64,000 nt of DNA from Lentisphaerota bacterium (GTDB lineage Bacteria > Verrucomicrobiota > Lentisphaeria > Victivallales > Victivallaceae): contig SUWF01000010.1 in NCBI GenBank assembly GCA_015061575.1, positions 1 to 64,000 of the forward strand, read 5' to 3'. Below the pieces are notes generated by a model that saw nothing but the letters and a program-made list of their open reading frames with translations, was not told where the DNA came from and searched no databases. The translations under genes were made by a program, and so were the position numbers. Positions 1-64,000 of the stretch are shown piece by piece; the first letter of the stretch is position 1; each line of letters starts with the position of its first letter.

Positions 1-64
1 TGCGTTCACGGTGCTAACCGCACTGTGGCTGTTGGTAAACAATATTTAGTTTTGATAGCAAAAA

Positions 65-99
65 GGCCGTTGCAAAACTTGACAGTTTTGCAACAGCCC
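65..99 (-). terminator. Hairpin terminator after the ABC permease
   Basis: An inverted repeat with arms close to GGCCGTTGCAAAACT and AGTTTTGCAACAGCC around a TGAC loop lies just past the stop of the minus-strand permease. Read on the minus strand the stem is followed by TTTTT, as in an intrinsic terminator. Nearly the same palindrome recurs at 14244-14279, so it is also a repeat. Confidence 0.75.
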
Positions 100-137
100 C
101 ATACTTTATAGCTCATGCCGGGGCAGTTTCTTCAACT

Positions 138-1805
138 TCAGAAGCGGAACAAAGCCCCGAGTTTTTTGCCCAGTATCGCACTGGCCGCTCCGAGCGTGGC
201 GGCCATAAATACCATCGTCCAGACTCCGAACGCACTGGCGGTCACCCCTCCGGCGCCCAGCACTTGGGAAAGCTCAAAAATCGCCTTGGTAATAGGATAA
301 AATGCGCTCTTCTGCACCAGCACCAGCGAGTCGGATACTTCCAGCATGGAAAAGCTGAAGGCAAACAAACCGCCGATCAGTAAATTGGCTGTCAAAAGCG
401 GGGCCAGGATCTTGAAAAACACCCGCTGGCGGGATGCGCCTACGCTCAAAGCGGCTTCTTCCAGCACGACCGGGGTTTGTTCCAAACCGGAGGCCACGGA
501 GCGCACTACATAGGGTATCCGCCGGATGGCGTAGGCGCCGGCCAACAGCCAGAGCGGCGAATTTACCGGATCAAAAATCGCACTGGCCCAGCTGAATTTG
601 ACGGTCATACCCAGAAAACCAAAGGCCATGACGATACCGGGGATCGCCAGCGGCAGCATACTCAACAAATCAAATAAAACAGCACCCCGCACTTTCCAGC
701 GCACTACCAGCACGGCGCAAAGCGTTCCGGCGGTCACAGCCAGGAGCGTGGCAGTAAGGCTGTAGCGCAAACTGTTGAAAATACTCGGCACTACCAGCTT
801 GTCGCCCAAGGCATTCTGAAAATTGGCCAGAGTCCAGCTTCCGGGCAGGATCGTGCCGTAGTAATCCTGACTGAACGCTATCAGCAGCAGCGCTATATGC
901 GGCAGGATCGCCATGATGGTAACTGCACCAAAAAATATTCCCGGCAGATACGCTTTGATCCCGGTCAGCTGCTGAGCAACGCTGGTGCTGGCGCCTTTGA
1001 CTGCGCTGGCTCCGGAACCGCCGGTCAACAGGCGTCCCGCCAGATAAAGCAGGCTTGATACGATCATCATCACCAGCACCAGAGCGTAGGGCATGGGGTT
1101 GCTTTCCAGCTCGCTCAAGCCGTCAAAGACCTGCACCGGGGTGACCCGGGTAAAACCGAACATCAGCGGTGTCCCCAGTTCGGTAAAGCTCCAGATCAGC
1201 ACCAGACTGCCGCCGGCGAGGATCCCCGGCCGGATCAGCGGCAGCGTGATGGTGAAAAATCTCCGCCAGACGCTGGCGCCCAGATTGCGGGCGGCTTCGT
1301 TCAAAGCCGGATCGCAATTGGCCAGCGCTGCAGCAAGGTTCAAATACAATATCGGATAAAGATGTAATGCTTCGATCAGGGCTACCGCAAAAAACTTGCC
1401 ATCGCCGCCCAGAAAATCGATCCGGCAGCCGCCCCACGCAGTTATTATGGTATTCAGCACGCCGTAATAGCCGAAAATCTGCTGAAACCCCAGCGCTCCG
1501 ACAAAGGGCGGCAGGATCATCGGTGCCAGGATCATGGCGTTCCATAACCCCTTGCCCCGGAAGTCGTAACGGTCAGAGAGCAGCGCCAGCGGCAAGGCCA
1601 GCACAAACACCAGCAGCGTTGTAAGTATTGCCAGCAGAAATGAGTTGATCAAACCGCCCCGGTAGACCGGATTTTCCCACAAGCTGACAATGATCTGCCA
1701 CGAGCAGCCTTCGGCAATGACCGTGCCGACCGGCAGCAGCAGAAACACGGCAAAAAACAGTGATAGCATTGCACAGCAAGATACTCTGAATATTTTTATC
1801 CACAT
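138..1805 (-). CDS. Iron(III)-type ABC transporter permease, two fused permease domains
   Basis: Inner-membrane permease of 555 residues that would move a substrate, probably ferric iron or a similar ligand, delivered by a periplasmic binding protein. It starts with a hydrophobic segment (residues about 7-31) and contains two copies of the binding-protein-dependent transport fold (about 50-260 and 335-540). Each copy has an EAA loop: EAARNLGAS near residue 170 and EEAALSVGAS near 450. This tandem arrangement is typical of FbpB/SfuB-type permeases. The ATG at 1805 has GGAGAG about 9 nt upstream. It lies 47 nt downstream of the decarboxylase gene, probably in the same transcript. The matching ATPase and binding protein are probably those at 7071-9721 on the other strand. 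The substrate cannot be settled from sequence; 2-aminoethylphosphonate or thiamine transport is possible. Confidence 0.85.
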   Translation of the reverse strand: MWIKIFRVSCCAMLSLFFAVFLLLPVGTVIAEGCSWQIIVSLWENPVYRGGLINSFLLAILTTLLVFVLALPLALLSDRYDFRGKGLWNAMILAPMILPPFVGALGFQQIFGYYGVLNTIITAWGGCRIDFLGGDGKFFAVALIEALHLYPILYLNLAAALANCDPALNEAARNLGASVWRRFFTITLPLIRPGILAGGSLVLIWSFTELGTPLMFGFTRVTPVQVFDGLSELESNPMPYALVLVMMIVSSLLYLAGRLLTGGSGASAVKGASTSVAQQLTGIKAYLPGIFFGAVTIMAILPHIALLLIAFSQDYYGTILPGSWTLANFQNALGDKLVVPSIFNSLRYSLTATLLAVTAGTLCAVLVVRWKVRGAVLFDLLSMLPLAIPGIVMAFGFLGMTVKFSWASAIFDPVNSPLWLLAGAYAIRRIPYVVRSVASGLEQTPVVLEEAALSVGASRQRVFFKILAPLLTANLLIGGLFAFSFSMLEVSDSLVLVQKSAFYPITKAIFELSQVLGAGGVTASAFGVWTMVFMAATLGAASAILGKKLGALFRF

Positions 1806-1852
1806 GATTTTTACTCTCCGAATCCTGCGTTGCCTGCTGCCGGCAGGTGGTT

Positions 1853-3028
1853 TTATTCTCCGATAAAGTAGGTCTTAAGCGGCGGAAAACCGTTGAATCC
1901 CACCGCACAGTAACTTGAGGTATATGCTCCGGTGGTCAGCCAGTACACCCGGTCGCCGACATCGATATGCCGGGGCAGTGGATTGCGGAACTGTTCATAC
2001 ATGATATCCTGACTGTCGCAGGTCGGCCCCGCAATGATAAAGTCCGAAATCGGCCGTCCGGCACTTTCGCAATAAAGCGGATATTTTATTGCTTCATCCC
2101 AGGTTTCGATCAAGCCGTTGAATTTGCCGGTATCCAGATAGACCCAGCTGTCAACTGCGGCATTGGATTTTTTGCTGACCAGTACCACTTCAGTAACCAG
2201 CACCCCGGCGCCGGCCACCAGCGAGCGGCCCGGTTCAAGAATGACTTCCGGCAGTTCATCGCCTTCGCCGAAGTCTTCGGTCAGGTAGCGGGTGATTTCT
2301 TCGGCGTAAACATCCATAGTTTGCGTGCGGGATATATACGAGGCCGGGAAACCGCCGCCCATATTGATCAGCTTGAGCGGGATTTTTTCTTCGTCCAGAT
2401 AGTCGGATATATAGCGCACTTTGCTTATAGCTGTATCCCACGAACCGATTTCCCGCTGCTGGCTGCCGACGTGGAAGCTGATTCCCTGCGGATCAAGCTT
2501 GAGTTTTTTGGCCAGCATGATCAAGTCAATGGACATATCCGGGTGGCAGCCGAATTTGCGCGAAAGCGGCCAGTCAGCCGTTTCGCTGCCTTCGGTCAGG
2601 ATCCGGACAAAGACCCGGGAGCCGGGGGCGTTGGCGGCCAGATTGCGGATATCGGTTTCGCTGTCGGAAGCAAAGAGCCGCACGCCTTTGTTGTAAGCAT
2701 AAGCTATATCGCAAGCTTTTTTGATGGTGTTTCCGTAACTGACCCGGGAGGGATCCACGCCCAGTTCCAACAGCAGATCAAGTTCATAAATGCTTGCCAC
2801 ATCAAAGCAGCTGCCCAGATCCCGCAGCAGCTCCAGCACCGGCCGTCCGGGATTGGCTTTGACTGCATAGTAGACCTTGGCAAAAGGGAAATACTCCTTC
2901 AAGCTCATGTAGTTTTTGCGGATGATGTTCAGATCCACCAGCAGAAAAGGCGTCTGATATTTTTCTGCTTCGGTCATAAAACGTGACCATTCGGATTCTT
3001 CGTAGTAATCAAGCGGATCAATTCTCAT
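1853..3028 (-). CDS. Ornithine/lysine decarboxylase-like PLP enzyme (fold type III)
   Basis: A 391-residue alanine-racemase-fold decarboxylase of the Orn/DAP/Arg group, predicted to make putrescine or cadaverine in the cytosol. Visible motifs in order: PLP lysine in YAVKANP (Lys57), HVGSQQ (187-192), GGGFP (224-228), EPGRSLVAG (266-274) and GPTCDSQD (335-342), whose Cys-Asp pair is the substrate-side catalytic element in ornithine decarboxylases. Length matches eukaryotic-type ornithine decarboxylases (about 390-420), shorter than diaminopimelate decarboxylase, so LysA is less likely. An AGGAAGG lies about 14 nt before the ATG, slightly far; no better in-frame start is seen. The leader carries a hairpin at 3056-3092. 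The ABC permease follows after 47 nt. Ornithine versus lysine preference is not resolved. Confidence 0.85.
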   Translation of the reverse strand: MRIDPLDYYEESEWSRFMTEAEKYQTPFLLVDLNIIRKNYMSLKEYFPFAKVYYAVKANPGRPVLELLRDLGSCFDVASIYELDLLLELGVDPSRVSYGNTIKKACDIAYAYNKGVRLFASDSETDIRNLAANAPGSRVFVRILTEGSETADWPLSRKFGCHPDMSIDLIMLAKKLKLDPQGISFHVGSQQREIGSWDTAISKVRYISDYLDEEKIPLKLINMGGGFPASYISRTQTMDVYAEEITRYLTEDFGEGDELPEVILEPGRSLVAGAGVLVTEVVLVSKKSNAAVDSWVYLDTGKFNGLIETWDEAIKYPLYCESAGRPISDFIIAGPTCDSQDIMYEQFRNPLPRHIDVGDRVYWLTTGAYTSSYCAVGFNGFPPLKTYFIGE

Positions 3029-3055
3029 GATCTGGCCCCATACCTTCCTGTAACT

Positions 3056-3092
3056 TGAAACGGTCTTTTTACAGATTGTTACGGCCGTTTCA
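3056..3092 (-). promoter_or_regulatory. Hairpin in the decarboxylase leader
   Basis: Inverted repeat TGAAACGG / CCGTTTCA with a 21-nt loop, ending about 28 nt before the decarboxylase start codon. It sits next to the AGGAAGG Shine-Dalgarno and lacks a T-run, so it could affect translation or mRNA stability rather than end transcription. The role is inferred. Confidence 0.4.
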
Positions 3093-3471
3093 TGTTGAAA
3101 AATAATGTATAAAACTGCTTATCGCTGCTCTCTGTCCGGTTGAACATTGCAGCACAACAAAATTTTTCCGGGAATCACTCCCTGGCGGAACACCGCCTGG
3201 CGCATCAAAGCTCCTGCGGCATCTTACGGTACGGTTCTGCTCAAAAAACAAAAACCAATCCGGATAACTGCATAAAATGCCGCAATTTTCCGGAAATGCA
3301 AATCCTGAATGACATTTATGGCCAAAAAAAACAAAATTTTTTATTTTACGGCTGTCAGTTGCAGCTGAAAAATTATCTGTTCAAGATTATTTTATATCTT
3401 TTTTAACAGTTTTTATGGATTAATAAGTATATTGATTTGATTGAAAAAACGGCAGAAAGATCGCTAAATAT
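3093..3471. other. Intergenic region between divergent genes, no gene recognised
   Basis: Leader/promoter space between the minus-strand decarboxylase and the plus-strand kinase. Two small tandem hairpins are visible at 3170-3182 (GGGA/TCCC) and 3184-3197 (GGCGG/CCGCC). A short reading frame at 3140-3406 has no recognisable protein and no convincing ribosome site, so it is not called. A known riboswitch is not recognised. Confidence 0.4.
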
Positions 3472-3499
3472 TTGCAATCAACAGGGAATGGTATATATT
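3472..3499 (+). promoter_or_regulatory. Putative sigma-70 promoter for the sugar kinase
   Basis: TTGCAA at 3472-3477 and TATATT at 3494-3499 with 16 nt between them, about 110 nt upstream of the kinase start. Confidence 0.5.
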
Positions 3500-3607
3500 A
3501 TACACAACACAAGGTATATTTGAGCATCTATATTTCAACACAGCCGGTCTGCAGATTGTGATCCATGCGGGGAAATTTGTCAGCCGGCAGAGTTTGGGAG
3601 CATTGAT

Positions 3608-4711
3608 ATGCAGAAAAAACTGGAAGATATCTGTTCGCACTTTCATATCTATGGCGACTTTGTTGTAGCTATTCCCTGCGGCAAAGGCCATATCAATGAT
3701 ACTTATCAGTTGACATTTGATCAGGGGGGGACTCTGCTGCACTACACTTTGCAGCGGATCAATACCAATGTATTCAAGCAGCCGGCACTGGTCATGGAAA
3801 ACTTCAACCGGGTCACGACTCATATTTTAAGCAAGATCCGTAAAGAACGCACTCAGCGGGGACGCCCCAAGCGCCGCACGTTGCGCCTGGTCTTTACTCA
3901 CGACGCCATGCCCTATTACCGTGACAGCGACGGCGAATACTGGCGGTGTTATGTTTTTGTGGAAAACAGCCACAGTTTTGATGTGCTTGATGAACCCGAT
4001 CAGGCCTACAAGGCGGCACAGGCTTTCGGGCAGTTTCAGCTGGATCTGGCCGATTTGCCGGGCCGTTTGAACGAAACCATTCCCTATTTTCATCACGCTC
4101 CCCGCCGTTTGCAGGCGTTGGAAAATATGATCAAAGCTGACCGCTTTGACCGGGTGAAGCTCGTGCAGAAAGAGATCGATTTTGTAATGCAGCGCGCCGG
4201 AGAACTCGATACCTTGATCAAACTGCAGCAGTCCGGCGATATTGTGGAGCGTACCACGCACAACGATACCAAACTTAATAACGTGCTGATCGATGACTTC
4301 AGCGGCGAGGGCATCTGTGTGCTGGATCTGGATACGGTAATGCCCGGTCTGCCGCACTATGACTTTGGCGATATGGTGCGTACCGGAACTTCTCCGGCGC
4401 CGGAGGACGAAACCGATCTGCGCAAAGTTTATATGCGCTTTGATATGTTTGAAGCATTGCTGCGCGGCTATATGGACAAGGCCGGAAAATTTCTCAATGA
4501 TGTGGAAAAAGAGATGATGCCGTTTGCCGGTAAATTGATCACCATGGTCATTGGGATCCGTTTTTTGACCGACTATCTGGATGGCGACAACTATTTCAAA
4601 ACCTCGCGGATCAATCACAATCTGGAGCGGGCCCGCAGTCAGTTCAAACTTGTGGAATCCATTGAAAGCCAGATGGATGATATGATGAAACTGTTGAAAG
4701 AAGTCAAGTAA
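3608..4711 (+). CDS. N-acetylhexosamine 1-kinase-like phosphotransferase (NahK family)
   Basis: A 367-residue cytosolic kinase of the aminoglycoside-phosphotransferase fold. It closely resembles NahK-type anomeric kinases that make GlcNAc-1-P or GalNAc-1-P from free N-acetylhexosamines. The catalytic loop is HNDTKLNN (about residues 218-225); the metal-binding Asp segment is DLDTVMPGLPHYDFGD (about 239-254), a long conserved stretch of this family. Length fits NahK (about 360). The next gene, 30 nt on, is a sugar-nucleotide epimerase, and a UDP-N-acetylhexosamine pyrophosphorylase-like gene lies at 17380-18807; together they suggest amino-sugar salvage. Such kinases have often been mislabelled as mucin-desulfating proteins. 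The exact sugar specificity is inferred. Confidence 0.75.
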   Translation: MQKKLEDICSHFHIYGDFVVAIPCGKGHINDTYQLTFDQGGTLLHYTLQRINTNVFKQPALVMENFNRVTTHILSKIRKERTQRGRPKRRTLRLVFTHDAMPYYRDSDGEYWRCYVFVENSHSFDVLDEPDQAYKAAQAFGQFQLDLADLPGRLNETIPYFHHAPRRLQALENMIKADRFDRVKLVQKEIDFVMQRAGELDTLIKLQQSGDIVERTTHNDTKLNNVLIDDFSGEGICVLDLDTVMPGLPHYDFGDMVRTGTSPAPEDETDLRKVYMRFDMFEALLRGYMDKAGKFLNDVEKEMMPFAGKLITMVIGIRFLTDYLDGDNYFKTSRINHNLERARSQFKLVESIESQMDDMMKLLKEVK

Positions 4712-4741
4712 GCACTCCCGAAAATAAAAGGAAAATTTTTT

Positions 4742-5647
4742 ATGCGGATATTGATCACCGGCGGAGCCGGATTCATCGGCAGTCATATTGCCGAATACTA
4801 TCACGAAAAGGCTGAGGTGCGGGTACTGGATAATTTGCGCAGCGGCAAGATGCGGAATTTAGCCGGACTGAATGTTGAATTTATCCGGGGCGATGTACGG
4901 GATCGAGTCAAGCTGGCAGCAGCAATGCAGGGGGTGGACTATGTGTTTCATCTGGCAGCTATGATCGGAGTGCCGGAATCCATGGATAACCCGTTATCGT
5001 GTGTGGATATAAATGTCAATGGCACGCTTATGGTGTTGGAAGAAGCAGCCAAGGCTGGAGTCAAAAAACTTATTTATGCTTCCAGTGCAGCGGTTTATGG
5101 TAATACATCTGATGTGATCCGCCGGGAAGATATGTGCGCCGATCCGGATAGTGTGTACGCCGTTACCAAGCTGGATGGCGAACACTATTGCAAGATTTTT
5201 GCGGAGGCCGGAAAACTTAAAACCGTCAGTTTGCGCTACTTTAATGTATTCGGCCCCCGGCAGGATCCGGAAAGTGCTTATGCTGCTGCGCCGGCGGTCT
5301 TTTGCAACCGGGCGATCCATGGCAGAAAGATCCGGATTTTCGGCGATGGCGAACAGAGCCGGGATTTTGTTTACATCGATGATGTGGTCAAAGTCAATGC
5401 GTTTTTTATGGAAAACGATCTGCAGGGAGTGTACAATGTTGCTTCCGGGCGGACGGTTTCGATCAACGAACTGGTCAATCAGATCTTGTTTATGACCGAT
5501 TCCCAGTCTGAAGTCGAGCATCTGGCGGAACGGCCGGGCGACATCCGGCATTTGCAGGCTTCGACCGATAAGCTGCGCAGTGCCGGAATCAGCTGCAGCG
5601 CCAATTTTGCCGCCAGTTTGGGCAATACGATCAACTGTTACAAATAA
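4742..5647 (+). CDS. NAD-dependent sugar-nucleotide epimerase/dehydratase
   Basis: A 301-residue extended short-chain dehydrogenase/reductase, most like UDP-glucose/UDP-GlcNAc 4-epimerases, which interconvert gluco and galacto UDP-sugars through a 4-keto intermediate. The nucleotide-binding loop GGAGFIGSH is at residues 7-15, catalytic YAVTK near residue 139, and the substrate segment FNVFGPRQDP near 164. ATG at 4742 follows a purine-rich AAGGAAAA. It lies 30 nt after the NahK-like kinase, so the two are probably co-transcribed, consistent with converting UDP-GalNAc/UDP-Gal to the gluco form. A closely related 4,6-dehydratase or dTDP-sugar epimerase cannot be excluded. Confidence 0.8.
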   Translation: MRILITGGAGFIGSHIAEYYHEKAEVRVLDNLRSGKMRNLAGLNVEFIRGDVRDRVKLAAAMQGVDYVFHLAAMIGVPESMDNPLSCVDINVNGTLMVLEEAAKAGVKKLIYASSAAVYGNTSDVIRREDMCADPDSVYAVTKLDGEHYCKIFAEAGKLKTVSLRYFNVFGPRQDPESAYAAAPAVFCNRAIHGRKIRIFGDGEQSRDFVYIDDVVKVNAFFMENDLQGVYNVASGRTVSINELVNQILFMTDSQSEVEHLAERPGDIRHLQASTDKLRSAGISCSANFAASLGNTINCYK

Positions 5648-5692
5648 ATCGCAACAGGATCATAATTTTTCGGAAATAAAATTTAGCTCACG

Positions 5693-7033
5693 ATGAGTTC
5701 CGTACAGGAAAAATCCGCTGAACATTCAGAACGCCTGACCGGCAATGAGTCTGGCGATTGGGGCGGTTTTGAAGGTTCAGTCAATCAAGCCCTGCAAAGT
5801 TATTTGCGGGAGCTGGGCAAATTGCCGAAATTGAGTACCGAAGAACAGACCGCGCTGGGACAGAGCATTTTAAGCGCCGAAAATCAGTGGCGCCAATGCG
5901 TGTACAATCTAAGCGCAGTGGCCGAAAGTCAGTTGGATTTTCTTGCCGGCAAAGCCCCCAATAACTGGGCGGAACAATTTATGCCTTCGGTGCTGCAGGA
6001 TGGAAATTTAAGTATTGAAGATTTGCAGCAGTGGCACAAAAAAGTCAGCCTTATATTGCAGAATCTTGGTGAAGCTTTCCGCAGCGGCAACACCGGAGAT
6101 GTTCACAAATTACGCAGCAATCTGATCAACGAGTTGATGCGCTGCAAACTTTCCAGCGATATAGTCAGTCAGAGTTATAACCAGCTGAGCTTGAGTTGGA
6201 ACAGTATGAGCGACGCCGGTAAAGAAGTCCTGGCTGCTGAATCATGCTGCACGGTCGGCGAATTTGATTCCTTTATAGCGGCGGCCGATAAAGCGTGGCA
6301 GCAGCTGCTGGATCTGCGTCAGCAGATGGTCGAGGGCAATTTGCGGCTGGTAGTCAGGATTGTCAATCAATACAGTTACCGGCAGCTTTCAGTCAGCGAT
6401 CTGGTGCAGGAAGGCAATCTGGGGCTGATGAGGTCGCTGGAAAAATTTGACTTTAATTTGAAACACAAATTCAGCACTTACGCCAGCTGGTGGATCCGTC
6501 AAAGCATCGGTCGGGCCATTGCAGAACAATTCCGGGTGATCCGGATCCCGGCGCACATGGTTTCCACCATTGCGGCGATCAACCGGGCTGAACAGCGGTT
6601 TATTCTGGAGCATGACCGTTTACCGGAGGTCGAAGAGATCGCCGCCATGCTGGAAATGCCTTCTGCAAGAGTGAGCGCCATCCGCAAAATGGCCCGGCAG
6701 ACCATATCGCTGCAATCGCCGCTTTCTGTGGATGACAGCGGCAGCAATCTGGAAGACGTGCTGCCGGATGAGCAGGCGTTGGAACCGTCGCAGCATATAT
6801 CAGATGAGAGTGTGCAAAAGCAGCTGCAGCGGCTGCTGAGCAAACTCAACGAGCGGGAACGGTTGATCCTTACTATGCGCTATGGACTTATGGGCGAACG
6901 TGTAAGGACTTTGCAGGAGATCAGCGAATATTTTAATATCAGCCGTGAACGGGTGCGGCAGCTGGAAATGCAGACGCTGAACAAATTGCGGACGCCGGAA
7001 AATATGCGGCTTTTTGGCGCCCATAAATCATGA
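5693..7033 (+). CDS. RNA polymerase sigma-70 family factor (RpoD-like, group 1/2)
   Basis: A 446-residue sigma factor that directs core RNA polymerase to promoters. Region 1.2 is seen at about 30-60 (SYLRELGKLPKLSTEEQ), followed by about 130 poorly conserved residues. Region 2 is at about 205-275 (GNLRLVVRIVNQYSY, DLVQEGNLGLMRSLEKF, FSTYASWWIRQSIGRAIAEQ), region 3 at about 277-360, and region 4 at the end (NERERLILTMRYGLMGE, ISRERVRQLEMQTLNKLR). The acidic N-terminal region 1.1 of housekeeping RpoD is short or absent, and the region 2 core differs from the usual ANLRLVISIAKKY form. A group 2 alternative factor (RpoS/HrdB-like) therefore seems more likely than the principal sigma. It is 38 nt upstream of the ABC ATPase gene. 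Confidence 0.9.
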   Translation: MSSVQEKSAEHSERLTGNESGDWGGFEGSVNQALQSYLRELGKLPKLSTEEQTALGQSILSAENQWRQCVYNLSAVAESQLDFLAGKAPNNWAEQFMPSVLQDGNLSIEDLQQWHKKVSLILQNLGEAFRSGNTGDVHKLRSNLINELMRCKLSSDIVSQSYNQLSLSWNSMSDAGKEVLAAESCCTVGEFDSFIAAADKAWQQLLDLRQQMVEGNLRLVVRIVNQYSYRQLSVSDLVQEGNLGLMRSLEKFDFNLKHKFSTYASWWIRQSIGRAIAEQFRVIRIPAHMVSTIAAINRAEQRFILEHDRLPEVEEIAAMLEMPSARVSAIRKMARQTISLQSPLSVDDSGSNLEDVLPDEQALEPSQHISDESVQKQLQRLLSKLNERERLILTMRYGLMGERVRTLQEISEYFNISRERVRQLEMQTLNKLRTPENMRLFGAHKS

Positions 7034-7070
7034 ATTTAATTTCCAATCCCCAAAAAAAGGTGAACTTTTT

Positions 7071-8123
7071 ATGCGTATAAAAATTGAAAATCTCAGCAAA
7101 TCATATACTCCCGGCAAGCAGGTTTTGCGGCCGCTGGATCTGGAAATTGCCTCCGGAGAGCTCTTTTTTCTGCTGGGGCCGTCCGGCTGCGGCAAATCTA
7201 CGCTGCTGCGGTTGATCGCCGGTTTTTTAACGCCGGACAGCGGCCGGATCAGCTTTGACGGAAAAGACGTTACCCATTTGCCGCCGGAACAGCGCAATGC
7301 ACCGATGGTGTTTCAGAATTACGCATTGTGGCCGCACTTGAGTGTGTTTGAAAATGTGGCATTCGGCCTCAAAGCGCAAAAACTGAAAACGTCGCAAGTC
7401 CGGGAACGGGCTATGGAAGCATTGGAGATCGTGCGTATGAGCGAATATGCCGAGCGCAAAACGCCTTCGCTTTCCGGCGGACAGCAGCAGCGGGTCGCAC
7501 TGGCCCGGGCGCTGGCGGTGGCTCCGGAACTTTTGCTGCTGGATGAACCTTTGAGCAATCTGGATGCCAAATTGCGGGACGAAATGCGCGATGAATTGCG
7601 CGATATTTGCCGGGCACGGAAGTTGACCGCAGTTTATGTGACCCACGACCGGCGGGAGGCGTTGAGTATGGCTGACCGGATGGCGGTGCTGGAAAATGGC
7701 GCTATTGCGCAGCTGGGAACGCCGGAAGAACTTTACAAACATCCGGCCAACCGGTTTACAGCTTCGTTTCTGGGTGAGGTGAACTTTATTGCCGGAGTGG
7801 TCAAAGACGACGGTATTGTGGAAAGTGATTTGGGGATTTTCAGGAATCTCAATACTGCCAACTGGCAGGTCAATGAGGCTGTGGAACTGGCTATCCGTCC
7901 GGAAGTCATTGCTATTGACCCGGCGTTTGAATGTGCATGGCAAAGCGAGCTGACGCTTTCCGGCGGCAGTTATCTTGGCGAGATAGCTGCCTGGAAATTT
8001 GATCAACTCTCTGTCAACGAGATTGCCCCCGGAGTGCGCAAAAGCGGCAGTCGCTGCCGGTTGGGCGTCAAAGCCGACGATGTGGTGATCCTCCGCAAAG
8101 CTGAAAACGGAGCCGCTCAATGA
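7071..8123 (+). CDS. ABC transporter ATP-binding protein (FbpC/PotA-like)
   Basis: A 350-residue cytosolic ATPase that powers a binding-protein-dependent importer. Walker A GPSGCGKST is at 36-44, the Q-loop in MVFQNYALWPHL near 86, signature LSGGQQQR near 134, Walker B LLLLDEPLSNLDAKLR near 152, and the switch His in VTHDRREAL near 190. A C-terminal TOBE-type regulatory region (about 240-350) is as in iron, polyamine and molybdate importers. The start was chosen at 7071 (MRIKIENLSKSY) because AAAGGTG lies about 8 nt upstream. A longer frame from 7014 would overlap the sigma gene and adds no conserved residues. It overlaps the binding-protein gene by 4 nt (ATGA). The likely partner permease is at 138-1805. 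Confidence 0.9.
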   Translation: MRIKIENLSKSYTPGKQVLRPLDLEIASGELFFLLGPSGCGKSTLLRLIAGFLTPDSGRISFDGKDVTHLPPEQRNAPMVFQNYALWPHLSVFENVAFGLKAQKLKTSQVRERAMEALEIVRMSEYAERKTPSLSGGQQQRVALARALAVAPELLLLDEPLSNLDAKLRDEMRDELRDICRARKLTAVYVTHDRREALSMADRMAVLENGAIAQLGTPEELYKHPANRFTASFLGEVNFIAGVVKDDGIVESDLGIFRNLNTANWQVNEAVELAIRPEVIAIDPAFECAWQSELTLSGGSYLGEIAAWKFDQLSVNEIAPGVRKSGSRCRLGVKADDVVILRKAENGAAQ

Positions 8124-9721
8124 AATACCGGATATTGGGGGCGTTGGCTTTTTTGGGACTGCTGATCTTGCTGCCGGCACTTTTGCGGGAAGCTCCGGCG
8201 GTGGCGGAAAAATCCTCCGGCTCGACGGATACTGTAATTATTGTAACGCCTCATGCGGAGTCGATCAAACATGAATTTGAACGGGGATTTCAGCGCTATT
8301 ACCAGCGCAGGTTCAACCGGGCGATCACCATCGACTGGCGCAGTCCCGGCGGAACTGCCGACATCGTGCGCTATATCAATGACCGCTACGAGGCGGCGTT
8401 CCGGCGCTATTGCGAAGAACGCAATTTGCCGTGGAACGCCAAAATTGCGGCGGCTTTCCGCAATCACCGGATCAAGGGCGACATCAGCGGCAAAAGCGGA
8501 GAAGAAGCCCGGGCGAGGGCGGAGTTTCTGCAGTCGGATGTTTCTGTAGATATCGATGTGTTTTTTGGCGGCGGCACTTACGATCACGCCAATCAGGCCC
8601 GCAAAGGTTACGCCGTGGATGCCGGTATCCGGCAGCTGCACCCGCAGTGGTTTGAACCTGAAATCATGCCGGAACGCTGGAGCGGAGAAGATATTTTTGA
8701 TCCCCGCGGCGGCTATTACGGGGTATGTCTGGCAACTTTCGGGATTTGTTATAATCCGGATCGGATGAAGGATTTGGGTGCGCCTCCCCAAAGGTGGCGG
8801 GATCTGACGGCAAGCAAATATTTTAATACATTAGCCGTGGCTGACCCCACCAAGTCAGGTTCGATCAACAAGTGTTTTGAAGTAATCATCCAGCAGTGTA
8901 TGGCTGAAGCCGTTGCTGATAAAAAAGGTGTTGCTCAGGGCTGGCACGATGGATTTGCCTTGATCCGACGGCTGGTTGGCAATGCCCGCAGTATAACCGA
9001 AAGTGCCGGACGGGTGACCCGGGAAGTGGCTTCCGGTAATGCTGCTGCCGGCATGGCGATCGATTTTTATGCTTTGAGCGAAGCGCAATTTGCGGCTTTT
9101 CAGACGCAGAATAAGGCCCGGCGGATCGAGTATGTTCCGCCGGAGGGCGGCAGTTCAGTTTCGGCCGATCCGGTGCAGCTGCTGCGGGGAGCGCCCAACC
9201 GGCAGCAGGCAGTGGCATTTATAGAGTTTCTGCTTTCCGAGGAAGGACAGCAGTTGTGGCAGTATCGCGCCGGCACGCCCGGCGGTCCGGAAAAATATAC
9301 GCTGCGCCGTCCGCCGGTACGGCGGGATCTTTACAGCAGCAAACATCAAAAATTTATGGCCGATGCCAACTATAATCCCTACACGGCTACCGGAAATTTT
9401 GAATATCACGGAGAGTGGACGGGACGCTATTTTAATTTGATAAGAGTATTGATCCGCACTACCATGTTGGATGCTGCTGATGAGCTGCAGAAGGCGTGGC
9501 GGGCAATCATTGCCGCCGGAGGCGAAAGTGCAGTTCCGGAGGCTGCGGCCATGTTTGATAAAGCAGTTGTTCCGTATAGGAAAGCAGCTGAAGCCGCCGC
9601 CGGATTGACGGTCAGGGCCGACAATCCCATGAGTGAAGTAATAAAATTGCGCCGCAGCTGGACGGAACACGCCATAGCCTGTTACCGGCAGGCTGCGGTA
9701 TTGGCTGCAGCAGGAAAATAA
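8120..9721 (+). CDS. Extracellular solute-binding protein of an ABC importer (iron-type)
   Basis: A 533-residue periplasmic binding protein translationally coupled (ATGA overlap) to the preceding ATPase. The N-terminus has a hydrophobic export segment, about residues 5-22 (ILGALAFLGLLILLPALL). The body has family-1 binding-protein features: VIIVTPHAESIKHEFERGF near 38, FFGGGTYDHANQA near 150, and FGICYNPDRMKDLG near 210, the hinge region seen in ferric-iron binding proteins. The length exceeds typical FbpA (about 340) because of extra material after about residue 60 and a C-terminal helical extension. Together with the permease at 138-1805 it would complete an FbpABC-like system. The ligand is unproven. 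Confidence 0.82.
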   Translation: MKYRILGALAFLGLLILLPALLREAPAVAEKSSGSTDTVIIVTPHAESIKHEFERGFQRYYQRRFNRAITIDWRSPGGTADIVRYINDRYEAAFRRYCEERNLPWNAKIAAAFRNHRIKGDISGKSGEEARARAEFLQSDVSVDIDVFFGGGTYDHANQARKGYAVDAGIRQLHPQWFEPEIMPERWSGEDIFDPRGGYYGVCLATFGICYNPDRMKDLGAPPQRWRDLTASKYFNTLAVADPTKSGSINKCFEVIIQQCMAEAVADKKGVAQGWHDGFALIRRLVGNARSITESAGRVTREVASGNAAAGMAIDFYALSEAQFAAFQTQNKARRIEYVPPEGGSSVSADPVQLLRGAPNRQQAVAFIEFLLSEEGQQLWQYRAGTPGGPEKYTLRRPPVRRDLYSSKHQKFMADANYNPYTATGNFEYHGEWTGRYFNLIRVLIRTTMLDAADELQKAWRAIIAAGGESAVPEAAAMFDKAVVPYRKAAEAAAGLTVRADNPMSEVIKLRRSWTEHAIACYRQAAVLAAAGK

Positions 9722-9746
9722 ATAAGTATATTTTCGGCTGCAGGGG

Positions 9747-9776
9747 TTGAAAAATACAAATTTTTCAGTATATTAT
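9747..9776 (+). promoter_or_regulatory. Putative sigma-70 promoter of the first pseudopilin
   Basis: TTGAAA (9747-9752) and TATTAT (9771-9776) with an 18-nt spacer. A strong AAGGAG (9812-9817) precedes the ATG at 9828, suggesting good expression. Confidence 0.55.
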
Positions 9777-9827
9777 TTAAATGTACGAACAGAATATTTT
9801 TAATTATAAATCAAGGAGTAACGTATT

Positions 9828-10649
9828 ATGAACCAGAGCAGAGAATTCCGATATGGGCGTATTATTGATCACGAAGAACATTACAGACGCCCTGCCCATG
9901 GGCAGGGTAAAGCACGCTTTACCCTTATAGAACTCCTTGTTGTGATTGCGATCATTGCGATTTTAGCAGCCATGCTGCTGCCGGCGTTGTCAGCGGCCCG
10001 GGAGCGTGCCAAGGCGAGCCAGTGCGTAAATAAACTCAAACAAATCGGTTTGGCCAAAACAGCTTATGCTATGGATAACAAAGACAATCTGCCGTTTTAT
10101 ATCCATGTGGCGATCAACTGCGGCGCCGGGAAAAGTGAACGGTCTTTTGGTAACGGAAACCATCGCAACAGTACAGCACTGCGCTCTGTGCTGTTGGCGC
10201 TCGGATATTTCGGGGAAGAAAAAAATACTGCCGGTAATCCCGGGGCTGATGCTCAAACTGAACGCTATTACCACTGCCCGTCCGATTCGGTGAATTTTAT
10301 GACTGTAGCTGACAATCCCGATGTAGCTTCCAGCAGCCTGCTGCAATCTTACGCCCGTGCGCTGGTTACACCGTATTATATTCTTAACGACGGCAAAACG
10401 CTTTTCAAGGGCGACACCACCCGGGCCCGTCACGCTATGGGAGCCGAAGTCGATCCCGGCAATCTGATTACTTGTGATACAGGCTTTTTCAAAACAGATA
10501 TCGATGCCGGGAAGTCCAACCACCCCAACAGTATAAATTGTTTGTACATTGGAGGTCATGTCAAGAACGTCAATCACAATCTGATCAATAAGATCACCGG
10601 TAATATGGCGGCCATGCCGGTACTGGATGACCGTGCGCCGCTTGAATAA
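9828..10649 (+). CDS. Pseudopilin-like protein (prepilin-type N-terminal domain)
   Basis: A 273-residue protein with a 31-residue polar leader, then [19 protein letters not shown], the type IV pilin/type II secretion pseudopilin hydrophobic helix with Glu at +5. The residue before the Phe is Arg (KAR-F), not the usual Gly, so normal prepilin peptidase cleavage is uncertain. The rest is a globular domain with paired cysteines (NCG, HCP, TCD). It ends in [12 protein letters not shown], matching the H-x9-DG-type signature common in Lentisphaerota and Planctomycetota pseudopilins. It is followed by a terminator and then a 1144-residue secreted hydrolase. Related proteins are at 49352-50185 and 57250-57882. 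The actual function (pilus, secretion pseudopilus or surface protein) is unknown. Confidence 0.85.
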
Positions 10650-10681
10650 GCTGATATTGCCAGCTCGAAATATTGTTTTAG

Positions 10682-10722
10682 CTTCCCTGGTGGTGGCAAC
10701 GCCGGGCCAGGGAAGTTTTTTT
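10682..10722 (+). terminator. Intrinsic terminator/attenuator between pseudopilin and hydrolase
   Basis: Stem CTTCCCTGG / CCAGGGAAG with a 16-nt loop followed by seven T residues, 32 nt after the pseudopilin stop and 38 nt before the hydrolase start. It would end most transcripts; the hydrolase may be expressed by read-through. Confidence 0.85.
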
Positions 10723-10760
10723 AATCAGAAATTTTTACCATAAAAACAAAAGGATAAAAC

Positions 10761-13700
10761 ATGTCGAAAAAATTACTTGTCATGCTGCTGGCGGCAGTGG
10801 GACTGCAGCTTTGCGGCGGGAATTTTGCTTTGGAAAAGGACGGCAGTGTGCTTTTTCACGGCAAAAGACTTTTTGAAGAATCTGTAACTGTGTTGGATAA
10901 AATCATTCCGTTGGCCGAAGCGGCTCCGGAAATAAATACACAGCAGCTGCCCGGCAAAGGTACTGCGATCAATCGTATCGGCAAAAATCCGCAGATCATG
11001 CCGTGCCGCCGGGAGGCCTTTATCAGCAGCGATGGCAATGCTGTGGAAATTTCTTTTCAAGGCCACATAGAGTCGTTCCGGATGCCGACCGAAGCTTTGC
11101 CGACCAATAATAATTACCGTATGACGCTGGATCTGAGCGATTTTGATGGCGGCAAATACTTTGTGATCACCGGACGTTCTTCCAAAACCTCCGAAAAAAG
11201 CGGCGTGTTCAAGCTGGACGGCAGTTTTTCGCCGGGCGGCAGCCGTTTTCTGGCGTTGGAAAAAGATGGCCGTAAACTGGCGATCGATTTCAATGTGGAC
11301 GGCGTGACGACCTATTCCAGTGCCGGTGTGCATCTTACTACCCGTGACGGCAAAGTGGTAGCTTCGATGGGGACGACTTTCCGCTATCCGGGCGGTACTT
11401 TCAGTCCCAAAGCCTATTTCTATGAAGGCGATGCGGCGCTGCATCACTGGAACCATGCCCGCAAAAAGTATTCCTATTCGCAGGACTTTGAGGCGGATTT
11501 TGCTTACAGCTTCGGCGCCGTCAAGACCGGCAAGCAGTTCGTTCATGCTGATAGCCGGCTTTATCCAACTGTGGGTAAACGGGCCGGTTGGGAAAAAGCA
11601 CCGGCGGCGGAAACGGTCAAACTGGCCGATTCCGGAGCGCTGTACAGCTATTTGAAGGGTTCCGGCAAGGCGGTTTTCAAGGTCGATAAACTCAAAAGCG
11701 GGATTTATTTTGTAACGCTGCGTTCCGGTAACGGTGCGCAGACCAGCGGAAAATTTTCGGTCAAGGTGGAAAATGAATATCTGCTCAAAGATTTTCAGAT
11801 CCCTGCCGGGGAAGTGCTGACCGCCACGCTGCCGGTTTGGATCGAAGACGGTACTGCGGAAGTAACTTTGGAGGGTAATTGGCAGCTCAGTACATTGATG
11901 TTCCAGCTGCTGCAGACCAGCTTTGAAGACCGGCGTTTCCGGCGCGGATTTTGGGTCAGCGATGCCTACGAGCCCAGCATACTTTTGAAGAACGAACATT
12001 ATAAAAAGCATCCGGCTATGGCTTGGGATGTGATCACGGAGCCGCTGGCTCCGCATCGGACGGTGGTGCCGAAAAACTTCAAACTCCAAATGCCCCGGGA
12101 AACTCTCCTGCCAGCGAGCAGCGAAAAAAATAATTGGCGTTTTAATGAAATTTATCTCTCCTTTGGAGCCAATAAATCCAAGTTTACCGACTTTGGTACG
12201 CCGGAACTCAAGAGCCGGGCGATTGATGCTGTGACCCGGGGCAACAGTGGTATTCTGCTGATTTCCGGGATGCTGTCACGGCACACCTTTCCGCAGCACA
12301 TGGATCGGGTCGATGATTATATTGCAGAATTTACCAAAATTGCGCATCGCCGCAATATCAAGGTGCTGGATCATGTGGATATGCCGCTTTTGTGGAATGC
12401 CGATTCCGGGTTCCGGGTGATGTGCGAAACCACCCCCCAGCTGCAGCGCAATGTTTATACCGGGGCGGTCAACCGGGTGTACTGCATCAACAACCCCATG
12501 CGTAATGAAGTATTCTTTAACTGGACAAAAAATCTGATCCGCAAGGCTGATATCGATGGGATCATGGTCGATGAAGTAACTTTCTTTACCGAAAACTTCT
12601 GCGGCTGCCGTTTCTGCCGGACGCAATTCACCAAAGACACCGGGTTGACTCTTTCCATGGACGAAACCGATCCGAATCTGGGCAATTCCAACAGTCTGGT
12701 TTGGAAAGCCTGGATCGTCTGGCGCTATAAGTCCATCGGTGACTGGTGGGTAAATTACCGCAAGGCGACCAACGAAGTCAAAAAAGACTTTTCCATGCTG
12801 CTTTACACGACGCACTGGGGATTTTCCAGCCGTCATGCGCTGCCGTTGTTTGAAGGCGCCCGGGCCGTGGATATTCTGGGTACGGAGATCATGAGCCGCA
12901 ACGTTATGGCTGCGCATCGTCCGGTCAATGCTTACCGCAAGATGAAAAGCGGTTTGGGTGATCACTATCATGCTCCGATCTACGGCTTGGTTTATCCGGG
13001 CAGCGGCTGCTGGCACATTGCCTATTTTGGTTGGGCGCTGAACTATATGAGCCGCCAGACAACCTGGGATAAAAGCCAGGAAAAACCCGCCGATGGGGTC
13101 GATTATATGAATTACGCTGAACGGCTGGATCACAGCAACAGCTATCCGGCCAGCGATGTGGTGATCGTTTATTCCCAGCCCTCGGTGACTTTCCCGGCCA
13201 GTATGCGCTATGTAAATGAGATATTGGGAGTGTCGGAAGTTTTGACCGAATTGGGAATCATGCACGATTTTATCATCGATGAAGCTCTGCTGGATCCCCG
13301 GCAGATGGCCCGGGTCAAAACTTTGGTATTGGCCAATGCCCGCTGTATGAGTGATGAGCAAATAGCTGTGGTGCGGGAGTTTGCCAAAAAGGGCGGTACG
13401 GTCTACATGAGTTTCCACTGCGGCAGTGCCGATGAGTTGGGCGTGCCGCGCAAAAAGTGGCCGTTTGAAGATATATTCGGTTTCCAGATCCGCACGATGA
13501 AAGCGCCGAACGTCAACATTGCTTCGCGCAATACCCGCGAATTTAAAGTTGGCAGCGATCAGTGGCAGAAAATTTCTGCAACGCCGTTTTCACGCACTTT
13601 CGGCAACCTCAAGAAGAATGCGGTCGTGGAAGTGGCGTTAAAAGATCGCAAAAATGAAGTTCCGTGTGTGGTCAGTGCTGATTACGGTAAAGGCAAATTC

Positions 13701-14195
13701 ATTTTCAGCAATGTTGCCTGGGGGGCTAAAGTCGTAGAATTTGAATGCGGTCCCGGCAAAAAATACTCTTGGAATCCGCCGGCAGCCGATCTGGCAATGG
13801 TGCAGACAGTATTGCGCAAACTGCAGCCCGCTGAACCGGTGGTGCGCTTTGTCGAGCGGCCGCTGGAAGTGATGACTTCAGTTACCGGCAACAAGCAGGG
13901 CCGTACCGATATGCTGGTAGTCAATTTGCTGAACTGCAGCAAGGCCCGCTTTAAGGTCGGTCAGATGATTCCCGCCCGGATGACTGCCGACTGGGGCAGG
14001 GTGGATGGCAAGGTGATCTTTGAGGCCCGTCCGCCGCAGGGCAAAGGGCTGGAAGTTTATGCGGTATCGCCGGAATTTACCGGCCGCAAAAAAGTGGCCT
14101 GGGAACAGCTGCGCAACGGCATGGTGCAAGTAACAGTGCCGGGCGAAATGATCAAAACGTTTTTGGAAATACGCATGAGCGTACAGATCCCATGA
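10761..14195 (+). CDS. Large secreted glycoside-hydrolase-like protein
   Basis: A 1144-residue exported protein with a signal peptide (residues 1 to about 21). Residues about 22-450 look like beta-rich accessory domains. A TIM-barrel-like region at about 455-780 includes NIKVLDHVDMPLLW, VYCINNPMRNEVFF and ADIDGIMVDEVTFF (near 598), whose Asp-Glu could be catalytic, followed by a CGCRFC cysteine cluster. Residues about 790-920 resemble the glutamine-amidotransferase-like trimerisation domain of GH42 beta-galactosidases (VVIVYSQPS, VKTLVLANARCMSDEQIAVVREF, GGTVYMSF). A beta-rich tail follows. This points to a GH42-like or alpha-amylase-superfamily enzyme acting on an extracellular glycan; family and substrate are not established. 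AAAGGAT precedes the ATG. It follows a pseudopilin gene. Confidence 0.7.
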   Translation: MSKKLLVMLLAAVGLQLCGGNFALEKDGSVLFHGKRLFEESVTVLDKIIPLAEAAPEINTQQLPGKGTAINRIGKNPQIMPCRREAFISSDGNAVEISFQGHIESFRMPTEALPTNNNYRMTLDLSDFDGGKYFVITGRSSKTSEKSGVFKLDGSFSPGGSRFLALEKDGRKLAIDFNVDGVTTYSSAGVHLTTRDGKVVASMGTTFRYPGGTFSPKAYFYEGDAALHHWNHARKKYSYSQDFEADFAYSFGAVKTGKQFVHADSRLYPTVGKRAGWEKAPAAETVKLADSGALYSYLKGSGKAVFKVDKLKSGIYFVTLRSGNGAQTSGKFSVKVENEYLLKDFQIPAGEVLTATLPVWIEDGTAEVTLEGNWQLSTLMFQLLQTSFEDRRFRRGFWVSDAYEPSILLKNEHYKKHPAMAWDVITEPLAPHRTVVPKNFKLQMPRETLLPASSEKNNWRFNEIYLSFGANKSKFTDFGTPELKSRAIDAVTRGNSGILLISGMLSRHTFPQHMDRVDDYIAEFTKIAHRRNIKVLDHVDMPLLWNADSGFRVMCETTPQLQRNVYTGAVNRVYCINNPMRNEVFFNWTKNLIRKADIDGIMVDEVTFFTENFCGCRFCRTQFTKDTGLTLSMDETDPNLGNSNSLVWKAWIVWRYKSIGDWWVNYRKATNEVKKDFSMLLYTTHWGFSSRHALPLFEGARAVDILGTEIMSRNVMAAHRPVNAYRKMKSGLGDHYHAPIYGLVYPGSGCWHIAYFGWALNYMSRQTTWDKSQEKPADGVDYMNYAERLDHSNSYPASDVVIVYSQPSVTFPASMRYVNEILGVSEVLTELGIMHDFIIDEALLDPRQMARVKTLVLANARCMSDEQIAVVREFAKKGGTVYMSFHCGSADELGVPRKKWPFEDIFGFQIRTMKAPNVNIASRNTREFKVGSDQWQKISATPFSRTFGNLKKNAVVEVALKDRKNEVPCVVSADYGKGKFIFSNVAWGAKVVEFECGPGKKYSWNPPAADLAMVQTVLRKLQPAEPVVRFVERPLEVMTSVTGNKQGRTDMLVVNLLNCSKARFKVGQMIPARMTADWGRVDGKVIFEARPPQGKGLEVYAVSPEFTGRKKVAWEQLRNGMVQVTVPGEMIKTFLEIRMSVQIP

Positions 14196-14243
14196 AGTTG
14201 AACGTTCTCCGTTCAGGGTATATTTATTGTTGATATTGAACAA

Positions 14244-14279
14244 GGGCCGTTGCAAAACTTGACAGTTTTGCAACGGCCC
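14244..14279. terminator. Perfect 16-bp hairpin between convergent genes; second copy of the 65-99 repeat
   Basis: Arms GGGCCGTTGCAAAACT (14244-14259) and AGTTTTGCAACGGCCC (14264-14279) are perfectly complementary around TGAC. It separates the convergent plus-strand hydrolase and minus-strand esterase and may stop transcription from both sides, although the adjacent T-runs are short. The arm sequence matches the hairpin at 65-99 almost exactly. Confidence 0.6.
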
Positions 14280-14314
14280 GGTTGTTTTAATTGGAAAAGC
14301 TTTTCAGCTCAGCA

Positions 14315-15754
14315 TCACTGCTTTTCAAAGCGGATGGTCGGTTCGCCTTTGAACGATATTATATATTTACCGCCGGTGACCGGATAAGTTACTTCGTCAG
14401 CAGTGTCAAGGTCGCTGGGTTGAGCGAGCAACGCCGGAAACTTGCCATTTTCAGCGATGTATGCGCCGCCGAATTTAGCGATGATTTCCGGTCGGTTGCC
14501 GATGCTGTGCCCGGTGTTTTTGATGATCTTGCCATCCACGTCGTTGAGAGTCAAAAAATGCGTATCAGGACGGAATCCGGCCCGCACCATTTCGGAGGCG
14601 ATCACCATTTTGTCCGCCGGATTGCAGCTTTTATCATCCAAACCATGTACGATGACCACCTGATTGGCGGGATTCCATTTTTTTTGCAGTTTCAGGTGCG
14701 CCGGGCAGCCGGGATTGCGGATCTCCTGCATGGCAGGCGTCAGGTAGTGGGGAGATTGTGGATCACGCGAATAACCGGCATTGAGCTGGCCGATGCCGAA
14801 GGCTATATCATCAGTCAAACCGGGCATTCCGCACAAATCAATGATGCAGCCGAAGGTTCTGGGCGCAAGTTTGTTGACCATCAAGCTGACATTGCCGCCG
14901 CCGGAAGCTCCTGCTGCGTAGATGCGCCGCCGATTGAACGGTATTTGGGCATCATCCAATGCTTTCTGCACATAATATAGCGCACGCAAACAATCCATCG
15001 CCTGCAGAACACCATGCTCATAAGGGGCTTTTTTGCGGTCATATTTGCCGCTTTGCAAATAATTTACACTCATGCAGATCAAGTTGAAACGGTCGCTGAG
15101 AATATCGCACCACGGCGCTGTGTATTTCCAGGTGCCGCCCCAGTTGTGAGATACTATCATCAAACCGGTGTTGGCGTTGATCCCGACTTGTGGCGGACGC
15201 ACATAATATTCCACCGTGCGTTTGCCAGGCAGAAAACGGTACTCCTGGCCCTCAAATGATTTTACGCCCTGCAAAGTTTCCGGCGCCGGCACATTTTTAA
15301 GTATCCTGGAAGCTGTTGCTGCGGCAGATGGCAAAGCAGGCACATCATCATTGAGAGCCAGTAAAATACCACCGGCCCGGGTGGGGCGGCAGTCGATTTT
15401 TTCAGGAGGATTTTCGGCAATGAAAAGAGCGTATTTCAAAATTTGAGGATTGGAGCTGTTGCCGATGTACATGGTGCTGTTGAATGGCTGCAGAGCATAT
15501 TTTTTTACCATGCCGGGAGTACTGTCGTTGGCGCAGATGGCGATCAACGCTTTCCGGGTCCCCGGAGGCAGAATGATGTTGTATTTGCTGCATTTCTGCT
15601 CTGGAACCGGATTTTTGAATACCAGATTTTCGCTCAGTCCGGAAACTGTGTAGCTGCGGTCGCTCCAGGGTTTGCTGCCGTTTTTGATGATTTGATCGGC
15701 GGCGGTCAGGATAACACTGCAGCTCAGGAGTGTCAGTAAGAGGATTTTTTTCAT
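14315..15754 (-). CDS. Secreted alpha/beta-hydrolase
   Basis: A 479-residue exported hydrolase. The signal peptide spans residues 1 to about 19 (MKKILLLTLLSCSVILTAAD). An N-terminal beta-rich part of about 170 residues is followed by an alpha/beta-hydrolase fold. The oxyanion region is VSHNWGGTW, the nucleophile elbow GASGGG contains the presumed catalytic Ser, an acid is likely in VVIVHGLDDKSCNP, and a late His lies in NTGHSIGN. The arrangement resembles esterase/PHB-depolymerase or acyl-peptidase families; the substrate is not identifiable. It begins 33 nt after ftsW on the same strand, but its function looks unrelated to cell-wall synthesis. A carbohydrate esterase role would suit the glycan-degrading context. 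Confidence 0.7.
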   Translation of the reverse strand: MKKILLLTLLSCSVILTAADQIIKNGSKPWSDRSYTVSGLSENLVFKNPVPEQKCSKYNIILPPGTRKALIAICANDSTPGMVKKYALQPFNSTMYIGNSSNPQILKYALFIAENPPEKIDCRPTRAGGILLALNDDVPALPSAAATASRILKNVPAPETLQGVKSFEGQEYRFLPGKRTVEYYVRPPQVGINANTGLMIVSHNWGGTWKYTAPWCDILSDRFNLICMSVNYLQSGKYDRKKAPYEHGVLQAMDCLRALYYVQKALDDAQIPFNRRRIYAAGASGGGNVSLMVNKLAPRTFGCIIDLCGMPGLTDDIAFGIGQLNAGYSRDPQSPHYLTPAMQEIRNPGCPAHLKLQKKWNPANQVVIVHGLDDKSCNPADKMVIASEMVRAGFRPDTHFLTLNDVDGKIIKNTGHSIGNRPEIIAKFGGAYIAENGKFPALLAQPSDLDTADEVTYPVTGGKYIISFKGEPTIRFEKQ

Positions 15755-15787
15755 AGTTGCCTTACATCATAAGTTGTTAAATTTTTA

Positions 15788-16999
15788 TCACTTGGGCAAT
15801 GACGAATTTTCCAGTGCCGGGGTGGATTTTTTCCGCAGCGGCCAGTTATCGGTCAAGCCGGGAACATTTTCCAATCCGACGCTGATGAGTAATCCTACCA
15901 TGATCATATTCATCAGCAGATTGCTGCCTCCGTAACTGATCAACGGTGCTGAAATGCCTTTAGTCGGCAAGCCGCCGGCCACTACTCCGATATTGATGGC
16001 GGCCTGCAAGACGATCAACAGCGTCAGGGTCTGCGCCAGCAGCATACCGTACCTGGAACGGGAATTCAGTGCTATTTTCATGCCGAAATAACCGAAAGCC
16101 AGATAGCCGGCCACTACGCACAGCAAACCGATAAACCCCAACTCTTCGCCAACGACCGCCAGAATAAAGTCGGTGTGAGCTTCGGGCAGATAGCGCATTT
16201 TCATGCGGCTTTCCATAAAGCCAATGCCATACAAGCCGCCGGAGCCCAGCGCCAGCTGGGAGTTCCACAGCTGATAGCCGTCAGTATCACGCAAGGTCGT
16301 ATCGCCGGGGTTGGTGAACGAGGTCACGCGCGAGAGCCGTTCCGGGTCAAATACCGTCAAATAGAGTGTCAGCACCGCCAGCACTATGGGTATGACCAGC
16401 AGCAGACGTTTCTGCAAGCCGCCGCTGAATGCCAGCGACCCCATGGCTGTTGCCAGCAGGAGTGTTGTGCCCAGATCTTTACCGGCGACGACCAGCAGCA
16501 GGATCACGCCGATGATCACGGCCGGGCGGATGAGTTGTTTGAACTTCCGGAAATCCGCCACATTGCGCAGATTATCTGCAATGATCTGCGCTCCGTAAAG
16601 CGAAAGCACAACTTTGGCCATTTCTGACGGCTGAAATCGCATATTGCTCCACGGTATGATGATCCAGCGGTTGGCGCCGTTGATCGGTTTGGACAACGCC
16701 GCCCAAATCAGCAAAATTGCCAGCAGCGACAGCAGCCAGGGGCACCACGAACCGATCCGACGGTACCCCAGAAAAATCACCGTAAGCATAGCCGCAGTAC
16801 CGATAAATGCCCAACGCAGCTGCGCATATAAAAACTTTTCTCCCACGGTGGCAAACGATGTGGAGTAGAGCATGGTCAAACCGAACAGCATGATCGAGAA
16901 GGCGATCAGACCGGCTGCCATGGCGTACAAAAGTGAGCGTTCATCCTGACGGCGGTTGAGTGAGTTGACCAGCTCGGTCATTTCCTGTTGTTTGAGCAT
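15788..16999 (-). CDS. ftsW: Peptidoglycan polymerase FtsW (SEDS family)
   Basis: A 403-residue multi-pass SEDS glycosyltransferase that polymerises lipid II at the septum with a class B penicillin-binding protein. About ten hydrophobic segments follow a cytosolic N-terminus of about 25 residues. Diagnostic stretches are GANRWI (near 108), FQPSEMAK (near 121), the large extracellular loop with PEAHTDFILAVVGEELGF (near 270), and GLPTKGISAPLISYGGSNLL near 347, the C-terminal SEDS signature. FtsW and RodA are close relatives. FtsW is preferred because of the PEAHTDFI form and FtsW-like length, but without neighbouring mur or mre genes the choice is not certain. It follows a 106-residue unknown protein by 45 nt. 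Confidence 0.85.
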   Translation of the reverse strand: MLKQQEMTELVNSLNRRQDERSLLYAMAAGLIAFSIMLFGLTMLYSTSFATVGEKFLYAQLRWAFIGTAAMLTVIFLGYRRIGSWCPWLLSLLAILLIWAALSKPINGANRWIIIPWSNMRFQPSEMAKVVLSLYGAQIIADNLRNVADFRKFKQLIRPAVIIGVILLLVVAGKDLGTTLLLATAMGSLAFSGGLQKRLLLVIPIVLAVLTLYLTVFDPERLSRVTSFTNPGDTTLRDTDGYQLWNSQLALGSGGLYGIGFMESRMKMRYLPEAHTDFILAVVGEELGFIGLLCVVAGYLAFGYFGMKIALNSRSRYGMLLAQTLTLLIVLQAAINIGVVAGGLPTKGISAPLISYGGSNLLMNMIMVGLLISVGLENVPGLTDNWPLRKKSTPALENSSLPK

Positions 17000-17044
17000 C
17001 TTTCTCCTTTGTTAAATTTACGGGCGAATTGTTTTTTTCAGTAT

Positions 17045-17365
17045 TCAGCAGATGATTTTTTTTTCGGTCAAAGTCCAATAGCCGTCCGCCAGATGAAAAG
17101 CTCCTGCGGTACGGAAATTATTGTCATAACGGCTGCGCAATTCTGCACTGATTTCTGCTGCGGATACTTCTCCGAGGGCGGTAAAACGGTACTCCAAGTC
17201 GCCTGGAAAAGTTTTTTCGCTGCAGATCAAAACTATTTTATCAGCAAATACGGTAATACCTTCCACGGCCAGACCGGTTCGATTGCAGGCCCGGTTGACC
17301 ATGGCAGATACTCCTGATTCATCAAGCCGGAGTTCATCTCCGGAAATTTCAATAAGCTTGAACAT
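17045..17365 (-). CDS. Small conserved-looking hypothetical protein between UAP-like gene and ftsW
   Basis: A 106-residue soluble protein with no signal peptide or membrane segment and no family recognised. It has alternating beta strands and a helix (ESGVSAMVNRACNRTGLAV, AAEISAELRSRYDNNF). Its start lies 14 nt after the stop of the pyrophosphorylase-like gene and it has no clear Shine-Dalgarno, so translational coupling is likely. Position in a UDP-amino-sugar/ftsW cluster suggests a cell-envelope role, but that is only inference. Confidence 0.6.
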   Translation of the reverse strand: MFKLIEISGDELRLDESGVSAMVNRACNRTGLAVEGITVFADKIVLICSEKTFPGDLEYRFTALGEVSAAEISAELRSRYDNNFRTAGAFHLADGYWTLTEKKIIC

Positions 17366-17379
17366 AACGCAACGATATT

Positions 17380-18807
17380 TTACTGCAGATAAAGTTTTGC
17401 TCCTGCTTCGACAGCTGTAAGATCATGTTGTCTGACGTAAGCAGCGCAATCAGCGTCATCCCACACTGCCAGCGGCGAAATTTCGATGACAGCATCCACA
17501 GTTCCGTCCGCCCGGCGGGGGATCTTTACTCCGCAGCGTTCCAGCCGGCGGGCATCGCGGTCGGTAAGCATGAGCCGGCAGCTTTCGACAGAATCGACGC
17601 CGGTGGCGTTTTTGGTCGGAGCAAATTCCTCTTTGCGGTCGGCTTCAAAAATCATGGTCTTATCGGCCAGTTTCAGCGCATCAAAGATAAAGGATTCCAG
17701 CTTTACGCCGTTAGGTTCAGTTGGATCGATCGGATTGCCGTTGCAGTCGATACATTTGATCTTTTTATCCGCCCGGTGCCAATCCAGTTCCAGCCGGCCG
17801 CCGGCGGTGAGGCGTTCCACGAACTTGCGGGATATGACATGGATAGCCGGAGAACCGGCAATAAATTTCAGCCGGCCGTTTTCGTCCTGCATTTGAGCGA
17901 GTTCTTCGGGCAGGTCGCTGTATTCGATGACCAGCAGTTGACCGTTGCCGATGCAGAAGTTGCCGACTTTTTCAAAGGCGTTGGTCTTGGCCAGAGTTAT
18001 AGCGCTCATTTCGGAATTTTCCAGCTTGTGCAGCCCGATAAAACGCTTATCCACTACCGGCACCAGCGGATTGTCGATCTGAAAATAGCTCAAATATTCC
18101 ACTCCCAGCTGCTGCATGAGTTCCAGCATACCGGATTTGCGCAGTGCCAGCAGCGTTCCGCCGTGACCATCCGGAGAGAGCGCCAGCGATCCGCAGTCGG
18201 CCATCAGCAGTTTGCCGTCGTAACCGATAGCGGGCATAAATCCCTGAGTGAAAAAGTGAACGGTGTTTTCCGGCAGGCCAAAGAAATCATGTTCGGCAAA
18301 AAAGTCTCTGGTCATCCGGTCGTTGAGTACGCTGGTCATGATGAACCAGTGCAGCTGCGTGCGGTATTTGCGTGAAGCGCTCAGCAGCGACTCGGCAAAG
18401 TATTGAAACAGACTCTTGCCGCTGACCGGGGCAATCGGATAGGTTCCTTTAGGACCGTCAAAACCCAGGCGGCTGCCCTGGCCGCCGGCCACGGTGAGGG
18501 CGGCGACTTTGCCGGATGCGATGAGTTCAGCGCCGGCGGCATCGGCTTTTTGGTAGTAGCTGCTTTCAGAATCATTGCGGGGAATCAGCGGAAAATAGGG
18601 CGCTGGCTGCAGATCTTGCGGCAGGGCGATCTGCGGTTTCTGCAATACATGACTTTTGATCAAACTTTGCAGCAGTTCCAGATCCAGTGCATCAAGTTCA
18701 TTGGCAAAGCGCACTTGAGTTTCGGCGTCAAGCCGGTCAAAAAATTTCAGCAGATGCCCCTGTCCGGCATCGGCCAGCTTACGGGCGAGCAGTTCCATAT
18801 CGATCAT
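17380..18807 (-). CDS. UDP-N-acetylhexosamine pyrophosphorylase-like uridylyltransferase (UDPGP family)
   Basis: A 475-residue cytosolic nucleotidyltransferase that couples UTP with a sugar 1-phosphate to give a UDP-sugar. The nucleotide-binding signature is VAGGQGSRLGFDGPKGTYPIAPVSG (in two parts around residues 105-130), close to the LAGGQGTRLG form of eukaryotic UAP1 and bacterial relatives. Also visible are MTSVLNDRMT, QGFMPAIGYDGKLL, SPDGHGGTLLAL, the product-binding YFQIDNPLVPVVD, and KNATGVDSVESCR near 400. UAP1-like enzymes use GlcNAc-1-P or GalNAc-1-P, which fits the NahK-like kinase at 3608. ATG at 18807 has GAGGTAG just upstream, and a promoter is visible at 18849-18876. Glucose-1-P as substrate cannot be ruled out. 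Confidence 0.82.
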   Translation of the reverse strand: MIDMELLARKLADAGQGHLLKFFDRLDAETQVRFANELDALDLELLQSLIKSHVLQKPQIALPQDLQPAPYFPLIPRNDSESSYYQKADAAGAELIASGKVAALTVAGGQGSRLGFDGPKGTYPIAPVSGKSLFQYFAESLLSASRKYRTQLHWFIMTSVLNDRMTRDFFAEHDFFGLPENTVHFFTQGFMPAIGYDGKLLMADCGSLALSPDGHGGTLLALRKSGMLELMQQLGVEYLSYFQIDNPLVPVVDKRFIGLHKLENSEMSAITLAKTNAFEKVGNFCIGNGQLLVIEYSDLPEELAQMQDENGRLKFIAGSPAIHVISRKFVERLTAGGRLELDWHRADKKIKCIDCNGNPIDPTEPNGVKLESFIFDALKLADKTMIFEADRKEEFAPTKNATGVDSVESCRLMLTDRDARRLERCGVKIPRRADGTVDAVIEISPLAVWDDADCAAYVRQHDLTAVEAGAKLYLQ

Positions 18808-18848
18808 AATAGCTACCTCGGTTGGTTGATTTAGTTTATACTGTTATT

Positions 18849-18876
18849 AAGATAACGTGTTTTGCCGTACTTTCAA
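18849..18876 (-). promoter_or_regulatory. Putative sigma-70 promoter for the UAP-ftsW operon
   Basis: On the minus strand TTGAAA (18876-18871) and TATCTT (18854-18849) are separated by 16 nt, about 40 nt upstream of the pyrophosphorylase-like gene. Confidence 0.5.
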
Positions 18877-19022
18877 GGGCAGAATGGCGGCTTTTGACGT
18901 TTTTTGTTAAAAACATGCAAAAACAGTGTTATTAGACTTTTAAAAGTGCGTTTGAGATGCTATATTATAAAAGTATTGTTTTGTATTGTGCAGTTTTTTA
19001 TAACAGAAGGCAGAAAAATTAT

Positions 19023-21692
19023 ATGAATCAGAATGCAGCTATGCCCAAAGCATACGAGTCGGCAGATGTGGAAAGCCGCTGGTATGAGTTTTGGGAAAAT
19101 AACGGACTTTTTCATGCTGATCCCGCTTCGGATAAACCTGCTTATTCAGTGGTGATCCCGCCGCCGAATATCACCGGTATCCTGACGCTGGGGCATGTAC
19201 TCAATAATACTTTGCAGGATATTCTGGTGCGCAGCCACCGGATGCGGGGGTACGAAGTGTGCTGGTTCCCCGGTACCGACCACGCCGGTCTGGCGACCGA
19301 AGCCCGGGTCGATAAATATCTGCGTCAGAATGAAAACACCAACCGTGACGAACTCGGACGGGATGAATTTATCCGCCGGGTGCGCGAGTGGCGCAAGCAG
19401 TACGGCGGCACCATCATCCGGCAGCTGCGCAAGCTGGGCAGCTCCTGCGACTGGGAACGGGAACGTTTTACCATGGATGCCGGACTTTCTGAAGCGGTTC
19501 AGAAGGTGTTTATTGCTTTGTACGAAAAAGGTTACATTTATCGTGGCGTGCGGATGATCAACTGGTGCCCCAAGGCGCAGACTGCGCTTTCGGACGAAGA
19601 AGTGATCTACAAGGATGTGCCGGGCAAGTTCTATTACTTCAAATATCCGCTGGCTGACGGTTCCGGATTTCTGGAAATCGCCACCACCCGGCCCGAAACC
19701 ATGTTCGGCGATACCGCCGTGGCGGTCAATCCGGAAGATGAACGCTACAAGCATTTGATTGGCAAGATGGTCAAATTGCCGTTGACCGATCGGGAAATAC
19801 CCATCGTGGCCGATGAACACGCCGACCCCACCAAGGGTTCCGGCTGCGTGAAGATCACGCCTGCGCATGACCCCAACGACTTTGAGGTCGGCCAGCGGCA
19901 CAATCTTGAACGCATCATGGTAATGAATAAAGATGCCAGTATGAACGCTGCTGCCGGTAAGGAGTTTGAAGGACTCGACCGTTTTGCTGCCCGGGAAAAG
20001 TGCGTCAAGATGATGGAAGAAGCCGGTCTGCTGGTACGTATTGAAGATATTACCCACGCTGTAGGTTACTCCGAACGCGGCGATGTGCCGATCGAAACTT
20101 TTGTCAGCAGCCAGTGGTTCTGCAAGATGTCCGAACTGGCCAAGCCGGCGATCGAAGCGGTCAGAAGCGGCGAAATCAAATTCTATCCGGAACGTTGGGC
20201 CAAGACCTATTTTCATTGGATGGAAAATATTCAGGATTGGTGCCTCAGCCGTCAGATCTGGTGGGGACACCGCATCCCGGCGTGGTACAATGATGCCACC
20301 GGAGCTATGCATGTGGGCTTGACTGCTCCGCAGGATGGCGGCGTGTGGCGGCAGGAAGAAGATGTGCTCGATACCTGGTTCAGCAGCTGGCTGTGGCCGT
20401 TTTCGGTCATGGGCTGGCCGGAAAAAACGGCTGAATTGGAAAAATTCTATCCCACGACCGATTTGGTCACCGGGCCGGATATCATCTTTTTCTGGGTGGC
20501 CCGCATGATCATGGCCGGTTGTGAATTTACCGGCAAGATCCCGTTCAGCAATGTCTATTTTACCAGTATCATCCGCGACGATCTGGGCCGCAAGCTCTCC
20601 AAGAGTTTGGGCAACAGCCCCGACCCGCTGGATGTGATCGCCAAATACGGTGCCGATGCACTGCGTTTTTCGATCATCTACATTGCCCCGGTGGGCATGG
20701 ATATAAAATACAGCAACGAAAAGTGCGAGATCGGCCGTAATTTTGCCAATAAACTCTGGAATGCCTGCCGCTTCCGCAATATGCAGGGCCCGGCCAGCGA
20801 AAACTTCCACGAGCTTTCGGCCGAAGATATCGCCAAACTGACCAGCGACGAAAAGTGGATGCTCCACAAGCTCGACGCCGTGCTGCGCAGCGTGGACAGC
20901 GACCTCAAAGGTTACCGCTTCCACACCGCTGCTCACGATATATATGAATTGGTGTGGAGCAATTTCTGCGACTGGTTCATTGAAGCTGAAAAAGTTCAGC
21001 TTTACGCCGGAGATGAGGCCAAAAAACATGCCTTGGCGGTTTTGGATTACGCCTTGTACAAGATATTGTGCGTGCTGCACCCGTTTATGCCGTTCATTAC
21101 CGAAGAATTGGCGCATCAGATGGGCTTTGTGGCCGAAGGCAAGTCGATCATGTTTGAAGCTTATCCGGAAAGTGCGCTCAGTGCGGAATTGTCTGCAGAG
21201 TTTGCTCCGGTTGCTGCGCTGGTGGACGGCAAGTTTGAACTGGTGCGCTGCGGCCGTGCGCTGCGCAGCAATTACCAGCTGCCGGATGGCAAAAAGGTCA
21301 ACTTTTTTGTCAAGGCTGCCGATGCGGCATCCGCAGAGTTTTTGAACAACGAAAGTGCGTCTTTGAAGAGTCTTTTGAACGCCGGCGAATTGGAGGTCGC
21401 CATGGCAGAGTTTGACAGTGCTGCAAACGGAGCTGCTCCGTCGCAGCTGGCAGCCGCAGGTACGATCTATCTGCCGCTGGCCGGACTGATCGACATTGCC
21501 GAAGAGTTGAAAAAACTTGAAAAGCAAAAAAGTGAACTTGAAGGCTGGATCAAAGGCTCGCAGGCCAAGCTGTCCAACGAAAAATTTGTGGCCAAGGCCC
21601 CCGAAGCAGTGGTGCAGGCCGCCCGGGAACATCTCCAGGAGCTGGAAGGCAAACTGGAACGTACTCTGGAACTTATCAAAGCATTGCAGTAA
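19023..21692 (+). CDS. valS: Valine--tRNA ligase
   Basis: A class I aminoacyl-tRNA synthetase of 889 residues that charges tRNA-Val in the cytosol. The HIGH-type motif is in PPPNITGILTLGHVL (about residues 46-60) and the KMSKS-type motif is KLSKSLGNSPDP (near 523). An editing (CP1) domain contains EIATTRPETMFGDTAVAVNP and GSGCVKITPAHDPNDF. The Val/Ile discriminating context DTWFSSWLWPF is present, and the C-terminus is a coiled-coil arm (EELKKLEKQKSELEGWI) as in ValS. The start at 19023 (MNQNAAMPKAYES) is preferred over 18957 because the family begins just before the YESADVESRWYEFW segment. No T-box is seen in the leader. dapA follows after 30 nt. Confidence 0.96.
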   Translation: MNQNAAMPKAYESADVESRWYEFWENNGLFHADPASDKPAYSVVIPPPNITGILTLGHVLNNTLQDILVRSHRMRGYEVCWFPGTDHAGLATEARVDKYLRQNENTNRDELGRDEFIRRVREWRKQYGGTIIRQLRKLGSSCDWERERFTMDAGLSEAVQKVFIALYEKGYIYRGVRMINWCPKAQTALSDEEVIYKDVPGKFYYFKYPLADGSGFLEIATTRPETMFGDTAVAVNPEDERYKHLIGKMVKLPLTDREIPIVADEHADPTKGSGCVKITPAHDPNDFEVGQRHNLERIMVMNKDASMNAAAGKEFEGLDRFAAREKCVKMMEEAGLLVRIEDITHAVGYSERGDVPIETFVSSQWFCKMSELAKPAIEAVRSGEIKFYPERWAKTYFHWMENIQDWCLSRQIWWGHRIPAWYNDATGAMHVGLTAPQDGGVWRQEEDVLDTWFSSWLWPFSVMGWPEKTAELEKFYPTTDLVTGPDIIFFWVARMIMAGCEFTGKIPFSNVYFTSIIRDDLGRKLSKSLGNSPDPLDVIAKYGADALRFSIIYIAPVGMDIKYSNEKCEIGRNFANKLWNACRFRNMQGPASENFHELSAEDIAKLTSDEKWMLHKLDAVLRSVDSDLKGYRFHTAAHDIYELVWSNFCDWFIEAEKVQLYAGDEAKKHALAVLDYALYKILCVLHPFMPFITEELAHQMGFVAEGKSIMFEAYPESALSAELSAEFAPVAALVDGKFELVRCGRALRSNYQLPDGKKVNFFVKAADAASAEFLNNESASLKSLLNAGELEVAMAEFDSAANGAAPSQLAAAGTIYLPLAGLIDIAEELKKLEKQKSELEGWIKGSQAKLSNEKFVAKAPEAVVQAAREHLQELEGKLERTLELIKALQ

Positions 21693-21722
21693 TCAGGAAA
21701 ATTATTTACAGGAGATAGATTT

Positions 21723-22601
21723 ATGAATATTCAAGGTGTTTATACAGCGTTGGTAACGCCCATGCGCAACGGCGAAGTTGATTACGATACTCTGCGCAAG
21801 CTTGTGGAAATGCAAGTCGCCGGCAAAGTGGCCGGGATCGTGCCGGTTGGCACTACCGGTGAATCCCCCACGTTGAGCTATACGGAACATGCCAAGGTCA
21901 TTGAAACGGTGATCGAAGTGGCTGCAGGCCGTTGTCAGATCATTGCCGGAACCGGTGCAAACTGCACCCGGGAAGCTATCGAAATGACCAAACATGCCGC
22001 CGCCGCCGGTGCTGATGGTACTTTGCAGGTCACGCCTTATTACAACAAGCCGACGCAGGAAGGTCTGTACCGGCACTTTTCGGAAGTGGCCGATAAGGGC
22101 GGTCTGCCGGTATTTCTGTACAACGTGCCGGGGCGTTCCGGGGTGGCGATCGCTGAATCCACGGTGGGACGTCTGGCTAAAAACAGCAACATCGTGGCGA
22201 TCAAAGAAGCTGCCGGCAGCGTTGACCGGGTTTCTTCGATCATCAATCTTTGCGGCGACTCCATTACCGTGCTGAGCGGCGATGACTCGCTGACGCTGCC
22301 GATGATGGCGGTGGGGGCCAAAGGTATCATCAGTGTGGCCAGCAATATCATTCCAAGCGAAATGAGCGAAATGGTTGCTGCGTTCCTTGCCGGTGATCTG
22401 GCCACCGCTCAAAAACTCCACGCCAAATATTACGCATTTTTCCGGGATCAGTTTATTGAAACCAATCCCATTCCGATCAAAGCGGCCATGGCTATGGCGG
22501 GCATGATCGAAGAAGAATACCGCCTGCCGTTGTGCGAACTTTCTGCCGGCAGCCGGGAAAAGCTCATGGCCACCATGCGGACTTGCGGAATGCTCAAGTA
22601 A
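21723..22601 (+). CDS. dapA: 4-hydroxy-tetrahydrodipicolinate synthase
   Basis: A 292-residue cytosolic aldolase-fold enzyme condensing pyruvate with aspartate semialdehyde, the first committed step to diaminopimelate and lysine. Motifs: ALVTPMRNGEVDYDTL at the N-terminus, PVGTTGESPTLS near 38, the Tyr in TPYYNKPTQEGLY near 107, LYNVPGRSG near 132, and the Schiff-base Lys in NIVAIKEAAGS near 161. Length is standard for DapA. AGGAG precedes the ATG. It is followed by a terminator and probably co-transcribed with valS. It supplies diaminopimelate for the cell wall that FtsW and MurJ in this window also serve. Confidence 0.95.
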   Translation: MNIQGVYTALVTPMRNGEVDYDTLRKLVEMQVAGKVAGIVPVGTTGESPTLSYTEHAKVIETVIEVAAGRCQIIAGTGANCTREAIEMTKHAAAAGADGTLQVTPYYNKPTQEGLYRHFSEVADKGGLPVFLYNVPGRSGVAIAESTVGRLAKNSNIVAIKEAAGSVDRVSSIINLCGDSITVLSGDDSLTLPMMAVGAKGIISVASNIIPSEMSEMVAAFLAGDLATAQKLHAKYYAFFRDQFIETNPIPIKAAMAMAGMIEEEYRLPLCELSAGSREKLMATMRTCGMLK

Positions 22602-22616
22602 AACTGCTTGCCGGAG

Positions 22617-22646
22617 AACAGGGAATCGTCAGTTCCCTGTTTATTT
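22617..22646 (+). terminator. Intrinsic terminator after dapA
   Basis: Stem AACAGGGAA / TTCCCTGTT with a 7-nt loop, followed by a T-rich TTATTTG tail, 16 nt after the dapA stop. Confidence 0.75.
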
Positions 22647-22726
22647 GAAATGATGCTGACCCGTGTTTGTGCGGTTGCTGAAACGTGTTAACAGTGTATT
22701 ATTGATCAGTAAGGAAATGTAATATT

Positions 22727-24049
22727 ATGGAAAAGAAAAAGAGTGGCGGCGATTTTCGCTATGCCGTCGGCGAAGCCAAAGTTCCGTGGCATGCTGTAGG
22801 TGAGTTTTACCGGGCCAATGATGTGCTGGAAGTCGTGAAGTTTTTGCTGCCTCCCGGAGATGATGAATCCATTTGGCAGGATAAGGTCAATGCGGTAGCT
22901 GCTGCGCTCAACGATTTGGGAGCCAGCGCCGGTGTGGCGACCAAGCTTACGCTGGGAAGAAAAGTTGCCGAAGCCGAAGAATTGTGCAAAGAATATTTCA
23001 AGAGTCCTTATGCTGCGCTGTTGACCAACTGGACGGCGGGTATGGAAATAGCCTACAAGATGGTCGGTCTCAAAGCCGGTGACGAAGTAATCATGCCGGC
23101 GGTAACTTTTATTGCCACGATGGCCTATCCGCTGAGCGTGGGAGCCAAGATCGTCTTTGCGGACGTCGATCCGGAAACCATCAATCTGGATCCCGCGGAC
23201 GTTGCCCGCAAGATCACGCCCAAGACCAAGATGATCGTGCCGGTGCACCTGGGCGGTTATCCGGTGGATATGGATCCTCTGATGGAATTGGCCAAAAAGC
23301 ATGGCATTTATGTTATGGAAGATGCTGCGCACGGCATGGGCGGTATGTATAAAGGTCAGCGGCTGGGGGCCATTGGTGACTTCGGCGGATTTTCGCTGCA
23401 TGAAGTTAAAAACATCACCAGTTTTGGCGAAGGCGGTCTGCTGCTTACCAGGCACGAAAAAGCCGGTCGGCAGTTGGGCGGTGCCCGTTTCCTCGGGTTG
23501 GATTTCAGCCGCAAGATCAAAGATTGGCTGTATGATATATCGCCCATTGAAACGCTCGATGGCAGTATTGCTGTGGCCGGCAATCACTCGGCTTGCGAAA
23601 TGTCAGCCGTCGGTCTGCTGCTGCAGATGCAGCGTTTGGATGCGATCATTGCCGAACGCCGCAAAGCCGCTGAATATATGAATGCAGTGTTGAGCGAAGA
23701 ACCGGGTATTCTGGTGGAAAAAGCTGACACGGCCGATACCTACGGCACGCACCACCTCTATTTGCTGCGCATCGATCCGGAAGTTTGCAACGGCGATATT
23801 CAGGAGCTGAGCCAGCGTTTGAAAGATAAGGGTTTGACCAACATCACCCACTTTGGCCCGATGTACCGCTTCCGGATCATGAAGGAACTCGGTTACGATG
23901 AAGAAGCCATTGCCGCAACCTGTCCGGTGACGGAAAAGATGTTCTACAAGAGCTACACGCACCTGCCGCTGTATCCGCTTACCCGGGAACAGCTGGAATA
24001 TCAGGCCAAGGCGGTGGTGGAAGCCGTCCGCGAAATGAAAAACAAGTAA
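22727..24049 (+). CDS. DegT/DnrJ/EryC1/StrS-family aminotransferase
   Basis: A 440-residue PLP enzyme of the sugar aminotransferase/AHBA-synthase group, which typically aminates a 3- or 4-keto sugar nucleotide. Visible elements: LLTNWTAGMEIAYKM near 104 (phosphate-binding turn), DEVIMPAVTFIATM near 123, ADVDPETINLDP, MIVPVHLGGYPVDMDP, and VMEDAAHGMGG near 196 (Asp contacting the PLP nitrogen). The PLP lysine is in GGFSLHEVKNITSFGEGG near 227. The first roughly 70 residues form an unusual extension before the fold. A second member, only distantly similar, is at 55037-56278. Substrate unknown; it follows dapA and precedes a DedA gene by 18 nt. Confidence 0.82.
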   Translation: MEKKKSGGDFRYAVGEAKVPWHAVGEFYRANDVLEVVKFLLPPGDDESIWQDKVNAVAAALNDLGASAGVATKLTLGRKVAEAEELCKEYFKSPYAALLTNWTAGMEIAYKMVGLKAGDEVIMPAVTFIATMAYPLSVGAKIVFADVDPETINLDPADVARKITPKTKMIVPVHLGGYPVDMDPLMELAKKHGIYVMEDAAHGMGGMYKGQRLGAIGDFGGFSLHEVKNITSFGEGGLLLTRHEKAGRQLGGARFLGLDFSRKIKDWLYDISPIETLDGSIAVAGNHSACEMSAVGLLLQMQRLDAIIAERRKAAEYMNAVLSEEPGILVEKADTADTYGTHHLYLLRIDPEVCNGDIQELSQRLKDKGLTNITHFGPMYRFRIMKELGYDEEAIAATCPVTEKMFYKSYTHLPLYPLTREQLEYQAKAVVEAVREMKNK

Positions 24050-24067
24050 TAAATACAGGAACAGTTT

Positions 24068-24745
24068 ATGACCGAAGCTATTGCCAGTTGTCTTGACAGC
24101 CTTACTGCCAGTGCGCCGGTATGGGGATTTGTCCTCATATTTGTATTTATGGCGGTGGAGAGTTCTTTTATTCCATTTCCGAGCGAAGTGGTGATGATCC
24201 CGGCCGGTTTTCTGGCTTACCGTTCCGGTTTGACTACCGGTATACCGTGGCTGGATTTGCTTCTGGCGATCGTTTGCGGCTTGGCCGGTTCCATGGCCGG
24301 AGCTTATGTGAATTATTATCTGGCCGCATGGCTGGGGCGGCCGTTTCTGCATAAGTACGGGAAATATTTCTTTTTGAAAGAACCGGCGCTTGACCGGGCG
24401 GAAGAAGTTTTCCGGGAATACGGCGAATTGGCGACTTTTGTCTGCCGGTTGCTGCCGGCGATCCGGCAGTTGATTTCCATCCCGGCGGGGTTGTCGAAGA
24501 TGGATTTCTGGCGTTTCAGCTTTTTTACGGCGCTGGGGGCCGGGATCTGGACAACGGTGCTGGCATTTATCGGCTGGTATTTTGCCCATTTGGCCGGCGA
24601 TATGTCTTATCTGGAAATGATCGAACGGGGCAAACAGCTGATCCACGATAATTATATTTATGTATTTATTGTGCTGGCAATATTAGTGGCAGCTTATCTG
24701 TTTGTGCATCACAAGATCATGCAGCGCAAAGAGTCTGCCCGGTAA
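24068..24745 (+). CDS. DedA family (SNARE-associated/VTT) membrane protein
   Basis: A 225-residue inner-membrane protein of the DedA family, members of which act in polyprenyl-phosphate or phospholipid flipping and membrane homeostasis. Features: early acidic MAVESSFIPFPSEVVMIPAGF (in two parts near 30-50), re-entrant GSMAGAYVNYYLAAWLGRPF near 77, and the conserved FVCRLLPAIRQLISIPAGLSKM in the FxxR[LF]xPxxR arrangement near 125-146. Two strong membrane helices follow, and the tail is cytosolic and basic. It lies 18 nt after the DegT gene, so it is probably in the same transcript. It is followed by a bidirectional terminator. Precise lipid substrate unknown. Confidence 0.88.
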   Translation: MTEAIASCLDSLTASAPVWGFVLIFVFMAVESSFIPFPSEVVMIPAGFLAYRSGLTTGIPWLDLLLAIVCGLAGSMAGAYVNYYLAAWLGRPFLHKYGKYFFLKEPALDRAEEVFREYGELATFVCRLLPAIRQLISIPAGLSKMDFWRFSFFTALGAGIWTTVLAFIGWYFAHLAGDMSYLEMIERGKQLIHDNYIYVFIVLAILVAAYLFVHHKIMQRKESAR

Positions 24746-24763
24746 GACTGCTGAACGTATAAT

Positions 24764-24815
24764 AAAAAAGGTCTGCTGCAGCTACCATAAAGGTATTACG
24801 CAGCAGACCTTTTTT
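24764..24815. terminator. Bidirectional terminator between DedA and amidohydrolase genes
   Basis: Arms AAAAAAGGTCTGCTGC and GCAGCAGACCTTTTTT are perfectly complementary. On either strand the stem is followed by a T-run, so it can end both convergent transcripts. Confidence 0.9.
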
Positions 24816-24835
24816 GTTGGCTGAAAATCAGTTGA

Positions 24836-25714
24836 TTACAGATTCAGCAGCCGGATGGCGTTTTCGCGCGCGACTTTATTGAACACGCTCTGGGAGATCT
24901 TGCCTTCTGCCAGCAATTTTTTGAGGAATTCCATCAAGGCGGTGTGGTGTGGTTCGCCCGGAGCGCTGCAAATATCGATACCGAACATCAGGCGATCCTG
25001 AAATTCGTTGAGGAACTTCACTGCGTATTCTTCATCCCGGGTGAGGGCGTTGCAGCCCGAACCGGCGGAGAGGTCACCGTACAGATTGGGATGCTTGCGG
25101 AACAGCTTGGGGACTGCGCCTTCGACGACCTTGCCTTTGGGGTATCCGGCCCGGTCGGCCGGAAGTGCCAGCTGGCCGATTTCGGCCCAGAAAGTCTGGG
25201 AATGGGCAAAAATCTTCATCTTGGGGAAACGGGAGAGCGTTTCATCCAAACCGGGGAGTCCGGCTTCGTCATATATACCGTAGCAGCGGCCGTAGCGGTG
25301 AGCAACGTGGATGGTCATGGGCCATTCCAAAGCTTCGATCGCCTTGAAAAGATTGGTCATAAAGGGATCAAAGAAGCTCATGTTGCAGATGACTTCGCCC
25401 ACGCCTTTGCATCCGGCATCACGATACTGCTTGAATACATCCAGAAGATCGGTGTGCGGATCGTTGAACATCGCTTTGGGGTGGATGTTGCAGAACGGAA
25501 TGAAGCGTCCGGGGAAGCGTTCGGCGGCTTCGAGAATATCTTCATTGGCCTGCGGCAGATAAAATTCCGGTCCGATGAGCGGATGGAGTACAGCCTTTTC
25601 CACCTCGTGCTTATCATAAAATTCGATAAGCTGATCCGGGTTGGGCCAGGGTTTGCGTCCGGTGGACTGGAAGAACGGTTTACGGTAAGCGTGGGCATGA
25701 ATGTCAATAAACAT
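24836..25714 (-). CDS. Amidohydrolase family 2 (metal-dependent TIM-barrel hydrolase)
   Basis: A 292-residue cytosolic protein of the amidohydrolase-2/ACMSD-like group. The metal-binding HxH is at the start (FIDIHAHAY). Later likely ligands are the His in MTIHVAHRYGR, the His in KIFAHSQTFW and the Asp in LMFGIDICSAPG. The start was set at 25714 because AGAGGA lies 8 nt upstream and the HxH follows directly, as in the family; a longer frame to 25798 adds a non-conserved basic stretch. Members include decarboxylases and lactonases, so the reaction is not identified. It is monocistronic and ends at the shared terminator. Confidence 0.78.
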   Translation of the reverse strand: MFIDIHAHAYRKPFFQSTGRKPWPNPDQLIEFYDKHEVEKAVLHPLIGPEFYLPQANEDILEAAERFPGRFIPFCNIHPKAMFNDPHTDLLDVFKQYRDAGCKGVGEVICNMSFFDPFMTNLFKAIEALEWPMTIHVAHRYGRCYGIYDEAGLPGLDETLSRFPKMKIFAHSQTFWAEIGQLALPADRAGYPKGKVVEGAVPKLFRKHPNLYGDLSAGSGCNALTRDEEYAVKFLNEFQDRLMFGIDICSAPGEPHHTALMEFLKKLLAEGKISQSVFNKVARENAIRLLNL

Positions 25715-25903
25715 TTTCTGCATCCTCTTTTTAAATAAAACTGCAAATATCCGGAAAATTTTCCGGAAGGACTCTCTTAAAGATACCGAGCGGCACACTG
25801 TTGCGCTTGCTATCTCTCTAACTAATATAGCACGTCAAACCGAAAAATCCCGGACATTTAGGATAAATTGATAAATTTTTTTCAAAAAAGTTGAAAAGAA
25901 GAT

Positions 25904-25931
25904 TTGCATTTTGTCAAAAAACGAGTATTTT
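25904..25931 (+). promoter_or_regulatory. Possible promoter for tRNA-Lys
   Basis: TTGCAT (25904-25909) and TATTTT (25926-25931) with 16 nt between, about 30 nt before the tRNA. The -10 element is weak. Confidence 0.35.
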
Positions 25932-25961
25932 ATATGCACAGTTCGGTTCTTACGAATCGGC

Positions 25962-26037
25962 GGGTTGATAGCTCAGTCGGTAGAGCATCGCCCTTTTAAG
26001 GCGGTGGTCCCGGGTTCGAGTCCCGGTCAACCCACCA
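25962..26037 (+). tRNA. tRNA-Lys (anticodon UUU), CCA encoded
   Basis: Complete cloverleaf: acceptor GGGTTGA pairing with TCAACCC, D-arm GCTC/GAGC, anticodon loop CTTTTAA with anticodon TTT at 25995-25997, and T-arm CCGGG-TTCGAGT-CCCGG. The discriminator A at 26034 is followed by a genome-encoded CCA (26035-26037). rpmB follows 83 nt later. Confidence 0.97.
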
Positions 26038-26120
26038 TTTTTTTTGTATATTTTTTATTTTTTTTGTATATGACGAGTCCGCTGTTTGCGCAGTCGGATT
26101 CGCGGGAAGTGAGGTTCACA

Positions 26121-26348
26121 ATGAGCAACGTTTGCAGTGTTTGCGGCAAAAAGAAGTTTGAAGGCGGTCATATTATCCGTCGTGGTTTGGCGAAGAAAGA
26201 AGGCGGTATCGGTTTGCACGTCGTGAAAACCAACAAACGCACTTTTGAACCGAACATCCAGAATGTCCGCATTAAGGTCAATGGTCAGACCAAGACTGTC
26301 AAGATGTGCACCGCGTGCATCCGCACCGGCAACTACGTCAAGGCGTAA
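26121..26348 (+). CDS. rpmB: 50S ribosomal protein L28
   Basis: A 75-residue large-subunit ribosomal protein. It begins MSNVCSVCGKKKFEGG and has the L28 core (GLHVVKTNKRTFEPNIQNV, then KMCTACIRTG). Both Cys pairs (CSVC and CTAC) are kept, so this is the zinc-binding C+ form. The start at 26121 is set by GAGG about 7 nt upstream and by the family N-terminus. The same frame is open further 5' but runs through the tRNA and is not coding. It is followed by an intrinsic terminator. Confidence 0.96.
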   Translation: MSNVCSVCGKKKFEGGHIIRRGLAKKEGGIGLHVVKTNKRTFEPNIQNVRIKVNGQTKTVKMCTACIRTGNYVKA

Positions 26349-26388
26349 GCAGTCATAATGACGGTCATCAATTGGTGACTGAATAAAA

Positions 26389-26422
26389 AACCGGTCAACT
26401 GTTTCAGTTGAGCGGTTTTTTT
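26389..26422 (+). terminator. Intrinsic terminator after rpmB
   Basis: Stem AACCGGTCAACTG / CAGTTGAGCGGTT with one mismatch and a TTT loop, followed by a run of T residues. Confidence 0.88.
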
Positions 26423-26470
26423 GTCTTTGGGGAAAATGGATTTGGCGTTTTAAGCTTCAGGGAGTAAAAG

Positions 26471-27709
26471 ATGCGTTTGAACAAGGCTCAATGGTGCTGG
26501 CTTTTGTATGATCCGGGCAATGCAGCTTTTGCCTTGCTGGTACGGGCGGTTTTTGCTCCGCTTTTTTTTATGCTCTGCGTGCGGGGTATCTGGAACGAGG
26601 GGGAAGCGGCCGGTAAATGGGGACTGCTCTGTTCGGGAGCCGGAGTGGCGGCCGGATTTTTTTCGCTCTATTGCGGGGCGTTGGCCGATGCGGCGGTGCG
26701 GCGTAAATTGGCATTGGCTATTTCTACCTTGCTGGGGATATTTTCGACAGTGGCATTGGCGATGGTCAACGATTACCGCTGGGTGATGATCTGGTATTTT
26801 CTGGCGCTGGCGGCATTTATGCTCAGTAATTCATTTTATGATTCGCTGCTTATTTCGGTGGCTGAGCCGGAGAAATTCAGTTATCTCTCCACGCTGGCTT
26901 ACGGGTTTGGTTACCTGGGCGGCTTGCTGCCGTTTCTGGCTATGCTGGGTCTGGGGGGGCTGCTGAAAGACAGTGCATTGACCAGCCGGATAGCGTTTGT
27001 AACGGCGGCGGTTTGGTGGGGGATTTTTATGCTGCCGCTGCTGTTGGTGGTCAAAGAGCAGGGCGTGCCGCAGAAAAATGTCCGCTTTTACGCCGGTTTT
27101 GCTCAACTTGTCCATACGCTCAAAGATATATTGCATCACCGCAATGTTTTGATTTTTCTGATCGCATATTTTCTTTACATTGATGGCGTAAGTACCATAT
27201 TGATGATGGCAGCGCCGATTTCCATTGATATAGGTATGAGCGAGTACGCTTTGATGGGGACTATTCTGGGGTTGCAGATTATTGGATTTCCGGCCACTGT
27301 GGCAGCGGGCAAGCTGGCGCAGCGGTTTGGGGCCAGACGCATTGTTTATGTGGAGTTGGCGCTGTATGTGATCACGGCGGCGCTGATCGGAGTATTGTCG
27401 CTGGCAGAAAGTGCGTCGGCCAAGCTGGCGCTGTTTTTAACGGCGGCATTGTTGATTGCGCTGGCGCAGGGCGGTATCCAGTCGCTGAGCCGGTCGCTGT
27501 TCGGGTTGCTGATCCCGGCGGAGAAAGCGGCGGAATTTTTTGGTGTGTATAACATTTTCGGCAAGTTTACCACGGTGTTGGGGCCGATACTGGTCTATGC
27601 AGCATCGCAGTGGTGGCAGCGCAGTGAATACGGTATTGTCATGCTGATCGTACCGTTTTTGCTGGGCGGATTTATGCTTGGTAAGGTAAAATTTCCGGCC
27701 GGAAAATAA
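26471..27709 (+). CDS. MFS transporter of the Atg22/UMF1-like group
   Basis: A 412-residue inner-membrane protein with about 12 hydrophobic segments. The N-terminal LYDPGNAAFALLV matches the YDWANSAF-type signature of Atg22-like (UMF1) transporters, and the loop between helices 2 and 3 (GALADAAVRRKLAL) is the usual MFS motif A. A second-half motif GKLAQRFGARR is also present. Family members are thought to export small solutes such as amino acids; the substrate here is unknown. GGGAG precedes the ATG. The mazG gene follows after 26 nt and is probably co-transcribed. Confidence 0.85.
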   Translation: MRLNKAQWCWLLYDPGNAAFALLVRAVFAPLFFMLCVRGIWNEGEAAGKWGLLCSGAGVAAGFFSLYCGALADAAVRRKLALAISTLLGIFSTVALAMVNDYRWVMIWYFLALAAFMLSNSFYDSLLISVAEPEKFSYLSTLAYGFGYLGGLLPFLAMLGLGGLLKDSALTSRIAFVTAAVWWGIFMLPLLLVVKEQGVPQKNVRFYAGFAQLVHTLKDILHHRNVLIFLIAYFLYIDGVSTILMMAAPISIDIGMSEYALMGTILGLQIIGFPATVAAGKLAQRFGARRIVYVELALYVITAALIGVLSLAESASAKLALFLTAALLIALAQGGIQSLSRSLFGLLIPAEKAAEFFGVYNIFGKFTTVLGPILVYAASQWWQRSEYGIVMLIVPFLLGGFMLGKVKFPAGK

Positions 27710-27735
27710 GCGTGAAGTTATTTTAAGGAGTTGCA

Positions 27736-28557
27736 ATGGAAGAACGTATTACAGAATTTCCGGCTACAGCCGAAGGTTTGGCGTTGTTGGTCAAGGAACT
27801 GCGCAAGCCCTACGGCTGTCCGTGGGATCGCAAGCAGACGATCGAAAGTCTGCGTTCCAGCATGACCGGCGAATGTGCCGAGGTGCTGGAGGCGATCGAT
27901 CTGCATGATCGCAGCAATCTTTGCGAAGAGTTGGGCGATCTGCTGATGAATGTGGTTTTTATGGCGGTAGTCGCTGAAGAGGAAGGCTGTTTTGGTTGGA
28001 AGGATGTCTGTGGGAATGTCATCGAAAAAATGGTGCGGCGGCATGAACATGTTTTCGGCAGCAAGAAAGCGGAAAACGTGGAAGATGTGCTCAATATCTG
28101 GCAGGCAGCCAAAAAAGCGGAAAAAGGCGGCGCCGAATATCAGAGTATTTACGAAAAGCCCGTTTTGAGCTTATCGGCGCTGGATCGGGCAACAGAAGTG
28201 CAGAAAAGAGCCGCCAAAGTTAACTTTGACTGGGCCGATGAAGCCGGGGTGCTGACTAAGATCGGCGAGGAATATAAAGAACTGACCGAAGCAATGGCAT
28301 CCGGTGACGAAGCCGCAGTGGACGAGGAGTTGGGCGATCTGCTGTTTACGGCAGTTAATCTGGCCCGCTTCCGGAAACGGGCCAGTGCCGATGAACTGCT
28401 GCGCAGCGCCTGCCGCAAGTTTGTGGAACGTTTTCAGACGATGGAAAAGCTGTTGAGCGAAGAAGGAAAAAATGCGGCCGATTGTCCGGCAGAAGTGCTG
28501 GAAACTTACTATGTAAGGGCCAAAACTGCAGAAAATGCAAAAAAAAATAAAAAATAG
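27736..28557 (+). CDS. mazG: Nucleoside triphosphate pyrophosphohydrolase MazG
   Basis: A 273-residue cytosolic all-alpha NTP pyrophosphatase that removes aberrant or excess nucleotides. Two MazG domains are visible. The first (about 1-125) has PYGCPWDRKQTIESLR and the metal-binding ECAEVLEAID...CEELGDLL pattern. The second (about 150-240) has GEEYKELTEAM...VDEELGDLLFTAVNLARF. Length and the CPWD motif match E. coli-type two-domain MazG. It ends in a Lys/Asn-rich tail. AAGGAG precedes the ATG. Confidence 0.93.
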   Translation: MEERITEFPATAEGLALLVKELRKPYGCPWDRKQTIESLRSSMTGECAEVLEAIDLHDRSNLCEELGDLLMNVVFMAVVAEEEGCFGWKDVCGNVIEKMVRRHEHVFGSKKAENVEDVLNIWQAAKKAEKGGAEYQSIYEKPVLSLSALDRATEVQKRAAKVNFDWADEAGVLTKIGEEYKELTEAMASGDEAAVDEELGDLLFTAVNLARFRKRASADELLRSACRKFVERFQTMEKLLSEEGKNAADCPAEVLETYYVRAKTAENAKKNKK

Positions 28558-28661
28558 CGTTTTTTTTATTTGCATATACGCACTTTTGAGGTTAGTTTAT
28601 AGCGTGTTTTAATGCAGAAGTATATTATAAATAATAATAACATAATTTGAAAGGCAGAAAA

Positions 28662-29222
28662 ATGAAAAAGATCGTGCTTGCATTGCTGGTCGCTTTGAGC
28701 TTGTTCAGTGTGGCTTCCACCGCCCGGGCTAACGAAACGGTGGAAAAATTGGTGCTTTATGTGCCGAACCGGGTGGTCGATTTGTTTGACCTCTTTTCGG
28801 TCAATATCGGTTTTGGCCCCAAGGCGCAGTTGGAATTGATGTGTACCCGGTTTATCGGCGGTGGTTTCAGCGTCGGTACCAGTGCCATGCTTTACAAGGA
28901 TTGCAACCGTCAGTATGGCTGGGGGCTGCAGAATGGCTGGCATTGGCAGGTGCCCGGTTTTATGCAGGAAGATATCGAACGGCTCAAGACCAACCGTCTG
29001 GTGCTGAGTTATTGGGAAAGCTTTTTGGGTACACCATCTCCGGATCAGCAGATCTATGCGTTCCAGCGCGGTGCCCGTGACTACTGGCAGATCGGCGGCG
29101 GCGGCGGTTTGCTGGTCACCGGCGAAGTCTTTGTCAATCCGATCGAATGGATCGACTTTGCGCTGGGTTTCCTCTTCATCGATATTAAAGATGATGATTT
29201 CACCTTTGAAAACTTTCAGTGA
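28662..29222 (+). CDS. Small secreted protein of unknown function
   Basis: A 186-residue protein with a clear signal peptide (MKKIVLALLVALSLFSVASTARAN, cleavage likely after ARA, residues 21-23). The mature part begins ETVEKLVLYVPNRVVDLFDLFSVNIGFGPKAQ, shown here in outline only, followed by Gly-rich amphipathic strands (TRFIGGGFSVGTSAML, WQIGGGGGLLVTGEVFVN, WIDFALGFLFIDI), which suggests an outer-membrane-associated or small beta-barrel-like protein. No family name is recognised with confidence, though proteins with a PNR-DLFD stretch occur in Verrucomicrobia-group genomes (from memory). ATG at 28662 follows AAAGGCAG. A strong terminator follows. Confidence 0.7.
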   Translation: MKKIVLALLVALSLFSVASTARANETVEKLVLYVPNRVVDLFDLFSVNIGFGPKAQLELMCTRFIGGGFSVGTSAMLYKDCNRQYGWGLQNGWHWQVPGFMQEDIERLKTNRLVLSYWESFLGTPSPDQQIYAFQRGARDYWQIGGGGGLLVTGEVFVNPIEWIDFALGFLFIDIKDDDFTFENFQ

Positions 29223-29248
29223 TCGTTTCTGCTTCAGGTGTTGAATGC

Positions 29249-29290
29249 CGGGGAGTAACGGGGATGGCCCCGGTTGCTCCCCGTTTTTTT
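29249..29290 (+). terminator. Intrinsic terminator after the small secreted protein
   Basis: Stem CGGGGAG...CTCCCCG with an additional inner CGGGG/CCCCG stem, followed by seven T residues. It ends 8 nt before the next start codon, so it may also act as an attenuator for the downstream YkgJ-type gene. Confidence 0.9.
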
Positions 29291-29297
29291 GGTGGTT

Positions 29298-29645
29298 ATG
29301 AGTAAGGTTTTTGAGTGTAAGCGTTGCGGTAATTGCTGCCGCTGGCCGGGTTATGTGCGCATAAGCGCAGCCGAGGCGGATGCGATTGCAGATTTTCTGC
29401 AGATCCCGGTCGGGGATTTTATTGCCGATTGTACCCGTCTTACAGCCGATCGCAGCGGATTGTCGCTGCTGGAAAATCCTGACGGAAGCTGCCCTTATCT
29501 GATCGATTCCCCCGCCGGGCCCAGTTGTCAGCTGCAGGAAGTAAAGCCGCAGCAGTGCCTGGATTTTCCTTTGAAGTGGAATTTTCCGAATTGGCAGCAG
29601 GAGTGCGCCGGCGGAGCTGAAATGTTGAAAAACGTGGAGCAATAA
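29298..29645 (+). CDS. YkgJ-type cysteine-cluster protein
   Basis: A 115-residue protein of the zinc/iron-chelating UPF0153/YkgJ family. The N-terminal cluster is FECKRCGNCCRWPGYVRIS, with later cysteines in DGSCPYLI, SCQL and QCLDFPLKW. ATG at 29298 is chosen because the upstream in-frame TTG at 29274 lies inside the terminator stem. It is 31 nt upstream of gmk. The family binds metal, but its job is not established. Confidence 0.82.
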   Translation: MSKVFECKRCGNCCRWPGYVRISAAEADAIADFLQIPVGDFIADCTRLTADRSGLSLLENPDGSCPYLIDSPAGPSCQLQEVKPQQCLDFPLKWNFPNWQQECAGGAEMLKNVEQ

Positions 29646-29676
29646 CTCTTATTACGAGCAAGGAGCAAATTTTATT

Positions 29677-30300
29677 ATGAGTGCAAAACGTCTTGGCAGT
29701 GCTGTGATAATTTCCGGTCCCAGTGGAGTGGGCAAATCCACTGTCTGCGGCAAGGTGCGCGAACAGTTTCCGGAATTGCAATTTTCCATATCCTGTACCA
29801 CCCGTCAGCCCCGGCCGGGCGAAATCGACGGCGTGCATTACTACTATTTGAGCAAAGATGAGTTTGAAAAACGCATCGCCAACGGGGATTTTATTGAATA
29901 TGCCCGGGTTTTTGACAATATTTACGGTACGCTGGCCAGCGAGGTGATTGAACGGGTGCAGGCGGGCAAAGATGTTTTTCTGGATATCGATGTGCAGGGC
30001 GCTATACAAATCCAGGCGGCGGCGGAAAAAAATCCGCTGCTGAAGAAGGTTTGCGAATTTATTCTGCTGGCGCCGCCTTCGTTTGCAGTGTTGGAAAAAC
30101 GGCTGCGTGACCGGGCCAGCGATTCCGCTGAACAAGTGGAAATGCGTTTGGCCAAAGCCAAGTACGAATTGAGCTTTTTCCGCAAATACAATTATCTGGT
30201 GGTCAACGATCAGCTGGATAAAGCAGTAGCCGATGTGGCGGCGATCATCCGCAGCGCCGGATTGCGCACTGATCGGCTGCCGGAGGATTTTCTGCAATGA
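29677..30300 (+). CDS. gmk: Guanylate kinase
   Basis: A 207-residue cytosolic kinase that converts GMP to GDP with ATP. The P-loop GPSGVGKST is at 14-22, followed by the GMP-binding SCTTRQPRPGEIDGVHYYYL segment near 39-58. Then come GDFIEYARVFDNIYGT, Walker-B-like DVFLDIDVQGA near 104, and lid RDRASDSAEQVEMRL. Length is standard. AAGGAGC precedes the ATG. Its stop overlaps the coaC start by 4 nt (ATGA), so gmk, coaC and folD form an operon. Confidence 0.96.
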   Translation: MSAKRLGSAVIISGPSGVGKSTVCGKVREQFPELQFSISCTTRQPRPGEIDGVHYYYLSKDEFEKRIANGDFIEYARVFDNIYGTLASEVIERVQAGKDVFLDIDVQGAIQIQAAAEKNPLLKKVCEFILLAPPSFAVLEKRLRDRASDSAEQVEMRLAKAKYELSFFRKYNYLVVNDQLDKAVADVAAIIRSAGLRTDRLPEDFLQ

Positions 30301-30851
30301 GTGATGTCAAACATGTGGTGCTGGGAGTAACCGGCGGGATCGCAGCCTACAAAGCGGCCGATTTGACCAGCAAGCTTACTCAGCTGGGGATCGTGGTTCA
30401 TGTGGTGATGACCGAAGCGGCAACCAAATTAGTTACACCCCGGACTTTTCAGACACTTTCCCGGCAGCCGGTTACCACTTCGCTGTGGGAAGTGCAGGAT
30501 TGGCGTCCGGAGCATGTGGAATTGGGGCAGTTGGCCGATTTGATGGTCATTGCGCCCTGCACAGCCAATATGATGGGCAAGATCGCACACGGTATTGCCG
30601 ATGATGCGCTTTCCACCTGCGTGCTGGCCAACCGGGCTCCGCTGATGCTGGCGCCGGCGATGAATCCGGCGATGTGGCAGAATCCGGCAGTGCAGGACAA
30701 TGCTGAATTGCTGCGCAAGCGCAATATAAAGTTGATCGGCCCGGCCGAAGGCCATGTGGCATGCGGCCCCGGCGGTACCGGCAGAATGGTGGAAGTGGCC
30801 GAATTGGTGAATGAAATTTGCAAGGTTTTAGATATAAATACGGGAGAATGA
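30297..30851 (+). CDS. coaC: Phosphopantothenoylcysteine decarboxylase, stand-alone CoaC
   Basis: A 184-residue HFCD-family flavoprotein that decarboxylates 4'-phosphopantothenoylcysteine in coenzyme A synthesis. Motifs: VTGGIAAYKAADL at 10-22, the FMN-binding APCTANMMGKIAHGIADD segment near 83, the MNPAMWQNPAVQ active-site region near 122, and ACGPGGTGRM near 158. Most bacteria have a fused CoaBC of about 400 residues. Here the frame stops after the decarboxylase domain and folD begins 2 nt later, so the CoaB synthetase must be encoded elsewhere. The N-terminal His is in TPRTFQTLS context rather than clearly placed. It overlaps gmk by 4 nt. Confidence 0.88.
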   Translation: MSDVKHVVLGVTGGIAAYKAADLTSKLTQLGIVVHVVMTEAATKLVTPRTFQTLSRQPVTTSLWEVQDWRPEHVELGQLADLMVIAPCTANMMGKIAHGIADDALSTCVLANRAPLMLAPAMNPAMWQNPAVQDNAELLRKRNIKLIGPAEGHVACGPGGTGRMVEVAELVNEICKVLDINTGE

Positions 30852-30852
30852 T

Positions 30853-31749
30853 ATGGAAGCAAAAGTACTTTCCGGTAAAGAGTGTGCCGCCAGCGTAAAT
30901 GCCGAAACTCAAGCGATGGCGCAGGAGTTTATTGCCGAGTTCGGGATCGCTCCGGCGTTGGCGGTGATCCTTATCGGCGATGATCCGGCCAGTTGTGTAT
31001 ATGTCAACAGCAAAGCGCAAAAGTGTGTGGAACTGGGTTTGCGCAGCGAAAAGTTTCTGCTGGATAAAGATGCCACCATGGATGAAGTGCTTGCTTTGAT
31101 CGATAAGCTCAACAATGATCCGACCATCCACGGTATACTCGTGCAGTCCCCGCCGCCGCCGCAAATCGATGAAGAAAAAGTGATTGCAGCGATCGATCCC
31201 GGTAAGGACGTAGATTGCTTCCATGCGCTCAACGTCGGCAAGATGCTGATTGGCAAGACGGATGGATTTTTCCCCTGTACGCCTTACGGGGTTTTGAAAA
31301 TATTGGAATATTACAACATTGACCCCGCCGGCAAGCATGTGGTGGTCATCGGCCGCAGCAACATTGTCGGCAAACCGCTGATGGCACTTTTGGTGCAGAA
31401 AGCTGCCGGAGCCAATGCTACCGTTACTTGTGTGCATTCGGCAACGGTCGATCTGCCCAGTTACACCCGGCAGGCTGATATATTGATCGCCGCTATCGGC
31501 AAGAGCGAATTTGTTAAAGCTGATATGGTCAAGCCCGGAGCCGTGGTGATCGATGTGGGCATCAACCGCATTCCGGATGCCACCAAAAAGTCCGGCAACC
31601 GGCTGGTCGGCGATGTGGATTACGCCGGAGTGGCACCGTTGGCTTCGGCGATTACGCCGGTTCCCGGCGGAGTCGGTCCCATGACCATTGCCATGCTTAT
31701 GCGCAATACTGTGCGGGCAGCGTTGATGAGTAAAGGCAAAAAACTTTGA
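30853..31749 (+). CDS. folD: Bifunctional methylene-THF dehydrogenase/cyclohydrolase
   Basis: A 298-residue cytosolic enzyme that interconverts 5,10-methylene-, methenyl- and 10-formyl-tetrahydrofolate with NADP. The catalytic segment SCVYVNSKAQKC carries the conserved Tyr50 and Lys54. VQSPPPPQID near 97 corresponds to the VQLPLP loop. KDVDCFHALNVGKM, PCTPYGVLKILEYY, the Rossmann motif VVIGRSNIVGKP near 160, and TPVPGGVGPMTIAMLM near 270 complete the family pattern. It sits 2 nt after coaC. It links to the MetH pair (45521-48597) and the PurL gene as one-carbon and purine functions. Confidence 0.96.
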   Translation: MEAKVLSGKECAASVNAETQAMAQEFIAEFGIAPALAVILIGDDPASCVYVNSKAQKCVELGLRSEKFLLDKDATMDEVLALIDKLNNDPTIHGILVQSPPPPQIDEEKVIAAIDPGKDVDCFHALNVGKMLIGKTDGFFPCTPYGVLKILEYYNIDPAGKHVVVIGRSNIVGKPLMALLVQKAAGANATVTCVHSATVDLPSYTRQADILIAAIGKSEFVKADMVKPGAVVIDVGINRIPDATKKSGNRLVGDVDYAGVAPLASAITPVPGGVGPMTIAMLMRNTVRAALMSKGKKL

Positions 31750-31781
31750 TGTTATTTGAGTAATGTTACAGGAAGTTTACT

Positions 31782-33671
31782 ATGGCAAGCAGCAATAAGT
31801 GGACGTGGGATCGGCAGAATACGCCCGGAAACATAAATTGTGCATTGGATTCTTTGCGGGAATTGTGGGATCTGGACTGCAATGATTCCACCGCCAAAAA
31901 ACTGGTGTTTGAAGCAATCAATGCCGATGAAGTGACAAGCGAAGTCGAATATACTGCCGAAGGTGCAATAATCCGTTACAATACCCTCAATGCTGCATTG
32001 CGTGGTGTGGGCAGTGCCATCAGCGGAATTGCCGGACGGCAAAGCACGCCTTTTACCATGCTGGGGATCATGGTGGATCTTTCCCGCAATCTGGTATTTA
32101 AAACCGATGCCATGATCAAGATATTCCGGCGGCTGGCGATATTGGGTTTTAATACGGTATTGCTTTATTGTGAAGATACTTATGAATTACCAGACGAACC
32201 GGCGTTCGGCGTGATGCGCGGCCGTTACTCTGCCGAGGAGATCCGTTTGATGGACGATGCGGCTGCCGCTGTGGGCGTGGAACTTATCGGATGTATTCAG
32301 ACGCTGGGGCACATGGATCAGGTGCTGCGCTGGTCGGGCGCTTACAGCAAAGTTACAGATACGGTCGGTGAATTGCGCGTGGATGTACCTGAAACGCATC
32401 AGCTGATCGGCAAGATGCTGGATTTCTGGAGCCAAAATCTGCGCAGTCGCCGTATCCATGTAGGTATGGATGAAACGCACAATCTCGGTCGGGGCAAATA
32501 TCTGGATGAAAAAGGTTTTACGCCGCAGTTTGAGCTTTTTACCATGCACCTCAACGCCGTGACCAAAGCGTGTGTGGAACGGGGACTCAAGCCGATGATC
32601 TGGAGTGATATGTTTTTCCGGTTGGGCAATTCCCGGCGGGAATATTATGCACTCGACAGCAACATTCCTGCCGATGTGCGTGCTGCCATACCTGAAGATG
32701 TGCAGCTGGTCTACTGGGATTACTACAATTATCAGCAGGATTTTTACGAAAAGTTTATTGAAATGCACCGGGAGTTGAGCGGTGAACCGCTGATGGGGGC
32801 AGGTCTGTGGATATGGAGCCGCCTCTGGTACGATCATGTACTCAGCGGGATCGCCAACCGGGCCTGCATCAACGGGTGCCGGAACCGGAAACTCAAAGAG
32901 ATATTTTTCACCATGTGGGGTGATGACGGGGCGATCTGCCATTGGGATTCAGCTTGGACAGGTTTGACTGAAGCATCGGATCTGGCCTATGGTGTGGATG
33001 ATGAAGATGTCACTTCGCAACGTTATAAAGGTTTGACCGGCAGTGATTACCGAATCAACCGCCTGCCAGGTTTGATGCACCGGGTCACCCGGCAGTCCGG
33101 GCCGGATCATGAGCTGCCGAGAAATCATAACTCCGATCTGGCGATTTTCTGGGATGATTTGCTGCAAGGTTTGGGGTACCGCAATATGCTGACTATTGAT
33201 AAAACTTTGCCCGGCAAAATGCTGAGCGATTTGCAGAATATAGTCTGTCAGCTGGAGCCGCATAAGGATGATTGCGGCGGCGGTAATCTCAAATATGGTT
33301 GGCTGCTGGCCAGATATCTGCGCGACAAATTGTCCTGCCGGATGCAGCTGCTGGAAGCCTATGCTGCCGGCGATAAAGCTGCTTTACAGCTGCTGGCAGA
33401 TAAAAACATTGTGGAATTGACCGGACTTTTTGAGGAAGTCATGCAGGAGTTCCGCAAACAGTGGCTGGCTTGCGGCAAGGTGTTCGGTTTGGAAACTATG
33501 CAGCACCGTATGGGCGGTCAGAAAGAACGGCTGCAGGAAGCCTCCCGCCGGATCAAAGAGTATCTCGCAGGAGAATGTGCAGCACTTGAAGAGCTGGAAG
33601 AACCGCTTTTGAAGAGCGAAGAACGCATGGTTCTCTATCGGGATATGGCCAGCGGCAGTATTTGGTGGTAA
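31782..33671 (+). CDS. GH20-like beta-N-acetylhexosaminidase, no signal peptide
   Basis: A 629-residue protein with a GH20-type organisation: a small alpha/beta domain (about 1-95), then a TIM barrel starting MLGIMVDLSRN near 100. Important stretches are LAILGFNTVLLYCEDTYELP, VELIGCIQTLGHMDQVLRW, and RIHVGMDETHNLGRG near 225, where the Asp-Glu pair matches the GH20 catalytic and acid/base pair. LKPMIWSDMFFRLG and YWDYYNY follow. The C-terminal roughly 200 residues are helical. No signal peptide is seen, so it would act on imported saccharides in the cytosol, consistent with the N-acetylhexosamine kinase and pyrophosphorylase-like genes. The start lies 32 nt after folD. Family assignment is good; substrate is inferred. 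Confidence 0.78.
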   Translation: MASSNKWTWDRQNTPGNINCALDSLRELWDLDCNDSTAKKLVFEAINADEVTSEVEYTAEGAIIRYNTLNAALRGVGSAISGIAGRQSTPFTMLGIMVDLSRNLVFKTDAMIKIFRRLAILGFNTVLLYCEDTYELPDEPAFGVMRGRYSAEEIRLMDDAAAAVGVELIGCIQTLGHMDQVLRWSGAYSKVTDTVGELRVDVPETHQLIGKMLDFWSQNLRSRRIHVGMDETHNLGRGKYLDEKGFTPQFELFTMHLNAVTKACVERGLKPMIWSDMFFRLGNSRREYYALDSNIPADVRAAIPEDVQLVYWDYYNYQQDFYEKFIEMHRELSGEPLMGAGLWIWSRLWYDHVLSGIANRACINGCRNRKLKEIFFTMWGDDGAICHWDSAWTGLTEASDLAYGVDDEDVTSQRYKGLTGSDYRINRLPGLMHRVTRQSGPDHELPRNHNSDLAIFWDDLLQGLGYRNMLTIDKTLPGKMLSDLQNIVCQLEPHKDDCGGGNLKYGWLLARYLRDKLSCRMQLLEAYAAGDKAALQLLADKNIVELTGLFEEVMQEFRKQWLACGKVFGLETMQHRMGGQKERLQEASRRIKEYLAGECAALEELEEPLLKSEERMVLYRDMASGSIWW

Positions 33672-33708
33672 GTTTTCTGAAAAAAAAATGTTATCAGGCT
33701 TGAAAAAA

Positions 33709-33736
33709 TTGCACAAACGTTTAAATTAAGTATAAA
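33709..33736 (+). promoter_or_regulatory. Putative promoter for the EIIA-like gene
   Basis: TTGCAC (33709-33714) and TATAAA (33731-33736) with 16 nt between, about 35 nt upstream of the ATG. Confidence 0.45.
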
Positions 33737-33771
33737 TACACACATAACATAAAAAAGAGAGTTAGAGTATT

Positions 33772-34227
33772 ATGGAAAAGATCGCATTTGGAAAGTTTCT
33801 GACCAAGGATTCTGTGGTGGTTATTCACGCTGAAGACAAGAAGACCGCTTTTGACCAGCTGGTGGCCCGGGTTGCTGATTTGGCCCACCTGGATCGTGAT
33901 GTGGTATCGAGATTGGTTTGGAAACGCGAAAATATGATGCCTACCGGTGTTGGTCAGGGGCTTGGTTTGCCCCACATCCGGGTCGAACGCATGGATAACC
34001 CGGTGATTCTGATTGGTGTTTGCGCCAATCCGATCAGCGATTACGAAACTCAGGATGGCGAACCGGTGCGGGTGATTGTCTTTATCGCCGCTGATGATGC
34101 CGATCAGGAAGGATATCTTGGCTTGCTCAGCAGCGTATCCAGCAAGATGCGCAACGCCGATTTGATTGCGCAGATCCTGGAAAATCAGGCCAAACCCCAG
34201 CAGATCCTAGCTTTGCTGCAGGATTGA
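33772..34227 (+). CDS. PTS EIIA-type (PtsN/fructose family) protein
   Basis: A 151-residue cytosolic phosphocarrier-domain protein of the nitrogen/fructose EIIA class. The active-site histidine lies in GVGQGLGLPHIRV near residue 64, the usual context for PtsN-like proteins, and the preceding KRENMMPTGV matches the RE...STG element. No EIIB, EIIC, HPr or EI gene is next to it. It is therefore more likely regulatory than part of a sugar permease. A 131-residue zinc-ribbon protein starts 21 nt later. Confidence 0.85.
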   Translation: MEKIAFGKFLTKDSVVVIHAEDKKTAFDQLVARVADLAHLDRDVVSRLVWKRENMMPTGVGQGLGLPHIRVERMDNPVILIGVCANPISDYETQDGEPVRVIVFIAADDADQEGYLGLLSSVSSKMRNADLIAQILENQAKPQQILALLQD

Positions 34228-34248
34228 GTATAAGGAACGGGATTGGTT

Positions 34249-34644
34249 ATGGAGCAAGCTAACACGCTGGGAGCCAAAGCGCAAATCGACTTTAAGTGTC
34301 TGGACAGCGGCAATTGCGACGGCGTAGTCAAGTTCAATCTGGCCGAAGTTTGCGATCCGGAGTTTCAGGCGGTATGTCCCAAATGTCATCGGGCTTATCA
34401 GCTGGATGAAACGCTGAGGAACAAGCTGGTCAGAATGATGAAGCTGGTGGCGGCGATCCGGGAAGCAGAGGATATTTTAGGAGACAGTTCCGTGGCGGTC
34501 ACGGTAGCAGGAGCTAAAGAGGTAAAGATACCTTATGTGTTGCTGCTGACCCGTCTCAATACGCTTATAACGCTTGAGTTCGGCGACCGTAAAGTGGATT
34601 TTCATTTGCGCATAGAGCCTTCCTCACCGGATACGTTCCGTTGA
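34249..34644 (+). CDS. Small zinc-ribbon-like protein of unknown function
   Basis: A 131-residue protein with an N-terminal cysteine arrangement (FKCLDSGNCDG, then EVCDPEFQAVCPKCHRAYQL) resembling a zinc ribbon, followed by an alpha/beta region (KLVRMMKLVAAIREAEDIL, PYVLLLTRLNTLITLEFG). No family recognised. ATG at 34249 has AAGGAA upstream; the in-frame TTG at 34243 is less likely. It sits between the EIIA-like gene and secA, probably co-transcribed with the former. Confidence 0.65.
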   Translation: MEQANTLGAKAQIDFKCLDSGNCDGVVKFNLAEVCDPEFQAVCPKCHRAYQLDETLRNKLVRMMKLVAAIREAEDILGDSSVAVTVAGAKEVKIPYVLLLTRLNTLITLEFGDRKVDFHLRIEPSSPDTFR

Positions 34645-34781
34645 CCGGCGATAGCGTCTGAAGCGTATGACAGCAGCTGACGTTCAGGTGAAAATGATGC
34701 TTGTGATGCGCTGTAAAATATCTGGATCGGATACCGATGCTGAGCAAATAGTAAAAAAATAGATCAAGAAGACCTGTTATG

Positions 34782-34827
34782 ACCGTCTTGGCAGTGTGAA
34801 TATCTGCCGGACGGTATGGGTTTTTTT
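34782..34827 (+). terminator. Terminator or attenuator upstream of secA
   Basis: Stem ACCGT..GGCAG / CTGCC..ACGGT with a short loop, followed 5 nt later by seven T residues, ending about 20 nt before the secA ATG. It may end the EIIA/zinc-ribbon transcript or attenuate secA. Confidence 0.5.
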
Positions 34828-34847
34828 GAGCAAACACAGGAAAATTT

Positions 34848-37800
34848 ATGCTGACAACCTTGTTGAAGATGATTTTTGGCACCAAAAGCCAGCGGGATGT
34901 TCGCCGCATGTTGCCGCTGGTCGCCAGGATCAACCGGATCGAAGTTGAGCTGCAGCAGCTCAGCGATGAGCAGCTGCAGGCCAAGACTGCCGAGTTTCGC
35001 CAACGCCTTGCCAACGGGGCAACGGTGGATAGTTTGATGTGCGAAGCTTTTGCCGTGGTCAAGAATGCCTGCCGCAGATTGTGCGGCAAGAGTGTTACCG
35101 TGTGCGATCAGACTCTGGTCTGGAATATGATTCCCTTTGACGTGCAGATCATGGGGGCCATTGCGCTGCATCGGGGCGGGATCGCCGAAATGGCTACCGG
35201 GGAAGGCAAAACTCTGGTGGCGACCATGCCGCTTTATCTTAATGCTTTGACTGGAAGAAATTGTCAGCTGGTAACGGTCAACGATTATCTGGCCCGCCGT
35301 GACTCGGAGTGGATGGGCGCAATTTATAACTTTTTGGGCCTTTCGGTCGGCTGTCTGCAGAATATGATGCCGCCGGATATGCGCCGCGAACAGTATGCAT
35401 GTGATATTACTTACGGAACCAACAGCGAGTTCGGTTTTGATTATCTGCGGGATATGGGCATGGCGGTTGACGCTGCGCAGCTGGTTCAGCGCGATCACTT
35501 TTACGCCATCGTGGACGAAATCGACAGTATTTTGATCGACGAAGCCCGTACTCCGCTGATCATTTCCGGTCCGGTGCCGATGTCCAATCAGGAGCAGTTT
35601 CAGGAGATCCGTCCGCTGGTGGCCGATGTGTACAGCAAGCAGAATCTGCTCTGCTCCCGGTTGATCCGGGAAGCCCGGGAAGCATTGGATAATGGTGCAT
35701 CCGGCGATGAGCGCACTGAGGCGGTGACCAAGCTTTTGCAGGTCAGATTCGGTATGCCTACGCACAAGCAGCTGCTGCATGTGCTGGAAAACGGTGATCT
35801 GCTCAAAGAGTTGGAAAAACTCGAAGCCTTTGTCCGCAGCGATAACAACCGCGGGATGCTGCAGGAAGTGCAGGGCGTACTTTACTTTACTATCGACGAA
35901 AAGACCCACGAAGCGGATCTTACCGAAAAGGGCCGCAACGCCGTGGCGCCGGATAATCCGGATGCCTTCGTGCTGCCCGATCTGCTGCAGGGCATACACA
36001 ATATAGAAAATGACGAAACGCTTTCGGAAGAGAAGCGGGTGGAAGCCAAGCAGAAGTTTCAGGATGATTATGCAGCCAAGAGTGAACGTCTGCACAACCT
36101 TTCGCAATTGCTGAAAGCCTATTGCCTCTTTGAAAAAGATGTGCATTATGTGGTGCAGGAAGGCAAAGTATTGATCGTGGATGAACATACCGGCCGTTTG
36201 ATGCCGGGACGCCGTTTCAGCGATGGCTTGCATCAGGCGCTGGAAGCCAAGGAAAATGTGGCGATCGAAAAAGAAACCCAGACCATGGCTACGATCACCA
36301 TCCAGAACTACTTCCGTTTGTACGATAAACTTTCGGGTATGACCGGTACGGCGGAAACCGAAGCCAACGAATTTCATCAGATCTACAAGCTTGATGTTAC
36401 GGTTATTCCCACCAATAAGCCCTGCATCCGCAAGGACGGCAACGACTCCATATTCAAAACCAAACGGGAAAAGTTCAATGCTATTGTGGAAGATGTGGAA
36501 GAACGTCATGCCGCAGGTCAGCCGGTGCTGCTGGGGACTATTTCTGTAGAAGACAGCGAGATCCTCAGCCGGATGCTCAAGCGGAAAAATCTGCCGCACC
36601 ATGTGTTGAATGCCAAAAATCACCAGTCAGAAGCCGAAATCGTGGCCAATGCCGGTCAGCGGGGAGCTATTACAGTAGCTACCAATATGGCAGGCCGTGG
36701 TACCGACATCAAGTTGGGTGAAGGCGTTACCGAATTGGGCGGGCTGCATGTTATCGGCAGTTCACGGCATGATTCCCGGCGTATCGACCGCCAGCTGCGG
36801 GGCCGCTGCTCCCGTCAGGGGGATCCGGGCTCGTCCAAGTTCTATGTGTCGCTGGAAGATAATCTGATGCGTCTTTTTGGATCTGACCGTATCGTTAAGA
36901 TTTTTGAGCGGTTTGGTATCGAGGAAGGTGAAGAACTGCAGCATCCGTTCCTGAACCGTTCGATCGAAACAGCGCAGCGGCGGGTGGAACAGCAGCACTT
37001 TTCCATCCGTAAGCGGACGCTGGAATTTGACGATGTGATGAATAAACAGCGCGAAATTATTTACGGTTTGCGCAAGGAAACACTGTTCAGCGATCACCCC
37101 GGCGATGTGCTTATGAAGCTGGTGGAAGATATGGTGCTTGATGAAATCGAAAGTGCCGCCACCCCCAGCGAAAAGGCGCAGAAAAATGATGCCGGCAATT
37201 TCAACTGGGAACGCTTGATCTATAAACTCAATCAGACTTTCCCCATTGAGTTCAAGCGCGAAGAATTGACTGCCGGAGTGACTAAAAATGAAGTGACCGA
37301 TGCGGAAGCGTTGACCATTCAGATCGCCGATAAGATCGGTGAAGCATACAAAGTGCGCAACAGTCATCTGGATGCTGATCAGCTTATCTGGCTGGAACGT
37401 CACACCGTGCTGGATGCCATCGATCAGCTCTGGCAGGAGCATTTGTACACGATGGATCAGCTGCGTTCGAGTATCTACCTCAGAACTTATGCGCAGAAAG
37501 ATCCGCTGGTTGAATATAAAAACGAAGCGTTCACCATCTTTGAGATCATGATGCGAGCCATCCGGAAAAAAGTTGCCGAAAATATGTTCCGGGTCACGAT
37601 CACCACGCTGAGCGATTTGGAAGATATGTATGCAGCGATGCCGCAGCAATTTTCCGGCGGCGAACTGCCGGAAGAACTTCTGGCGGTGCTGCAAGCGCAG
37701 ATGCAGCTCAAAATGCAGCAGGAACAGGCGCAGTCAATTACTGTGAACGGCAGTGGTTTTGAATCTGCCGGCGATAATTTCAGTATTGCGCCGGAAGCTG

Positions 37801-37910
37801 CCGAACCGGTGATTTTGCAGCCGGCGGTGCGGATGCACCCCAAAATCGGAGCCAACGATCCCTGTCCCTGCGGCAGCGGCAAAAAATATAAGAAATGTTG
37901 TGGTAAATAA
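34848..37910 (+). CDS. secA: Protein translocase ATPase SecA
   Basis: A 1020-residue motor that drives preproteins through SecYEG. Walker A is in [18 protein letters not shown] near 113, the DEAD-like Walker B in [23 protein letters not shown] near 220, a preprotein crosslinking insertion follows (about 240-410), and the second motor domain carries [15 protein letters not shown] near 624 and [27 protein letters not shown] (shown in part) near 648. The helical wing/scaffold follows. The C-terminus has the zinc tail [13 protein letters not shown], which binds SecB or ribosomes. It is longer than E. coli SecA (901), with most of the extra length in the crosslinking domain. It would export the many signal-peptide proteins in this window. 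Confidence 0.97.
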
Positions 37911-37931
37911 TCTGGTTGGAGGAGAAAATAT

Positions 37932-40901
37932 ATGAATTACCGCATTGAAGTAGCCCCCCGCCGCCAGTGGCACGATGCCCGTGGCGAAAAAGTCAAAAAG
38001 CAGATCAACGATTTTTTGAAGATCCAGCTGGAAAATGTACGCACCCGCGACGTGTATACGGTTTCTGCGGAAATCACAGCAGCTGAAGCAGCTCGCATTG
38101 CCGAATATCTGACCAATCCGGTGCTGCAGACCAGCCGGGTCGGCGGCAAAGCTTTGACCAGCGAAGATAACGGATGCCGTTTTCTGGTGGTCGTGGGCTA
38201 CAAGCCCGGTGTTACTGACAACGTGGGCCGTACCGCCCGGGAAGCAGTTGCCGACATCATTGGCCGCAAGTTGGGCAAGGATGAAGATGTGTACAGCTCA
38301 GTGGAATATCTGCTTTACGGTGCAAATCTGACGGCCGAAGCAGTGGATACGCTTGCCCGCAAATTGCTGGCCAACGAACTTATTCAGACGGTCAAGATCT
38401 TTACGGCGGCTGATTTGGATGGCGAAATTCCGCTGAATATGCCCAAAATCAATGCCGTCGGCAGTGTGCCGGTCAAGGAATACAATCTGGAAGTCAGTGA
38501 CGATGAACTTGTTGAATTGAGCAAAAAAGGTACGCTGGCTTTGACGCTGGAAGAAATGAAGGCCATCCAGGGTTACTTCCGGGTCGCTGAAGGCCGTGCC
38601 GAATACGGTTTGAGTGCCAATCCCACTGACGTGGAATTGGAAGTGCTGGCGCAGACCTGGAGCGAACACTGCAAGCACAAGATCTTCAGCGCCATCATCG
38701 ATTACAAAGATCTGGAAAGCGGCGAATGCATCACTGTGGACAGCTGCTACAAGAGCTTTATCAAGAAGTCCACTAAGGAAATTGCCGACGAAGTGGATTT
38801 TCTGGTGTCGGTTTTCAGCGACAACGCCGGGGTGATTACCTTCAACGACAAAGTGGATATCTGCTACAAGGTGGAAACTCACAACAGTCCTTCGGCATTG
38901 GATCCCTACGGCGGTGCCATGACCGGTATTGTAGGTGTGAACCGTGACCCGATGGGTACGGGGCAGGGCGCTGAACTTCTGATCAACGTCTGGGGTTACT
39001 GCCTCGGTTCGCCGTTTACAGAAGATAAGGACGTGCCGGAAGGCTTGCTGCATCCCCGCCGTTTGCGTGACGGTGTGCATCAGGGTGTGATCGACGGCGG
39101 CAATCAGTCCGGTATTCCTTACGGCTACGGCTGGGAATACTTTGACGAACGTTATCTGGGCAAACCGCTGGTCTATTGCGGAACCGTGGGCGTGCTGCCC
39201 AAAACCATCAACGGCGTGCGTGGGGCCGATAAATCCATCAAGCCGGGCGACTTGATCGTCATGGGCGGCGGCCGCATCGGTAAAGATGGTATTCACGGTG
39301 CAACTTTCTCCAGCGAAGAATTGCATCAGGATTCTCCGGTGCAGGCAGTGCAGATCGGCGACCCCATCACGCAGAAAAAACTTGGCGACTTCACTTTTGA
39401 AGCCCGCAACCGCGGACTTTACCGCTTTATTACCGACAACGGAGCCGGTGGTTTGAGCTCCAGCGTGGGCGAAATGGCCGAAATCTGCGGCGGCTGCCGG
39501 ATGGATCTGGCGTTGGCTCCGCTGAAATATGCCGGGTTGGCTCCGTGGGAAATATTGGTGTCCGAAGCGCAGGAACGCATGAGCTATGCTGTTCCGCCGG
39601 AACATATTGAAGAATTCAAGAAACTGGCTGCCGAACGGGATGTGGAAGTTACGGTGCTGGGCGAATTTACCGATGACGGCAAATTCCACATTCTCTATGA
39701 CGGCAAAACGGTGGCGTTGCTGGATATTGAATTTATGCATCAGGGCTTGCCCCGTCTGACGCTCAAAGCCAGCTGGCAGAAGCCGGAATGGGAAGAGCCC
39801 TCTGACCTCAATCAGCGTGATCTGAGCAAGGATCTGCCGGCGATGCTGAGTCGGCTCAATATTACTTCCGATGAATTCAAGGCCCGCCAGTATGACCACG
39901 AAGTTAAAGGTTTGAGCGTGATCAAACCCTTTATCGGCAAGTGCCGGGATGTGATTTCTGATGCTACGGTCACGATGATCGAACCTTTGAGTACCGAAGG
40001 TATCATTTTGTCGGCGGCAATGCTGCCGCGTTACAGCGATATCGATACATACGATATGATGGCTTCCAGCATCGACCTGGCGATCCGCCGGGTGCTGGCA
40101 GTGGGCGGCAAACTGGGTCACATGGCCGGGTTGGACAACTTCTGCTGGCCGGATCCGGTGCAGAGCGAAAAGACTCCTGATGGCGAATACAAACTCGCTC
40201 AGCTGGTGCGGGCCAATCAGGCGTTGTACGACTGCACCAAGGCGTTCAAAGTGCCGTGCATCTCCGGTAAGGATTCGATGAAAAACGACTCCACCCGGGG
40301 CGGCAAAAAGATTTCTATCCCGCCGTCGGTGCTGTTCAGTGTGATCGCCAAGATGGATGACATCCGCCTGGCGGTGACGCTGGATGCCAAAGTCGCCGGA
40401 GATGATGTCTACGTCATTGGTATGACCAAAGATGAGACCGGCGGCAGTGAATATCTGGCCATGCTCGGCTACACCGGTAACAAGGTGCCCAAGCTGGATA
40501 TCGGTCTGGCGTTGAATATGTATGCCAAGATCGCTGAACTGACCGGCAGGAAACTTGCGCACAGCTTGCATACTCCCGGATTCGGCGGTTTGGGCGTGGG
40601 CTTTGCCAAGGTGGCGATGGCCGGCCGGTTGGGGCTGAATATTGAATTGGGCAGCATTCCCCAGAGCGGCGGCTTGTGCACGGCTGAACTGCTGTTTTCG
40701 GAAAGCAACAGCCGTTTTATCATGACGGCAGCGCCGGAAAAACGTGACGAAATCGCCGCATTGCTCAAGGGCGTACCTTTTGCCCGGGTCGGCAGCGTGA
40801 CCGATGGCGACACGGTCAAGTTCAGCGGCAACGGCAGCGACGTGGTGATCAAACTCAGCGAAATGGTCGATTCCTACAAATCCACCCTGGCTGGTATTTA
40901 A
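37932..40901 (+). CDS. purL: Phosphoribosylformylglycinamidine synthase, PurS-like/PurL fusion
   Basis: A 989-residue purine-pathway enzyme that converts FGAR to FGAM. The first roughly 170 residues look like two PurS-type modules (MNYRIEVAPRR..., then GCRFLVVVGYKPGVTDNVGRTA). The PurL catalytic region follows, with LEVLAQTWSEHCKHKIF near 236, VETHNSPSALDPYGGA near 315, GTGQGAEL, FITDNGAGGLSSSVGEMA near 498, and the second half with SGKDSMKNDS near 777. It ends after this region with no PurQ-type glutamine amidotransferase domain, unlike the 1300-residue enterobacterial enzyme, so a separate PurQ is expected elsewhere. TTGGAGGAG precedes the ATG. A dihydrouridine synthase follows after 10 nt. 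Confidence 0.9.
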   Translation: MNYRIEVAPRRQWHDARGEKVKKQINDFLKIQLENVRTRDVYTVSAEITAAEAARIAEYLTNPVLQTSRVGGKALTSEDNGCRFLVVVGYKPGVTDNVGRTAREAVADIIGRKLGKDEDVYSSVEYLLYGANLTAEAVDTLARKLLANELIQTVKIFTAADLDGEIPLNMPKINAVGSVPVKEYNLEVSDDELVELSKKGTLALTLEEMKAIQGYFRVAEGRAEYGLSANPTDVELEVLAQTWSEHCKHKIFSAIIDYKDLESGECITVDSCYKSFIKKSTKEIADEVDFLVSVFSDNAGVITFNDKVDICYKVETHNSPSALDPYGGAMTGIVGVNRDPMGTGQGAELLINVWGYCLGSPFTEDKDVPEGLLHPRRLRDGVHQGVIDGGNQSGIPYGYGWEYFDERYLGKPLVYCGTVGVLPKTINGVRGADKSIKPGDLIVMGGGRIGKDGIHGATFSSEELHQDSPVQAVQIGDPITQKKLGDFTFEARNRGLYRFITDNGAGGLSSSVGEMAEICGGCRMDLALAPLKYAGLAPWEILVSEAQERMSYAVPPEHIEEFKKLAAERDVEVTVLGEFTDDGKFHILYDGKTVALLDIEFMHQGLPRLTLKASWQKPEWEEPSDLNQRDLSKDLPAMLSRLNITSDEFKARQYDHEVKGLSVIKPFIGKCRDVISDATVTMIEPLSTEGIILSAAMLPRYSDIDTYDMMASSIDLAIRRVLAVGGKLGHMAGLDNFCWPDPVQSEKTPDGEYKLAQLVRANQALYDCTKAFKVPCISGKDSMKNDSTRGGKKISIPPSVLFSVIAKMDDIRLAVTLDAKVAGDDVYVIGMTKDETGGSEYLAMLGYTGNKVPKLDIGLALNMYAKIAELTGRKLAHSLHTPGFGGLGVGFAKVAMAGRLGLNIELGSIPQSGGLCTAELLFSESNSRFIMTAAPEKRDEIAALLKGVPFARVGSVTDGDTVKFSGNGSDVVIKLSEMVDSYKSTLAGI

Positions 40902-40911
40902 CGAATCATTG

Positions 40912-41922
40912 ATGTTGCAGAAAAAGCACATTTATCCCGGGAATGCGGTGCTGGCGGCACCGCTTTCCGGCTACACCGATCTACCCTACCGGCGGAGTCT
41001 TCGCCGGCAGGGTTGTTTCTATTGTTTTACCGAAATGGTCGATGCCGCCAGCATTGCTTACAGCAACGATAATTCAGCGGAATTGCTGCGCCGGGGCGAA
41101 GATGAGGAGTTTCTGGCCGTACAGCTGGTGGGCGGCGATTTGGAGCATCTGCGCATAGCAGTTGATGCGATCAACGAACATGAATTTGATGTTTTTGACT
41201 TCAATTTAGGCTGTCCGGTGCCCAAAGTTGCCAAAAAACATGCCGGTGCAGCTTTAGGTCGGGATGTGAAAAAAGCGTTGGAGTGTTTTGCGCTGCTGGC
41301 TCAGCGTACCCGTTTCCCCATCACTGCCAAGATCCGCATATTGGATGAATGTGATCCGCAGCCTACGCTGGATCTGGTATGCGGTCTGGCGGAATTGGGG
41401 GCCCGGGCGATAACTGTTCATGGGCGGATCATGAGCAGGTTCTATTCCGGAGAAGTTTTCGGCGATATCATTGCCCGTTGCGTGCAGGCTGTTCCTGATA
41501 CGCAAATCATTGCCAACGGTGGGATCATGTCGCATTATGATGCGGAAGATTTGCGCCGCCGGAGCAATTGCGCTGCCGTGATGGTTGCCCGGGGGATGAT
41601 GGGTAATCCGTGGCTTTTCCGGGAAATCGCTGAAGGTTCAGCATTTGTGCCGCCCAGCGTGCAGGAATGGGCGGCTGAAATGACACAGCATATTGAAGAA
41701 ATGGTGCAATATTACGGCGAAAAGCGGGGTATGACCCTTTCGCGCAAATTGATATTGGACTATCTGCGCGGCCGCGGCTTTGGCGGCGAGAGCAAGAACC
41801 AGGCTTCCCGGCTGGATTCGCTGGATGAGTTTTACGCTTTCCGGGATCGGGTCGCCAGCAAGGGGCCGGCGGCATCTTACTTTACCAACCAGCCCCGGGA
41901 ACGGCGTTTGCGTCAGGCTTGA
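40912..41922 (+). CDS. tRNA-dihydrouridine synthase (Dus family)
   Basis: A 336-residue FMN enzyme that reduces specific uridines of tRNA. Motifs: AAPLSGYTDLPYR near 16, TEMVDAASI near 40, VQLVGGDLEHL, the catalytic-Cys loop DFNLGCPVPKVAKKHAGAAL near 98, RTRFPITAKIRI near 137, and the FMN-binding IIANGGIMSHYDAE and MVARGMMGNPWLFREI near 222. The GCPVPKV form resembles DusB. The N-terminal start at 40912 is 10 nt after purL. The 3' end overlaps the convergent nadE by 10 nt with no terminator visible between them. Confidence 0.9.
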   Translation: MLQKKHIYPGNAVLAAPLSGYTDLPYRRSLRRQGCFYCFTEMVDAASIAYSNDNSAELLRRGEDEEFLAVQLVGGDLEHLRIAVDAINEHEFDVFDFNLGCPVPKVAKKHAGAALGRDVKKALECFALLAQRTRFPITAKIRILDECDPQPTLDLVCGLAELGARAITVHGRIMSRFYSGEVFGDIIARCVQAVPDTQIIANGGIMSHYDAEDLRRRSNCAAVMVARGMMGNPWLFREIAEGSAFVPPSVQEWAAEMTQHIEEMVQYYGEKRGMTLSRKLILDYLRGRGFGGESKNQASRLDSLDEFYAFRDRVASKGPAASYFTNQPRERRLRQA

Positions 41923-43829
41923 TCAAGCTGCTGCAGCCAGAGCGCACCGGAGGCATCTGAGGGCATACGCCATGCCCCCCGGGGCGACAGGGATATGCCG
42001 GAAGCCTGCGGGCCATCGGGCACACATGAGCGTTTGAATTGCTGCTGGAAAAAACGTTTCAGGAATATACTCAAAGTCCTTTTTACCGTATCTGGCGTAT
42101 AGACATCTTTCCAGGCTTCTGCGGCCATGGCGGCGATTTTATCCGGAGCGCTGTTGAGTTTGACAAAGTGGTAAATAAAGAAATCGTGCAGTTCGTAAGG
42201 GCCGATGATATCTTCAGTTTTCTGCTCGATGGCGCCGCTTTTATCCGGCGGCAGCAGCTCCGGACTTACCGGCGTATCGAGAATACTTTGCAAAACTTCC
42301 GCCAAAACTCCGCCCCGGAGCTCAACAAGGTGTTTGATCATTCGCCGGATCAAGGTTTTGGGTATGGAACTATTGACCGCATACATAGACATGTGATCGC
42401 CGTTGTAGGTACACCAGCCTAAAGCTGCTTCAGAGAGATCTCCGGTACCGATGACCATGCCGCCGGTTTTATTGGCTATATCCATAAGTATTTGCGTACG
42501 TTCCCGGGCCTGAACATTTTCGTAGGTGTTGGTCAGCTCCGCCGGATCGTGTTCAATATCGGCAAAATGCTGGCGGCAGGCCGGAGTTATATCGATGGTT
42601 TTGACCGGAATACCCAGCGCATCGCAAAGTTTTTCGCTGTTGCTGCGGGTGTGGCTGGTCGTACCGAATCCCGGCATGGTGTAGGCTTTGACAGTATCCG
42701 GCGGCAAATCCAGCAGTTTTGTACATTCGCTGGCCGCCAGCAGCGCCAGCGTGGAATCCAGTCCGCCGGATACGCCGATGACCATGCTGCGGGCGTGGGT
42801 ATGCTCAAAACGCTGAGCCAGCCCGGCGATCTGGATGTTGAATATATCCATACATTCAGTCAGCGAATTTTCCTCGTCAGGCAACAGCGGCGCCGGGTTG
42901 ATTTTAGCATAGCGCCAATCCGGCGATTGCTGCACGGCGGCGATGGATACGCTTTGAACGGCTGAACCGGTTGGCACCGGATCAAAAAAGCTGGTATCGG
43001 TGCGGCGTATGGAACCAAGCGCTTCCACATCCACATCGGCATAGATCAGTTGGCTGCGGCGCAGAAAACGTTCTCCCCGGCAGGCGAGTCGGCCATTTTC
43101 GGCAATGATCGCATCTCCGGCATAGACCGCATCGCCGGTGGATTCGCCCGCTCCGGCGCTGCTGAAAACATAAGCGGCATTGAGTTTGGCGCTTTGCATT
43201 TTTATCAGCTCCAGCCGGAACGCAGCTTTGTTGGCGTATTCTGTACAGCAGGCAGGGTTGAAGATGACCAGTGCGCCGTTTTGCGCCAGTTCGTTGGATG
43301 GCGGAGTCACACTCCAGAGGTCTTCGCAGATTTCCACGCCGAAGATAAAACCGTTGTTGTCATCAAAGACCATCTTGCTGCCGAAAGGCACCGTACAGCC
43401 GTCGATTTTTATGCTGGCACCTGTTACTTCCCGACCTGAGGCAAAGCAGCGTTTTTCGCTGAATTCCCGATAGTTGGCCAGCTGCTGTTTGGGTACAGCC
43501 CCAACGATGGTACCGTTTTGCATGATCAAAGCTGTATTGTAAAGTTTGCCGCAATAAAGCAGCGGCAGACTGACTATAGCAATGGTGGATTTTCCGGCCG
43601 TGGCCCGGGCGATGGAGCTGGCTGCCAGTTGGGCATTTTGCAGTAAAGCATTTTGAAATACCAGATCACCAATAGTGTATCCGGTTATGCACAACTCGGG
43701 AAAGAGCACCACAGCTGCGCAGTTATCGGCAGCTTCGTTATAAAGGCGGATTATTTCCTGAGTGTTGGCTTGCACATCAGCTAAATAAACTCGCGGCGTG
43801 GCAGCCGCCAAACGGTAAAAACCAAACAT
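41913..43829 (-). CDS. nadE: Glutamine-dependent NAD+ synthetase
   Basis: A 638-residue two-domain enzyme making NAD from deamido-NAD, ATP and glutamine. The N-terminal nitrilase-fold glutaminase shows its triad: Glu in VVLFPELCITGYT, Lys in VPKQQLANYREF, and Cys in GVEICEDLW. The C-terminal synthetase has the ATP P-loop GVSGGLDSTLALLA near 352 and IGTGDLSEAALGWCTYNGDH near 460. Start was placed at ATG 43829, which has AGGAG 8 nt upstream. A GTG at 43838 in the same frame is less likely. The murJ stop lies 2 nt before this start, so the two are translationally coupled. nadA, another NAD gene, is at 57979-58890. Confidence 0.94.
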   Translation of the reverse strand: MFGFYRLAAATPRVYLADVQANTQEIIRLYNEAADNCAAVVLFPELCITGYTIGDLVFQNALLQNAQLAASSIARATAGKSTIAIVSLPLLYCGKLYNTALIMQNGTIVGAVPKQQLANYREFSEKRCFASGREVTGASIKIDGCTVPFGSKMVFDDNNGFIFGVEICEDLWSVTPPSNELAQNGALVIFNPACCTEYANKAAFRLELIKMQSAKLNAAYVFSSAGAGESTGDAVYAGDAIIAENGRLACRGERFLRRSQLIYADVDVEALGSIRRTDTSFFDPVPTGSAVQSVSIAAVQQSPDWRYAKINPAPLLPDEENSLTECMDIFNIQIAGLAQRFEHTHARSMVIGVSGGLDSTLALLAASECTKLLDLPPDTVKAYTMPGFGTTSHTRSNSEKLCDALGIPVKTIDITPACRQHFADIEHDPAELTNTYENVQARERTQILMDIANKTGGMVIGTGDLSEAALGWCTYNGDHMSMYAVNSSIPKTLIRRMIKHLVELRGGVLAEVLQSILDTPVSPELLPPDKSGAIEQKTEDIIGPYELHDFFIYHFVKLNSAPDKIAAMAAEAWKDVYTPDTVKRTLSIFLKRFFQQQFKRSCVPDGPQASGISLSPRGAWRMPSDASGALWLQQLDQA

Positions 43830-43831
43830 AT

Positions 43832-45403
43832 TCAACACTCCTTTTTTCTGGATTTGATGCTGGAATAAAATTCACGGGGTTCCGGTGCCCGGGTGAGGAT
43901 CGAACCCGCAAGATATATCACGCCAAAAAAGATTACTCCCCCCACCGTAAGCAAGAGGTCATTGGGCAGCAGCTGTCGGAGCGCTTGCGGCGCACAAATA
44001 ATTGGCAGCACACCGGCTGCCGCCCAGCTTACTGAGCGGATCATGGTGCAGGCTATTTGCCGGTAATCCGGCGAAAAGTTTTCCCGGCGCAGGGTATAGA
44101 GCAGCAAAAAATTGTTGAGCATCTGGCTGATAACGGTAGCCAGGGCAATTCCGCCCTGCCGGAGCGGAAACATCAGCAATATACTTAAAGGTATATTTAA
44201 AACAATGCACGTCAGGGATATTTTCAGCGGCGTATTCATTTTTTTGCGGGCGTAAAAAGCCGGCAATATGACTTTTGCCGCACAAAATGCAGGTATCCCC
44301 ATTGCGTAGAAAAAGAGTGCCGAAGCAGTCGCCTGCACATTGACTTCGGTGAACTTTCCGCCCATAAAAAGCAGCCGGATCAACGGTTCCCGGTAGGCGA
44401 TCATAAATATAGCCAGCGGGGCGCAGAAAAACCACACATAACGCAGTCCCAAAGTCATATCGTCCAGCATTTCGTCATATTTTTTATTGGCGGCCGCCCG
44501 GGACATATCGGCCATCAGCACGCTGCCCAGGGCGATCGCCACGATCCCGATGGGCAGATAGACCAGGCGCTCGGTGTAATTCAGAGCCGGAACCGCGTAT
44601 GCGCCCACCCAACAGGCAATGGAGCGGTCAACTAAAAAGCTCAACTGGCTGGCACCGCCGCTGATCATGCCGGGCAAAGTGAGCGTGTAAAGTTCTTGGC
44701 AGATACTTTTAGCCGGGCGTTCAGCGCTCCGGAAAATCGGAAAAACACCATATTTTTTCAGCAGCCACCCCAGCATGAGCAGCTGCAGCGCTCCGGAAAC
44801 AACCACTCCAACTGTCAGCAGCAGCAGGATAGAGCGATTGTTTTGAAAGCTTATGTATTGCCCCGCCCAGAGCAAGCCAATCAAAACAATGTTCAGGATC
44901 AAGGCGTTGAGCGAGGCCAGAAAAAAGACCTTGCGGGTATTCACCACCGCCGTCATGACGCCGACCAGGCAGATAAATATGGCGTATGGCATCAAAAGCG
45001 GCAGGATCTGCATGGCATTTTTTACATAGTCAGGTACCTGGCAACAGTTGCCGATTAAAAAACCGATGATACTGACAATTATGGTAATAACAGTCAGCAG
45101 CCCGGTCAGCACGGCCAGCACCAGTGCCAGCTGGCGGCGGACTTCGTTAAGACCTTTTTCGGCTTCAGTGTGCGACAGCATGGGGATCAACGCCTGCGAC
45201 AAAGCTCCTTCGCCGAACAGCCGCCGGAATAAATTAGGAATCAAAAACGCCAGCTGCCAGCTGGTGGCCAACGCTGCTCCGCCCAGCACCCGGGCTTCGA
45301 GGATCACCCGGAACAAGCCCAGAATACGGGCCAGCAAAGTTGCCGCAGCGGAACCGAATGAGCCCCGCAGGATACTGCGTTTATTTTCGCTGATCTGACT
45401 CAA
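43832..45403 (-). CDS. murJ: Lipid II flippase MurJ (MviN)
   Basis: A 523-residue inner-membrane protein of the MOP superfamily with about 14 hydrophobic segments, which flips lipid II for peptidoglycan synthesis. Family features include LARILGLFRVILEARVLG near 22, FLIPNLFRRLFGEGALSQALIPML near 50 (shown in two parts), and the central Arg/Gly-containing ALNYTERLVYLPIGIVAIALGSV near 270. The start is a TTG at 45403 with AAGGA about 9 nt upstream; no ATG fits the family N-terminus. Divergent from the MetH activation-domain gene across 117 nt. Confidence 0.93.
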   Translation of the reverse strand: MSQISENKRSILRGSFGSAAATLLARILGLFRVILEARVLGGAALATSWQLAFLIPNLFRRLFGEGALSQALIPMLSHTEAEKGLNEVRRQLALVLAVLTGLLTVITIIVSIIGFLIGNCCQVPDYVKNAMQILPLLMPYAIFICLVGVMTAVVNTRKVFFLASLNALILNIVLIGLLWAGQYISFQNNRSILLLLTVGVVVSGALQLLMLGWLLKKYGVFPIFRSAERPAKSICQELYTLTLPGMISGGASQLSFLVDRSIACWVGAYAVPALNYTERLVYLPIGIVAIALGSVLMADMSRAAANKKYDEMLDDMTLGLRYVWFFCAPLAIFMIAYREPLIRLLFMGGKFTEVNVQATASALFFYAMGIPAFCAAKVILPAFYARKKMNTPLKISLTCIVLNIPLSILLMFPLRQGGIALATVISQMLNNFLLLYTLRRENFSPDYRQIACTMIRSVSWAAAGVLPIICAPQALRQLLPNDLLLTVGGVIFFGVIYLAGSILTRAPEPREFYSSIKSRKKEC

Positions 45404-45426
45404 TTTATTTATCCTTGGCTGCCGTG

Positions 45427-45457
45427 TTGAATGAGATGCACTATACTATAATATAAT
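45427..45457 (+). promoter_or_regulatory. Possible promoter for the split metH operon
   Basis: TTGAAT at 45427-45432 and overlapping TATAAT hexamers at 45447-45452 and 45452-45457 (spacers 14 and 19 nt). A/T-rich divergent control region shared with murJ; no cobalamin or SAM riboswitch was recognised here. Confidence 0.35.
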
Positions 45458-45520
45458 ATTGTTTTGCAATAGTAACAAATGTTTTGTTGCAGATTTCTGC
45501 AAAGAGTTGTATATTATCTT

Positions 45521-46165
45521 ATGGAAAAGTTTTTTAAATGTACAACAATCGATCCGCTGGTTTCGGCTCTGCCGGAAGCTGCGGTCTGGTCACGGCTGGG
45601 GCGCAACCGCTTTTTGAGCCGGATCACTCCGGCGATGGAAGTGCAGCTGAAAATGGCGATGCTGCAGGCTGAATCGTTGTGCCGTCCCCGGGGGCGTTGG
45701 CGGCTGCTGCCGGTAAAAGTCTGTTCTGAGCAGCTCACATTATTGGATGGCAGCTGGCAGATTTTCAGCGAGGCTTTTGCCCAATTTGCCGCCGGAGCGG
45801 ATTTTTTGTGGCTGGGGGCGGTCACTATCGGCAGCGGGATCGCTGATTGGATAAAGTCGTCCGGCGATGATTTGACCACCAGTGTGGTCTACGATGCTGT
45901 AGGCAGTGAATGTGCAGATCAGGCGTTGGCAAATTTGCAGCAGATAGCAGCGCAGAGTTTGCGGCGATATGGCTTGGAACTTGCTCACCGGCGTTTTTCC
46001 ATTGGTTACGGTCAGGTGGATTTGCAGCATCAGCAGCGGGTGTTTGAGCTGTTGGAACTGCACGATTTGGGCATGAGTTTGAGCGAAAGCTGTATCATGC
46101 AGCCCGAAAAATCCGTGACCGCTTTTGCCAGAGTAAAACAAATCAATGTTCAGAATATGGAGTAG
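45521..46165 (+). CDS. Stand-alone MetH activation-domain protein
   Basis: A 214-residue cytosolic protein corresponding to the C-terminal S-adenosylmethionine-binding reactivation domain of cobalamin-dependent methionine synthase. The diagnostic stretch is HRRFSIGYGQVDLQHQQRVFEL followed by LGMSLSESCIMQPEKSVTAF (quoted in parts), equivalent to the RxSPGYG and LTES-xMxPxxSV motifs of MetH. A helical part with GAVTIGSGIADWIKSS precedes it. Start at 45521 (MEKFFKC) is preferred to 45479 because the longer form adds unrelated residues. metH begins 5 nt after its stop, so the two together make a split enzyme. Confidence 0.85.
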   Translation: MEKFFKCTTIDPLVSALPEAAVWSRLGRNRFLSRITPAMEVQLKMAMLQAESLCRPRGRWRLLPVKVCSEQLTLLDGSWQIFSEAFAQFAAGADFLWLGAVTIGSGIADWIKSSGDDLTTSVVYDAVGSECADQALANLQQIAAQSLRRYGLELAHRRFSIGYGQVDLQHQQRVFELLELHDLGMSLSESCIMQPEKSVTAFARVKQINVQNME

Positions 46166-46170
46166 AGCTT

Positions 46171-48597
46171 ATGATGACAAGAAATGAATTCCGCCAGTGG
46201 TGCAGCGAAGCTGTCCGGATCCTGGACGGAGCCACCGGTACAGAGTTGATCAAACAGGGGATGCCTTCCGGAGTGGCGCCGGAGTTGTGGGTGTCTGAAC
46301 ATCCGGAAGCGATCACACTCGTGCAGCAGGCTTACGCCTCCGCCGGCAGCGATATTGTTTACACGCCGACTTTTGGCGGCAACGAAATCAAACTTGCCGA
46401 GTTCGGCCTGGCTGACCGGGCCTTTGAGCTAAATAAACGTCTGGCCGAAATTTCCATTCAAGCTGTACGGCATCTGGGGGTGCGGGTTTTTGGCGATATG
46501 GCTCCGACCGGCAAATTTGTGGAACCATCCGGCGAGCTGGCTTTTGAAGATGCTGTGAGTATCTTCAAGCATCAGGCCGAAGCACTGGCCGCTGCCGATG
46601 TGGATGGTTTTGTGATTGAAACAATGATGGATCTGCAGGAAGCCCGGGCCGCCTTGATCGCTGTGCGGGAAGTTGCGCCCGATGCACCGGTGATGGTGAC
46701 TTTGACTTTTGACAGCTCTCAGCGCACTCTGACCGGCTGCACGCCGGAAGCTGCGTTGGTGACTTTGCAGAGCTTGGGTGCCGATGCGTTTGGCTGCAAC
46801 TGCTCCACCGGTCCGGCGGATATGGCCAAACTTTTAAGCTCCATCAAACAATATGCGCAGATACCGTTGATCGCCAAGCCCAACGCCGGTCTGCCGATGC
46901 TCAAAGATGGCAAAACCGTTTTTAATATGAACGATAAAATGTTTGCTGAATATGTTCCGCAACTGCTGGATAGCGCTGTGAATCTGCTGGGCGGATGCTG
47001 TGGAACTACGCCGCAACATATTGCCGCAGCGGCCGCCGCAGTGCGCCAACAGAAATCCTGGCAGCTGCAGCGTGGCAGTGCCGCCGGGGTGATTTCCAGC
47101 AACCGCAAAGTTCACGCTATGCGCTATGATGGAAATTTTACGGTGATCGGCGAACGCATCAATCCCACCGGCAAAAAAGCTTTGCAGGCGGAGCTGCGCA
47201 GCGATTCCACGACAATGGCGCTGCAGTTTGCTTTGGAACAGCAATCGGCGGGAGCGCAGGTTCTGGATGTCAATATGGGGTTGTCCGGCGTGGATGAAAA
47301 AGCTTTGATGCGCAAGGTGGTTCTGCAGACGGTACGGGCAGTGGATACGCCTTTGTGCATAGATTCAACTTCGCCGGAGGTGGTGGAAGCCGCCTTGCGG
47401 GTATATCCCGGTCGGGCGCTGCTCAATTCCATATCCTGGGAAAAAGAACGGATCGAAAAAGTTCTGCCGATCGCTGCCCGTTACGGCGCCATGCTTATAT
47501 TGCTGCCGCTGTCGGATGACGGTTTGCCGGAGGATTGCGCCGGGCGGATCGCTGTGCTGGAAAAATTGCTGAATGAGGTCGCACGTTACGGTTATGCGTT
47601 ATCTGATGTGGCAGTCGATGCGTTGATCATGGCGATTTCGGCCGCACCGGCTGCGGGGAATGCGGCTTTGGATTTTATGAGTTATTGTCACAATACGCTT
47701 AAAGTGAATACGGTTTGCGGTTTATCCAATATCAGTTTCGGGTTGCCCAACCGGATGCTGATCAACCGGACTTTTCTGACCATGGCCATGAGCCGGGGAC
47801 TTAATATGGCCATTGCCAATCCGATGAACAGCGATTTTATGGCCACGATCAAAGCGGCCGAAGCGGTCAACGGGCATGATCCGGATATGCGCAGCTATTT
47901 AGCCAGTCAGAGCAATGCTCAAACAGTACCGGCAGCTGCCGGCGAAAGCAATCAGCTTGCGGCCGAAGAAAAGTGTTATCGGGCTATTTTGCACGGCGAT
48001 GCTGCAGCCGCAGTCAAGGCGGTGGCGGAGGTGCTTTCTGCCGGGGCAACTGCGCCCCGTAAGCTGCTGGATGATTATTTGCTGACTGCAATCGCCGAAG
48101 TTGGTAAGAAATTTGAAAGCAAAGAGTATTTTCTGCCGCAGCTGCTGGCCGGAGCCGAAGCTCTGCAGCAGGCGATAAAAATTTTGGAATCATCGCTGCA
48201 GGATGAAGTCAGCTCCAGCGGTCCCAAAGAAAAATTTATTATTGCTACAGTCAAGGGCGATATTCACGACATCGGCAAAAATATCACCGCCTTGATGCTG
48301 CGCAACAATGGATTTGAAGTCATTGATCTGGGCAAGGACGTTGCTGCGGAGTGTATCGTGGAACGGGCGCTGGCTGAAAATTGCCGTTTGATCGGTCTTT
48401 CGGCCCTGATGACTACGACTATGAGCGAAATGCCCAAAGTCATAGCTTTGGCGCAGGAACGGAATTTGCAGGCTGATTTTATCGTTGGCGGAGCCGTGGT
48501 CGATGCAGCTTTTGCCCGGGAAATCAACGCAGCTTATGCTGCCGATGCTATGATGTGCGTGCGCGTTGCGCAGGAGCTGATTGGCCGTCAAAAGTAA
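46171..48597 (+). CDS. metH: Cobalamin-dependent methionine synthase core (no activation domain)
   Basis: An 808-residue enzyme that transfers a methyl group from methyl-THF to homocysteine through cobalamin. Domains in order: homocysteine-binding barrel (about 1-300) with zinc cysteines in FGCNCSTGP and LGGCCGTTP; pterin-binding barrel (about 320-585) starting TVIGERINPTGKK; B12-binding cap and Rossmann domain (about 600-805) with ATVKGDIHDIGKNI near 692, whose DxHxxG His is the lower cobalt ligand, and IGLSALMTTT. The activation domain of about 330 residues found in E. coli MetH (1227) is missing here and is replaced by the small protein encoded just upstream. An AGAGCTT precedes the ATG. 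Confidence 0.93.
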   Translation: MMTRNEFRQWCSEAVRILDGATGTELIKQGMPSGVAPELWVSEHPEAITLVQQAYASAGSDIVYTPTFGGNEIKLAEFGLADRAFELNKRLAEISIQAVRHLGVRVFGDMAPTGKFVEPSGELAFEDAVSIFKHQAEALAAADVDGFVIETMMDLQEARAALIAVREVAPDAPVMVTLTFDSSQRTLTGCTPEAALVTLQSLGADAFGCNCSTGPADMAKLLSSIKQYAQIPLIAKPNAGLPMLKDGKTVFNMNDKMFAEYVPQLLDSAVNLLGGCCGTTPQHIAAAAAAVRQQKSWQLQRGSAAGVISSNRKVHAMRYDGNFTVIGERINPTGKKALQAELRSDSTTMALQFALEQQSAGAQVLDVNMGLSGVDEKALMRKVVLQTVRAVDTPLCIDSTSPEVVEAALRVYPGRALLNSISWEKERIEKVLPIAARYGAMLILLPLSDDGLPEDCAGRIAVLEKLLNEVARYGYALSDVAVDALIMAISAAPAAGNAALDFMSYCHNTLKVNTVCGLSNISFGLPNRMLINRTFLTMAMSRGLNMAIANPMNSDFMATIKAAEAVNGHDPDMRSYLASQSNAQTVPAAAGESNQLAAEEKCYRAILHGDAAAAVKAVAEVLSAGATAPRKLLDDYLLTAIAEVGKKFESKEYFLPQLLAGAEALQQAIKILESSLQDEVSSSGPKEKFIIATVKGDIHDIGKNITALMLRNNGFEVIDLGKDVAAECIVERALAENCRLIGLSALMTTTMSEMPKVIALAQERNLQADFIVGGAVVDAAFAREINAAYAADAMMCVRVAQELIGRQK

Positions 48598-48734
48598 CAT
48601 TCAACGGCACTTGACAGAGTTTTTGCACTATAAAATCATAAAAAAAAGCACAAAAAGATTTGACAAATCGCTTTTATTGGCTATATTGCTCAAAGTTAAG
48701 CGAATTACGATTGAGTAAAATCAGGAGAAAAGTT

Positions 48735-49019
48735 ATGACTATTTGCCGTTATTGCATGGCCGAAGTTTCAGAACGTGAGATCGAAGCCGAAGATGGATGC
48801 TGTCCGGAATGTGGAGCTTTGCTCTCCGCTGGCGGTGGTTATCTGGGGGACGAAGAAGGTTACGACGATATCGACGAACTGGAAGATGATGAATTCGGTT
48901 ATCTGGATGACGAAGACGAATACGATGATGATGTGTATGACGACGATGCGTTCTATGAAGATGACGATGATTTTGACGACTTTGATGATGATTTAGATGA
49001 AGACGACGACGATTTCTGA
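48735..49019 (+). CDS. Zinc-ribbon protein with a poly-acidic tail
   Basis: A 94-residue protein with two Cys pairs near the N-terminus (CRYC and CPEC, about residues 4-34), as in small zinc ribbons. A Gly-rich linker follows, then about 55 residues made almost entirely of Asp and Glu with Tyr or Phe every 4-8 positions, ending in a run of Asp and a Phe. AGGAG lies 6 nt before the ATG, and a terminator follows, so it is a real single-gene unit. No family name is recognised; similar small proteins in related phyla are recalled only from memory. The tail could bind basic proteins, RNA polymerase or metal. Confidence 0.75.
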   Translation: MTICRYCMAEVSEREIEAEDGCCPECGALLSAGGGYLGDEEGYDDIDELEDDEFGYLDDEDEYDDDVYDDDAFYEDDDDFDDFDDDLDEDDDDF

Positions 49020-49050
49020 TAGTTCCAGAATAGTTTGAACGCAATTAAAA

Positions 49051-49097
49051 CGGAGCTGTGGGAAGCTGACAGGCTTGAACCGCAGCTCTGTTTTTTT
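49051..49097 (+). terminator. Intrinsic terminator after the acidic-tail gene
   Basis: Stem GGAGCTGTGG / CCGCAGCTCT, with G-T pairs, followed by seven T residues. Confidence 0.8.
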
Positions 49098-49271
49098 GTA
49101 AAAAACTTCATGCTGACATATATTCCAGCGCCCCCCGCAGCGGGGTGAACCCCATGAGTTAAATCAATCAATTTTACGAAAATAGTCGGAAAAATCCATT
49201 TTCAGGCGGTATTTTTATACATTTTTGACCCTTTTGCAGTGCTATTTTGTTATTTTTTTATAAAATCGCTA
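49098..49271. other. Intergenic A/T-rich stretch, no gene seen
   Basis: Between the terminator and the pseudopilin promoter. It contains a short CCCCGC..GCGGGG palindrome near 49133-49146 and otherwise only A/T-rich sequence; no reading frame or RNA is recognised. Confidence 0.4.
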
Positions 49272-49300
49272 TTGTTTTTTCATTTTTAAATTTGTATAAT
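49272..49300 (+). promoter_or_regulatory. Putative sigma-70 promoter of the second pseudopilin
   Basis: TTGTTT (49272-49277) and a consensus TATAAT (49295-49300) with a 17-nt spacer, about 50 nt before the ATG. Confidence 0.6.
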
Positions 49301-49351
49301 ATTTTACAGATGAAACAAAAGTGTAACCTTAAAATATCAGGAAGTTGGAGT

Positions 49352-50185
49352 ATGAAAAATAGCAGCAAAGTATCCGGATTGATGTATGGGGAATATAAAA
49401 ACTCTTATAAGCGGTTCACTTTGATCGAACTTCTGGTTGTTATTGCGATAATTGCTATTTTGGCAGCGATGCTGCTGCCGGCGCTTTCGGCGGCCCGGGA
49501 GCGGGGCAAGGTTGCTACCTGTACATCCAACGTCAAAACTCTGGCGCTGGCCCAGAATATGTATGCCGATGATAACGGAGATGATTATCCTATTCTGACC
49601 AGTCCGACCAATGGTTTTGTCGATCAGCTGGCCATGACCCAGTATCTGCTGGACGGCAAAGCGTTGATCTGTCCTTCTGCTGACGATAAATGGCTGAGCA
49701 AAAGACCTACGTTGAGCAATCATGAATCGATAGTTGCAGGCAGCACCGGCACTTATATCTTTGTCGGCGGTTTCGGCAAGCTGGCACTGACTGCGCCCCG
49801 GGAAAAATGGACGCAATGGAATTGGGGCGGTTATGGACGTTTTGTGATCTATTACGTCTTTGCCAAAAGCATTGCCGCTGATCTCGAAGAACACGGCACT
49901 TATATTTACAACCGGCAAATGGCCGAAAACGGTCAGGCGCTTTCGCCGGATGCACAGCCTATTGTAATGGATGCGTGCAACTTGAAAAGCGACACTGACC
50001 GGCGCTGGCTCCCTTACGGCGGCGCCAATGCCGTCGGTGGTGATGGCTACTGCATGAGCAATCATAACGGAGATCTTTCCAATATCGGCTTTGTTGACGG
50101 CCATGCCGAAACCCGCCAGCGCAGCGAAATGAAGGCGCGCGCCTGCGACGGCAACTCCGGTAACGGCGGACTGTTCGGCTGGTGA
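49352..50185 (+). CDS. Pseudopilin-like protein (prepilin-type N-terminal domain)
   Basis: A 277-residue protein with a 21-residue basic leader, then [19 protein letters not shown] and [12 protein letters not shown], the same N-terminal helix as the proteins at 9828 and 57250. The residue before Phe is Arg, not Gly. The globular part ends [14 protein letters not shown], an H-x-DG type C-terminal signature. Trp/Gly-rich middle ([12 protein letters not shown]). A hydrolase gene follows 110 nt later after an inverted repeat, as with the first pseudopilin. The role is not known. Confidence 0.85.
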
Positions 50186-50224
50186 TCGGTCAGCGGGGTT
50201 TATTCTCAAAATAAATTGAAATTA

Positions 50225-50254
50225 CACTATTTGACTGCTGAAAGTCGAATAGTG
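50225..50254 (+). promoter_or_regulatory. Hairpin between pseudopilin and hydrolase genes
   Basis: Arms CACTATT / AATAGTG with an inner GAC/GTC, no T-run. It may stabilise the pseudopilin mRNA or attenuate the hydrolase, which has its own strong AAGGAGG at about 50280. Confidence 0.45.
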
Positions 50255-50295
50255 CGGAGGCTAACTGTAAAATTTTCAAGGAGGAAAAAATCAAA

Positions 50296-52869
50296 ATGTC
50301 CATCAAACACAAATTTTTAAGCTTGGCTGCATTGACCTGTGCTCTGGTGTTTTCTGCGGGGGCTGAGCAGCTGGAACTCTTTTCCGGATCAACCTTTCCA
50401 GCCGGATGGCAGCCGCAGCGCGGCAGCTGGAAATATGTAGCCAAAGCTGGCGAAAAATTAACTCTGACAGACTTTGCCGATTGCAATGTCAAAGATAAAA
50501 AGCGTTACTCTTACAGTACGGTAAAACGGCTTAAACCTCTGGTCGGAGATTTTACCGTGGAGTGGCATTTGACTTATGATCAGCGAGATATGGCATTTGT
50601 GGGGCAGGCAGTCATCGCATTGCAGGATCGCTCCGGCAAAACTCTGGCGCTGGCCGGTTTGGTGGACAGCCGGAATTTTGCTCCGGCAGCCTATTATTTT
50701 GAATCCGGAGCTAATAAAAACGGTAAATATGCTGCTCCGCTGAAAGCCTCCGATAAATTTGTGATCAGCCGTTCCGGCAAGCAGTTGAAGTTTTTTGTTG
50801 GCAGCCGTCAAATTATGGTCTGCGATGCTCCGGAACAGGAACTTGCGCAGATAAAACTGACTTTTGATTATGTAAAAGTCGCTGCCGATAAACGGGGTGA
50901 AGCCAGCCATTTTGCCGATTTTACGCTGGATAAACTGCTGATCAGATCCAGTGCTGTACCCGACTTGGCTGAGGAGGTAAAAGAAAAATTCTCAGGTGGA
51001 AAATTCAGCAGCGATTGGTATTCGCTGCCCGGATCGGTGCCGCTGAGTTTTGGCCAAAGTGAATATTTGCAGATCAATGGCTTTGATCCCGCAGTCACCG
51101 GTAAGAGCGAAAAAGCCACCTTCAAACATATTGTTGAACGCAGCTTTGGGCAACTGGATGGCGATTTTAATTTGCAGTGCCTTTTGGCGTGGGATCAGCG
51201 TGACCGGGCGTTTTGCGGCGTTGCCGAGCTGCGGCTGTTGGATATAAATGGCAAAACTGTAGTGCGTTTTGGGCTGGAAGATCCATGGAACGACCTCAAG
51301 TCCCGGCTGGTGGCATCCTGCGGGAATAAAAAGTTTGTCACCTTTGCTGCGATCGCTGGCGATGGCAAATTTACGGTGGTGCGTTCCGGCAATAAATACC
51401 GCCTGGCCATCCGGAATTGGCTGTTGCTGGAAGCCGAAGCGGAAGCTGTACCGGTCAATAAAGTGCAGCTGGCTTTTGTCTGGCACAAAAAGCCGCAGGA
51501 AAACAATAAAAAAACGTGGGCCCGGGCGACCCATTTTCTGGATTTTACCCTCAAAGAATTGAATATTCAAAGCGGTGCGCCGGCGGAACTGACTCAGCCG
51601 GTCGCCGCACCGCCGGAGCCGCCGACGGTTCCGTGGAAGCTGGATAAGCCGATCGTCAGCTATTGGGCCGGGCCGCCGATCAGCGAAAAAATGGCCCGGC
51701 AGCTGGCCGAAGGCGGCTACACTGTCGGCTGGGCAGAGGATGTTTTTGATTTGGATATGCTGCATAAATATGGTCTGAAAGCTTTTGCTGTATATAACCA
51801 TCGGGTCAAAGTGCCGATCACGCCTGAAGAAGAAGTCAACTATCGGAACTGGATAAACAGCATCAAGGATCATCCTGCTTTATTCATGTATCATTGCGGT
51901 GATGAAATGCACGTTACCCGCAAGCAGCGGTTTGCGCAAATGGTGGCGCTGGCATCCAAATATGATCCAAGGCATCCGACGTTCAACAATATGTATCCAT
52001 TTGGTGTGAACCACAAAGATTTAGGGCTGCCGGACATCAAAGGGGTCAAAGAACTGTACTTTGCCCATTTGGAAGAAGCCCGGAAACTGTGCAAGCTCAA
52101 AGTGCTGAGCTATGATCTCTATCACTTTGGCAATACCGGGGATGCGGCTGGATTTTTCTTCAATCAGGCTATGATCCGGGAAAAAGCACTGGAGTGGAAT
52201 GTGCCGAGTTTCAACATTGTGCAGGGCTGCCGGTGGCGGGCCAATTTGCGTGCGCCGTCAGAACATGAATACCGTTATCTGGGGTATGTGAGTTTGGCTT
52301 ACGGTTCCAAAGGTATGTCCCCCTACGTTTACGGCTGGAAAGGTCATCAGGATGCCATGGTCGAACCGGTTTCCGGGGAGCCGCTCAAACTCTATTACGG
52401 AGCGATCCGCACGCATAAGGAATTTGTGGCGATCGCCGGAGAGTTGATGAATTTGCGTTCTTTGAGTGTTTATCATGCCGGAGAGCTGCCCATTGGCGGT
52501 GTTGCGCTGCCGGATGATGCCAAATTCACCTTGTCGCCCAAGCTGCCCAGCGGCAAGCGGCATGACAGTTTGGAGTGTTACTCCGAAGGCAATTGGACAG
52601 CACCTGAAGCATTTGCACTGTATCCGCCGGTCAAAGGTTTTCTGCTGGGATACTTCGGGCAGGGCAAGGACGCCGATCATGTATTGGTGGTAAACTTGGA
52701 TTATCAGGAAAAACGCTCAACAACATTGCTTGCGCCGGGAGTTATGGAGCGGTTTGATCCGGCGCAGCGCAGTTGGAGCGCCGCCGGAAAAGATCGCATT
52801 GCATTATCAATCGAACCGGGCGGCGGCGTGCTGCTGCGTTTGCCGCCAGTAGCGAGTGCTGAGCGGTAG
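50296..52869 (+). CDS. Secreted glycoside-hydrolase-like protein with duplicated beta-sandwich domains
   Basis: An 857-residue exported protein with a signal peptide (residues 1 to about 23). Two related beta-sandwich domains follow: about 25-215 and 220-435. Both show a GDF, then YDQRDMAF or WDQRDRAF, then ATHFLDFTL or ASHFADFTL pattern, indicating an internal duplication and possible carbohydrate-binding modules. A TIM-barrel-like region at about 445-730 starts KPIVSYWAGPPISEKMA and contains HPALFMYHCGDEMH near 530, whose Asp-Glu could be catalytic, and YVSLAYGSKGMSPYVYGW near 674. A beta-rich C-terminus (about 770-857) follows. It resembles other unclassified Lentisphaerota hydrolases; family and substrate are not identified. 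Its stop codon lies inside the first repeat of the 52.9-kb island. Confidence 0.7.
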   Translation: MSIKHKFLSLAALTCALVFSAGAEQLELFSGSTFPAGWQPQRGSWKYVAKAGEKLTLTDFADCNVKDKKRYSYSTVKRLKPLVGDFTVEWHLTYDQRDMAFVGQAVIALQDRSGKTLALAGLVDSRNFAPAAYYFESGANKNGKYAAPLKASDKFVISRSGKQLKFFVGSRQIMVCDAPEQELAQIKLTFDYVKVAADKRGEASHFADFTLDKLLIRSSAVPDLAEEVKEKFSGGKFSSDWYSLPGSVPLSFGQSEYLQINGFDPAVTGKSEKATFKHIVERSFGQLDGDFNLQCLLAWDQRDRAFCGVAELRLLDINGKTVVRFGLEDPWNDLKSRLVASCGNKKFVTFAAIAGDGKFTVVRSGNKYRLAIRNWLLLEAEAEAVPVNKVQLAFVWHKKPQENNKKTWARATHFLDFTLKELNIQSGAPAELTQPVAAPPEPPTVPWKLDKPIVSYWAGPPISEKMARQLAEGGYTVGWAEDVFDLDMLHKYGLKAFAVYNHRVKVPITPEEEVNYRNWINSIKDHPALFMYHCGDEMHVTRKQRFAQMVALASKYDPRHPTFNNMYPFGVNHKDLGLPDIKGVKELYFAHLEEARKLCKLKVLSYDLYHFGNTGDAAGFFFNQAMIREKALEWNVPSFNIVQGCRWRANLRAPSEHEYRYLGYVSLAYGSKGMSPYVYGWKGHQDAMVEPVSGEPLKLYYGAIRTHKEFVAIAGELMNLRSLSVYHAGELPIGGVALPDDAKFTLSPKLPSGKRHDSLECYSEGNWTAPEAFALYPPVKGFLLGYFGQGKDADHVLVVNLDYQEKRSTTLLAPGVMERFDPAQRSWSAAGKDRIALSIEPGGGVLLRLPPVASAER

Positions 52870-52919
52870 AACCCCGGCAGGCTTGTCCGCCGTAGCCTCG
52901 TGCGAAGGTGGATGCCGGG
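52864..52919. repeat. Intergenic repeat copy 1 (TTGTCCGCC core with self-complementary arms)
   Basis: Begins CGGTAGAACCCC, which supplies the stop codon of the upstream gene. The core TTGTCCGCCGTAGCCTCG and the pair TCCGCC/GGTGGA form an inner stem. Outer arms CCCGGCA (52873-52879) and TGCCGGG (52913-52919) are perfect complements. Confidence 0.75.
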
Positions 52920-52975
52920 CGGCGACATCACTTCGCCTTGTCCGCCGGAGCCTTGTGCGTAGGTGGATCGCCGCC
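52918..52975. repeat. Intergenic repeat copy 2
   Basis: Shares the core (TTGTCCGCC, then GGTGGA) but has different outer arms: GGCGGCGA (52918-52925) and TCGCCGCC (52968-52975), again perfect complements. Its left arm overlaps copy 1 by 2 nt. Confidence 0.75.
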
Positions 52976-53030
52976 AGTATTTTTTGGGGCCGTGTAGTAC
53001 CATAGTGGCTCGGCCGCTGTCGTTGTTTTT

Positions 53031-53070
53031 ATAGGACTTATAGGACTTATAGGTCTTATAGGTCTTATAA
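53031..53070. repeat. Tandem 9-bp repeat, four units
   Basis: ATAGGACTT twice (53031-53048), ATAGGTCTT twice (53049-53066), then a partial ATAA. Non-coding; no spacer structure, so not CRISPR. Confidence 0.85.
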
Positions 53071-53094
53071 ATAAGCGCATGTCTACAATGATAG

Positions 53095-53114
53095 CGGCGG
53101 CGAAATCGCCGCCG
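53095..53114. repeat. Perfect palindrome with the same arms as repeat copy 2
   Basis: CGGCGGCGA and TCGCCGCCG separated by AA. The 8-nt arms GGCGGCGA/TCGCCGCC are identical to those flanking copy 2, but with no core between them. Confidence 0.7.
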
Positions 53115-53115
53115 G

Positions 53116-53151
53116 GTCTGTTATCGTCCGTTATCGTCTGTTATTGTCCGT
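53116..53151. repeat. Tandem 10-bp repeat, three and a half units
   Basis: GTCTGTTATC, GTCCGTTATC, GTCTGTTATT and a partial GTCCGT, alternating T and C at position 4. Confidence 0.8.
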
Positions 53152-53215
53152 ACTACTTAGCGCGCAAAACAGGCGTGCGCCTTACAACTGCACTCCGCCA
53201 GCAGCACGGGCGGCA

Positions 53216-53273
53216 CGGTAGAACCCCGATAGTTTGTCTGCCTTAGCCTCGCACGGAGGCGGATGCTGATCGG
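53216..53273. repeat. Intergenic repeat copy 3
   Basis: CGGTAGAACCCCG then TTGTCTGCC, TAGCCTCG and AGGCGGATGC: clearly homologous to copy 1 over about 55 nt. Outer arms CCGAT/ATCGG differ from copies 1 and 2 but still pair; inner TCTGCCT/AGGCGGA pairs with one G-T. Confidence 0.72.
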
Positions 53274-53343
53274 CCAGCCATCAGAGCAGCATGTCGCCTT
53301 CAAAAAACAGGTTTCGGCTGAACTGTCAAGTTTTTTTGTTTTT

Positions 53344-53772
53344 TTACAGATCTTTTTCGGATTCCTCAGCTTCGTATTCCCAATTACTGTTGGCATGGCT
53401 GCGGTCCCAGCGCTCCGGATGGCGGTTCTGCAGATAAAAAAGCAATGCCCGTACATCTGGCGGCACATCTTTGGTGATGGTGCGGCGTTTGAGCACTTCG
53501 AGTACTTCGCCGCTTTTTTTATCTACCAATTCCTCGGCCGAACTTTCGTTGATGGTAAAACCCAATGCTCGTTTGAGCAGCGCTTGTTCTGCCCGGTCAG
53601 CAGTGGAGGTTGCCTGCAAGGCTTCGGCCAGTTCCGGATGAGACTTTTTCCAGCGCAAAAATTGTTCCGTACTGACTCCCAGCAGATGGATGATCTCGTT
53701 TTCCGGCAGCCCGTGCCGGACAAATATGCCGGTGATCTGAGCTATTTCCCGGCGATAACGGTTATTTGACAT
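53344..53772 (-). CDS. Orphan phage terminase small-subunit-like HTH protein
   Basis: A 142-residue DNA-binding protein. An N-terminal helix-turn-helix (IVRHGLPENEIIHLLGVSTEQFLRWKKSHPE, residues about 17-47, quoted in part) is followed by AEQALLKRALGFTINESS. The C-terminal segment KDVPPDVRALLFYLQNRHPERWDR has the form (VPPD..A..F.L.NR.P..W) seen in phage terminase small subunits. No large terminase, portal or capsid gene is nearby, so it is a domesticated or remnant copy, or a regulator of that fold. ATG at 53772 has AGAGGA upstream. Downstream on its 3' side lies the repeat island. Confidence 0.68.
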   Translation of the reverse strand: MSNNRYRREIAQITGIFVRHGLPENEIIHLLGVSTEQFLRWKKSHPELAEALQATSTADRAEQALLKRALGFTINESSAEELVDKKSGEVLEVLKRRTITKDVPPDVRALLFYLQNRHPERWDRSHANSNWEYEAEESEKDL

Positions 53773-53885
53773 AAAATATATCCTCTTCCAAGCGGAAATA
53801 TCCGCATTTTTCTAATGTTTGATGCTATTTATATACATTTTTGTCAATTCGATTTGATTAAAAATAAAAAAAAAGTGGCTCAAAA

Positions 53886-53915
53886 TTGGATTTTTGCCGC
53901 CAGCGGCTGTAAAAT
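53886..53915 (+). promoter_or_regulatory. Possible promoter and operator of the ROK gene
   Basis: TTGGAT (53886-53891) and TAAAAT (53910-53915), 18 nt apart. A GCCGC-CA-GCGGC palindrome (53896-53907) lies in the spacer and could be an operator for the encoded regulator. Confidence 0.4.
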
Positions 53916-53960
53916 ACTCAATAGAACTGGTGAAATCATTTCATAAAAAAAGAATTTACC

Positions 53961-55001
53961 ATGAAAGATACTAAACGGGCCCGGATCATCCGGCAGCTTA
54001 AACAGCAGATATTGGCTTCCTCGGCCGGGGTAAGCCGGGCAGACGCAGCCAGAGAATTGAATATCGATCTGCGTACTGCGGCGGCTTATCTGGAACAGCT
54101 GGCAGAGTGCGGTTTACTGCGCTGCGAAAAAGTCATTTCCGGCGGCAAGGGGCGTCCTTGCGGGATTTATCGCAGTAATGCCGACAATCTTTGTTTTCTG
54201 GGAATGCACATTGCCAGAAATTTGCACATATCGTGCATGGTGATCGATTCGCTGGGACGGGAGCTTAAAAGCTGTGCTATTGATCTGGATCCGGCGGCCA
54301 GCCGCTTGAGTGCATTCAATGCGGTGCTGGAGCTGGTCAGAGAGTGCAGCAAGTTGGAAGGTAAAGTGCTTTATGGTATCGGGCTGGCGATTTCGCGCTG
54401 GCTGCAGCCGCCGCTGTCCGGCGAGGATGTTTATGCTAATTTAGTGGATTTTTTGAGTCGGGAAACCGGCGTGGCGGTTTACCGGGATGTGATCATCAAT
54501 GTTGGAGCTTTCATTCTGGCCCGCCAGCTTAATTGCCGCAATCTGGCCTTGATCCATACTGGCGAAGTCATCGAGTTCGGGCTGGTGCGCGACGGTGTGC
54601 CGGTAGCGGATTTTTCCAAGCGGGAAGCGTGGCTTTCGCACATCTGTGTCAAGCCCGATGGGCATCGCTGTTATTGCGGCAAGTATGGGTGTTTTGAAAA
54701 TTATGTTACTTACGCTTCCCGCCGGGAGTTTTTTAACAACAGTGTCAACCGGACTGGTACCCAGCGGGCGTTGGGCGAAATGTTGGGAACTGCCATGGTG
54801 CGGCTGGTGCGTAAATTTCCCGTGGAAGCAATAGTTTTTCTGGATGCCAACGACATATTTTTCAATGCGGAAGACTATTTTTTTGCGCACGTCAACAGCA
54901 AAGTATCGCTGTTGCGGCATCATGCGGCGCCCAACGCTGAGTATGCGGCAGCTTCGATGGCCGCTTATTTTGAACTGCACCGGTACACCGGTGATGAATA
55001 A
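53961..55001 (+). CDS. ROK-family transcriptional regulator (NagC/XylR/Mlc-like)
   Basis: A 346-residue cytosolic regulator. The N-terminal winged helix-turn-helix (about 10-65) contains SRADAARELNIDLRTAAAYLEQL. The ROK sugar-binding/kinase-like domain follows. The zinc signature GHRCYCGKYGCFENYVTY near 232-250 retains the C-x-C-G-x2-G-C-x-E pattern. The catalytic Asp of true sugar kinases is not evident, so regulation rather than phosphorylation is likely. It lies 35 nt upstream of a DegT-family aminotransferase gene and may control it; the inducing sugar is unknown. Confidence 0.82.
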   Translation: MKDTKRARIIRQLKQQILASSAGVSRADAARELNIDLRTAAAYLEQLAECGLLRCEKVISGGKGRPCGIYRSNADNLCFLGMHIARNLHISCMVIDSLGRELKSCAIDLDPAASRLSAFNAVLELVRECSKLEGKVLYGIGLAISRWLQPPLSGEDVYANLVDFLSRETGVAVYRDVIINVGAFILARQLNCRNLALIHTGEVIEFGLVRDGVPVADFSKREAWLSHICVKPDGHRCYCGKYGCFENYVTYASRREFFNNSVNRTGTQRALGEMLGTAMVRLVRKFPVEAIVFLDANDIFFNAEDYFFAHVNSKVSLLRHHAAPNAEYAAASMAAYFELHRYTGDE

Positions 55002-55036
55002 AAATCAACTCAAAACCTCAAACAAGGAGTATAAAA

Positions 55037-56278
55037 ATGAGTAATCCTGAACTCGCCATCAACGGCGGCCCCAAGGCCGCAGAAGGTCTGCCGAATCGGT
55101 TCCACTTCGGCAAAGAAGAAAAAGCTGCTGCGGATGCGCTTTTTGATCAGAGCATTGCCACCGGCAACGCCATCGGCTACAATGGGCCGGAAGAAGAAGC
55201 CTTCGGCAAGGAGTTTGCCGAATATCTCGGCGGTGGTTATGCTGACGGGGTCAATGCCGGTACCAACTCGGTATATGTTGCGCTCAAGAGCTTGCAGCTG
55301 CCGCCGTTTTCGGAAGTTATCGTCGGCTGCGTCACTGACCCCGGCGGGATGATGCCGATCGTGGAACTCAACTGCATCCCGGTTCCGGCAGATACTGAAC
55401 CCGGCAGCTTCAATGCCGGTGCTGCCCAGATCGAAGAACGCATTACCGAACGCACCAGTGCCATCGTGGTTGCTCACATCGGCGGCGAACCCGCTGACAT
55501 GCCCGGCATCCTGAAAGTGGCCGAAAAATACAATCTGCCGGTGGTGGAAGACTGCGCTCAGAGCCACATGGCTTTGATCAATGGCCGCAAAGCCGGTTCG
55601 TTTGGTACGGTCAGCGGTTTTTCGCTGATGTTCGGCAAGCACATGTGCGTCGGCGGTCAGGGCGGCGTGGTCTTTACCAAGAGCGAAGATCAGTATTGGA
55701 AGGTACGCCGGGCGGCCGACCGCGGCAAGCCCTTCAATCTGCCCGGTCACACCAACGTGCTGTCGGCGATCAACTGCAATATGGATGAATTTCATGCGGC
55801 GATCGGCCGGGTTCAGCTCAAGAAGCTGCCGGGCATTGTGGAACGCCGTTTGAAGTTTGTGCAGATGATGATCGATCGCGGTTTTGATAAGCTCGCCAGC
55901 ATCTATCTGCCGCAGAAAGATTTGCGTGACGGTTTCCAGAGCTGCTACTGGTGGTGGCGCATCCGTTTTGTGCAGGAAAATATGAAATGCACCCGTGAAG
56001 AATTCTGCGATGCTTTGGCTGCAGAAGGTATCAAGATCATGGCCAACTACAGAGCTGCTTTGCCGGCAACGCAGGAATGGTTCCAGAACCGGGCAGATAA
56101 GCATCCGTGGAACAACCCGCTTTACAAGGGTGACGCCAATGCTGTTTACGCTACGCCCAACTGCGACAAGGTCATGGCGACCGACATGGTGTTCTTTATC
56201 AACGAAAGCTATGGCGAAGTCGAAGCCGACAAGATCATGGCGGCGTTCAAGAAGGTCACCGACGCTTTTGCCAAATAA
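55037..56278 (+). CDS. DegT/DnrJ/EryC1/StrS-family aminotransferase
   Basis: A 413-residue PLP-dependent enzyme of the sugar aminotransferase group. Elements: YGDGVNAGTNSVYVAL-like phosphate turn (here ADGVNAGTNSVYVALKSL near 72), EVIVGCVTDPGGMMP, IVVAHIGGEPADMPG, VVEDCAQSHMALINGRKAGSFG near 170 (quoted in part) and the PLP lysine in GFSLMFGKHMCVGGQGG near 201. AAGGAG precedes the ATG. It is in a likely two-gene unit with the ROK regulator. It and the protein at 22727-24049 belong to the same family but are not close copies. Substrate unidentified. Confidence 0.85.
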   Translation: MSNPELAINGGPKAAEGLPNRFHFGKEEKAAADALFDQSIATGNAIGYNGPEEEAFGKEFAEYLGGGYADGVNAGTNSVYVALKSLQLPPFSEVIVGCVTDPGGMMPIVELNCIPVPADTEPGSFNAGAAQIEERITERTSAIVVAHIGGEPADMPGILKVAEKYNLPVVEDCAQSHMALINGRKAGSFGTVSGFSLMFGKHMCVGGQGGVVFTKSEDQYWKVRRAADRGKPFNLPGHTNVLSAINCNMDEFHAAIGRVQLKKLPGIVERRLKFVQMMIDRGFDKLASIYLPQKDLRDGFQSCYWWWRIRFVQENMKCTREEFCDALAAEGIKIMANYRAALPATQEWFQNRADKHPWNNPLYKGDANAVYATPNCDKVMATDMVFFINESYGEVEADKIMAAFKKVTDAFAK

Positions 56279-56300
56279 GCTGTTTTATAAATAGCTTATA

Positions 56301-56346
56301 AAAAATTAAGCGGCTGCCGATATATTTGGCAGCCGCTTGTTTGTTA
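56301..56346. terminator. Bidirectional terminator
   Basis: Stem AAGCGGCTGCC / GGCAGCCGCTT (56308-56338), with T-rich sequence on both outgoing strands, between the convergent DegT and Cys-rich HTH genes. Confidence 0.85.
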
Positions 56347-56357
56347 TTTGACAGTGC

Positions 56358-56978
56358 TTAATCTTTCCGCAAGATGATGCTTCCTTTGATTATACTCATT
56401 TTCGATAAGTCGAAATTCTGATTCCAGGAGTTCAAGCTCCTGTAAAATTTCGAGCCGTGAGCGGGTGCGCTCCAATTCATTGACGATTTCTGACGACGGA
56501 TTTGACATACTGCCTCCATAAATGTTGGTTGTTTACGTTGCCGGCTCTTGCGTTCACGGTTGGCCAGCAACCGGGCAATTTCCGGATTTTCTTTACATTT
56601 TCTGCGCAAAGCCTGCTGCACCGCCTGACGGGATGTGTTGCGGCGGCGGGCGATTTCCGAAAGGGTGATATCCGGATCATTGATCTTGGCTTCCAGCAGT
56701 TCCAGCGCCAGCGGATCCAAGTGCAGCATATAGACGATGACCTCCAGCAGATCATTGCGTGAATATTCAAGTTTTTCGCCGCTGAGCTTGCGCATCCGCT
56801 GAACGGCGAGTTCTTCGGCCAGTTCCCGGCTTTCCTGATCCTGCAGTGATTCATCAAAACTGGTCATGTGCTGAGTCAACAGCTCCAGATCGGCAGCTTG
56901 TTTACACCACTTGACAAGTGTGCATTTATGACAATCATGCTGTTTGCTTGGGCGGTAATGACCATAACACTTTTTCAA
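56358..56978 (-). CDS. Cys-rich helix-turn-helix protein of unknown function
   Basis: A 206-residue protein. The N-terminus (about 1-30) has a cysteine cluster, C..H...HDCHKCTLVKWC, suggesting metal binding. A helical middle leads to an HTH (DITLSEIARRRNTSRQAVQQALRR, quoted in part, near 105-130), then a basic tail. The start is a TTG at 56978: AAAGGAG lies 9 nt upstream and no ATG fits. The promoter region contains palindromes that the protein could bind. Not recognised as any named regulator; a phage- or mobile-element origin is possible but unproven. Confidence 0.65.
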   Translation of the reverse strand: MKKCYGHYRPSKQHDCHKCTLVKWCKQAADLELLTQHMTSFDESLQDQESRELAEELAVQRMRKLSGEKLEYSRNDLLEVIVYMLHLDPLALELLEAKINDPDITLSEIARRRNTSRQAVQQALRRKCKENPEIARLLANRERKSRQRKQPTFMEAVCQIRRQKSSMNWSAPAHGSKFYRSLNSWNQNFDLSKMSIIKGSIILRKD

Positions 56979-56994
56979 AATAAAAACTCCTTTG

Positions 56995-57041
56995 TTATTA
57001 AGTTTCTATTAATAAAATAGCGTGTTTTGCTAAAAATGCAA
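56995..57041 (-). promoter_or_regulatory. Putative promoter and palindromic operator of the HTH gene
   Basis: On the minus strand TTGCAT (57041-57036) and TATTTT (57019-57014) are 16 nt apart. An inverted repeat TTATTAA / TTAATAA (56995-57015) overlaps the -10 box, a position suited to self-repression. Confidence 0.5.
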
Positions 57042-57059
57042 GTGGCAAATAAAGAAAAA

Positions 57060-57095
57060 ACTTAATAAAATGCAAAATATTGACATTTATTAAGT
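57060..57095. repeat. Second TTATTAA-type inverted repeat upstream of the HTH gene
   Basis: Perfect arms ACTTAATAAA and TTTATTAAGT with a 16-nt centre, sharing the TTATTAA core with the -10 palindrome. Possible second operator site. Confidence 0.5.
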
Positions 57096-57194
57096 AAAAT
57101 TGAGAAAAAGTTTAGTTGGGTTCGCATGGATAGCACCGGTGGTTTAAAGCACCGATTCCGGCAATACATCCGGTTATCCGGGCCGAATAAGTAT

Positions 57195-57223
57195 AAAAAA
57201 AAGCGGCGCAAAATTTGCGCCGC
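57195..57223 (-). terminator. Intrinsic terminator after the third pseudopilin
   Basis: On the minus strand the palindrome GCGGCGCAAA..TTTGCGCCGC is followed by a run of eight T residues, 27 nt after the pseudopilin stop. Confidence 0.88.
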
Positions 57224-57249
57224 CCAGAAAATTATCCAAATAACATTTA

Positions 57250-57882
57250 TTATTCCCAAGTAAAGTCATCAATCTTTTCGAGGGTATCGTCAGCCAATTC
57301 CTTGGTTTTGATGTTGCCGCCGAGATACAGAATGTTGGTCACAGCCGGGTGATTGCCTTCGGCGGAGTCAGTGGTGGCATGGTCGGCCCAAATGGCAGCG
57401 CCGGGGTTGTCACGACCGATGACCTGACGCTTGCCGTTGCCACCTTCAACAACCAGCCAGTCATAGGAGAGGGCAGTGACCGCAAAAGCATTTTCTTTGT
57501 CAGTCGGGCACTTGAAATACTTCTTGAACGCATCTTCACGTTTGGTTTGATCGGCCGAGGTGGACTTAATGCGGCTGCCGGTCATGTAACCGCCGGCCAG
57601 CAGCTTGTTGGGAGCCTGATCCGCAGCCGGTTCTTTTTTGCCCAGAGTGGCAAAAGAGCCAGTTTTTTCAGCAGTAGCGGCAGTAGCGGCGCCCGGCAAT
57701 TTGCCTTCGTTGTTATTGCTGAACATGATGGAGGCTTTGCCGATCTGGCTGAGGAGGTTGATGCAGCTGGTATTGCGGGCGCTTTCACGGGCGGCGGAAA
57801 GTGCCGGCAGCAGCATACCGGCCAGAATGGCGATGATAGCGATAACCACCAGAAGTTCGATGAGGGTGAAATTCTTTTTCAT
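57250..57882 (-). CDS. Pseudopilin-like protein (prepilin-type N-terminal domain)
   Basis: A 210-residue protein whose N-terminus [20 protein letters not shown] is the prepilin-type helix with a very short leader of four residues. The residue before Phe is Asn rather than Gly. The globular domain has two Cys ([11 protein letters not shown] and FKCPTDKEN) and ends [12 protein letters not shown], matching the H-x9 signature. A consensus promoter and strong AAGGAG support high expression. Unlike the other two, no hydrolase gene follows; it stands alone between a terminator and nadA's downstream region. Function unknown. Confidence 0.85.
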
Positions 57883-57922
57883 TTTTTTCTCCTTGATTGC
57901 AGTTTTATGGAAACCTCTCTTT

Positions 57923-57951
57923 AATTTACATGGAAATCAAGCACTTGTCAA
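57923..57951 (-). promoter_or_regulatory. Strong putative promoter of the third pseudopilin
   Basis: Minus-strand TTGACA (57951-57946), 17-nt spacer, TAAATT (57928-57923), about 40 nt before the ATG. Confidence 0.7.
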
Positions 57952-57978
57952 CTTTTTTGCGCTATTTTGTTACAAAAT

Positions 57979-58890
57979 TTATTTTATTGCCAGCATCCGT
58001 TCGATGGGCAGCCGGGCCCGTTCGATCAAGGTTGGCGGCAATTCGACGGGAGTTTGCATGTTTTCCAGCGCTTTCAAGATGCTTTCCAGCGTGATCTTTT
58101 TCATGTTCAAACAGCGCGGCGAGGGGGCCAGCGCAATAAATTCCTTATCGGGATTTTCCTTGCGCAAACGATGAATAATTCCCACTTCGGTACCGATAAC
58201 AAAGCTTTTGGCTTCCGATTCCCGCACATATTTGAGCATCCCGCCGGTGCTTAAAGCCGCATCGGCTTTGGCGGTGACGGCTACCGGGCATTCCGGATGC
58301 ACTACGATCGGCGAGTTGGGGTACTGCGCTCTGGCCGCATCCAACTGCGCCGGATCGATGCGGTGGTGCGTTGGGCAATAGCCGGGGAACAGAATAATTT
58401 CCCGCTGCAGATTTTTGGCCACGTTGGCACCCAGGTTCTGATCGGGCAAAAAGACGATCTCTTTATCTGCCGGGATCGAAGATACGATTTTTTCGGCATT
58501 AGCCGAGGTGCAGCAAATATCGACCTCCGCCTTGACCGCTGCCGTGGTATTTACATACGCTACAAAAACAGCATCAGGATGCTGTTTGCGCAGTTGGCGT
58601 ACTGCATCGGCACTGGCCATATCGGCCATGGGGCAGCCGGCGGAAACTTCAGGCAGCAGCACGGTGGAGTCCGGAGCCAGCAGTTTAGCGGTTTCGGCCA
58701 TAAAAGATACACCGCAAAAGACGATCACCGGCGCCTTGGTTGCCGCCGCTTTGATGCTTAATTCCAGTGAATCGCCCACAAAGTCGGCAATATCCTGAAC
58801 TTCGCCGATGACATAATTATGAGCAAGGATCACTGCATTACGGATCTTGCGCAGTTCATTGATTTTTTTGATGATATCTGAATTGGTCAT
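57979..58890 (-). CDS. nadA: Quinolinate synthase
   Basis: A 303-residue cytosolic 4Fe-4S enzyme that condenses iminoaspartate with dihydroxyacetone phosphate to quinolinate in NAD synthesis. Three pseudo-symmetric domains carry the cluster cysteines: in CGVSFMAETAKLLAPDS near 80, in PIVVHPECP near 190, and in LAPSPRCLNMKKITLE near 275 with the second half of the domain. Also LLPEVSAGCPMADM and HHRIDP. The start was set at ATG 58890. A GTG at 58902 in frame, with AAGGA 4 nt before it, is a possible alternative. A good promoter is at 58927-58955. nadB and nadC are not in the window; nadE is at 41913. Confidence 0.94.
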   Translation of the reverse strand: MTNSDIIKKINELRKIRNAVILAHNYVIGEVQDIADFVGDSLELSIKAAATKAPVIVFCGVSFMAETAKLLAPDSTVLLPEVSAGCPMADMASADAVRQLRKQHPDAVFVAYVNTTAAVKAEVDICCTSANAEKIVSSIPADKEIVFLPDQNLGANVAKNLQREIILFPGYCPTHHRIDPAQLDAARAQYPNSPIVVHPECPVAVTAKADAALSTGGMLKYVRESEAKSFVIGTEVGIIHRLRKENPDKEFIALAPSPRCLNMKKITLESILKALENMQTPVELPPTLIERARLPIERMLAIK

Positions 58891-58926
58891 AAAAACACTC
58901 ACTTTCCTTATATAGCAGTATATTAA

Positions 58927-58955
58927 AATATACAGTTTTCAAGCCGATTTTGCAA
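58927..58955 (-). promoter_or_regulatory. Putative sigma-70 promoter of nadA
   Basis: Minus-strand TTGCAA (58955-58950) and TATATT (58932-58927) with a 17-nt spacer, about 37 nt before the start. Confidence 0.6.
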
Positions 58956-59032
58956 ATCAAACAGCAAATAAATGCGCAAAAAATAGAACTCTGCGGTCTG
59001 GTGCTGGTCCGGTTGGCAGAACAAAATGCTGA

Positions 59033-60527
59033 TCATTGGAATTTATCGGCCAGCTTTTGCAGGAGTTTATCCAAGGCTTGTACTGTTGAGAGTTTTACTG
59101 CCGGACGGTCGGGCAAACCGGACGTGTCGCCTTCGATTGCACTTTGCAGCTGTACAACAGCTTTGTTCAGTTCTATCTGGGCGATCGCCAGCATATTTTC
59201 GGCGCGGATCAAATCGCTTTGGGCTCCGTTCAACCGGGTGATGGTGGCTTTTGCGGAATTGTATTCGGCCTGTACCAGCTGACGTTGTTCAAATACCCAA
59301 TCCAGACTTTGGCGGTAAAGTTTGAGCTGACCGGCGGCATTGATGATGTTTTCATGGGCGTCGCTGACCTCATTTATCACTTGCAGAAACCGCTCCTGCA
59401 AGGCGTATCGGGCGGCAATTTCGATTGCGTTGAGTTCCCGCAGCAAATTATAGCTGGCAAAACCTTCAAACAGATTCCACTGCATCGTTGCGCCGTAAGT
59501 GTTGCTCAAATGATTGTAGCGGGAGGCGTTGTAACGGTAATCGGCGTAGCGGAAGTTGTTATTGCTGAATGTTCCGGAGTAAAACAAATGCACCGTAGGC
59601 ATAAAATTGGCGTAGCCTTGCAGGTAACGGTAATGGCTGATTTTCAGTTCGCTCCGGGCGGCTGCCAGATCGCTGCGGCGGGCAATGGCCATATCGTAAT
59701 AAGTTGTCAGTGGTTCGATTTTTACATCTTCAGTGATTTGCAGGGGATCAAGTTTGATGGCTGCCGGCAGATATTCGACTGTGCCGCCCATGAGCGCAGC
59801 CAGTGCATAACGCGCCGAGCGTGCCCGGGTGACAGCCGTCAGTATGGCACTGCGGGCTTCGTTGCCGAGGATTTGAAAATTCAGCACATCGCTCATGGAG
59901 TTTTTGCCGAAACGGTAGCGGCTGCGGGCCTGTTCGAGCGATGATGTTTGAAATTTCAGATCAGCTTCGGCGATGACTTTTCCGGCTTCGGCAAGCATTA
60001 TATCATAGTAGGCAAAAGCCACTGCCTGCAGCAGCAGACGGCGGGCGTTGGCATCTTCCTGCAAACTTTTATTGAAGTTGGTTTGAGCAATAAGCATATT
60101 AAATTCCCGCTCAAAACCATCAAAAACCAGCCAGGTGGCCTGCAAGGTGGTGCCATTGGAAAAATAATTTTCGTATGGCATGATCCCCGCCGGCGGATTT
60201 TTTATGTGGTAACTGTTGCGCAAACTTTGCGTTACCGATGAATTGCTTTGGATATTGGGCAAATAAGCCGCCAGCGAGCGGTAGTAGCGGTATTTGGCGG
60301 CTTTGATGGCCTGATATGCCGCCTGATAATTCGGATTGTTCTGCAAGGCGATCGCTTGGGCTTCCTGCAGCGAAAGTGTTTTTTTTCTGCGCGACATTTT
60401 GCCAGTCAACTGCCGCTTGCAGCTGGCGGAAATCGTCCATTGATTCAAGCATATTTGCCGGTTTCAATGCACAACCAACGCACAGCAAAAGCAAGGTAAA
60501 GATCAGGAAAATCAACTTTATTGCCAT
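59033..60527 (-). pseudogene. TolC-family outer-membrane efflux protein, frameshifted at an A8 tract
   Basis: Would encode a TolC/NodT-like outer-membrane channel lipoprotein of about 497 residues. The 5' part (from ATG 60527) reads MAIKLIFLIFTLLLLCVGC, a signal peptide with a lipobox-like Cys19, then ESMDDFRQLQAAVDWQNVAQKK. At eight consecutive A (T on the plus strand, 60379-60386) the frame shifts. The downstream frame continues TLSLQEAQAIALQNNPNYQA, the typical TolC N-terminal helix, through two coiled-coil repeats to 59033. Removing one A restores a continuous frame. This may be a sequencing or assembly error, a real knock-out, phase variation or transcriptional slippage. It overlaps the upstream HlyD-like gene by 10 nt. 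Confidence 0.82.
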
Positions 60528-61558
60528 AAAAAGAGTTCCCAGAAAAATTGCCGGATCGGCCGTGACGGTATATCCAGCTCCACATAGGCACTGGCTCCGT
60601 GGGTGAAAAATTCTCCGGGCGGCGGATCCAGGATCTTTATCTGCACCGGAAAACGCTGGGGCAGATAAAACCACTCGTTTTCTTTGGCAACTTCCATCAA
60701 GCCGGTCTGGCGGGACATTTTGCGTCTTTCGGCGGCATAGCCGGTGTGTTCCACCAGCCCGTTGTAGACTTTGCCGGGGTGCTGCCACAGCCATATCCGG
60801 GCTTTTACCCCCGGTTTTATGGAGGATAATTCACTCTCTTTAAGATTGGCTTGCACATACCAGACGGAGGTATCGACAAAACCGCACAGCACTTCGCCGG
60901 GGTGATAGTAACCGCCGGGAGTAACGGTCAGATTGGTTATATAACCGTCGGAAAAGGCTTTGACATCACTCAAGTCGTACCAGAGTTGAGCCAACTTCCG
61001 GGTGGAGTGCAGTTTTTTGAGTTGCGCTTCGACCATTGAGCATTGGTGCCGGACTTCTTCTGCGGCATATTTAAGTGCTTCATAACTGGCTTGCGATTCC
61101 TGAAGTGCCCGCAGCCGTTCTTCGGCATATTCGCCGGGGACGGCGGCACTTTTCAGCATATTTTCAGCTTGCGTGTAAAGGTATTGGGCGTTTTTCAAAC
61201 GGGCTTGAGCTTGTTTTTGTTCGGCGGCAATGCGTTTGAGTTTGGCGGTCAGGCTTTTCAGTTCGGCTTGCCGGGAAGATATTTCGCTTTCAGTTTCCCG
61301 AAGCTTCAAGCGATACGGCTCTTTGAAAACGGTAAAAAGTTTGTCGCCTTTTTTGACAAACTGGTTGTTTTTTACATATATATCAGTGATGAATCCGGCC
61401 GTAAAGGGCGAAACCGGCCGCGTGTACGCAAAAACAAATGCGTTGGGCGTAAACGGTTTGAAGTGCCAGTAACACCAATAACTGCAGCCCAGCAGCAGCC
61501 AGAAGATCACCTGCAGACCCAACAGGTGGTTTTTCAAAAAATCGAACAATTTTTTCAT
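60518..61558 (-). CDS. HlyD/EmrA-family periplasmic adaptor protein
   Basis: A 346-residue membrane-fusion protein anchored by one N-terminal helix (about residues 12-32) with the rest in the periplasm. It bridges an inner-membrane pump to a TolC channel. The barrel-sandwich halves are VSPFTAGFITDIYVKNNQFVKKGDKLF near 49 (quoted in part) and LTVTPGGYYHPGEVLCGFVD near 220; between them is an alpha-helical coiled-coil hairpin (about 85-200, ETESEISSRQAELKSLTAKL). It starts within the end of the FUSC-like gene (ATGA overlap) and its 3' end overlaps the TolC-like gene by 10 nt, so the three are one tightly coupled operon. Confidence 0.87.
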   Translation of the reverse strand: MKKLFDFLKNHLLGLQVIFWLLLGCSYWCYWHFKPFTPNAFVFAYTRPVSPFTAGFITDIYVKNNQFVKKGDKLFTVFKEPYRLKLRETESEISSRQAELKSLTAKLKRIAAEQKQAQARLKNAQYLYTQAENMLKSAAVPGEYAEERLRALQESQASYEALKYAAEEVRHQCSMVEAQLKKLHSTRKLAQLWYDLSDVKAFSDGYITNLTVTPGGYYHPGEVLCGFVDTSVWYVQANLKESELSSIKPGVKARIWLWQHPGKVYNGLVEHTGYAAERRKMSRQTGLMEVAKENEWFYLPQRFPVQIKILDPPPGEFFTHGASAYVELDIPSRPIRQFFWELFLWQ

Positions 61559-62544
61559 GTTGCTGCTGCCCGGCTGCCGGAAAAATCTGCTGTAATTTTT
61601 TCGATCGTCAGCAATACTGCTGCTCCAATGGCCGTCGCCAGCGTGCGGCCAAGTAAAAGCTGCCGGAAATCAAAGCTGCAGCTGATTCCGCTCATCCAGT
61701 CGGCATACACTGTGAACGCAAACATGAAAAACAAACTGAACGCAAAAAAATCATGCCGGTAATAGAGCATAAAAAATCCCGCCGCTGCGATCACTGGCAT
61801 AAAATAGGCCAAACGGTGATCCAGCATGACCGCAGTTCCGGAATAGAGTCCGCCCAGAAAAATTCCGGCCGGAACCGAAAAGATCCGCTGCCGCACCAGA
61901 CTGATACTGCTTTCGTGCGGCTGCCGGATCATGTAGATGAAAATAACCGTCAGCACGATCCAGATACTTTGCGGCAGCGGCAGAGATTTGTATAAAAAAG
62001 CAGTACAGAAAATGGTCCAGCTTTCCAGTGCCGCCGCTGGTTTGGACAAAAACCGGTCAGGCTGGACAGTTGCCGGACTGGAACTTTTTACGGCCGCTGA
62101 CCAACTTATGAGCCAGGCCGCCGCTCCGGCAATAACTATATCAACACAGCGTCCGGCAGCGGCCGCTGCCCCCGGTGCGGCAGTATAAGCAAGAAATCCG
62201 GTCAGCAAAACCAGATGCGCCGAATCCGCCGGCATGGTTCGCAAAATTATCCAGCCGGCCGTAACGGGCAGAAGTACGCTCAAAAGCAGTCCGTGATTGC
62301 TCGCTCCGACAATGTATTGCAGCAGCGCAGCGGCAGTTGTCAAGTTAACAATGGTGCGGAGTTTGGCCGCTGCCGGAGTTGTTTTCAGCACTCTTACTGC
62401 CGAAAGGGCCGCAAAAACCACGATCAGCAGATTGCCCTCCTGCATACGCAAATACGCCCACAGAAACGCCGCAGCCAATGCCGCTGCCAGCAACAAAAAA
62501 GTACGGCACACAGCCTGATGAAATCCATCTGATAATTTTGCCAT
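61555..62544 (-). CDS. FUSC-type inner-membrane transport protein
   Basis: A 329-residue multi-pass protein with about ten hydrophobic segments in two blocks, resembling the FUSC/AaeB aromatic-acid exporter fold. A characteristic motif is WIVLTVIFIYMIRQPHESSISLVRQRIFSVPAG near 200 (quoted in part), like the WA-LTV...P...T..R...R..GT pattern of FUSC proteins. It is shorter than AaeB (about 650) and looks like a single membrane unit without the cytosolic halves. The ATG at 62544 was chosen because AGG lies about 6 nt upstream; the longer TTG form (62589) is less likely. The context (HlyD-like and TolC-like genes) supports an exporter role; the substrate is unknown. Confidence 0.72.
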   Translation of the reverse strand: MAKLSDGFHQAVCRTFLLLAAALAAAFLWAYLRMQEGNLLIVVFAALSAVRVLKTTPAAAKLRTIVNLTTAAALLQYIVGASNHGLLLSVLLPVTAGWIILRTMPADSAHLVLLTGFLAYTAAPGAAAAAGRCVDIVIAGAAAWLISWSAAVKSSSPATVQPDRFLSKPAAALESWTIFCTAFLYKSLPLPQSIWIVLTVIFIYMIRQPHESSISLVRQRIFSVPAGIFLGGLYSGTAVMLDHRLAYFMPVIAAAGFFMLYYRHDFFAFSLFFMFAFTVYADWMSGISCSFDFRQLLLGRTLATAIGAAVLLTIEKITADFSGSRAAAT

Positions 62545-62652
62545 AAAAAACCTGAAAATGCCAGCAGATAATACTGTACTGAACCTCAACTTATCGATGT
62601 ATTTTCAGACAATATTTTCCGCCGGACGTTCCCGGTTTCCGGTCAATTACAG

Positions 62653-62693
62653 CAAAAGAAAACTGCTGCAAAACATTTATGTCTTGCAGCAGT
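62653..62693 (-). terminator. Intrinsic terminator after the ceramidase-like gene
   Basis: On the minus strand ACTGCTGCAA / TTGCAGCAGT (62693-62662) is followed by TTTCTTTT, 25 nt after the gene's stop. Confidence 0.8.
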
Positions 62694-62717
62694 CGGGAGC
62701 GGTTTATATTTTTATAC

Positions 62718-64000
62718 TCAGAAAGCTTTGAGTGCAGCTATTGCCGCTTCGATCACCCGGTCGCCGGTATCGGGATTCCAGATGGTGCCATTGTCGGTTT
62801 CGTAGCCGCCTTTGGGAAAGTCTTCGGCGGTCGGCAGATAACACTCATAACCGCCGGTGCAGCTGGCGATCACCGCTTCCGGGTAAGCAGCCCGGATCTT
62901 TTGGCCGATGATGGTCAGCACTTCAAAAGGCAGCCCAACCAGTACCCGGTCACCCAGCTGCATAAGCTGGATTGCCACGTTGCCTTCGGCACCGTTGAAT
63001 TCATAGAACATACTGCGCAGCATACCACTCATGTAAAATTCCCGGGTGTAATTCGGGAGCTTTTTACCTTTTTCGAGTTCGGCCTCCCAAGTTGCATCCA
63101 GCTCGGCGGCGGTTTTGCCTTTGAGCTGATCAGAATAAAGCGTTATGGGGGCAGTGGCGGTTTTCAATTCAAAATCGGTGGTGTTTCTGAAAGTACGTTC
63201 CGCCAGCCGGATTGAGGAGGCCATCATCGCCCCGATATCTTTGCGGGATTCGCCATTGCGGCGCATGGGCACTACATCGCCGGCCGTACCCAGAATAAAG
63301 AATGCCGGACAGCCCAGCATTTCTTTGACATACTGCTTGAAGTACCCCGGATAGTCCGCCGAAATACCGTAGAAATTGTATCCGCCGGTGACCGGATGGC
63401 AGCCGTAACGGGCCAGTACGCCTTTGGGAGCTTTGCCGTGCATGAATTTCCAGACATGCAGCACGGTGTCAATTTCGCTGAAGTTGTATTTTTCCGGATC
63501 CGGCGGATAGACGTAATTGGTGGTAACTCCGCCATCTTCTTTGCGCACTGTGCGGCGGTTGAACGCTACGCCGGAAAGCGGAATATCGGCCTGCAGCAGC
63601 TGCACTTCTTCCATATCAGCCAGGGCATGATCAACGGCAGCCAGAATTTTTTTCATGAAAAAGGCTGCAAATTTTTCGTCCGCCGGATAACAGCCCTGCG
63701 GCAGTTCGCCATCTTTGAAATAGACCGTATAGCCGGACGGACTGGGGGCAAAGTGCGTGTGCGAGGCACTGATCATGATATTGGGATAAGTTATACCGGT
63801 ACGTTCAGCGATCGCCTGATTGATCTTGAGGATCTCCGGATATTCGATTCCCAGCATATCCACTGTAATGATCAGGCTTTTTTTGTTGTTCTGTTCCAAC
63901 GCAATGACGCCGACTTCGATATTTTCTTCGACTTCATCGGTCAGGCGGTTTCTGCTGGCGTAACCGTGGATATACGTCGGCCAGGCGGGCGTGATATCGG
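62718..64000 (-). CDS. Neutral/alkaline ceramidase-like protein, 5' end outside the window
   Basis: At least 427 residues of a protein resembling the N-terminal domain of neutral/alkaline non-lysosomal ceramidases, which hydrolyse the amide bond of ceramide. The frame is open to the window edge: DITPAWPTYIHGYASRNRL is encoded at 63998-63942, upstream of any internal start, and matches the conserved beginning of the family. Further on, ITVDMLGIEYPEIL, the zinc-type NIMISASHTHFAPSP near 110 of the visible part, RYGCHPVTGG and FILGTAGDVVPMR are seen. Many bacterial members have unknown hydrolase roles on glycans or lipids. No signal peptide can be judged because the start is missing. Confidence 0.8.
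   Translation of the reverse strand, partial: DITPAWPTYIHGYASRNRLTDEVEENIEVGVIALEQNNKKSLIITVDMLGIEYPEILKINQAIAERTGITYPNIMISASHTHFAPSPSGYTVYFKDGELPQGCYPADEKFAAFFMKKILAAVDHALADMEEVQLLQADIPLSGVAFNRRTVRKEDGGVTTNYVYPPDPEKYNFSEIDTVLHVWKFMHGKAPKGVLARYGCHPVTGGYNFYGISADYPGYFKQYVKEMLGCPAFFILGTAGDVVPMRRNGESRKDIGAMMASSIRLAERTFRNTTDFELKTATAPITLYSDQLKGKTAAELDATWEAELEKGKKLPNYTREFYMSGMLRSMFYEFNGAEGNVAIQLMQLGDRVLVGLPFEVLTIIGQKIRAAYPEAVIASCTGGYECYLPTAEDFPKGGYETDNGTIWNPDTGDRVIEAAIAALKAF

Follow-up and report, generated by a model that had tools for sequence, protein, structure and literature searches.

A 30-nucleotide hairpin unit, probably mobile, in a Lentisphaerota repeat island and in about a dozen bacterial phyla

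A mosaic repeat island between convergent genes

The window, as we call the whole stretch of DNA analysed here, comprises 64,000 nucleotides of a Lentisphaerota bacterium (contig SUWF01000010.1). A gene on the forward strand (50296–52869) and the next gene on the reverse strand (53344–53772) face each other with their 3' ends, and a mosaic repeat island (52843–53279, forward strand, as are all features of the island below) lies in this convergent gap. The island has 62 BLAST matches, full or partial, in dozens of places in the genome. Many of these matches are at contig ends, a position that repeats at which assemblies break would be expected to have. Several of the other islands are likewise flanked by convergent genes, and others by codirectional or divergent ones. 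In four genomes of the same genus (G001–G004), an orthologue of the neighbour gene is present, there is no core in the DNA examined, the upstream gene is not adjacent and contig ends are near.

An earlier sequence-only reading had named the upstream gene a hydrolase, which is not borne out as it matched no Pfam family. That reading also had the first repeat copy supply the stop codon of this gene. The TAG (52867–52869) is indeed in repeat DNA, but it belongs to an island module (CCGCCAGTAGCGAGTGCTGAGCGGTAGAACCCCG, 52843–52876, second copy at 53195–53228) that provides the last codons and the stop, and it lies about 12 nt upstream of the hairpin unit.

A 32-nt sequence occurs three times in direct orientation in the island (52882–52913, 52937–52968 and 53233–53264). 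With 91% and 78% identity of the latter two to the first over these 32 nt, the three repeat copies originally reported are real. The quoted arms are likewise present on either side of each copy: CCCGGCA (52873–52879) and TGCCGGG (52913–52919), GGCGGCGA (52918–52925) and TCGCCGCC (52968–52975), and CCGAT (53226–53230) and ATCGG (53269–53273). Unit 1 (31 nt, 52882–52912) has, by its sequence and predicted fold, a CTTG tag, a TCCGCC/GGTGGA stem and the loop GTAGC-CTCGT-GCGAA. It occupies the loop of a first putative target palindrome (CCCGGCA / TGCCGGG, 52873–52919), the empty form of which, CCCCGGCAGATGCCGGG, is found elsewhere in the genome. Unit 2 (31 nt, 52937–52967) is of the sequence type GGAG..GTAGG and lies inside a second palindrome (52918–52975) that shares 2 nt with the right arm of the first and whose empty form, GGCGGCATCACTTCGTTCGCCGCC, also occurs elsewhere in the genome. 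Unit 3 (31 nt, 53233–53263) is degenerate. The right flank of the pair that surrounds it (53226–53273) is unique in the genome, where no empty form of these flanks was found.

The island further contains 9-mer repeats (TTATAGGAC/TTATAGGTC, 53028–53071), a perfect hairpin with no unit in its loop (GGCGGCGAAATCGCCGCC, 53092–53115) and 10-mer repeats (GTCCGTTATC, 53116–53151). The latter direct repeats come after the GC-rich hairpin. The corresponding place in other islands holds ten-base repeats of TCCGTACNNN, which come after another hairpin. A long AT-rich palindrome (GGCCATTTTTATTTTTGC...GCAAAAATAAAAATGGCC) adjoins many islands of this genome (L010–L038, e.g., L011, L018 and L020), but the window copy lacks it. 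Immediately to the right of many units (L001, L209, L216 and others) is a second hairpin module (GCCGGGCnnnnGCCCGGCAGCTCCG).

The conserved part is a 30–31-nt unit with a covarying inner stem

The conserved part of the repeat is the unit CTTG-TCCNCC-GNAGC-N(3-6)-GCGNAG-GNGGA, which is generally 30 nt long and 31 nt long in the window's genome. With up to 3 mismatches, 58 copies were found in this 2.86-Mb genome, and none with a reversed control pattern, so the core is far too frequent to be due to chance. For the bare 9-mer TTGTCCGCC, enrichment in the window is only weak (3 occurrences versus 0.7 expected, a count of 3 being reached by 4 of 100 shuffles). The 104 distinct copies from other genomes share CTTG (mostly C-T/C-T/C-G) and TCCGCC-GNAGC-N(3-6)-GCGNAG-GNGGA, and their sequence conservation ends at positions −4 and +2. 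A downstream AG is weakly preferred in these copies (0.46 and 0.39 bits), and there is no CCA. Positions −2 to +2 read T/C-G-T-C, with T (71/104) or C (21/104) at −2 and G (88/104) at −1, whereas the TC that follows was fixed by the search pattern and is constant there by design.

By itself, the unit is predicted to fold as a hairpin with a 6-bp TCCNCC/GGNGGA stem, a GNA/GNA internal loop, GC/GC pairing and an apical stretch of 3–6 nt. The T-A pair between the TC of the tag and GA, which is paired in the predicted fold, was invariant in 40 cores. As stem letters were partly fixed in the first search, covariation was tested with a pattern that freed three stem positions per side. Among 94 cores from 44 genomes, the fourth stem pair was T-A in 30, G-C in 25, G·T in 18, A-T in 7 and others in 14. 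It was a Watson–Crick pair in 62 cores versus 30 expected (0 of 20000 shuffles) and, at one core per genome, in 31 of 44 versus 15.4 expected. The pair-count covariation score of the inner stem was 0.113 versus 0.038 in shuffles (0 of 500), with every slid control lower; these shuffle statistics ignore relatedness among the genomes. The inner stem of the unit truly covaries, with G-C, T-A and A-T pairs.

Outer arms as putative insertion targets

The outer arms had been said to pair in every copy, and their covariation had been taken to imply selection. In the window's genome, at least five contiguous Watson–Crick pairs are formed by the arms in only 26 of 61 distinct core contexts, and the arms are missing or unpaired in the remaining 35. 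None of the 20 copies with a GATAG left flank has outer pairing of at least 5 bp. Only one variable arm pair (CCCGxC / GyCGGG) is homologous between copies; it is A-T in 7 cases, an A·C mismatch in 7, G·T in 2 and G-C in 2, and compensatory changes among the genome-wide copies are thus absent where they could be compared. The arm sets of the three window copies are three different, non-homologous ones, and left flanks (CCCGrCnGG, GATAG, GGCGGC) and right flanks (TGyCGGGCGGCG, TGCCGGGC, TCGCCGCC) mix freely in the genome. For the outer arms, the step from covariation to selection fails, as these appear to be different targets and not one compensated structure.

The double hairpin seen in the window also occurs without units (L002, L005, L019 and L034), with the first unit only (L027) and, as in the window, with both (L012), and each step from empty to one to two units is exactly 31 nt. 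As empty, half-filled and doubly filled forms differ by 31 nt per unit, we infer that the outer arms lie outside the unit and are the arms of palindromes that the unit entered.

A different composite repeat, with flanks ACTTACTTG and TGAAGTCGCTCCC, is found in several genera (L211 on C79 of the window's own genome, L379 in G141 and L380 in G207) and holds a TCCACC/GGTGGA version of the unit. L379 and L380 also contain another unit, with arms CTCGC/GCGAG and CTCCC/GGGAG in matching context, which is possibly a compensatory change in target arms. In G103, where no Y1 transposase was detected, the unit lies repeatedly between GAGCAGG and CCTGCTC in a multicopy composite (L372–L376).

Exact insertion and nesting in other genomes

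Excision of exactly 30 nt restores the phase of tandem repeats at several places in other genomes: L144 (GGACTTT heptamers, two units), L098, L105, L384 (a TTGC repeat, two units) and L385 (two units). CGTC-type REP hairpins with the unit in their loop were found in L151, L166, L168, L117, L163 and L139. Of these, L166, from the isolate Bradyrhizobium sp. 138, combines a filled CGTC-type hairpin and an empty hairpin (GTCATTGCGAGCGCAGCGAAGCAATCC) 3 kb away at one locus. Neither the empty/filled alignments nor the phase-restoring removals revealed a target-site duplication. The unit is also nested in itself: a permissive screen yielded 22 candidates, about 12 of which we judged clear. In each clear case, the inner copy lies at CCGN|AGC or a mutated version of it. 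On a contig of Candidatus Tantalella remota (L128, around 51–76), units are three deep at one internal position.

Flanks that pair over at least 6 bp surround 14 of the 104 copies from other genomes versus 2.1 expected (0 of 2000 shuffles). With nested copies dropped the figure is 15 of 130 versus 2.4 expected, and on viral contigs it is 6 of 76 versus 1.4 expected (2 of 1000 shuffles). In a small set restricted to the window's phylum (27 copies), there was no significant excess of such flank stems. As paired flanks are found in a minority of copies (about one in eight outside the window's genome), hairpin loops seem to be favoured and not required. The local copies were mostly amplified along with the island and thus do not represent independent events.

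Three readings of the paired arms had been raised: a selected cruciform, an RNA hairpin and a mobile element entering palindromic targets. Empty and filled sites, phase-restoring insertions, nested self-insertions and excess arm pairing across unrelated genomes support the last of these. From these sequence comparisons, we consider it probable that the core is a miniature mobile REP-like hairpin, which inserts as an exact unit without target duplication and favours palindrome loops such as those of CGTC-type REPs and its own.

Distribution of the unit

The unit is found in about a dozen phyla, on at least 118 GTDB contig stretches. Among the GTDB matches listed are Bacteroidota, Pseudomonadota (several Bradyrhizobium isolates), Acidobacteriota, Omnitrophota, Verrucomicrobiota/Lentisphaerae/Kiritimatiellaeota, Elusimicrobia, Planctomycetota, Chloroflexota (Anaerolineales), Actinomycetota, Spirochaetota, Sumerlaeota and several Patescibacteria. 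These phyla were taken from record titles; contamination of metagenome-assembled genomes may inflate their number, and some single matches in GC-rich genomes may be due to chance. Of 289 genomes sampled from the window's phylum, 56 contain the core, and the reversed control gave 0 in all listed genomes. The earlier mention of similar motifs in Verrucomicrobia-group genomes is thus correct but too narrow, as many other phyla carry the core. The unit also occurs on 77 stretches of IMG/VR viral contigs (L257–L333) and may be transferred from host to host by phages or prophages. A plasmid collection searched with a 30-nt query gave no match. The searchable open literature, a scope that excludes subscription papers and preprints, contained no prior description of the unit, and matches to the literal motif were primers and chance strings.

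Possible mechanism and alternative explanations

In the window's genome, two adjacent target hairpins would each have received a unit, after which the nested palindromes so formed would have multiplied and been shuffled within the mosaic island of about 400 bp. As the absence of target-site duplications and the preference for hairpin loops fit single-strand insertion, the unit may move in folded single-stranded form, into loops that are exposed as single strands. Two routes seem likeliest, and we rate them about equal: a Y1/HUH-type single-strand transposase of another replicon or of a former host could act in trans, or replication or repair could copy the unit by template switching into hairpin tips. 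A bolder version of the latter, which we regard as speculative although conceivable, is that a 30-nt hairpin spreads across phyla without a dedicated transposase, via host replication and repair into single-stranded hairpin tips, its own included. If so, palindromes would grow like nested dolls.

The unit resembles REPs in its size, its palindromic fold, its intergenic mosaic islands and its spread over several phyla, and some high-copy relatives (G052, G057 and G060) have 12–20 Y1 transposase matches, as might be expected of a GTAG-type REP that is mobilised by a RAYT, the Y1 transposase of the host. However, our enzyme search, which covered Y1 transposases (PF01797), found no match in the window's genome (94% complete). 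In 38 RAYT neighbourhoods of seven relatives the core does not flank the gene, with one spurious match only. Among 289 genomes, PF01797 is present in 42 of 56 carriers of the core versus 171 of 233 non-carriers (odds ratio 1.09, p = 0.87). As the unit also lacks a 5' GTAG tag outside the stem, mobilisation by a host RAYT is unlikely.

Local replication slippage or template switching could also produce nested and expanded palindromes, with no transposition between sites. Palindromes are hot spots of template switching, and doubling the left and the right half of a unit yields a nested copy. However, inner and outer units are often unlike in sequence (L142, L340 and L202), and the unit lies in unrelated targets, among them REPs of other families and simple tandem repeats whose phase is exact, for which local slippage does not account. 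This explanation, too, is unlikely.

It is highly improbable that the 55-nt element as a whole, with its outer arms, forms a single selected cruciform or RNA hairpin kept by compensatory changes: all three window copies can be folded with their arms (as RNA, z = −1.3, −0.8 and −2.1) and the 412-nt island folds better as RNA than shuffles do (z = −3.9), but the arms are so often absent or unpaired and show no covariation at homologous positions, nothing is conserved across phyla beyond the 30-nt unit, and Rfam 15 has no covariance-model match in the window region and 7 other loci. A selected structure is thus refuted for the arms as the conserved part, and the inner hairpin alone may have a conserved RNA role.

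Insertion of a mobile hairpin would explain "covarying" nested palindromes that are open to confusion with structured RNAs, as well as repeat islands where assemblies break. CGTC-type REPs, which look mobile and are found in many phyla without a transposase, have been puzzling since 2013. The mechanism is made testable by the clear pairs of empty and filled sites, by the constant point of self-insertion (CCGN|AGC) and by the exactness with which the unit enters hairpin loops.

Comparison with known repeat systems

Like MITEs, the unit is non-coding, palindromic and multicopy. Unlike MITEs, it is just 30 nt long, has no separate terminal inverted repeats with internal DNA and makes no target-site duplication. 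The GTAG REPs and REPINs of the RAYT/TnpA-REP system are similar in size, hairpin fold and mosaic clusters. However, the tag of the unit is CTTG/CCTG, with a GTAG string only inside the loop of some copies, no RAYT co-occurs with it in the window's genome, and the RAYT genes examined in relatives are not flanked by it.

Di Nocera, De Gregorio and Rocco (2013, PMC3733652) define both GTAG and CGTC REPs, and state that the latter have no transposase. CGTC-tagged REPs occur in several phyla and include Rickettsia RPE-4/RPE-6 and Neisseria dRS3; many copies have TGTC in place of CGTC, and some copies lie within genes (PMC3733652). Insertion inside palindromes was reported for GTAG-23 of Thermomicrobium and GTAG-15 of Anabaena, and the CGTC REP family CGTC-1 of Halothiobacillus was reported inside larger palindromes (PMC3733652). 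By definition, a CGTC REP has an unpaired CGTC (or TGTC/CCTC) tag, an 8–9 bp stem that starts with A-T pairs, a loop of 4–5 nt and a 3-nt tail that is mostly CCA (PMC3733652). Like these REPs, the unit is a short palindrome with a C/TGTC-like tag at one end, is found in multiple phyla and in larger palindromes, and has no associated transposase (as far as Y1 enzymes are concerned). Unlike them, it has the TC of its tag base-paired, its TCCNCC/GGNGGA stem has 6 bp followed by an internal loop and GC/GC, and it has no CCA tail. The loops of genuine CGTC REPs are among its insertion sites, which makes the unit an element in its own right. The unit behaves like a REP and is nearest to the CGTC-tagged ones, yet it departs from parts of their published definition.
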